Shown here: in pieces, positions 1 through 21,002 of the stretch
How the letters are laid out: each line of letters starts with the position of its first letter
How positions within the stretch are numbered: the first letter of the stretch is position 1
IMG/VR virus record: IMGVR_UViG_3300025879_000135
Location: 1-21,002 of that record
Source: a virus
Length of the DNA stretch: 21,002 bases
Direction: 5' to 3' (one strand)
Translations under genes and position numbers: made by a program
Notes under the pieces: generated by a model
What the model saw: the letters and a program-made list of their open reading frames with translations, nothing else
Told to the model about the DNA's origin: nothing
Database searches by the model: none

Positions 1-1
1 C

Positions 2-487
2 GGAAAGGCTTCAACGACTGCTTTGAATGCACTCACCAACAGAGTGAGTACTGCTGAAGGTGAAATTGATACTGTTCAGAGCTCTATTACAACTTTATCC
101 TCAGCCGTTGACGGTAAGGCGTCTGCCACAGCTGTGACAGGATTGACCAATAGGGTGACGGCTGTTGAAGGAACTGCAACGGAAGTCGAACAGCGATACT
201 TTGTGGATTTGGATAACAACGGTCGCGTTGCTGGTGTAGAGCTATATAATGGTACAGGCGGTTCAGCATTTAAGGTTGTTGCTGATAAATTCCAAATCTT
301 CAACGGGACTTCGGATGTTTCCCCATTCACTGTAGCAGGAGGTGTAGTTAAACTATCCAATGCCACAGTGACCGGTCAGATTGACGTTAAGTCATCTACT
401 AGCGGTCAACGCATGGAGATTAACAACACGACTATCACCATTTTTGACGCGTCAGGAAACGTCCGAGTAAAACTTGGAGATATCTAA
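2..487 (+). CDS. Tail-tip/fibre protein, 3' fragment with tail-J-like (DUF1983-type) C-terminal domain
   Basis: The reading frame is open from base 2 to a TAA at 485-487, so the 5' part lies outside the window. The visible protein begins with about 60 residues rich in Ala, Thr and Val carrying 'LTNRV' twice, a pattern typical of trimeric coiled-coil fibre shafts. From about base 197 to the stop there is a compact domain with 'DLDNNGRVAGVELYN', 'VVADKFQIFN', 'LSNATVTGQI' and 'IFDASGNVRV'. This matches my knowledge of the C-terminal/central-tail fibre J (DUF1983) pattern of phage tail-tip proteins. Virtually the same domain ends the gene at 7407-9002. The likely role is a tail-tip or fibre component. 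The TTG at 23 is only an internal Leu codon. A late promoter and an inverted repeat follow directly. The domain call is fairly secure; the overall function is inferred. Confidence 0.75.
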   Translation, partial: GKASTTALNALTNRVSTAEGEIDTVQSSITTLSSAVDGKASATAVTGLTNRVTAVEGTATEVEQRYFVDLDNNGRVAGVELYNGTGGSAFKVVADKFQIFNGTSDVSPFTVAGGVVKLSNATVTGQIDVKSSTSGQRMEINNTTITIFDASGNVRVKLGDI

Positions 488-489
488 TT

Positions 490-518
490 AAAATCATATA
501 AATAGTTCATATGATTTT
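490..518 (+). repeat. Perfect inverted repeat overlapping a late promoter
   Basis: The arms AAAATCATAT (490-499) and ATATGATTTT (509-518) form a 10-bp AT-only-but-one stem with a 9-nt loop, ending 15 nt before the gp8 start codon. The late-promoter octamer overlaps the left arm and loop. RNA read through from the upstream gene could therefore form the hairpin, whereas RNA started near base 510 contains only the right arm. It could also act as a weak terminator for the upstream gene, because the right arm ends in four T. Confidence 0.7.
497..504 (+). promoter_or_regulatory. T4-type late promoter
   Basis: An exact TATAAATA octamer lies 29 nt upstream of the gp8-like start codon in a 46-nt spacer. 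T4-family late promoters consist of this octamer at about -13 to -6 and need no -35 box, which places transcription start near base 510. It is one of three exact copies in the window, each intergenic and each just upstream of a structural gene, so chance is unlikely. Confidence 0.8.
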
Positions 519-533
519 CAACAGGATATTACA

Positions 534-1859
534 ATGCCAGCTATAATTCGACAAACCATGAGCAGGAATCTCGCAAGAGACCTGCTCAATGATGTTATCG
601 CTTCAACTAACGAATACTATATTGGTATTGGTAAGTCTGACGTCTTTAACGATACAGATACGGTGATCAACCCTGTAGATAGTATATTGGAGGAAAAAGA
701 GTTTCGCAATAACCTACAATCTATCAAGAAGGTTGAGGGAGCATCTTTTGCGGCCGCACGGTATAACTGGTCGTCGGGAATGGTCTACTCAGGTTGGAGT
801 GATTCAGGAAATAGCCCATACCCATCTTACGTTTTAAACGACGCTAAGGAAGTATACCTCTGTCTAGAAACAGGCATGACTGAAACTGGCGAGATCAACG
901 TTTCAACAATAGAGCCCAACTACGGTGCTCTTGGTGTCGATCATACCCAACACTTTAAAACAGGTGATGGTTATGTGTGGAAGTTCCTATTCTCGCTAAC
1001 ACCTGAAAATATCTATCAACATCTATCTTCAAATTGGATCCCTGTAGATCTTCCAGAAGAGTCACTGGCTGGCGGCGACTCAATCGAAGACTTACAGTTC
1101 CAGGTTAAGGAAGCGGCGGTCGCAGGACAAATTATTCGCGCAGAGATTGTTGATGCTGGATCCGGCTTCACTAATGCCCCTTCTATAGAGGTTCTTGGTG
1201 ATGGGACTGGAGCGACAGCTACAGCTTACATTAATAACGGCACAATCACTAAAGTTGAAATGACTAGTTATGGTCACAGCTATACGCACGCAACTCTCGT
1301 GATTACTGGCGATGGGGTTGATGGTAAATTACGTGCTGTGATTACGGACATTAATGGACTTGGCTTTGATCCTATCAATGATATGAAGACCAGCTCTATA
1401 ATGTTCAATATTAAACCTAATGGCGAAGAGGGTGGATCCTTTATTGTAGAAAATACATTCCGTCAGATGGGATTGATAAAAAATCCTCTTACTCCATCAG
1501 GTATACCATTCGCGGGTACCGCTTCTAAAGTGTTGCCTTCATTACAGCTAGCTGATACCTCACCCTTTGTGCCCGGTAAAAAGATTACAGGAATGCAAAC
1601 GGGTGCTGTGGCATATGTAAATGAATCCCAGGATAACATGGTTCACTATCATCAAAATGAATCAACCGGATTTGTTAGCTTCAATACTGGCGAAAGTGTT
1701 TCGCAAGAAGGTATAGTTGTCACTGGAGTGATCAGCGATCAGCAGGTTAAAAATGGTATCGATCGAACCTCTGGAGATGTACTTTATATTGAGAATAGAT
1801 ACCGTATTAGACGTGATGCTGAACAGCAAGAAGACATTAAAATAGTGATTACAATTTAG
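534..1859 (+). CDS. 8: Baseplate wedge protein, T4 gp8-like
   Basis: The 441-residue protein has the landmarks of the T4 gp8 baseplate-wedge family in order: 'YYIGIGKSDVF' near residue 28 (T4 'FITFGRSEPW'), an 'ARYNW' segment, 'GDGYVWKFLFSLTP' near residue 143 (T4 'GDGYVWEYLFEIPP'), and a C-terminal 'GDVLYIENRYRI...EDIKIVI' (T4 'GEMIYMENRPPI...EEINILF'). T4 gp8 is 334 residues. The extra length includes a segment around residues 200-265 with two 'GSGF/HSYT-APSIEV-GDG'-type half repeats, like small beta modules in other marine phage virion proteins. gp8 dimers join the inner wedge to peripheral baseplate proteins in T4. The start ATG has an AGGA Shine-Dalgarno at 523-526, 7 nt away. It is followed after 8 nt by the DUF4815 gene. 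The family call is by recalled motif comparison, not a search. Confidence 0.82.
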   Translation: MPAIIRQTMSRNLARDLLNDVIASTNEYYIGIGKSDVFNDTDTVINPVDSILEEKEFRNNLQSIKKVEGASFAAARYNWSSGMVYSGWSDSGNSPYPSYVLNDAKEVYLCLETGMTETGEINVSTIEPNYGALGVDHTQHFKTGDGYVWKFLFSLTPENIYQHLSSNWIPVDLPEESLAGGDSIEDLQFQVKEAAVAGQIIRAEIVDAGSGFTNAPSIEVLGDGTGATATAYINNGTITKVEMTSYGHSYTHATLVITGDGVDGKLRAVITDINGLGFDPINDMKTSSIMFNIKPNGEEGGSFIVENTFRQMGLIKNPLTPSGIPFAGTASKVLPSLQLADTSPFVPGKKITGMQTGAVAYVNESQDNMVHYHQNESTGFVSFNTGESVSQEGIVVTGVISDQQVKNGIDRTSGDVLYIENRYRIRRDAEQQEDIKIVITI

Positions 1860-1867
1860 GATAACCG

Positions 1868-4800
1868 ATGAGCAATTTCACCAGTAAGACATTTAAAGAA
1901 ACATATCGTGACTTTTATGATAAAGAAAGCGGTTATCATCGTGTTTTATTCAATTCAGGTAAAGCACTACAAGCTCGCGAACTAAATGAGCTGCAGACTA
2001 TACTCCATGAAGAGATAGCGCGGTTTGGACGTAACATCTTTCGTGAAGGAGCCACAGTTAAAGCTGGTGGCTCAATAATCGACAACTCTAAAGAGTATAT
2101 CCGGCTGCAAGCTGGTACTCTGGTGCCCGAGAATATTGTAGGACAACAGTACCAAAATGCGCAGGGAATCAAGTTCATGGTAGAAGAGTACCATGAAGCT
2201 ACTGATGTAGATCCTCAAACATTATATGTTAGATACGTCGACACCTCTGCAGTAGTTGACACGAGTGTTCCTGCACGCGTCAACCCAAGCGAGATATTAA
2301 CGCCCGTAGGAGCTACAACCTTTCCTCTTACCGTAGCTTTAGATGGAGACGTTCCTGCTGTGGGTACTGGAACTAGTATATCCGTCAACGAAGGAGTTTT
2401 CTTCGTTGCTGGCCATTTCGTTCACTCTCCTCAGCAATCAACTTACATCGACAAGTATAATTCCAAGCCAACCGTGGACTTTGGATTCCAAGTAGTGGAA
2501 AGTGTTATTACGGAAGGAGAAGACGTTACTCTATACGATAATCAGGGTGCTTTTCCAAACACCGCAGCCCCAGGTGCTCACCGATACAAGATTGAATTGA
2601 CTCCCACTACCCGCGACGCTCTCACAGAGGAAGAAAACTTTGTGTTTGTAGCTCGGATTGTCAATGGGGTAATCACGCGTGAAGTTGACGCTAAAGATGA
2701 TTATAATATCATTAACGACTTACTCGCTACTCGTACCAAAGAAGAATCGGGGGATTATGTAGCCCGCGAATTCAAAACAATAATGCAGGACAAGGATGAT
2801 CTAACTCTAAATCTAGAGGTCACCCCAGGAACTGCTTATGTCGATGGCTACCGATTAGACTTCGGTACTACTAATTTAGATGTCGGGCGCGCTCGTGCGA
2901 CCGGTACCGTAAACAATGATAGCGTAATAGCCCAATACGGTAATTACGTGATCATCGACCCTACCCAAAGTACCGGATTGAGCGAGTTAACCTCATTCGA
3001 TCAAGTTAGCTTGGGTAATGGGGGGACTGCAAACGTTCGTGCTATTGAAAACGTAGGCGGTGAATATAGGCTTTATCTTTTCAATATACAAATGCCTGTA
3101 GGGTCCAACTTCAGAGACGTAACAACTATCACTGGAGTGAGCGGTTCGTGCACATTAAAAGTTCCTGGCCTACTTGGCGGAATCGACAACACGTTACTGT
3201 TTCCACTTCCTCACTCACGTCCTCAAGGTATTGTTGATACTAATTTTACCTCACAGCGTACAATCGAAGCTGTGGCAAACAGCTCTGGTGAAATACTAAT
3301 TTCCGATACTATTAATGGGTCATATCTTCCCGTAATATTCCAGACTGGAGTAGGTCTTGCCACTGGGTGGAGTACAACATCAAATAAAATTACTGGGCTC
3401 ACGCCTTCGACTCCATACATAGTCACATATTACTTTGAATCATCTAACCCCAGGGTTAGATCTAAAATCCCAGTCACTATAACAGAAAATGTTACTATTG
3501 GTGACGGCGTAGCCCCTGTACAAGGCCCAACATTTATACAGGGTACTACAATGTGGCGAGTGGAAAACAGAACTGGAGCCGCAAGTATTGTGTGGAACGG
3601 TGAGCTGATTACTACAGCTAGTGGTGCATCAGATATCACTACCCTTAATGCTGAAGGATTCCAGTATACTCGCGGAAGCACTCAAACGCCCACGTTTACA
3701 ACTACCTTTACGGCTCCAACATCTACCAATCTAAATTATGTAGACTTCGTAGGTAACTATGTCCGACCACTAGACTTTACTAGGGTCAGAGCCAGCATTT
3801 ACGCTGCGCCGGGTTTTACGCGTGTGGAAGAAGAATCATACTCTAGATTTTTAGAGATTGAACTTAGACCAGGTGAGCCTGACTTTCTAGAGCTACCTTT
3901 CACCCGAATGGCAACTAACACTTATGCTGGTCCAGGCCGGGCAAGTACATTCGTCGGAAACTATACGCGTAGCTCCTCATATACCCGATCTAGAGCAAGT
4001 ACCTACACCGGTTACTATACTCAAGGAGAGGGAAGCACTACGGGCGAGAATTATACCTATTATGCCGTATCTCGTCAAGCGTTGGCCAGTAGCCTAGATC
4101 TCTCCGCTATCACGTTAGATTATGCTGATGGCACCAAATTAGTTCAGATCGTTGATGCTTCAGGTAACGACGTTACTGGGTCATTTGAGTTTGATGGCGG
4201 TCAGCGTGATAATTATTACGGACCAATTAAACTTAGACTGAAATCTGGATTAACTGCAGAAGCAGGTTCTCAGTATACTGTTATTTTTCAGCACTACTTC
4301 CATGGGGACGGGGACTATTTCAGTGTCGAGTCGTACCCTACAATTTACAGTAACGTACCGTCATATAAAACATCTTCTGGTGATACAATACAACTGACTG
4401 ATGTATTAGACTTCCGTCCGGTAATTTTAGCGGATGGTATTCAGTCGAGTAGCATCAACACACTACCAAGAAACAAAAGTATTATCAGCGTCGACGCTAC
4501 TTACTACTTACCGCGTATAGACCTTCTGGTAGCTAATACTCTAGATTCGAGGGGTAGACTTGGTACTGGACGCCTACAAATAATTGAAGGTGAGGCGGCG
4601 CTAGATCCCCGTCCACCTCAAGTGCCGGTTGGTTCGCTATCATTATTCCAGATAGATCTGAATGCTTATACAGCAGATAAGAATGATTTATCTACTACTA
4701 GGATTCCGCACAAACGGTTCACTATGCAAGACATTGCAAAGTTGGAAGACCGAATCGATACCTTGTTTGAGCTTACCACACTTAGCTTACTCGAAGCAGA

Positions 4801-7204
4801 TACAGCAACACTGGCGGTATTGGACGAGCTCGGTAATAACCGTACCAAATCAGGATTCATAGCTGACAACTTCAGATCACTAAACTTCTGTGATTTGAAT
4901 AACCCCGATTATCGCGCTTCAGTTGAACCAACAAGTGGAGAGTTGATGCCGTCGTTTAGAGAGAACTCTGTGCGTCTCGCTATGAGGCAAAGCTCGGCTG
5001 TTAAGAAAGGGGATGTTGCAGTACTGCCTCATGTTAACACGTTACTAGCTAGTCAGCTACTGGCCACTGGCAGAATGAATATCAATCCGTTCGCTGTAAT
5101 TACGCAAACCGGTCACATGACATTATCTCCAGCTACGGATGAGTGGGTAGAAGTACGTCAGCTGCCCGAGATTATGCAATCCAACGTACGTCGAACCAGC
5201 ACCGATAGAACTGGTGGTGGGCGCGGTGGTAGGGTTACATCGCGAATCGTAGAAACCACTATCCAAGAGTTTTTAGGAGAGCAGGTTGTTGACGTTGAAG
5301 TAGTGCCGTTCATGAGATCTCGTGAAGTTTATTTCCGGGTCGAAGGACTGAGACCAAAAACTAGAATGTTTGCCTTCTTCGGTAACCAATCTGTGCAGCC
5401 ATGGGTGCGTCAAGAAAATGTATTTAGACTTTTCTCCGATAACCCAAGAGAGTCCGGAAGTGAGTTTGCTAGCGCTAGCGGACACCCGAATGGGTCTACA
5501 GAGCTAGTAACAGACGACAACGGTGTATTGATTGGGTCATTCTTTGTACCAAACACCCCCAGTATGTCATTCCGTACTGGTCAACAAGAATTTAAATTAC
5601 TTGACGTTAGCATCAACGATGACGATATGGCTATTTCATCATCGAGAGCTAACTATGAATCGGTCGGTCGTATTGATGCGGTACAACGCACCATTCGCAG
5701 TACACGAATCGTAGAAACTATCTCTGAGCGCATAGATCCTCTCGCTCAAACGTTCTTCATCGATCAAGTCGAGAATCCTAATGGGTTGTTCCTAACCCAT
5801 GTTAAAGTATTCATGGAGAGTAAAGATAGCGCGATTCCGTTACAAGTACAAATCCGACCCGTAGAAAATGGCATACCAACTACACGAATCGTCCCTGGAT
5901 CAAATAAGTTTGTATCCCCTTCGAATATCAACGTGGTGCCATTAACGCCCGATACTGATATAGCAGATGTTCGATTGTTTGGTGGTACAGATATTGATTT
6001 CGATGAACCTGTGTATTTAACCCCAGGTGAAGAGTATGCCATCGTACTGTTAGCCGAATCGGTTGAATACAACGCGTACGTTGCTGAAACCTACGAGTTT
6101 ATCCTTGGGCCGAATCAGCGAGAAGGTAGAGTGGATAAGCAGCCAACTCTTGGCTCACTATTCTTATCACAGAATGGTTCTACTTGGACACCCGATCAAA
6201 CGAGAGACTTAATGTTTGAGTTGTATCGCGCTGAGTTTGATACAACTGCTAATGTAGTGTTATCTAACACAGAAGTACCTAAGATTACATTAGGTCCAAA
6301 TCCTATCTCAGTTGAGAAGAATAGTGCGTTAGTAAACATTGCCCATCAGGGTCATGGATTCAACGCAAATGACGAAGTTGAGATTAGTGGCGTCCAGGGT
6401 ACTATTGGAGGAATCCCTGCAGCAAGTTTAAATAGTACCCATCTAATAGCAAGTGTGTCTTGGGAAGGATATCAGATTAACGTGGGGACAGTAGCCACCG
6501 CTTCTGTACTAGGAGGAGGCTCTTCAGTTGTAGCAAGTGAGCAGATCATGATTGACGAGATGACTCCTAACATTGCCAACATCACTCCTAACGGAACACG
6601 TATAACGGCAACAGTAACTCAAACATCTGGAGCCTCGTTTGGAGGAAACCGTAACAACCCTCTGTATAATGGTGCATATTCATCTGTGGGCTCAAAGCAG
6701 GTATTCATCAACGATCTCAACCTGAACGATAGACCGACGATTATAGCATCGCCTGATGACATGACCTTCAACATCACTCTATCAACCACTGATACTAAAG
6801 TATCTCCCTTGATTGATCTTCAACGGGTATCAGTAATGACACTAGAGAACGTTATTGATATGGGAACGGCTGCTCAGCATATTACTACACCTGTAATCCT
6901 AGATGAGTCAGCTGTAGGGCTTAAAATACTATTTTCGGCCCATCGGCCAAGTACAGTCGAGTTTGAGGTTTATGTTAAAACAGCAGCAGACGAATCTTCA
7001 CTAGAGGTATCTGAGTGGGTGTTGGTTGACGCTGATAATAACATACCGAGTGACGAGAGTCGAAACGTGTTTAGAGAATATTCATACACCATAGACACTG
7101 ATGATCAATTCAATATATTCCAAGCTAGGGTTGTAATGCAATCAACCAACTCTTCGAAGATTCCTATCATCAGCGACTTCAGAACAATAGCGTTGGCTGT
7201 TTAA
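1868..7204 (+). CDS. Giant DUF4815-type baseplate/tail structural protein with Tyr/Arg repeat insertion
   Basis: This is a 1778-residue virion protein. The N-terminus has the hallmark DUF4815 segment 'FNSGKALQARELNELQTIL' (about residues 28-46) and 'FREGATVKAGG' (58-68). 'TPGTAYVDGYRLDFG', near residue 318, is also typical of the family. In T4-like marine phages, genes of this type lie next to gp8 and are annotated as baseplate or tail-fibre proteins. The rest is beta-rich with no transmembrane segment. The C-terminal 150 residues, including 'FRTIALAV' at the end, look like the usual family end. Residues about 619-730 hold an unusual insertion of Tyr/Phe-Arg-Gly tetrads ('FVGNY', 'YTRSRASTYTGYYT') also found in three other genes here. 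The Shine-Dalgarno AGGA overlaps the gp8 stop, implying coupled translation. The exact baseplate position is unknown; gp10-like or gp7-like are possible alternatives. Confidence 0.8.
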   Translation: MSNFTSKTFKETYRDFYDKESGYHRVLFNSGKALQARELNELQTILHEEIARFGRNIFREGATVKAGGSIIDNSKEYIRLQAGTLVPENIVGQQYQNAQGIKFMVEEYHEATDVDPQTLYVRYVDTSAVVDTSVPARVNPSEILTPVGATTFPLTVALDGDVPAVGTGTSISVNEGVFFVAGHFVHSPQQSTYIDKYNSKPTVDFGFQVVESVITEGEDVTLYDNQGAFPNTAAPGAHRYKIELTPTTRDALTEEENFVFVARIVNGVITREVDAKDDYNIINDLLATRTKEESGDYVAREFKTIMQDKDDLTLNLEVTPGTAYVDGYRLDFGTTNLDVGRARATGTVNNDSVIAQYGNYVIIDPTQSTGLSELTSFDQVSLGNGGTANVRAIENVGGEYRLYLFNIQMPVGSNFRDVTTITGVSGSCTLKVPGLLGGIDNTLLFPLPHSRPQGIVDTNFTSQRTIEAVANSSGEILISDTINGSYLPVIFQTGVGLATGWSTTSNKITGLTPSTPYIVTYYFESSNPRVRSKIPVTITENVTIGDGVAPVQGPTFIQGTTMWRVENRTGAASIVWNGELITTASGASDITTLNAEGFQYTRGSTQTPTFTTTFTAPTSTNLNYVDFVGNYVRPLDFTRVRASIYAAPGFTRVEEESYSRFLEIELRPGEPDFLELPFTRMATNTYAGPGRASTFVGNYTRSSSYTRSRASTYTGYYTQGEGSTTGENYTYYAVSRQALASSLDLSAITLDYADGTKLVQIVDASGNDVTGSFEFDGGQRDNYYGPIKLRLKSGLTAEAGSQYTVIFQHYFHGDGDYFSVESYPTIYSNVPSYKTSSGDTIQLTDVLDFRPVILADGIQSSSINTLPRNKSIISVDATYYLPRIDLLVANTLDSRGRLGTGRLQIIEGEAALDPRPPQVPVGSLSLFQIDLNAYTADKNDLSTTRIPHKRFTMQDIAKLEDRIDTLFELTTLSLLEADTATLAVLDELGNNRTKSGFIADNFRSLNFCDLNNPDYRASVEPTSGELMPSFRENSVRLAMRQSSAVKKGDVAVLPHVNTLLASQLLATGRMNINPFAVITQTGHMTLSPATDEWVEVRQLPEIMQSNVRRTSTDRTGGGRGGRVTSRIVETTIQEFLGEQVVDVEVVPFMRSREVYFRVEGLRPKTRMFAFFGNQSVQPWVRQENVFRLFSDNPRESGSEFASASGHPNGSTELVTDDNGVLIGSFFVPNTPSMSFRTGQQEFKLLDVSINDDDMAISSSRANYESVGRIDAVQRTIRSTRIVETISERIDPLAQTFFIDQVENPNGLFLTHVKVFMESKDSAIPLQVQIRPVENGIPTTRIVPGSNKFVSPSNINVVPLTPDTDIADVRLFGGTDIDFDEPVYLTPGEEYAIVLLAESVEYNAYVAETYEFILGPNQREGRVDKQPTLGSLFLSQNGSTWTPDQTRDLMFELYRAEFDTTANVVLSNTEVPKITLGPNPISVEKNSALVNIAHQGHGFNANDEVEISGVQGTIGGIPAASLNSTHLIASVSWEGYQINVGTVATASVLGGGSSVVASEQIMIDEMTPNIANITPNGTRITATVTQTSGASFGGNRNNPLYNGAYSSVGSKQVFINDLNLNDRPTIIASPDDMTFNITLSTTDTKVSPLIDLQRVSVMTLENVIDMGTAAQHITTPVILDESAVGLKILFSAHRPSTVEFEVYVKTAADESSLEVSEWVLVDADNNIPSDESRNVFREYSYTIDTDDQFNIFQARVVMQSTNSSKIPIISDFRTIALAV
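3722..4060 (+). repeat. Tyr/Arg/Gly tetrad insertion within the DUF4815 protein
   Basis: About 110 residues of the DUF4815 protein change character abruptly to degenerate tetrads: 'YVDFVGNYVRPLDFTRVRAS', 'YTRSRASTYTGYYT'. Aromatic or Arg residues recur every four positions, as in the repeat proteins at 9014, 9550 and 11817. The flanking sequence is ordinary beta-rich virion protein, so the segment looks like an inserted module rather than part of the core. Confidence 0.7.
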
Positions 7205-7205
7205 T

Positions 7206-7406
7206 ATGTTACAAAAAGTAAAGGGTCACACTCATCTAATGAGAGATAAAAGAACCGGAGCGATTCTCAATATGGATCGCTCTGGGATTTCTCAGGCCAA
7301 AGCTAGAAAAGCTGCTCATCAACAAGAGCTGGATAGAATAAATACCTTAGAGAAAGAGATAGCAGAAATAAAGTCGTTGCTTTCTCTAATAGTGGAGAAA
7401 TTGTAA
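7206..7406 (+). CDS. Small coiled-coil protein of unknown function
   Basis: This 66-residue protein starts one base after the DUF4815 stop codon. No clear Shine-Dalgarno precedes it, so translation is probably coupled to the upstream gene. The N-terminal half ('VKGHTHLMRDKRTGAILNMD') resembles a small protein I recall in the same spot in T4-like marine phages. It is basic and has the look of a short beta hairpin. The C-terminal half, from about residue 38, has Leu/Ile at heptad spacing ('INTLEKEIAEIKSLLSLIVE') and should form a coiled coil. Its stop codon abuts the ATG of the next gene. A virion or assembly role is suggested by position only. Confidence 0.75.
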   Translation: MLQKVKGHTHLMRDKRTGAILNMDRSGISQAKARKAAHQQELDRINTLEKEIAEIKSLLSLIVEKL

Positions 7407-9002
7407 ATGGCTTTTCAAATAATCAATCTAGCTGATCACATCAACGCCGCTGTTGATAAGATGAATGAAAACTTCGACCTTATCAGCTGGACGGCGGATA
7501 GCGATGCCATCAACAATACCATCAATAATTATATTGATAGCGATGTCATCAACAATATTATCAATAATTATATTGACAGTAGCGTAATTAATCAATTCAT
7601 AAACAGCGACACTATCAATAACTACCTCGATCAAAGTACTATAATTAATATTATAGATTCGGATTTCATACAATCCATAATACTTAATTTGAATCTTGAT
7701 GGTTCTATAGACTCGAGTCAATTTTACAGTATATTAGCTGAGACTGGCTTAGTAGCTAGAGTAGATAATGTTGAAGGGGGCTTAGTATTATTAGCCCAAG
7801 ACTATACCAATCTATCAACCAACTACACTAATCTAGATTCAGATGTATCAGCACTGTCGACTGCTTATAGTGGGTTAACTTCCCAGATATCTGTGCTCGA
7901 TAGTGGCATTGAGGTATTATCACAGGATCTGGTGAGTTTAGAAGCTCAATTTACTGGCAGTATCGAATTGGATTCCGCAGTAATTGTGCAAGCGATTGGT
8001 GGCGCACTCACCACATTAGATACTAGAATAAATGCTAACTCAGATGAGATCAGTGTTGTCTCTCAGGCCGTTACGAACTTATCAGCTGACCTATCATTAC
8101 TTGATAGTACATTATCCCCCCTAATACAAGCTAATTCAACAGCAATTTCTAATCTTGTAGCATCTGCCACAGCTAACTCGGATGAGCTTGAAGTACTATC
8201 CGGCCGGTTTGATAGCTTCCAAGTAACTCTACAAAATGCCATTGATAGTGGATTAGAGATCAACCCAGATGATGTTGCTGCAGCAGTGGGTGGTATTACT
8301 GATGATTTATATACTAGAATTTACGCAAACTCTGATAAAATCGGAGTTGTATCTGCATCAATAACAAGCCTAAACTCTAAGCTAACGTTACTCGATAGCG
8401 CTGGGGCATTAACCGATGTAATTGCAGATGCGGTGTCCGATCTCAGAGCCGAAGTTGTAGCAGGCGACAGTGGCAATTTAAATGCTATTTCCCAGTTAGA
8501 GGTAACTCTTAACAACAAAATCGATAGTGATGTCCAAACTGCGTTGACAACATTATCAAATACATATGTTACGGATGGAGAGCTCACTACAGCTGTACAG
8601 AACGCAACCACATCACTAACACAAACGATTAATAATACGGTAGCAACCGCCGAGCAGACCCTCAACACTAGAATAGACGGTATCGATCTTAGTGTTGAAG
8701 TTGGGTATACTCTAAACTTAGATGCTAATGGTCATGTAGCTGGTATTGAATTTAACAATAATGGCGAAACTGCCGCTATGTCCATCTTTGCTGATAAGTT
8801 TGCTATAGTAAACTCATCGGACAGTGCTATTCGGCCATTTACCGTCGACGGTGACCAGATTCTACTATCAAACGCTACTGTTACAGGATCCCTAAATATA
8901 AGCTCTAGTAGTACGAACGGGTCCATGACAATGACTAATGACTTAATGCAGATATTTGATGCTGGTGGTAACCCCCGCGTTAGATTTGGCCGGCTAGCAT
9001 AA
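7407..9002 (+). CDS. Fibre-like virion protein with DUF1983-type C-terminal domain
   Basis: The 531-residue protein has three parts. Residues 1-30 ('DHINAAVDKMNENFDLIS') resemble the N-terminal attachment helix of phage fibre-like proteins. Residues 31-90 are Asn/Ile/Asp-rich repeats ('DSDAINNTINNYI', then 'DSDVINNIINNYI'), encoded by a 39-nt tandem duplication. Residues 100-430 are long Ser/Thr/Leu/Asp heptad-like stretches ('LDSDVSAL', 'LLDSTLSPLI', 'ANSDEISVVSQAVTNL') that suggest a trimeric coiled-coil shaft. From Val432 to the end is a DUF1983-type domain ('NLDANGHVAGIEF', 'FADKFAIVN', 'LSNATVTG', 'IFDAGGNPRVRFG') closely similar to the end of the first gene in the window. The ATG directly follows the previous stop, with GGAG upstream. 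The likely role is a tail fibre or tail-tip component that uses its end domain as a knob or adaptor; the exact role is inferred. Confidence 0.75.
   Translation: MAFQIINLADHINAAVDKMNENFDLISWTADSDAINNTINNYIDSDVINNIINNYIDSSVINQFINSDTINNYLDQSTIINIIDSDFIQSIILNLNLDGSIDSSQFYSILAETGLVARVDNVEGGLVLLAQDYTNLSTNYTNLDSDVSALSTAYSGLTSQISVLDSGIEVLSQDLVSLEAQFTGSIELDSAVIVQAIGGALTTLDTRINANSDEISVVSQAVTNLSADLSLLDSTLSPLIQANSTAISNLVASATANSDELEVLSGRFDSFQVTLQNAIDSGLEINPDDVAAAVGGITDDLYTRIYANSDKIGVVSASITSLNSKLTLLDSAGALTDVIADAVSDLRAEVVAGDSGNLNAISQLEVTLNNKIDSDVQTALTTLSNTYVTDGELTTAVQNATTSLTQTINNTVATAEQTLNTRIDGIDLSVEVGYTLNLDANGHVAGIEFNNNGETAAMSIFADKFAIVNSSDSAIRPFTVDGDQILLSNATVTGSLNISSSSTNGSMTMTNDLMQIFDAGGNPRVRFGRLA
7497..7574 (+). 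repeat. 39-nt tandem duplication in the fibre gene
   Basis: Two copies (7497-7535 and 7536-7574) encode the 13-residue units DSDAINNTINNYI and DSDVINNIINNYI. They differ at only a few bases. Shorter decayed copies ('DSSVINQFI', 'NSDTINNYL') follow immediately, suggesting growth by repeated slippage or unequal exchange. Confidence 0.85.
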
Positions 9003-9013
9003 AGGATTAAAAA

Positions 9014-9550
9014 ATGGCTGATTTTACAGTATCGTATACAAGGACATTATCATTCGCAGGGAACTACGTAACGTCGTTCACTCGAAATCGTGTATCTTCG
9101 TATAGCTCCGATACAACAAATACATTTTCTGCAACCTTTACGCGACTGCGCCCGTCAACCTATACCAGGAATAGACAAAGCACTTATTCCGGAACATTTG
9201 TTAGAACTTTTTCTGGGTATTATAGTAGAGCGTTTGCGGGTAATTATTCCCAATCATTTGCTGGGACTTATACTAGAACGTTCACCGTTTCTAGAGTCTC
9301 TGCATACACCAGAGACAGAACACAAAATTTTACTAGAACACGAACGTCGGTAACGAGCTCTCGACTTTTCGTTCGTTCATTTTCCAGATATCAATACTTT
9401 ACCCCATTTTACACTAGAGTGGGTAGTCAAGGATATTTTGCTGCGGTGTATACGGCTTATTATGGTGGGACCTACAGTAGGACTATATCGCGTACTGGTA
9501 CAATAACATCTATATTATTCACCGCTCCTAATGGGGGGATTGAGCCGTAA
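9014..9550 (+). CDS. Small Tyr/Arg/Gly tetrapeptide-repeat protein
   Basis: The 178-residue protein is made almost wholly of tetrads of the form [Y/F/R]-[S/T/A/V]-[R/G/S]-x: 'FTRNRVSSYSSD', 'YTRNRQSTYSGTFVRTFSGY', 'YSRAFAGNYSQSFAGTYTRT'. The repeats fade after about residue 118 into a Tyr/Phe-rich tail ending 'ITSILFTAPNGGIEP'. No signal peptide, membrane segment or Cys is visible. The Shine-Dalgarno AGGA (9004-9007) lies 6 nt before the ATG. The stop overlaps the next start by one base (TAATG), implying coupling. Arg is encoded mostly by AGA/AGG, unlike the repeats of the 11817 gene. I do not recognise a characterised family. Position among fibre genes suggests a virion surface or adhesive component. 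Confidence 0.75.
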   Translation: MADFTVSYTRTLSFAGNYVTSFTRNRVSSYSSDTTNTFSATFTRLRPSTYTRNRQSTYSGTFVRTFSGYYSRAFAGNYSQSFAGTYTRTFTVSRVSAYTRDRTQNFTRTRTSVTSSRLFVRSFSRYQYFTPFYTRVGSQGYFAAVYTAYYGGTYSRTISRTGTITSILFTAPNGGIEP

Positions 9551-10401
9551 TGCCTGAATCCTATTATACAAGAACCTCCACATTTACTAGAATTAGCACC
9601 CGAACAGGAGGCACTACAGCTGACTTTTCAGGTACTCCAAGAGTCGTAGATTATACTAGGACTAGAGCAGGTACTGCTAGTACTCGACTAATATCATATG
9701 CGAATTTTGAGGATGGTAACGAAAGTACTGCGTTTTATTCTAGGTCATTCGTCGGCGATTTCATTGGAAACTTCACCGGTAATTATGTTAGATCGTTTAG
9801 TAGATCTAGAACCGTAGAGTCAATTGGGTATTACTCGAGAAACTATATTGGGTATTACACAAGAGCGTACCAAGGGTTTTATACAGTATCATCAGCTGGG
9901 GGATATTCGCGGTTATTTGCCGGTAACTATGCCCGATCATTCCTAGGAGTGTATTCCAGGGGGTACAGCGGATTATATACTAGAAGCTCTACGAACACAT
10001 TTAGTGGAACATTCACCAGAACTTCTGTAGGCGACTATACAAGAACTACGACTCGTGTTAGTACAATTTCTGGTGGTACTGGAGCTCCTCCTACGTATAC
10101 TGGTGCGCCAGCATCAGATGCTGAATATGGTCTGGTGGTATATGGACCAGATGGTGTAACTGAAATTATCAACCCTACAACTAGAGTATTAAACCTAGTA
10201 TTTTACGGTAGTGTTTCGGTTGGACCATACTCAACGACAAATATTACAATAGAAGATGTAGGGGATCCTACCAAAGTTATTGTAGCGTTTGGTTTCAGGT
10301 ATACTTCTATAAGCTATTCTGTATCAGGCAACACACTGACAGTGATAAACGATCGCTCTACCGCATCAGCTCCAGTTATAATAGCAGCGAGGATAGCATA
10401 A
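9550..10401 (+). CDS. Tetrapeptide-repeat protein with C-terminal 'YGLxV' domain
   Basis: This is a 283-residue two-part protein. Residues 1 to about 175 are Tyr/Phe-Arg-Gly tetrads ('SFVGDFIGNFTGNYVRSFSR', 'YYSRNYIGYYTRAYQGFYT', 'LFAGNYARSFLGVYSRGYSG'). After a short Gly/Pro/Ala linker, residues about 190-283 form an ordinary globular beta domain beginning 'AEYGLVVYGPDGVTEIINPT' and ending 'SAPVIIAARIA'. The same opening ('YGLVVKSFDG...EIIQLDTERGLVNYVI') begins the next gene, so the two share a domain. The start codon overlaps the previous stop and follows a G-rich run (ATGGGGGGATT) that can act as Shine-Dalgarno. A plausible reading is a fibre whose repeat shaft carries a receptor-binding or capping tip; this is inference. 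Confidence 0.75.
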   Translation: MPESYYTRTSTFTRISTRTGGTTADFSGTPRVVDYTRTRAGTASTRLISYANFEDGNESTAFYSRSFVGDFIGNFTGNYVRSFSRSRTVESIGYYSRNYIGYYTRAYQGFYTVSSAGGYSRLFAGNYARSFLGVYSRGYSGLYTRSSTNTFSGTFTRTSVGDYTRTTTRVSTISGGTGAPPTYTGAPASDAEYGLVVYGPDGVTEIINPTTRVLNLVFYGSVSVGPYSTTNITIEDVGDPTKVIVAFGFRYTSISYSVSGNTLTVINDRSTASAPVIIAARIA

Positions 10402-11117
10402 TGAGTTACGGATTAGTTGTTAAATCATTTGATGGTGGCGGTAACGAGATTATCCAACTTGATACCGAGCGAGGGCTTGTCAACTATGTTATCACCGCCA
10501 TGGGGTCTGGGTGGTCGGTACCTGTTTCCGGTTACGGTAAAAACAGATTAGTGTTCATTAGACCCCATACCGACGCTAACGGAAACTATGTACAGGGAGT
10601 AGACGACGAGGTAGCTATTTTAGCCGGTACCCTCGGTGGCCCAGTTATGAAATTTGTATCATCCGACTACGCAGCATATAACCGTGATGGGTTTGCTTGG
10701 AATCAAGCGTATGCCCTAAGATCCGTCCAGTATATTATTATGGAAGATGTAACAAATGTAACCGCGGTTGGCGAGTATGGTTTACAAGTGTTGACGGCTG
10801 GTGGGGAGTCTGCCTTCGATTCTAGAAAAATTAAATTCAATGCTGGATTACGCGTTAATTCTATTATTCCAGCTAGGGCTCTTAATGGATATGGCTCCGA
10901 TCCAATTAGTACGGACGCCTCAAAATATATCAGCGCTGACTGGACTTACTGGGATTCCTTAGGAAGTAAAGCCTGCATAATCCCACAGCCTGGTACTCAA
11001 AATGCATACCACCTAGATATGGATAAGGATGAACCTGATCCAGCGGGTGGTCAGGGGTTCGAACCAACGTATTATTATGATAATTATGGTCCTATATGGA
11101 TTGCTGAGCAAATTTAA
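10401..11117 (+). CDS. 'YGLxV'-domain virion protein, probable fibre tip
   Basis: The 238-residue protein opens with 'SYGLVVKSFDGGGNEIIQLD', similar to the end domain of the preceding gene. It contains a second 'EYGLQVLTAGGESAFDSRKI' segment near residue 124. 'YGLxV...G...DS' segments are frequent in phage tail-tip and fibre-tip proteins as I recall them. The C-terminus is rich in Asp, Pro and Tyr ('DMDKDEPDPAGGQGF', 'YYYDNYGPIWIAEQI'). There are no Tyr/Arg tetrads. The start overlaps the previous stop by one base (TAATG), with GAGG 10 nt upstream, so the 9014-9550-10401 genes form a coupled set. A fibre tip or partner role is inferred from domain sharing and order. Confidence 0.7.
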   Translation: MSYGLVVKSFDGGGNEIIQLDTERGLVNYVITAMGSGWSVPVSGYGKNRLVFIRPHTDANGNYVQGVDDEVAILAGTLGGPVMKFVSSDYAAYNRDGFAWNQAYALRSVQYIIMEDVTNVTAVGEYGLQVLTAGGESAFDSRKIKFNAGLRVNSIIPARALNGYGSDPISTDASKYISADWTYWDSLGSKACIIPQPGTQNAYHLDMDKDEPDPAGGQGFEPTYYYDNYGPIWIAEQI

Positions 11118-11135
11118 AAAGAGGAAATTATTGAA

Positions 11136-11603
11136 ATGACAACAGTAGTAAAATATGTAGCTAAAATTGAGGAAGATACTGGCCGTATCATGTGTGTAGA
11201 ATTTCCTCAAGCATCAGTACCACCAGAAGGTACTGAAAATGGGATTACCACAGTTCACGTGACGCCTGATAGAATGACAGAAGGCTTCATGGGCCCTGGT
11301 TGGAACCCCTTACTGCATTTTTGGGATGGATCATCGTTCGTATATGTAGGAAAACCTCCAAATCGTCACGCTATATATAATGGTACTGATTGGGAGTGGG
11401 ATGCTGTGGCATTCATGAACGACATCAAGGGTATACGTAACAATAAACTATACAAATCGGATTGGACTCAATCTCCCGATGCACCATTAACAGAAGAGGA
11501 AAAGCAGGCGTGGGCAGTATATAGACAACAACTACGCGACTTTCCGTCAACATTAGACAACCCTGCTAGTTTAGAGGAATTGGTATGGCCCATGCAACCA
11601 TAA
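11136..11603 (+). CDS. Tail-fibre assembly chaperone-like protein
   Basis: The C-terminal half of this 155-residue protein carries a pattern common in phage tail (fibre) assembly chaperones: 'IRNNKLYKSDWTQSPDAPLT' followed by 'EEKQAWAVYRQQLRDFPSTL' and ending 'ELVWPMQP'. In such families 'R..LL..SDWTQ.PD.PL....+.AW..YRQ.LRD.P.....WP..P' is the typical signature. The N-terminal half is a small beta-rich region with several Trp ('GPGWNPLLHFWDGSSFVY', 'YNGTDWEWD'). Chaperones of this kind are usually encoded beside the fibre they help fold, which fits either the fibre set just upstream or the repeat protein downstream. GAGGA at 11120-11124 is the Shine-Dalgarno, 11 nt before the ATG. The family match is from memory of the pattern. 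Confidence 0.7.
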   Translation: MTTVVKYVAKIEEDTGRIMCVEFPQASVPPEGTENGITTVHVTPDRMTEGFMGPGWNPLLHFWDGSSFVYVGKPPNRHAIYNGTDWEWDAVAFMNDIKGIRNNKLYKSDWTQSPDAPLTEEEKQAWAVYRQQLRDFPSTLDNPASLEELVWPMQP

Positions 11604-11675
11604 CATATATTCTCTCCCCTTTCTGGTAGAAATACTATACTATGAAAAGTTATTATAGTCAAGTTATTTTTTGTG

Positions 11676-11704
11676 TTGACTTTGACTGATAAATAGCTTA
11701 CACT
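11676..11704 (+). promoter_or_regulatory. Candidate sigma70-like promoter
   Basis: TTGACT (11676-11681) and TACACT (11699-11704) are separated by 17 nt, matching five and four positions of the -35 and -10 consensus. GATAAATA at 11688-11695, one mismatch from the late octamer, lies between them. Start of transcription would fall inside the hairpin at 11705-11742, so any product would be very short or would begin with a hairpin. The evidence is weak. Confidence 0.35.
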
Positions 11705-11744
11705 AAGACTAGTGGATGTCCTAATAGAGATGCACTAGTCTTTT
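11705..11744 (+). terminator. Probable hairpin terminator after the fibre cluster
   Basis: The arms AAGACTAGTG (11705-11714) and CACTAGTCTT (11733-11742) form a perfect 10-bp stem with an 18-nt loop. The T run is short (TTTT at 11741-11744, partly in the stem). It lies about 100 nt after the chaperone-like gene and before the late promoter of the giant repeat gene, the expected place for transcript separation. The long loop makes it a modest terminator. Confidence 0.6.
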
Positions 11745-11768
11745 GATTATCTGTAAGGATAAAACTTA

Positions 11769-11776
11769 TATAAATA
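11769..11776 (+). promoter_or_regulatory. T4-type late promoter of the giant repeat gene
   Basis: An exact TATAAATA lies 40 nt upstream of the GTG start of the 1189-residue protein, with predicted transcription start near 11782. A short inverted repeat, AGGAT (11756-11760) and ATCCT (11782-11786), flanks it. It is one of three exact octamers in the window, all intergenic. Confidence 0.8.
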
Positions 11777-11790
11777 AACGCATCCTATTA

Positions 11791-11818
11791 ACTTTTAAAA
11801 AAGAGAGCGATTAAAAGT
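11791..11818 (+). promoter_or_regulatory. Hairpin enclosing the ribosome binding site of the giant repeat gene
   Basis: ACTTTTAA (11791-11798) pairs with TTAAAAGT (11811-11818), an 8-bp stem with a 12-nt loop. The loop holds the likely Shine-Dalgarno (AAGAGAG, about 11801-11807) and the right arm includes the first two bases of the GTG start at 11817. Both arms are in the late transcript. The stem is AT-rich, so it may be marginally stable. Translation damping is possible but unproven. Confidence 0.45.
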
Positions 11819-14800
11819 GTCAGCATCTAGTATCCCATTAAAAATACTGAATTCAGATGGTGACCTGAAGGAATTTACGCCGTTAGAAGAAAATTATCTG
11901 GCGTATGCAGTAGGACAAGCATTACTAAACCCAACTGATGTTGGTTCACTAACGCTTAGCCCAACGGGAGTTGCTGTCGGTTCTTATGTTGATACATACT
12001 TCAACCAGAGCCCCGGAACTCACCCTGCCAGCCAAATCACTTCTGGTTCAACTACTACGACCCTTCGTCAGGTAGCGGGACCAGCAACTGAAAGCGGCCA
12101 AAACATTCCTGTAGGTTACTACGCCCAAGATCCTAATCCCGGTTTCTACGAAATGGTAGACGCGGACTTATCCAACTTAGCTAATCGTGTACTCGGTAAC
12201 ATGGTCCAGAATGACTATATCGGTACCTATCGATTGGCAGCATCTTCACCTGGATCAGATTACTCTATCCATATAGCGAACGTCTTCACTGACACGCGTG
12301 GGGATGGGGTATCTACAAACTATCACATCTATATTCGTAACTCAATGACGGCCGTTGGAGCTGTTCGTCCCGTTCGCGTACGATACGACGGCTCGAACTT
12401 TGGTGGCTTCCAAGAGATGACTGATGCTGAGATCCAAGACGTGTTGGGTCAGCGTATCAAGACATTGAGATCGTCAGTTGGTAGTATTGGTAGCTATCAA
12501 TTACTTTCTTCAGCTCAAGGCGCACCCATCGGTGGTGGTACGTGGAAGGTTGTTGGTACAGCCGTAAACACCAAGCTAACGACAGCTCAAATCGATTATA
12601 CGCGCAGCCGCAACTCGAGCTACGTACAGACCCGAGTTTCAGCCTACACGCGTAACAGAGTGTCTACCTTTAGTGGTACATATTCACGCACTACAAGCCA
12701 AGTATTTGTCGGCAATTACGCTGGTAACTATAGCCGCGACTTCGCCGGCAATTATTCACGAGGTTTTGTAGGGGAATATACTGGCGATTTCGTAGGAGTA
12801 TATTCTCGTTTACGCTCTTCAGCTTATTCTGATAACTATGCCCGTAATCGTATTTCGACTTACGCTGGCACATATTCACGCAATCGTGTAAGTACATATT
12901 CGCGTAACCGAGTCTCAGCCTATGCTGGTACGTATGCTCGTAATAGGGTGTCGTCTTATGCTGGCACATATTCGCGTAACCGCGTCTCAGCCTATGCAGG
13001 CACGTATTCACGCAATCGCGTAAGTACATATGCTCGTACTCGTCTCACGGCATTTTCTGCCGACTACACAGGCGTATACACGCGTGCACGCGCATCTGTT
13101 TATACACGAGCTCGCGTTTCAACTTACTCTGCTGACTACACTGGCACGTATTCCCGTGCTCGGGTCTCTGCATACTCTCGCGCGCGCACATCGGCGTATG
13201 CCCGTGACCGTGTAACCGACTTTGCTGGTAACTTTATTGGTAACTATAGCCGCAACTTCGTAGGAGATTACTCTCGCGGGTTTGCTGGTAACTACGCGCG
13301 CGGCTATGCTGGTAACTTTGTCGGTAATTACGCCACAACATATACTGGCGACTTCGTAGGTAACTATGCACGTGGGTTTGTCGGCGATTATGTTGGCGAC
13401 TTCGTAGGCAACTATGCTCGTACCAGGGTAACGAACTATACGCGCGATGACGCTGCGACATTAACCTTTACTCGAGTACTAGCGTATACTGGTAACTATT
13501 CAACTGCCTATACCCGTGACCGTGTAACCAACTTCACCACGAGTCCATCGTATTCACGTACACGTATTACAAACTATGTAATATCGCCATCGTATTCACG
13601 TACACGTATTACAGACTATGCAATATCGCCATCATACACGCGCGCTCGTGCCGCTACGCTAGATTATACGCGTACCCGAGCTGCGAGCTACACTGGTGAC
13701 TATGCCCGTACAGCATACTATACTGGCAACTATGCTCGTGTAGCATACTATACTGGCAACTATGCTCGTGTATATTACTATACCGGTAACTACGCTCGTT
13801 CATTGACTTACACTGGTGACTTCGTAGGTAACTATACTAGAACTGGTGCAGTAGCTTATACCCGTAATAGGGCTGCTATAGGGTATTATTCGCGAAATCT
13901 GTCGTACTCTAGAACTGGAACATCATACTACGTTGGTCCTCCAAGTCCACCAATAGGGCCAGATCCTGGTGATCCTCAGATATACACACGAACCGCCACT
14001 ACATATTATTCGCGAACTGTAATATACACGCGCACAGTAACATACGCTGGGAACTATGCTCGTAATGTAACATATGATTATACTAGGACGAGAGCTACTA
14101 ACTATACCACCGTCCTAGGTTACTCACGCGATCGTGCTTACTATCCAGCGTATTCTCGTGATCGTGCTTACTATCCAGCGTATTCTCGTGATCGTGCTTA
14201 CTATCCAGCGTATACTCGAGTTCGCGCAGCTAGCTATGTAGGAAACTATACTAGGGCAGTAACATACACTGGCAACTATGCTCGTACGTTAATTTATACT
14301 GGCGACTTCGTAGGTAATTATGCTCGTACGTTAACTTATACTGGCGACTTCGTTGGCAACTATGCTCGTACGTTGGTTTATGCAGGAAACTTCGTAGGCA
14401 ACTACGCTAGAGCTTATGTTGCGGACTATACACGTACTGGGTATTATACTCGCGTTAGCTCGTACATCGGGGATTTCGTCGGTGACTTTGTTGGAGAGTA
14501 TGCTAGAACTTCGGTTCGTACAAGCGTTCGTACCCGTAGTAGCGCATATGCTCGTACTCGTATTACAGACTACGTTGGCGACTTTACACGTACAAGTACG
14601 CGCACTCGATACTCCGCGTACGTTCGTACTCGCGTTTCAGCTTATGCTCGTACTCGTTCTAGTGCTTACGCTAGAGATCGTGTAACGAACTTTGCTGGTA
14701 ACTTCATTGGCAACTATGCTCGTACCTTCGCAGGTAACTATGCTAGATCGTTTGCTGGTGAATACGTAGGTAACTATGTTGGCAATTATGCGAGAGCATT

Positions 14801-15386
14801 TACTGGAAATTATGCTAGATCGTTTGCTGGTGAATACACAGGTAATTATGTGGGCAACTACACCGGCGACTTCGTTGGCAACTACAGTCGTGCATTTGCT
14901 GGTGAATACTCAGGTAACTACAGCAGAACATTTGTTGGTGAATACTCCGGCACATACAACAGAACATTTGTTGGTGAGTACTCTGGTAACTATACTCGCG
15001 GATTCGCTGGAAACTATTCTCGTGGCTTTGCTGGCGAGTATATCGGAAACTATTCGCGCGGATTCGTTGGGGATTATGTAGGCAACTACAGTCGTGCATT
15101 TGCTGGTGAATATACAGGCAACTACACTAATGTATTCTCACGCACCCGCGTTAGCGCATACTCTCGTGCGCGTACATCATCGTATACCGATGATTATGCC
15201 CGTAACCGTGTATCAACATATGTAGGTGAATACGTTGGGGCATACGCCAGAGGCTATGCTGGAAACTACTCTCGAGACTTCGTGGGCAACTACTCACGAG
15301 CGTTTGTTGGTAACTATGTTGGTATGACTATCCAGCCAACGTTCAACATTGTTGAGACGTATACGTTGTATGTAAGGGTTGCCTAA
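11817..15386 (+). CDS. Giant Tyr/Arg/Gly tetrapeptide-repeat virion protein
   Basis: The protein has 1189 residues and a GTG start, and is preceded by an exact late promoter. Residues 1-260 are a normal globular head ('LKEFTPLEENYLAYAVGQAL', 'GSYVDTYFNQSPGTHP', 'SGSTTTTLRQ') like N-termini I recall in T4-like marine phage structural proteins. The head includes an internal duplication (residues 109-145 and 197-233: 'GFYEMVDADL' against 'GFQEMTDAEI'). From Tyr261 to about Tyr1167 the chain is tetrads [Y/F/R]-[S/T/A/V]-[R/G/S]-[N/D/T/A], in two main flavours: 'YSRNRVST' and 'YARGFVGD'. Register is kept for roughly the first 70 tetrads, then two-residue spacers appear. A Pro-rich break lies at residues 707-721. 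The last 20 residues ('MTIQPTFNIVETYTLYVRVA') are non-repetitive. No Cys or membrane segment is seen in the repeats. Function is unknown; a fibre shaft, whisker or adhesive surface protein is plausible. Confidence 0.85.
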   Translation: MSASSIPLKILNSDGDLKEFTPLEENYLAYAVGQALLNPTDVGSLTLSPTGVAVGSYVDTYFNQSPGTHPASQITSGSTTTTLRQVAGPATESGQNIPVGYYAQDPNPGFYEMVDADLSNLANRVLGNMVQNDYIGTYRLAASSPGSDYSIHIANVFTDTRGDGVSTNYHIYIRNSMTAVGAVRPVRVRYDGSNFGGFQEMTDAEIQDVLGQRIKTLRSSVGSIGSYQLLSSAQGAPIGGGTWKVVGTAVNTKLTTAQIDYTRSRNSSYVQTRVSAYTRNRVSTFSGTYSRTTSQVFVGNYAGNYSRDFAGNYSRGFVGEYTGDFVGVYSRLRSSAYSDNYARNRISTYAGTYSRNRVSTYSRNRVSAYAGTYARNRVSSYAGTYSRNRVSAYAGTYSRNRVSTYARTRLTAFSADYTGVYTRARASVYTRARVSTYSADYTGTYSRARVSAYSRARTSAYARDRVTDFAGNFIGNYSRNFVGDYSRGFAGNYARGYAGNFVGNYATTYTGDFVGNYARGFVGDYVGDFVGNYARTRVTNYTRDDAATLTFTRVLAYTGNYSTAYTRDRVTNFTTSPSYSRTRITNYVISPSYSRTRITDYAISPSYTRARAATLDYTRTRAASYTGDYARTAYYTGNYARVAYYTGNYARVYYYTGNYARSLTYTGDFVGNYTRTGAVAYTRNRAAIGYYSRNLSYSRTGTSYYVGPPSPPIGPDPGDPQIYTRTATTYYSRTVIYTRTVTYAGNYARNVTYDYTRTRATNYTTVLGYSRDRAYYPAYSRDRAYYPAYSRDRAYYPAYTRVRAASYVGNYTRAVTYTGNYARTLIYTGDFVGNYARTLTYTGDFVGNYARTLVYAGNFVGNYARAYVADYTRTGYYTRVSSYIGDFVGDFVGEYARTSVRTSVRTRSSAYARTRITDYVGDFTRTSTRTRYSAYVRTRVSAYARTRSSAYARDRVTNFAGNFIGNYARTFAGNYARSFAGEYVGNYVGNYARAFTGNYARSFAGEYTGNYVGNYTGDFVGNYSRAFAGEYSGNYSRTFVGEYSGTYNRTFVGEYSGNYTRGFAGNYSRGFAGEYIGNYSRGFVGDYVGNYSRAFAGEYTGNYTNVFSRTRVSAYSRARTSSYTDDYARNRVSTYVGEYVGAYARGYAGNYSRDFVGNYSRAFVGNYVGMTIQPTFNIVETYTLYVRVA
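13542..13625 (+). repeat. 42-nt tandem repeat in the giant gene
   Basis: Two near-identical 42-nt copies (13542-13583, 13584-13625) encode SPSYSRTRITNYVI and SPSYSRTRITDYAI. A diverging third copy follows (SPSYTRARAA). The unit is three tetrads plus a Ser-Pro-type dipeptide and marks the point where the tetrad register first breaks. Confidence 0.85.
13701..13820 (+). repeat. 30-nt tandem repeat in the giant gene
   Basis: Four 30-nt units (13701, 13731, 13761, 13791) encode variants of YARVAYYTGN. Copies one and two differ at three bases and later copies diverge further. Each unit is two tetrads plus a two-residue spacer. Confidence 0.85.
14130..14213 (+). repeat. 30-nt perfect tandem repeat in the giant gene
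   Basis: Copies at 14130-14159 and 14160-14189 are identical. A third from 14190 is identical through 14213 and then diverges. They encode DRAYYPAYSR. The identity over more than two copies indicates very recent expansion or assembly-sensitive slippage. The unit lacks Gly and contains Pro, unlike neighbouring tetrads. Confidence 0.9.
14295..14420 (+). repeat. 42-nt tandem repeat in the giant gene
   Basis: Copies at 14295-14336 and 14337-14378 encode YTGDFVGNYARTLT and YTGDFVGNYARTLV. A more diverged third (14379-14420) encodes YAGNFVGNYARAYV. The unit is three tetrads plus a dipeptide. Confidence 0.85.
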
Positions 15387-15408
15387 CCCCATAGAAGTAT
15401 GGTATGAT
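15379..15408 (+). promoter_or_regulatory. Candidate extended -10 promoter
   Basis: TTGCCT (15379-15384), an 18-nt gap and TGGTATGAT (TATGAT at 15403-15408) resemble a sigma70 extended -10 promoter. The predicted start lies just before the terminator hairpin at 15418. The -35 half overlaps the end of the giant gene. This may be chance. Confidence 0.3.
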
Positions 15409-15417
15409 ATAGGTAAT

Positions 15418-15446
15418 AGTGGGTCATGGAAGACCCACTTTATTAT
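15418..15446 (+). terminator. Rho-independent terminator after the giant repeat gene
   Basis: AGTGGGTC (15418-15425) pairs with GACCCACT (15432-15439) around a 6-nt loop (ATGGAA), followed by TTATTATA. The strong GC-rich 8-bp stem and T-rich tail directly after the stop codon of the repeat gene make this the best terminator in the window. Confidence 0.8.
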
Positions 15447-15503
15447 ACTAATATATAACACATGAATGATATGAATTTTTAATCTATTTGGAGTTTTTAT
15501 AAG

Positions 15504-15965
15504 ATGGCTACTAAAAAATGGCTTGATAATGCGTTCTGGGAAACAGATGAAAAGCAACAGCTTAATTGTATTCTAGAAATCGTTGACGATGAGGGGCGCG
15601 AAGTTCGACAGGTTATGAAGCTGAATCGTACAGACCGTGAGGGTAATCCTAACGCGATGTTCGAAGAGGTAGTTGAGGCGCTGGGCGAAGAAGCAATTGA
15701 TCGAGAGACTTCAGATCGAGTTACGCGGAAGAAAGCAGAAGCTGATGAGAATAAGCAGCGCGACTTAGAACATCAGAAAGCGCGTAAGCTCGAGAAGTTA
15801 TTTAACTATAAATTAGAAGCATTTGAAGTTGATGAGATTAAAGCATCTAAAAACCGTGCGCTCAAGGGTAAGCTGCGCCGCGCTAAATCGAGAATTGAAG
15901 TTGATTTATATTCAATTATGATTTTACAAGAAGCTCTTGAGGCCGGGACTGATGGAAAAGAGTAA
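15504..15965 (+). CDS. Charged helical protein of unknown function
   Basis: The 153-residue protein is rich in Glu, Lys, Arg and Asp. Residues 1-60 ('KKWLDNAFWETDEKQQLNCI', 'VDDEGREVRQVMKLNRTD') look like a small alpha/beta region. Residues 65-150 are predicted mostly helical ('VTRKKAEADENKQRDLEHQK', 'IKASKNRALKGKLRRAKSRI'). I recall similar proteins of this size in T4-like marine phages without assigned function. GGAG at 15490-15493 is the Shine-Dalgarno, 10 nt before the ATG. It overlaps the glycosyltransferase start by 14 nt, so the genes are translated together. No good late octamer precedes it; TATATAAC near 15452 is only a poor match. Confidence 0.7.
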   Translation: MATKKWLDNAFWETDEKQQLNCILEIVDDEGREVRQVMKLNRTDREGNPNAMFEEVVEALGEEAIDRETSDRVTRKKAEADENKQRDLEHQKARKLEKLFNYKLEAFEVDEIKASKNRALKGKLRRAKSRIEVDLYSIMILQEALEAGTDGKE

Positions 15966-16677
15966 GGGATTTGTTATAGTTGCGAGCAGAAATCGCAACT
16001 TTTATCTATACGCTATTAATCTCGCTGAATCCATTAGAGATTATTATGAAGACTGTAACATTTGCTTAGTTACAGAGGAAAGGTTTATTGACGATCGTGG
16101 TTACGATGTTGCTGATGATGTTATCTTCTGCGACGACCACTATCGCGCTAAGTTATGGGGTATGGCGAAATCACCATATGACATAACAATGTATATTGAT
16201 GCTGACATGGAATGTGAGCACGAAGATATTATTAAAGTATGGGATGAGATGAAAGACTATGATATGGTTTTCTCTGAACTTACTGATGATCGTGACTACA
16301 TCTACGCTGAGCGGGATTTTGACACCCCAGAGGGTAAATCTAAATTCATACTTTGCGGTGGTGTTTGTTTATACGATATGTCTAAGCCCATTGTTCGTGA
16401 GTTCATGCAAGATTGGTGGGATTTGACTCATAAGCAGATGAACGATACTTGGTGGCCTGATGGTTATGCTGACTCATTAAAATCTTGGGATCAGTTTAGC
16501 TTGTGGTGGTTGACCAATAAAGAAGAAAAATATAAAGATCTTAACATTGGAATCTTCGATGACGATTTAAGATGGAACTATTACAACGCACTAAATTGGG
16601 CGAGAACTCAGCCAGAAGGACCCGTAATTTTACGTCACTTCTCTGCTGGCTTAGAAAAGGATAAACCGATCTTATGA
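15952..16677 (+). CDS. GT8-like glycosyltransferase
   Basis: This 241-residue protein has features of nucleotide-sugar transferases of the GT-A fold. The N-terminus is beta-alpha ('GFVIVASRNRNFYLYAINLA'). A DxD motif lies in 'YIDADMECEH' (Asp83-Ala-Asp85), which binds the metal and nucleotide-sugar. A Gly-Gly-rich segment 'FILCGGVCLYD' and a C-terminal 'HFSAGLEKDKP' (His229) resemble the HxxGxxKP motif of GT8-type enzymes. It should transfer a sugar in the host cytoplasm; the donor and acceptor cannot be told. The ATG at 15952 has TTGAGG 9 nt upstream and overlaps the previous gene by 14 nt. A TTG at 15937 is a less likely start. Its stop overlaps the next start (ATGA). Its place in a late cluster beside the giant Tyr/Ser/Thr-rich protein makes virion glycosylation a possibility. 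Confidence 0.75.
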   Translation: MEKSKGFVIVASRNRNFYLYAINLAESIRDYYEDCNICLVTEERFIDDRGYDVADDVIFCDDHYRAKLWGMAKSPYDITMYIDADMECEHEDIIKVWDEMKDYDMVFSELTDDRDYIYAERDFDTPEGKSKFILCGGVCLYDMSKPIVREFMQDWWDLTHKQMNDTWWPDGYADSLKSWDQFSLWWLTNKEEKYKDLNIGIFDDDLRWNYYNALNWARTQPEGPVILRHFSAGLEKDKPIL

Positions 16678-17381
16678 CACAGATTAACGAATCATATGTA
16701 AAGCACGTGGATGTCAATAACCCAGAGCTGCTTGATATTTTAAACGAATACTCCCAACTATACACGTGGGACGGGCTCGAGGAACATTGCCACCTAACTG
16801 CGGCCGAGCATATTCTTCAACGTCCTCATTGGATGTCTGACGAGTATCTCCAGCAGGTTATGGATCAGGGCGAAGCTCATGAAGGCTTCCCCGATATGAT
16901 AGTAGCCTATAACTTCAAACTTTCGGAGCGCGCTCACACATTCTTTAAGAGTGATGCTGATCCAGTATTCAAGCGCGACTTCACTAACAAGTTGGGTGAG
17001 CTTAACGACCGAATGATGAACTTCTTGTCTGTTAAGCATAACGCATTATGTGCCATCTACCCTCCAGGTGGATTCATTTCATGGCACAACAATGCCAATG
17101 CTCCAGGGTATAACCTAATTTTTACCTGGTCGGAAACGGGCGATGGTCACTTCTCTTATGTTCACCCCGAGACAAAGGAAGTTGTCAAGTGTGAAGATAC
17201 CGCTGGTAAGTGGACTTGTAAAGCCACATACTTCGGTTCACATGAAGAGAAAGAAAAGCAGATGTACCACGCTGCTGAAAGTGAATGTTGGCGTGTTACA
17301 GTTTCTTATGTGTTCGATACGACAGATACTTCAGCTGAATTCCGAGAAATGGTCCTAGAGGACATATCTGCTGGGGCTTAA
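16674..17381 (+). CDS. 2OG-Fe(II) oxygenase-like protein
   Basis: The 235-residue protein has a C-terminal half with the layout of 2-oxoglutarate/Fe(II) dioxygenases of the prolyl-hydroxylase type. It has 'YPPGGFISWHNNANAPGYNL' with His138 as candidate first iron ligand, beta strands 'IFTWSETGDGHFSYVHP', a Trp-Tyr-Phe-Gly segment, then 'MYHAAESECWRVTVSYVF' with His199 as distal iron ligand and Arg207 as the 2OG-binding Arg. The second ligand would be Asn140 (HxN) rather than the usual Asp (HxD), so activity is uncertain. Similar 'GWHTN-PGYN' proteins are known to me in marine T4-like phages. The N-terminal 90 residues have no recognised motif. It overlaps the glycosyltransferase by 4 nt (ATGA), so the two are co-translated and may act on the same target. 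A hairpin and late promoter follow. Confidence 0.65.
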   Translation: MTQINESYVKHVDVNNPELLDILNEYSQLYTWDGLEEHCHLTAAEHILQRPHWMSDEYLQQVMDQGEAHEGFPDMIVAYNFKLSERAHTFFKSDADPVFKRDFTNKLGELNDRMMNFLSVKHNALCAIYPPGGFISWHNNANAPGYNLIFTWSETGDGHFSYVHPETKEVVKCEDTAGKWTCKATYFGSHEEKEKQMYHAAESECWRVTVSYVFDTTDTSAEFREMVLEDISAGA

Positions 17382-17395
17382 TTGCCTATAATTTC

Positions 17396-17462
17396 ATTTT
17401 CCTAGTTTCTAGTCCTTATAAATATAATTAATTGTTTTGTGTAGGCTTAGAACTAGGAAAAT
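17396..17462 (+). promoter_or_regulatory. Long hairpin that can hide the ribosome binding site
   Basis: ATTTTCCTAGTT (17396-17407) pairs with AACTAGGAAAAT (17451-17462), a perfect 12-bp stem. It extends inward, after a one-base bulge, by CTAG/TTAG and CC/GG. The right arm includes AGGA (17455-17458), the Shine-Dalgarno of the gene at 17465. The late promoter lies in the loop. RNA from upstream would fold and hide the site; RNA started near 17430 lacks the left arm and leaves it free. T4 uses this arrangement for gene e (lysozyme). Confidence 0.7.
17417..17424 (+). promoter_or_regulatory. T4-type late promoter
   Basis: An exact TATAAATA lies 40 nt upstream of the gene at 17465, in the loop of the hairpin at 17396-17462. 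The predicted transcription start is near 17430. It likely drives the structural genes 17465 to beyond the window end. Confidence 0.8.
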
Positions 17463-17464
17463 AA

Positions 17465-17824
17465 ATGTCAACCACTTACGAAGATTTCACTATAGCTCAA
17501 GGATCCGATGTTGCGTTCCAACTCGAGCTCGTAGAACTTGACGGTTCCACCAAAAACCTCACTGGTTATTCAGTACAAGCTAAGATGAAAAAGTCTTATA
17601 ACAGCGATACTGATAAAACTATTGACTTCACGGCCATTGTTGCACAACCTGCGACAGATGGTGTCGTAGTACTAAGTCTCACGAACGAACAAACAGATAC
17701 ACTATCTACCCGCGGTAGATACGTCTATGACGTTGAGCTCAACTATGTAGATAGTGATGGCTACACGATCGTAGAACGTATCCTAGAGGGAAAGATAAAG
17801 GTATCTCCGTCTGTAACGAGGTAG
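17465..17824 (+). CDS. Small beta-sandwich virion protein
   Basis: The 119-residue protein has the pattern 'FTIAQGSDVAFQLELVELDG', 'NLTGYSVQAKMKKSYNSD', 'GVVVLSLTNEQT', 'GRYVYDVELNY', 'VERILEGKIKVSPSVTR'. This 'QGSD..LTGYSV.A.+.....YDVE....RVLEG...V.P.VTR' layout is common in small proteins of T4-like marine phages and resembles the N-terminal beta domain of BppU-like baseplate/fibre proteins. The length fits a single Ig-like sandwich. AGGA 6 nt before the ATG lies in the hairpin arm described separately. The next gene starts 4 nt after the stop. It is likely a virion or fibre-adaptor protein. Confidence 0.7.
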   Translation: MSTTYEDFTIAQGSDVAFQLELVELDGSTKNLTGYSVQAKMKKSYNSDTDKTIDFTAIVAQPATDGVVVLSLTNEQTDTLSTRGRYVYDVELNYVDSDGYTIVERILEGKIKVSPSVTR

Positions 17825-17828
17825 TATT

Positions 17829-18098
17829 ATGCCTATAAGGAAAATATCCCCATCTAATCCTGACAGTACACATTATGTGTCGGGGGTAGGTACTGGTACT
17901 GCAACCAAGGTCAAAAGAGTAACCGTTGGTAAGCCTGTGCGTCGCGTCACCGCTGATAATGGCACATTAGGCGGGTTGAATGATGTACAGGCTAGTGACG
18001 CATTAGATGGAGATGTTCTCGTGTATCATGAAAGTGATAACTCGTGGCATGCACAGAAACTATTAGACAAACAAGAAATTAACGGTGGACAATACTGA
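17829..18098 (+). CDS. Small virion-associated protein
   Basis: The 89-residue protein has a basic first half ('TKVKRVTVGKPVRRVTADNG') and a C-terminal 'LNDVQASDALDGDVLVYHES' followed by 'WHAQKLLDKQEINGGQY'. The 'LxDV..S.l.dGdvLvY......W....l' motif is typical of phage fibre-like proteins, where it recurs as a beta module. Here it is nearly the whole protein. GAGG lies about 8 nt before the start. The stop overlaps the next ATG by one base (TGATG), so it is coupled to the downstream fibre gene. No specific function is known. Confidence 0.65.
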   Translation: MPIRKISPSNPDSTHYVSGVGTGTATKVKRVTVGKPVRRVTADNGTLGGLNDVQASDALDGDVLVYHESDNSWHAQKLLDKQEINGGQY

Positions 18099-19498
18099 TG
18101 GCCTCAATTATTAGAATCAAACGATCTGGCGTACAGGGAAATCCCACTACCCTAGCTCAAGGTGAATTAGCTTATTCATATTTTAACGGCGATGGTGGCG
18201 ATCGGTTATATATCGGTACTGGCGTTGAGACGGGCGGAGATGCCGTCAACCATACGGTAATCGGTGGTGCATACTACGTCAGCCTGTTGGGTGGTGAAGG
18301 TGACGCTCCGTTTGGTGTAGCTACTCCCAATACAGCACTGATCCTAGATTCAGATGGTAAGGTAGACACTTTATCGGCTGGTGGGGTCACGTTTCTCAAT
18401 TCTCAATTAACTACCGCTGGTGACTTAACACTCTCGCTGGGTGGAGATTTATCTCTAAGTGGATCGAGAATTACCAATCTAGCCGAGCCGATTGATTCTG
18501 CTGACGCCACAACAAAATTCTACGTTGATAGTAGAATCACTGACCTTGCTCCAGATTTACGTATTGCTGGGGATACAGGATCTGCTTCGGTTTACCTTAA
18601 AACCGAAACGCTATCGATCTTAGGTGGGGACGGACTACAAGTCTCCGTTGATAGTGATACTAATTCAATATCGGTCAATTACGTTCCTACTGGTGTTACT
18701 AGCGGCACGTATGGTTCACAGACACAAATCCCCACATTCACAGTTGATTCAGATGGTAGATTGACTCAAGCTGGTGTAGTTGATGTTGCTACTCAACTTA
18801 CAATCAATGGGGATTCAATATCGTTACTAGACTCTGATGTAACATTTGATGCATCCGACAATTTATTAGTCGAATACGACTCGCTAACGAATACGATCAA
18901 TTATGCATTAAACGCTGAGGTATCTAACCTTACCAGTTTAGAGGTTGGTAACTTACGGCTTGTTGGCAACACATTATATTCTACCGATAGCTCAAATACC
19001 TTATACATTGATCCTGCTCCAACAGATTCGGACGGTGGTACATTAGTAGTCCGCGGTAACCTAGTTGTTCAGGGTACTCAAACGATAATCAACTCTACGG
19101 TAATGTCGGTCAATGACCTGACACTTACTCTTGCGGATGAAGCAACCACACCGGCAGAAGCTGATGGCGCTGGTATCTTTATCGCTGGTGCTGACGCGTC
19201 TATAGTATACAATGCCGCTAACGATGTTATTGATATTAATAAGGGTCTAAATATACTTGCTCCGTTCTCTATCAATGGAACGGCGATTGAGCAGGTAATC
19301 GACTCTGAGGTAGCAAATTTACTAACTGCTGGTGTAGGGATCGACTTAGCTTATTTCGATTCTGATAACGAATTAGTTATCTCAGCTGAATATGCATCGA
19401 CCGTAAGTGCTGGTATAGCGTCTTTCGATTCGGCTCAGTTTTTAGTGTCAGCCGCTGGTGCAACCACGATATACCAATTGGATGGTGGTACGTACTAA
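18098..19498 (+). CDS. Fibre-like virion protein with Mtd-N-like N-terminus
   Basis: The 466-residue protein has an N-terminus 'IIRIKRSGVQGNPTTLAQGE' followed by 'LAYSYFNGDGGDRLYIGTGV' and 'VIGGAYYV'. This is a widespread phage fibre/baseplate-attachment motif ('KRS...G..PTTL..GELAY....G.LYIG') similar to the N-terminal domain of the Bordetella phage tropism protein Mtd. The middle is beta-rich with 'ITNLAEPIDSADATTKFYVD', a segment found in many fibre shafts. 'NLVVQGTQTIINSTVMSVND' and 'LTLADEATTPAEADGAGIFI' are also typical of T4-like marine phage fibres. Asp-Ser dipeptides are frequent (at least ten). The C-terminus is 'ATTIYQLDGGTY'. It overlaps the preceding gene by one base. The likely role is a tail-fibre or related appendage subunit. 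Confidence 0.78.
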   Translation: MASIIRIKRSGVQGNPTTLAQGELAYSYFNGDGGDRLYIGTGVETGGDAVNHTVIGGAYYVSLLGGEGDAPFGVATPNTALILDSDGKVDTLSAGGVTFLNSQLTTAGDLTLSLGGDLSLSGSRITNLAEPIDSADATTKFYVDSRITDLAPDLRIAGDTGSASVYLKTETLSILGGDGLQVSVDSDTNSISVNYVPTGVTSGTYGSQTQIPTFTVDSDGRLTQAGVVDVATQLTINGDSISLLDSDVTFDASDNLLVEYDSLTNTINYALNAEVSNLTSLEVGNLRLVGNTLYSTDSSNTLYIDPAPTDSDGGTLVVRGNLVVQGTQTIINSTVMSVNDLTLTLADEATTPAEADGAGIFIAGADASIVYNAANDVIDINKGLNILAPFSINGTAIEQVIDSEVANLLTAGVGIDLAYFDSDNELVISAEYASTVSAGIASFDSAQFLVSAAGATTIYQLDGGTY

Positions 19499-19508
19499 AG
19501 AATAATTG

Positions 19509-19577
19509 ATAAACTTTGAGTAAATCGTCATATACGAATTGAAGTTTATTATAGTATACTTGCCCTTTATATAAGGG
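19509..19577 (+). repeat. Nested inverted repeats between two fibre genes
   Basis: ATAAACTT (19509-19516) pairs with AAGTTTAT (19542-19549), enclosing TCGT/ACGA (19525-19528, 19534-19537). A separate small hairpin CCCTT/AAGGG (19563-19567, 19573-19577) lies just before the Shine-Dalgarno GGGAG (19588-19592) of the next gene. No exact late octamer is present in this 103-nt spacer. A terminator or mRNA processing role is possible. Confidence 0.5.
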
Positions 19578-19601
19578 ATGAATGAATGGGAGTAGCCAAG
19601 C

Positions 19602-21002
19602 TTGGCGCGCAATATAGATATCAGGCTCCGTAGATCCGCGGTTCCTGGAAATATACCGACGGTAGAACAATTAAACCTCGGCGAGTTGGCAATCAACACA
19701 GCCGATGGTAAACTATACCTAAAGAAAAGAATAGATGACGTTGAACAAGTCGTCGAGGTTGGTGCTGATACTCGCTCAGGTCTCGTCAGTACATTTAATA
19801 CGTATATCTACACGTCTGACGGAACATTACAAGCCGTAAATGGTGCGGATGACTTTGGCAACTTCCTCTCATACGATCTAGCTTCCCCTCGAAGAATTCA
19901 AGTATACCTCAATGGTGTTTTATTACATCAAGGTATAGATTATACTGCTCCAGACGGAACATCGATAACGTTCGCATACCCTATCGATGAAGGTCAGGTT
20001 GTTCAGATTGCTGCCTACAACTCCGATGGTGCATCGATCGATGCAGACCTGATACTAGATGACGGGTTCTCACTTACAGTCGGTACAGACGAGGAGACTA
20101 AGTTATACCATAATGGAGTCAATACCGTATTACGTCATATGGCGTATGGTGATAACACGTTTAAGATGCAGTGGCGGGATTCCGATCGCTTAGAAATGGG
20201 TGAGAACGGAATCAACATTACTGGCAATTTAACTATTAACGGTAATGAGCTAGTAACCGATTCTGACGTGTTGGTCCTAATCGATGGAACAGTTACACGT
20301 GCTTATGTAGAGAGCTTAGATCTAACGGCTGGTGCTATTTCCTATAATGCTGACAGTAATGGATTGTTGGCCACCAATGTTCAGGCCGCATTAGACGAAT
20401 TGCAGCTCAATAAGCTGGATATTAACTCCCTGTCATCGTCGGTTGTTTTTTATCCTACCACAGCACTCTCAGATTTACCAGGAGCCAATAAACTCGTTAC
20501 CTCGCTGGACGATTCTGATTATAATGATGTCGAGGCGATTGTAAATACCGGACTTATAGATTCTGATTCCACCTTCATAGCAACAGTTGTTTCTGACAAG
20601 GGGGTATTACAAGGATCTACAGGCACCATCAATATCCATACTATCGGTGATATAAGACGACACGCGGAAGACGGAACTGGATTAGCTCGGTTCTACTTTG
20701 AAGTATATAAAATAGATTCTGATAACAACGAAACCCTTTTAGGTACTTCCTCGCTAACCAAGCTGGTCGGCGACGATGGGGATGTTTTCGAGGAGTTCTA
20801 CGCAGACGCTCTGATTCAAAGTACATTGTTTGGGTCTGGCGATAGAGTTGCGATGAAGTATTTTGGGATATCCGAATCCTCAAATCAAACTTCTTTCGAC
20901 TTTAAGTTCGGTGGCTCACAACCGATCCGCTCAACATTCCCTGTTCCTGTAAACGTTATTCCCAAAGCAATAAGCCAAGCATCAGAAGTTGTTTCAAGCA
21001 CC
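19602..21002 (+). CDS. Tail-fibre-like protein, TTG start, 3' end outside the window
   Basis: An open frame of 467 codons runs from a TTG at 19602 to the window end. An in-frame TAG at 19593-19595 excludes any upstream start, GGGAG (19588-19592) sits 9 nt before the TTG, and nearby ATGs at 19579 and 19583 are in other frames and stop quickly. The N-terminus 'NIDIRLRRSAVPGNIPT' then 'LNLGELAINTADGKLYLKK' is the same fibre attachment motif as in the preceding gene. It is followed by a bead-like module 'RIQVYLNGVLLHQGIDYTAP' seen in marine phage fibres, 'LEMGENGINITGNLTINGNE', and a beta-sandwich near the end ('TLLGTSSLTKLVGDDGDVFE', 'GDRVAMKYFG', 'FKFGGSQPIRSTFPVPVNVI'). It is probably a tail-fibre or receptor-contact protein. 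The frame is certain and the function is by family pattern. Confidence 0.82.
   Translation, partial: MARNIDIRLRRSAVPGNIPTVEQLNLGELAINTADGKLYLKKRIDDVEQVVEVGADTRSGLVSTFNTYIYTSDGTLQAVNGADDFGNFLSYDLASPRRIQVYLNGVLLHQGIDYTAPDGTSITFAYPIDEGQVVQIAAYNSDGASIDADLILDDGFSLTVGTDEETKLYHNGVNTVLRHMAYGDNTFKMQWRDSDRLEMGENGINITGNLTINGNELVTDSDVLVLIDGTVTRAYVESLDLTAGAISYNADSNGLLATNVQAALDELQLNKLDINSLSSSVVFYPTTALSDLPGANKLVTSLDDSDYNDVEAIVNTGLIDSDSTFIATVVSDKGVLQGSTGTINIHTIGDIRRHAEDGTGLARFYFEVYKIDSDNNETLLGTSSLTKLVGDDGDVFEEFYADALIQSTLFGSGDRVAMKYFGISESSNQTSFDFKFGGSQPIRSTFPVPVNVIPKAISQASEVVSST

Follow-up and report, generated by a model that had tools for sequence, protein, structure and literature searches.

A clade-specific tetrapeptide cassette nested in a DUF4815 baseplate-type protein

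Why should a baseplate-type protein contain the kind of short aromatic repeat that separate proteins of the same virus carry in long arrays? The question is raised by positions 1 to 21,002 of virus record IMGVR_UViG_3300025879_000135, the 21,002-nucleotide stretch analysed here and called the window. The gene concerned (1868-7204, + strand, 1778 aa) lies directly 3' of a gp8-like baseplate wedge gene recognised in Pfam and PHROGs searches (534-1859). Beyond it lie a tail-tip-like fibre gene (7407-9002) and three + strand genes for free array proteins: a short protein of 178 aa (9014-9550, array at residues 3-161, 178 bits), one of 283 aa with a C-terminal beta-type tail domain (9550-10401, array at residues 4-190, 175 bits), and a giant protein of 1189 aa (11817-15386, array at residues 260-1169, 1357 bits). 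A beta-type tail protein and a tail assembly chaperone are also encoded in the window. The fibre gene contains a 39-base tandem repeat at 7497-7576, coding INNYIDSDVINNI-type 13-residue units. An earlier note on this DNA had described a repeat module inserted in an otherwise normal DUF4815 protein, and had proposed that it either docks the free repeat proteins or was spread by recombination.

The assignment of the 1868-7204 protein to DUF4815 is firm. PF16075 matched with 188 bits, against a gathering cut-off of 30, phrog_358 matched residues 12-1493 with 1067 bits, and a PDB homologue was found in 9euf chain 0 (E 3.5e-35); a literature search returned no paper for PDB 9euf or for phage C48C1, which is used below for comparison. 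VrlC is regarded as an integral part of a double-layered baseplate, and a variable host recognition cluster adjoins it (PMC7029224). Compared with the VrlC/DUF4815 proteins of T4-like cyano- and pelagimyophages, Ackermannviridae and Herelleviridae-type phages, the window protein is homologous over its full length, at both ends, and the gene order gp8, VrlC, tail fibres is the same. Unlike those proteins, it adds a domain (residues 541-617 and 723-748) and a tetrapeptide cassette. At another locus (L058, 3888-9271) the DUF4815 protein is encoded as two adjacent ORFs of 1260 and 534 aa.

We then asked how far the repeat signature extends in the DUF4815 protein. The reading frame and the motifs quoted in the earlier note are present, but a Tyr/Phe/Arg period of four over about 110 residues was recovered only in part. 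Across residues 618-731 strict F/Y period-4 was at chance, with 3 pairs at lag 4 where 3.1 were expected (permutation p 0.59). A four-position profile, [YFR][TSAV][RG][TNDA], trained solely on the three free array proteins of the window, gave a different result. Residues 685-718 (block C; 3920-4021, + strand) scored 48 bits, above all of 300 composition-preserving shuffles of the region (mean 15, maximum 33-34), and a weaker second block, residues 623-652 (block N; 3734-3823, + strand), scored 25.9 bits in the profile scan. The cassette of the window virus scored 48.0 bits (shuffle maximum 33.8), and those of two relatives, L006 and L014, scored 63.5 bits (shuffle maximum 40.0) and 66.8 bits (shuffle maximum 44.7). 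Since the profile beats the shuffles whereas strict period-4 does not exceed chance, the signature is real but limited to two blocks, each some 30 aa long. The profile match thus bears out the claim that the baseplate-type protein and the separate proteins have one kind of module in common. Comparison of block C with 30-aa windows of the giant array gave a mean BLOSUM score of 48; its resemblance to the rest of its own protein was far weaker, with a mean of 16 and a maximum of 27. The two blocks are separated by a non-repeat middle of 32 aa. Because block N is more similar to block C (61) than to any giant-array window (maximum 52), these similarity scores suggest that the blocks may either derive from an ancient internal duplication or pair as strands.

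An alignment of 19 DUF4815 homologues revealed that the window protein contains two nested insertions, an outer one formed by residues 541-617 and 723-748 and an inner one at about 618-722. The first part of the outer insertion (3488-3718, + strand) was found only in the window virus, L006, L014 and L151, plus L009, in which it is about 32% identical; over its last part (4034-4111, + strand) the carriers can likewise be aligned with L009. The inner insertion is the cassette itself (residues 618-722; 3719-4033, + strand), whose profile score exceeds that of shuffled sequence and which is missing from L009. In this empty-site relative, which has the appended domain without the cassette, YTRGDFQV runs straight into QESQYTFYEI. 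The remaining homologues lack 157-205 residues at the insertion site. The term "inserted" is therefore borne out by L009, whereas "otherwise normal" is not: the cassette sits in a further domain, overlooked in the earlier note, that is absent from nearly all DUF4815 proteins. Residues 541-748 had no match among 50,697 phage records (BLAST with the low-complexity filter on), and Pfam and PHROGs searches of the appended domain returned nothing firm. GTW...YTLYVR-like motifs had hinted that this domain might be homologous to the one that carries the array in the giant protein, but profile comparison rejected such a relation (hhalign probability 0.1% with the arrays removed).

To place the insertion among related viruses, DUF4815 proteins were sampled both through the giant array protein and through DUF4815 itself, giving 129 proteins with both flanks aligned. 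The cassette was present on six of these 129 contigs, which represent three distinct viruses: the window together with L005, L007 and L008 (one virus, 99.9-100% identical), L006, and L014. An extra carrier, the truncated contig L151, was recovered by a search with the domain itself. The cassette was absent from 71 DUF4815 proteins without a visible free array, many of them on short contigs, and from 52 encoded at loci that do have free array proteins, including those of C48C1 and L009; free arrays evidently have no need of a counterpart in the baseplate. Twenty of the DUF4815-seeded loci extend for 8 kb or more downstream; arrays were seen in 9 of these and not in 11, and none of the 20 had the cassette. 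In the tree the four carriers form one clade (support 100/100), with L009 as its sister (100/100) and the C48C1 group outside. Either the cassette arose once within the four-member clade, or it is older and L009 has lost it. The short array proteins of the 9014 and 9550 type were found, where the sequence is long enough, in exactly the five-member group of carriers plus L009, unlike the giant array, whose relatives are widespread. Because related viruses do without it, the cassette is an optional, clade-specific add-on of a small set of T4-like viruses and not an essential docking site.

These distributions bear on the proposed homotypic docking, in which strand pairing or Tyr/Arg contacts would let the cassette recruit or template the free array proteins (9014, 9550 and giant). 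According to the earlier note, the cassette should occur only alongside free array proteins. This was so in all three carriers that could be assessed (the window virus, L006 and L014; L005 and L151 are too short), and no cassette was seen in a phage lacking every repeat protein among these same three. However, the carriers form a single clade, so that this co-occurrence counts as one event and not as a correlation. Docking would also fit the sequence grammar shared by cassette and arrays, the presence of two short array proteins in exactly the clade with the appended domain, and the maintenance of the cassette blocks by selection (see below). Yet the cassette is missing from L009 despite its full set of three array proteins, and from C48C1 and many others despite their giant arrays; where present, it matches the arrays of its own virus no better than those of other viruses. 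We consider docking unlikely, though still worth keeping in view.

Recent recombination, by which the cassette would have been copied from an array gene without acquiring a special role, fared worse. Array genes are repetitive DNA and arrays occur in several protein architectures, both of which would favour copying. At the DNA level, however, the similarity of the cassette to its own arrays was no higher than after synonymous-codon shuffling (16 against a shuffled mean of 15.7, and 19 against a shuffled mean of 19.6), and the cassette is common to four diverged lineages, with its blocks under purifying selection. The DNA test speaks against recent copying, which we regard as very improbable; the same comparison leaves an ancient copying event as a possible origin.

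The conservation of the cassette among carriers is uneven. Block N is 50-73% identical and residues 700-722, which include the end of block C, are 74-83% identical, a level like that of the protein core. Between them lies a hypervariable middle (residues 653-699; 3824-3964, + strand) that takes in the initial 15 residues of block C, with 19-49% identity over residues 653-684 and 20-40% over 685-699. In this middle pN was 0.38-0.56, as compared to 0.09-0.17 in the flanking core, i.e. three to four times the core value; with pS near saturation, this excess fits positive selection and relaxed constraint equally. Judged from these contrasts in identity and pN, the repeat blocks are kept by purifying selection and the middle is hypervariable.

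What structure such a cassette could adopt was approached by AF2 modelling. Strands were predicted at residues 598-606 and 730-738, on either side of the cassette, with pLDDT of about 54-71, while the cassette itself scored about 28-47 (very low). In L044, a distant relative of the giant protein, the array is similarly placed between two long strands (residues 246-266 and 402-424) that close the last carrier domain, with high confidence on the strands and a pLDDT of about 35 on the array. These models only suggest a hairpin-tip design common to the cassette and the giant-array carriers, because the carrier domains have no sequence relation. When the carrier model was compared with PDB structures, nothing significant was matched; with the DUF4815 model, matches were limited to an Ig-like region further upstream (model residues 13-88), the best having Z 6.7 and 1.9 A over 61 residues. 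In the array proteins themselves (window 11817-15386; L044 9986-11263) the array separates the two beta-strands that come last in the final carrier domain, and the closing strand (YTLYVRVA-like) is the end of the protein.

The low pLDDT values, over the cassette as over the arrays, would be expected if the cassette were a disordered low-complexity spacer, a linker rich in Tyr, Arg, Gly, Ser and Thr without defined structure; such a linker would likewise produce a variable middle. Against this, the low confidence came from AF2 runs on shallow alignments with no oligomer modelled, and block C is conserved like a fold core. The giant array also keeps a register that a disordered linker would not need: of the gaps from one aromatic residue to the next, 88% are even, as compared to 45% after shuffling, and 76% are divisible by 4. 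The excess of even gaps over shuffled sequence speaks for ordered beta structure in the arrays, although within the cassette just 9 of 16 gaps are even. Slips in the giant array (12576-15323) are mostly of 6 or 8 residues, so that the strand-face register is kept and the exact period of four is not. A disordered spacer thus appears a rather poor explanation. We favour, with some reserve, the reading that the cassette is a clade-specific exposed arm on the baseplate protein, possibly an extended beta-hairpin. An ancestor of the window clade would have acquired the accessory domain (residues 541-617 and 723-748), in which the cassette of about 105 residues now sits between two predicted beta-strands in the window virus and three relatives. 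The conserved tetrapeptide blocks would form the stem of the arm, probably as an extended beta-hairpin, and the hypervariable middle its tip, which may point away from the baseplate, in the direction of the fibres or the cell surface.

If this reading holds, the locus illustrates how a core baseplate protein can gain an exposed, locally hypervariable arm built from the repeat units of separate fibre-type proteins, and L009 offers a natural empty-site comparison for the cassette. Should the arm touch the host or the fibres, the cassette would be a defined, removable adaptor.

Two conserved genes follow the giant array gene on its 3' side. The first (15937-16677) is glycosyltransferase-like: its DxD is invariant, and a minority of its homologues match GT2/GT8 families weakly in Pfam; the second (16674-17381, 235 aa) has an invariant HxN...H...R and is oxygenase-like by motif alone. 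Linkage was scored on 55 array loci with at least 1500 bases past the last visible array gene, one of which (L006) ends too early. Of the 54 loci that could be assessed, 53 have the glycosyltransferase-like gene after the giant array gene, the only real exception being L071, an array locus that has room downstream and lacks the gene. At array-less DUF4815 loci with 8 kb of downstream sequence the gene is far rarer, being found at 3 of 14 against 34 of 40 with arrays (Fisher p 3e-5, the loci being related and hence non-independent); at the three array-less loci that have it, weaker array-like proteins adjoin the gene. Because the gene tracks array loci, the arrays may be enzymatically modified, and modification of Tyr/Arg arrays becomes a testable question. 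A further step, that the arrays and the small baseplate copy form a glycosylated surface module whose small acceptor part was moved onto the baseplate protein in this clade, is a speculative suggestion that we think unlikely to hold.

Comparable repeats occur in other phage proteins. Giant array proteins such as that of phage C48C1 (141011-151054) have the [YFR][TSAV][RG][TNDA] unit in common with the cassette, but hold hundreds of array residues as compared to its two short blocks, on carrier domains unrelated to the appended domain by profile comparison. Literature searches turned up no relevant account of phage-tail repeats of the tetrapeptide or tyrosine-rich kind. In L071 (1535-5749) an array is fused with a relative of the 10401 tail protein in one ORF of 1405 aa. 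The structural protein AOO09386.1 from the virion of cyanophage S-RIM2 has period-4 [VL]-T-G-N repeats, with a period like that of the cassette; its repeats are aliphatic and without Arg, and gave a marginal 46 bits with the aromatic profile. These aliphatic repeats (L149, 3405-9143) are a possible cousin of the aromatic arrays.

Follow-up and report, generated by a model that had tools for sequence, protein, structure and literature searches.

Two small genes of a T4-like phage, lying between its tail-tip gene and a giant repeat gene, are built largely from the same short repeat as the giant, and the locus raises the question of what this repeat is and how it came to occupy several neighbouring genes. 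The window (the whole stretch of DNA analysed here) is a 21,002-base virus record from a T4-like phage in which the tail genes all lie on one strand. A preliminary description had placed the gene pair at 9014-10080; the start holds, but ORF283 runs to 10401, and 10080 falls near the end of its repeat part. The features are as follows, the slot being the interval from the tail-tip gene to the giant.

534-1859, + strand: gp8 wedge gene
1868-7204, + strand: DUF4815 protein, adjoining gp8; matches phrog_358 (function unassigned in PHROGs)
3548-3679, + strand: W-NG domain (a name coined here) in the DUF4815 protein, residues 561-604
3707-4069, + strand: shaft insertion in the DUF4815 protein, residues ~614-734
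7407-9002, + strand: tail tip/fibre protein, 531 aa, border of the slot; Pfam Phage_Tail_Tip, E 2.8e-6; the counterpart in Phage C48C1 is annotated as a tail fiber protein
9014-9550, + strand: ORF178, repeat mainly in residues 22-129; C-terminus rich in Tyr; neither a head nor a tip domain recognised
9550-10107, + strand: ORF283, repeat part; strict shaft call over residues 35-186
10111-10401, + strand: ORF283, C-terminal SYGL domain, whose homologues in other lineages are stand-alone proteins of ~100 aa
10401-11117, + strand: ORF238, with two SYGL-type motifs, slot partner
11136-11603, + strand: tail fibre assembly chaperone (Phage_tail_APC; PF16778, E 6e-18; tail fibre assembly in PHROGs)
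11817-12587, + strand: giant, conserved head of ~257 aa, GTG start
12585-15386, + strand: giant, repeat shaft (residues 257-576 and 591-1189) and short C-terminal cap
15952-16677, + strand: glycosyltransferase-like protein with invariant DxD; weak Glycos_transf_2 match
16674-17381, + strand: conserved protein, family unassigned, linked to the giant

The giant is 1189 aa long (11817-15386). ORF178 and ORF283 share a one-base stop/start overlap (TAATG), as do ORF283 and ORF238. The order gp8, DUF4815, tail tip, slot, chaperone, giant recurs in Phage C48C1 and in IMG/VR groups, and places the repeat genes beside baseplate and fibre-chaperone genes, as expected of tail fibre proteins. The tail-tip gene has a 39-base tandem repeat of its own (7497-7576), encoding a stretch rich in D-S-D/N-N-x-I.

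A tetrapeptide repeat in neighbouring tail genes

The giant, ORF178 and ORF283 have in common a tetrapeptide unit, [F/Y]-[A/V/T/S]-[G/R]-[N/D]. Among 147 distinct perfect 48-residue runs, found with a pattern that fixed position 1 as F/Y and position 3 as G/R, position 2 is mostly A, V, T or S (A 28%, V 22%, T 22%), position 3 is G in 69% and R in 31%, and position 4 is N in 46% and D in 24%. The translations also contain units with R at position 1 and many of R-V-S-A type. Within the repeat region of the giant (900 aa) there is a period of 2 and 4 (z = 6 to 17), F/Y residues most often lie four apart (104 cases) and 276 of the 298 F/Y/R steps are even. Alternate residues differ in kind, which would fit an extended beta strand with two unlike faces.

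That the two small proteins consist largely of this module is borne out by parity and motif density above those of all 1000 shuffles. Even F/Y/R steps number 44 of 55 in ORF178 (shuffle mean 22.2) and, over residues 1-183 of ORF283, 40 of 52 (shuffle mean 21.7), values reached by 0/1000 shuffles in either case. Strict [FY]x[GR]x motifs account for 77 residues in ORF178, where shuffles average 24.6 and peak at 49, and for 96 in the ORF283 repeat part, where they average 28.8 and peak at 55 (1000 shuffles each). The Tyr-rich tail described for ORF178 is visible in its translation, and ORF283 does carry a separate C-terminal domain, with no period detected in its last 108 residues. The insertion reported in the DUF4815 protein is likewise present, with a weaker signal than the other copies: no shuffle of 500 reproduces the local stretch at residues 669-725, the period falls short of significance (z at most 1.8) and the motif count over the whole protein, 104, is within what shuffling gives (maximum 138). 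The protein had been called the hub, a label that is not upheld by its position next to the gp8 wedge gene or by its match to a family without assigned function.

ORF178 and ORF283 have no family matches in Pfam, PHROGs or NCBIfam, and the shaft profile has no believable match in the PDB or Pfam; PDB sequence searches with the giant, ORF283 and the shaft profile likewise returned nothing believable (one aquaglyceroporin, E 0.04). The portions of the literature reached by our searches held no published description of the repeat. Enterococcus phage Riverwalk and Vibrio phage F23s1 have frames that resemble the shaft; these were set aside as chance, being simple octapeptide frames with no annotated protein-coding gene, and matches in Marine virus AG-345-D19 were dropped as below the shaft threshold. 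The reading we favour, with moderate confidence and from sequence, is that the repeat is a tail fibre-shaft module of a T4-like phage that would form a trimeric, intertwined beta-fibre.

Distribution of the module among related phages

A profile of the giant's head has 173 matches in viral_contigs (IMG/VR phage contigs). The head is followed by shaft in 79 of the best 80 of these, the remaining contig (L054) ending before the shaft, and complete distinct giants (n = 89) range from 668 to 3884 aa with a median of 1527. AlphaFold models the head with pLDDT mostly 70-90 over residues 1-220, dipping to ~48-55 near residues 61-80, and searching PDB, VIA-align and BFVD for similar folds with this model turned up nothing at E <= 0.001 or Z >= 2. 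Giants with head and shaft also occur in tandem (L050, L052, L080, L081, L083, L084, L088-L092, L094), the upstream copy usually being shorter; seven of the nine tandem-giant rows in the head tree fall on one branch. The single match in genome_contigs is a head and shaft relative near the end of a 142-kb contig from a Sphingobacteriales MAG (L177, JAAXIF010000028.1), which may be a binned phage and offers a possible hint of the host.

The glycosyltransferase-like gene behind the giant (15952-16677) is present in 30/33 head groups, which is every group whose sequence reaches that point, and Glycos_transf_2 is detected in 18/31 members, weakly (best E 0.001). Its neighbour (16674-17381) is present in 29/33 head groups, the rest being cut off, and has no significant family in Pfam, NCBIfam, PHROGs or the PDB; an assignment as 2-oxoglutarate oxygenase from sequence motifs was rejected, having no library support. 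Among named phages, both genes match only C48C1. The two proteins may modify the shaft.

The small genes are far more restricted. Where they occur, they occur together: ORF178 and ORF283-with-tip occur in the same four contigs and are always adjacent (4/4 contigs having either, among the matches listed; the search covered the best 80 of 259 matches, 76 distinct loci), with the giant head downstream in each, cut by the contig end in one. The shaft-fused SYGL tip is seen in only these four contigs, and ORF178 only there. A 63-kb IMG/VR contig encodes both proteins, with identities to those of the window of 100% for ORF283 and 99% for ORF178; ORF178 homologues in three other contigs have 36-62% identity. 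The homologue in L010/L018 (151 aa) is below the shaft threshold and retains parity (25/34 even steps).

The view of the window as a kit of four architectures survives in part. One module does appear in several architectures, and the survey raises their number above four. The shaft can stand by itself or carry a SYGL tip; it can follow a head, in some proteins with other domains inserted and in some loci as two such proteins in tandem; it can lie between a SYGL-type N-terminal domain and a C-terminal domain (1165-1568 aa, the N-terminus being of the ORF238 domain type); and it can be inserted in the DUF4815 protein. An obligate set, however, it is not. Loci with any exact 120-mer in common were merged, a rule that links relatives in chains and that gave 40 groups (five, L012-L016, are not members). 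Where the slot could be read, in 30 groups each judged by one representative, 26 have the giant without the small genes; on this comparison ORF178 and ORF283 are therefore add-ons, not required parts.

Elsewhere the slot often contains, besides the chaperone, two SYGL proteins, one of ~100 aa that stands alone and one of ~245-293 aa. The ORF283 tip is homologous to the stand-alone SYGL proteins over the whole domain (hhalign 97.1%, E 6e-11, 91 columns), and of 14 groups with a SYGL hit in an HMM survey nine have the stand-alone form, four the shaft fusion and one another form. In several lineages the place of ORF178 is taken by a protein of ~300 aa that starts MFYVLSSHN, has a DGDD motif and looks glycosyltransferase-like by eye (L020:7308-8204, L022:7358-8266, L112:4005-4904); NCBIfam has no family for the L020 protein. 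In a midpoint-rooted tree of the giant head (46 rows chosen from the window and 80 head loci), all three small-shaft rows whose head is complete group in a single clade (100/99), which lies within a set of rows lacking the small-shaft genes; L098 is absent from this placement because its head is cut.

The DUF4815 gene has a similar distribution. The shaft insertion is found in three of nine aligned DUF4815 proteins (the window, L098 and L103, the last on the L017 contig), each with the small W-NG domain and ~100 shaft residues; in L104 (L018 contig) the small domain stands without shaft, and the other five lack both. An HMM built from five domains that interrupt shafts matches the small DUF4815 domain in 4/4 carriers (i-E 1.8e-6 to 3.2e-4; 2.8e-4 in the window) and has no hit at that place in the non-carriers, nine proteins in all. 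Because all carriers and no non-carrier are matched there, small domain and shaft were probably copied into the DUF4815 gene as a pair. Domains of the type W-x-V ... W-N-G ... Y-x-R-G recur as shaft insertions and, by eye, in other slot proteins (L049:7738-8688, L047:9048-9860, L011:13335-23378, L055:419-4981).

The simplest history suggested by these sequences is that existing slot genes gained the shaft in an ancestor shared by the four contigs. Loss in other lineages is a less simple alternative, since it calls for several events and leaves the stepwise DUF4815 insertion unexplained. In light of the slot, fusion and DUF4815 patterns of the relatives, the construction-kit description finds its support as the evolutionary spread of a module.

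It could be argued that the proteins are separate fibres, or non-virion factors acting for example at the surface or in assembly, which share only the repeat, and the absence of the small genes from 26 of the 30 readable groups that have the giant counts in favour of this. Their co-occurrence in 4/4 contigs, and their place in an operon-like block with overlapping stop and start codons and a fibre chaperone, speak against this account, which we regard as unlikely.

The nature of the shaft

AlphaFold monomer models give the repeats very low confidence throughout (pLDDT ~30 in the giant and ORF283). In ORF283 the values are ~27-37 in the repeats and ~50-78 from residue 221 on, and a BFVD fold search with this model returned phage proteins of ~90-152 aa at probability near 1 over roughly tip-length alignments, which we take only as a hint because the E-values are 0.018 or worse. 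Such low confidence, together with a composition rich in Y, R, G, S and T, could describe a disordered Tyr/Arg/Gly "sticker" polymer of condensate-like low complexity, in effect a flexible adhesive brush and not a rigid shaft. Disorder requires no parity, however, and the strict two-residue alternation in the giant and the beta-favouring residues make this quite improbable; nor does the low confidence favour disorder, because a monomer prediction cannot model an obligate trimer.

Shaft length varies among close relatives. Giants L022 and L024 are 99.9% identical and differ by one 24-residue block, and among 51 giant pairs of >=80% identity, which are not independent, 42 of the 53 gaps of at least 12 residues are multiples of four; no such preference appears in the full set of 215 gaps from these same non-independent pairs, of which 64 are divisible by four, 72 are of other even lengths and 79 are odd. 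The long gaps seen among related giants measure 12, 14, 20, 24, 28 and 32 residues, with 30 and odd lengths as well, and the window giant contains tandem DNA units of 24, 30, 36, 42 and 72 bases. A lone beta-solenoid in each chain, with fixed residues per coil, would account for the beta-like period of 2 and 4 and for the DNA units of 24, 36 and 72 bases. The 30- and 42-base units and the assorted gaps leave no common coil length, so that a fixed-coil solenoid is hard to fit to such mixed lengths, and no solenoid appears in the AlphaFold models at any confidence; we seriously doubt this explanation.

Active block length change, and the lack of a recognised head or tip in ORF178, might also make the small genes functionless by-products of repeat slippage or decay from the giant, which is scarcely credible for two genes that persist in four contigs at 36-66% identity, one of them with a conserved tip that has orthologues. 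For the window and L098, a single pair in which synonymous sites are near saturation, pN and pS are 0.23 and 0.70 in ORF178, 0.20 and 0.65 in the ORF283 repeat part and 0.25 and 0.68 in its tip. With pN about a third of pS, ORF178 and ORF283 are, by this measure, maintained genes kept intact under purifying selection.

Under the fibre-shaft reading, three intertwined chains would make up a beta-fibre, the aromatic side chains of one lying over the glycines of its neighbour or stacking on the neighbour's arginines. The head of the giant would anchor the shaft to the baseplate region, the neighbouring chaperone presumably aiding its folding. The sequences show that shaft length changes by blocks, mostly of whole tetrapeptides, and that in one clade the module has been joined to a pre-existing tip (ORF283), occurs by itself in ORF178 and has entered the DUF4815 protein of the baseplate region. 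ORF283 could then be a side branch or a short piece of fibre holding the SYGL domain away from the baseplate, and ORF178 a segment that spaces or connects; given such roles, the small genes would be a recent extension of the attachment apparatus, probably serving receptor reach or specificity. Against the fibre-shaft reading we count the shaft pLDDT and the missing PDB and Pfam matches, a weak tie to T4 gp5 (see below), the groups without small genes, and the gaps of 14, 30 and odd length. A bolder version, which we offer tentatively, is that the tetrapeptide is an undescribed fibre fold, a mobile shaft that phages join to existing tip proteins and place inside baseplate proteins, tuned by whole tetrapeptides and decorated by the products of the two genes behind the giant.

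If the fibre-shaft reading is right, a fibre module has been caught spreading, with the likely ancestral states (tip without shaft, DUF4815 without insertion), intermediate (inserted small domain only) and derived states all in one gene neighbourhood, and a phage would be building new attachment parts from a reusable module. The giants also make up a large phage protein family (668 to 3884 aa among complete copies) that is undescribed in the family libraries searched, and their sequence is regular enough for study as a fibre material.

Comparison with known phages and fibres

The best named relative is Phage C48C1 (OQ984149; listed under Kyanoviridae), which has the gene order of the window and a giant (WJE88074.1) that is 63% identical in the head and has a like shaft. 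It differs in that this giant is 3347 aa long with several inserted domains, the tip protein is 112 aa without shaft, and both ORF178 and the DUF4815 insertion are lacking.

A structural protein of the Synechococcus phage S-RIM2 (YP_007675557.1; Kyanoviridae) contains [V/L]-T-G-[N/D] tetrapeptides in the same register as the window repeat, with a hydrophobic residue at position 1, a small one at 2, G at 3 and N/D at 4, and the giant finds this stretch by tblastn. The window repeat shares the period of four, the G at position 3 (limited to G/R by the search pattern) and the N/D at position 4. It does not share V/L at position 1, which is aromatic by pattern, or T at position 2, and it departs further in having R at 31% of third positions within perfect runs and many R-V-S-A type units. 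The window-type shaft extends up to >1000 residues per protein and occurs in several genes; identity is ~31%.

According to PMC4576200, the C-terminal part of T4 gp5 is a trimeric, triple-stranded beta-helix of VxGxxxxx octads whose length can be changed by repeats. The likeness lies in short G-containing repeats with N or D at a repeat position. The window unit, [FY]x[GR]x, is however a tetrad and not an octad, with F/Y in place of V, and the window repeat has no Pfam or PDB match to gp5, with no Gp5 repeat family among the Pfam matches. Searched against the PDB, the S-RIM2 repeat does reach T4 gp5 chains (E 0.004 to 0.3), and this tie is only a lead because two unrelated low-complexity chains rank above them. 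Since the octad is not found and gp5 matches are absent, we liken the repeat to a fibre shaft and do not call it a gp5 helix. By analogy, then, it probably works like a phage fibre shaft, the closest known counterpart being the [V/L]-T-G-[N/D] repeats of S-RIM2 and, more loosely, the triple beta-helix of T4 gp5.

Follow-up and report, generated by a model that had tools for sequence, protein, structure and literature searches.

A giant tetrapeptide-repeat protein, a probable tail fibre or adhesin of marine T4-like phages, encoded beside candidate modification enzymes

Pentapeptide repeats, hexapeptide repeats, RTX solenoids and collagen are all built from short-period repeats, some of which occur in phage fibres. 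Their periods are 3, 5, 6 and 9 residues, whereas the stalk described here has a period of 4. A period of 4 is found in SWTG_00067 of cyanophage S-RIM2, a protein annotated as structural, in which the frame is xTGN (GNVTGNLTGDVTGN). We rejected the S-RIM2 matches as homologues of our fibre, as the period is all that they have in common with it: the xTGN repeats carry aliphatic V/L where the window has Y/F/R, they lack YxR and RxS units, and their gene context is different. A search with the xTGN repeats matched TLP-4 (PDB 9ikm; sequence XTASXTAS), a glycofibril and a solved fibre that, like the stalk, has a four-residue repeat; a title cited in PMC12967142 speaks of glycofibrils of "linear tetrapeptide repeats" coated by glycans. 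The XTAS repeat differs in composition from the Tyr/Arg/Gly tetrads of the window, whose stalk contains almost no proline, and we regard the likeness as a possible analogy of working, not of descent, without claiming membership for the stalk.

The window, that is, the whole stretch of DNA analysed here, comprises 21,002 bases of an IMG/VR viral record and covers a T4-like baseplate and tail region. The gene for the giant tetrad protein lies between those for a tail assembly chaperone and an LtfC-like protein, with the gp8 and DUF4815 genes upstream (Table 1); like a T4-like tail fibre or adhesin, it is thus encoded by a tail/baseplate module with fibre assembly genes. The true start of the GT gene is probably the ATG at 15952.

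Table 1. Positions of the fibre, its parts and the neighbouring genes in the window
Feature	Position	Strand	Remarks
gp8-like	534-1859		
DUF4815 baseplate-region protein	1868-7204		
Tetrad-like stretch within DUF4815 protein	3686..4033	+	
Tail-tip-like protein	7407-9002		
178-aa protein, tetrads almost throughout	9014..9550	+	
283-aa protein, tetrads in first two thirds, C-terminal part non-repeat	9550..10401	+	
Tail assembly chaperone	11136..11603	+	PF16778; directly upstream of giant fibre gene
Giant tetrad fibre protein, 1,189 aa	11817..15386	+	GTG start
Conserved N-terminal domain of fibre, ~residues 1-254	11817..12578	+	AlphaFold and alignments
Tetrad repeat stalk, residues 261-1176	12597..15344	+	
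Conserved C-terminal end of fibre, ETYTLYVRVA	15345..15383	+	
153-aa conserved protein, directly downstream of fibre	15504..15965	+	
GT-A-like putative glycosyltransferase (GT), invariant DxD YIDADMECEHED	15937..16677	+	Alignment, sub-threshold PF00535, synteny
2OG-Fe(II)-oxygenase-fold protein (OX), 235 aa, candidate protein hydroxylase	16674..17381	+	AlphaFold, Foldseek, VIA
LtfC-like / L-shaped tail fibre assembly protein	17465..17824	+	phrog_1084 and phrog_3304

Tetrads were also present in the 178-aa and 283-aa proteins and in a stretch of the DUF4815 protein, the last of which is missing from the homologue in Phage C48C1. These three were absent from the sequence-only reading of this DNA, as were the N-terminal anchor and the hydroxylase-like and GT-like neighbours of the fibre. 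Tetrads therefore look like a structural module reused across several tail proteins of the window.

The sequence-only reading had described a run of four-residue units, [Y/F/R]-[S/T/A/V]-[R/G/S]-[N/D/T/A], starting at Tyr261 and unbroken in register for about 70 units, and this was confirmed, with a small residue at position 2. The reading frame starts with GTG, Tyr261 lies at 12597, position 15323, which had been given as the end of the repeat, falls in residue 1169, and 71 units follow from Tyr261 in register. Over these first 71 tetrads position 1 is Y, F or R in 98.6% and position 3 is R, G or S in 87%. The longest stretch of consecutive in-register units with Y, F or R in first place was 62, compared with a maximum of 13 in 5,000 shuffles, and when position 3 was required to conform as well the run was 36 units, compared with 7 in shuffles. 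Past about residue 545 there are repeated register shifts, often of two residues, a Pro-rich break occurs at about 712-724, and the tetrad domain, which comprises hundreds of units, ends at about residue 1176. Unit-to-unit identity is raised at lags of 2, 3 and 6 tetrads; a simple 12-residue coil was rejected, as lags 3 and 6 were raised but lag 9 was not. The same reading had recognised two flavours of unit alternating in blocks within a Tyr/Arg/Gly code of period 4. The code and the period held; the two flavours, however, resolve into four types of unit (YxR, YxG, FxG and RxS), and some junctions between them are all but forbidden.

Counted over 42 non-redundant proteins of the family, these junctions follow strict rules. 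F at position 1 is followed by G at position 3 (1883/2120), R at position 1 by S at position 3 (1328/1405), and Y at position 1 by either G or R. After R at position 3 the next unit begins with F or R and rarely with Y (104/1930), and after G at position 3 it begins with Y or F and almost never with R, which occurred in 4 of 3416 cases. The stalk of the window obeys this family-wide grammar. Neither composition nor a sticker-spacer chain readily accounts for such rules, and we take the grammar, on which the argument for order is built, to favour ordered packing of the stalk.

Homologues of the fibre exist in the late regions of other phages; the lack of such homologues, which the sequence-only reading had named among the grounds for refuting it, was therefore not borne out. 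Scans with the N-terminal domain and two repeat segments found them in dozens of marine viral contigs and in Phage C48C1, with lengths of about 830-3,350 aa. The plan of the family is constant: the proteins start at an equivalent M/V-SASSIPLK, continue through a roughly 250-residue N-terminal domain and a variable stalk, and finish with ETYTLYVRxA, so that both ends are common to the family and variation is confined to the stalk. A conserved N-terminal part with a variable distal part is the arrangement of a T4-like tail fibre or baseplate adhesin. Many of the loci contain two tandem fibre paralogues, and several fibres carry inserts, namely an FG-GAP propeller in L053 (E 2.7e-31), a GLEYA/PA14-like domain just below the cut-off in L073 (E 2e-5), and in L064 a module that is also present in virion structural proteins from Vibrio jumbo phages. 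In the N-terminal domain a helix-plus-strands unit occurs three times, as GDLKEFTPLEENYLAYAVGQ / GFYEMVDADLSNLANRVLGN / GGFQEMTDAEIQDVLGQRIKT, with visible repetition in sequence, and AlphaFold2 gave pLDDT values mostly of 80-93 over residues 2-220. This domain is presumed to be the virion anchor. Searches of PDB-VIA and BFVD with its model returned nothing credible, a weak negative because the query had a long unfolded tail.

Among 50,697 phage records the N-terminal domain was found in none besides C48C1 (OQ984149, Kyanoviridae), whose 3,347-aa protein WJE88074.1 is annotated only as hypothetical. The C48C1 locus has the same gene order, tetrads, C-terminal end and downstream genes, and its N-terminal domain is 63% identical to that of the window; its fibre differs in being nearly three times as long and in having several globular inserts. 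The repeat gave no match in Pfam, PHROGs or NCBIfam, nor in the PDB by sequence, and no account of it turned up in the literature searched; the repeat and its pairing with enzyme genes both appear to be undescribed. In seven long contigs that carry the locus there were no Photo_RC genes. A cyanophage origin is unlikely given this lack of photosystem reaction-centre genes, and we infer that a heterotrophic host is more likely; the entry for C48C1, placed in Kyanoviridae, gives no host.

Wherever a locus extends far enough downstream, the fibre is followed by the 153-aa gene, GT and OX, and this holds even for the divergent L078, in which GT and OX are about 30% identical. In the 50,697 phage records these three genes occur only in C48C1, the sole record with the fibre; the LtfC-like neighbour occurs in 45 records. 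There are 393 relatives of GT and at least 538 of OX; among the 80 best loci of each, which are also those nearest to the window, 74 for GT and 71 for OX had tetrads no more than 5 kb away. Most of the best-80 loci without tetrads at that distance are cut off upstream, and two with full flanks (L247 and L256) have tetrads farther away on the same contig. This co-occurrence comes from one related phage group and may reflect shared ancestry instead of function. A paralogue of OX elsewhere in C48C1 indicates that the OX family can live away from fibres. The 153-aa protein is possibly an assembly factor.

GT has an alpha/beta sequence in which D88 and D90 are invariant and form the DxD motif of GT-A enzymes. 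PF00535 (Glycos_transf_2) was detected below the cut-off in 13 of 21 members, with a best E of 0.0046, and the GT profile did not match an annotated glycosyltransferase of C48C1. From the DxD motif and the sub-threshold Pfam similarity we assign GT to the GT-A class as putative. The sequence profiles of GT and OX gave no convincing relative in the PDB, and OX was identified from its predicted fold alone (AlphaFold pLDDT 90). The OX model matched the P. putida prolyl 4-hydroxylase in Foldseek (E 4.4e-6) and gave VIA Z scores of 11.4 with PHD2 and 10.9 with P4H; as its top structure matches are 2OG oxygenases, it has the double-stranded beta-helix. OX shares this fold with prolyl 4-hydroxylases and PHD2 at about 12% identity. 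Its invariant residues are H138-x-N140, H199 and R207-x-T209, so that all members have HxN, not HxD/E, whereas prolyl 4-hydroxylases and PHD2 have HxD at the iron site. Because of this non-canonical Asn at the presumed iron site, the activity of OX is uncertain. The stalk of the window is moreover proline-poor, with 14 prolines in 929 residues.

We propose, with a probability of roughly 0.4, that this giant protein serves a group of marine T4-like phages as a modular tail fibre or baseplate adhesin, with an ordered stalk modified by GT and OX. The N-terminal domain would anchor the fibre to the tail, and the tetrad array would form an ordered stalk of adjustable length, its face spelled out by the interchangeable YxR, YxG, FxG and RxS units; in longer relatives the stalk carries lectin-like or beta-propeller modules. 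The GT-A-like enzyme and OX would probably modify the stalk after translation, by glycosylation and hydroxylation at many repeated sites, and the result would be a stiff decorated fibre able to reach or hold the host surface. The parts of this proposal differ in strength. The repeat and its grammar, the domain plan, selection on the protein, the synteny and the oxygenase fold are shown, whereas a place in the virion, an ordered fold and the activity and target of the enzymes are inferred. That the protein is a tail fibre or adhesin, anchored by its N-terminus and with a long, length-variable stalk able to carry binding modules, we consider quite probable; hydroxylation and glycosylation of the stalk by its neighbours, as synteny, fold and a repeated substrate suggest, is tentative at best.

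The enzymes could instead have other targets, such as host lipopolysaccharide or another tail protein, and the fibre or adhesin could be unmodified, with an ordered beta stalk in the form of a monomeric solenoid or an intertwined trimer. Glycosyltransferases of the host-recognition region of pelagimyophages are usually read as LPS modifiers (PMC7029224), and the two-face alternation seen in the window, together with the raised lags of 2, 3 and 6 tetrads, fits beta packing. That GT and OX keep their place next to the tetrad fibre in all testable loci argues against it, and we hold this alternative to be possible but doubtful. A more far-reaching version of our own proposal makes the stalk the mass substrate of the co-encoded hydroxylase and glycosyltransferase, a hydroxylated and sugar-coated "decorated cable" with a new ordered period-4 fold. 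Algal and collagen-type glycofibres offer an analogy for such a cable, which would use a Tyr/Arg/Gly code without proline; we judge it rather unlikely.

For the stalk the sequence-only reading had suggested a beta-solenoid or stacked-sheet fibre with alternating positions on two faces, and had stated that no characterised fold with a period of 4 and this composition is known. The two-face alternation is present in the window, but strict parity is lost across the family, and the idea of aromatic parity over the whole stalk, suggested by a period-2 peak, likewise failed there; nor did the monomer model give any structure. The second statement has to be qualified: no library or PDB entry matched the repeat, but TLP-4 does have a four-residue repeat. 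With AlphaFold2 the repeats had a pLDDT of about 27 and no secondary structure, and the stalk has a net charge of +70 over 929 residues, with 12.7% Arg, 20% Tyr plus Phe and almost no Lys or Cys. These features are consistent with an intrinsically disordered adhesive, positively charged and with evenly spaced Tyr and Arg stickers separated by Gly/Ser/Asn, that binds an anionic cell surface or polymerises. The model was, however, of one chain with a shallow, 29-row alignment, and single-chain AlphaFold with a shallow alignment often fails for trimeric fibres. A sticker-spacer chain, moreover, has no need of strict register and near-forbidden junctions, and we consider the disordered adhesive quite unlikely.

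The pattern is maintained in the protein. Identical peptides are written with different codons (the 11 copies of FVGN have 8 DNA spellings), the repeats resemble the remainder of the genome in codon entropy, and from one repeat to another the identity of codons is only slightly above the chance/codon-usage baseline. The varied spellings and near-chance codon identity rule out recent DNA slippage, and since codon identity at lags 2, 3 and 6 was not above that at other lags, recent duplication is not the main cause of the raised peptide identity there. In the alignable stretches of the repeat pN/pS was 0.13-0.35 relative to L003 and L004, and this purifying selection, together with the diverse codons, indicates that the pattern is kept at the protein level. 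Short DNA tandem arrays do exist, with periods of 24, 30, 36, 42 and 72, and probably drive changes in fibre length; the L003 fibre, with an N-terminal domain 87% identical to that of the window, is nearly twice as long. Despite these arrays, the idea of chance low complexity or DNA tandem expansion with no selected protein product is refuted by the genome-like codon entropy, the pN/pS values and the conservation of ends and grammar in dozens of relatives.

Widely distributed among marine viral contigs, the repeat is nevertheless absent from the family libraries searched, and it thus represents a large class of phage fibres that is invisible to annotation. For the design of long protein fibres its strict code of four units offers a clean rule. 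Should the stalk indeed be modified by the neighbouring enzymes, it would exemplify a phage fibre whose hydroxylation and glycosylation are encoded by the phage itself. 2OG oxygenases are common in marine phages, and DNA repair and nitrogen metabolism have been considered as their roles (PMC3037559); our proposal, if true, would give one of them a concrete, testable role.

Long tracts of tetrads, the four-residue units of the fibre stalk, also occur in another gene, upstream of the fibre, so this repeat is common to several tail genes. At the five loci with such a gene (see table), the tracts were flanked by unrelated end domains. Outside this set, residues 1540-1670 of the cyanophage S-RIM2 structural protein SWTG_00067 (NC_020859) contain period-4 xTGN repeats, GNVTGNLTGDVTGN, which perhaps form a stalk analogous to that built of tetrads. 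Of the non-repeat stalk domains of the fibre of Phage C48C1, five were compared with Pfam, and none was matched.

Features at loci (L) with relatives of window genes
Feature	Location	Remarks
Upstream gene other than fibre	L048:2-4102, L050:1-4335, L058, L066, L076:4378-8475	long tetrad tracts
FG-GAP beta-propeller module	L053 residues 215-600	within fibre protein of tetrad family
GLEYA/PA14 lectin-like module	L073 residues 1230-1508	within fibre protein of tetrad family
C48C1 fibre, 3,347 aa	L002 (OQ984149) 12203-22246	several non-repeat domains interrupting stalk
Second OX-like protein	L019:40139-40792 (OQ984149)	31% identical

The second protein resembling OX, the 2OG-Fe(II)-oxygenase-fold protein encoded downstream of the fibre, lies between a DnaB-like helicase and a NifU-like gene; thus, the oxygenase family is present away from fibres too. 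Two tandem tetrad fibres, the 153-aa gene, the putative glycosyltransferase gene and OX were found on L096 (JAAXIF010000028.1), a contig in a Sphingobacteriales MAG bin, which is most likely a phage genome inside that bin.

At L072:5083-8600 the second fibre ORF is in two pieces (815 and 368 aa): either there is a frameshift, the gene is truly broken, or the repeats were misassembled. The tetrads of L074:3-5903 are extremely regular, YARNFAGQYTGQ, and are followed by dozens of copies of a 12-residue unit, YEGLYERQQDIT, equal to three tetrads; these regular repeats offer a good target for structural work.
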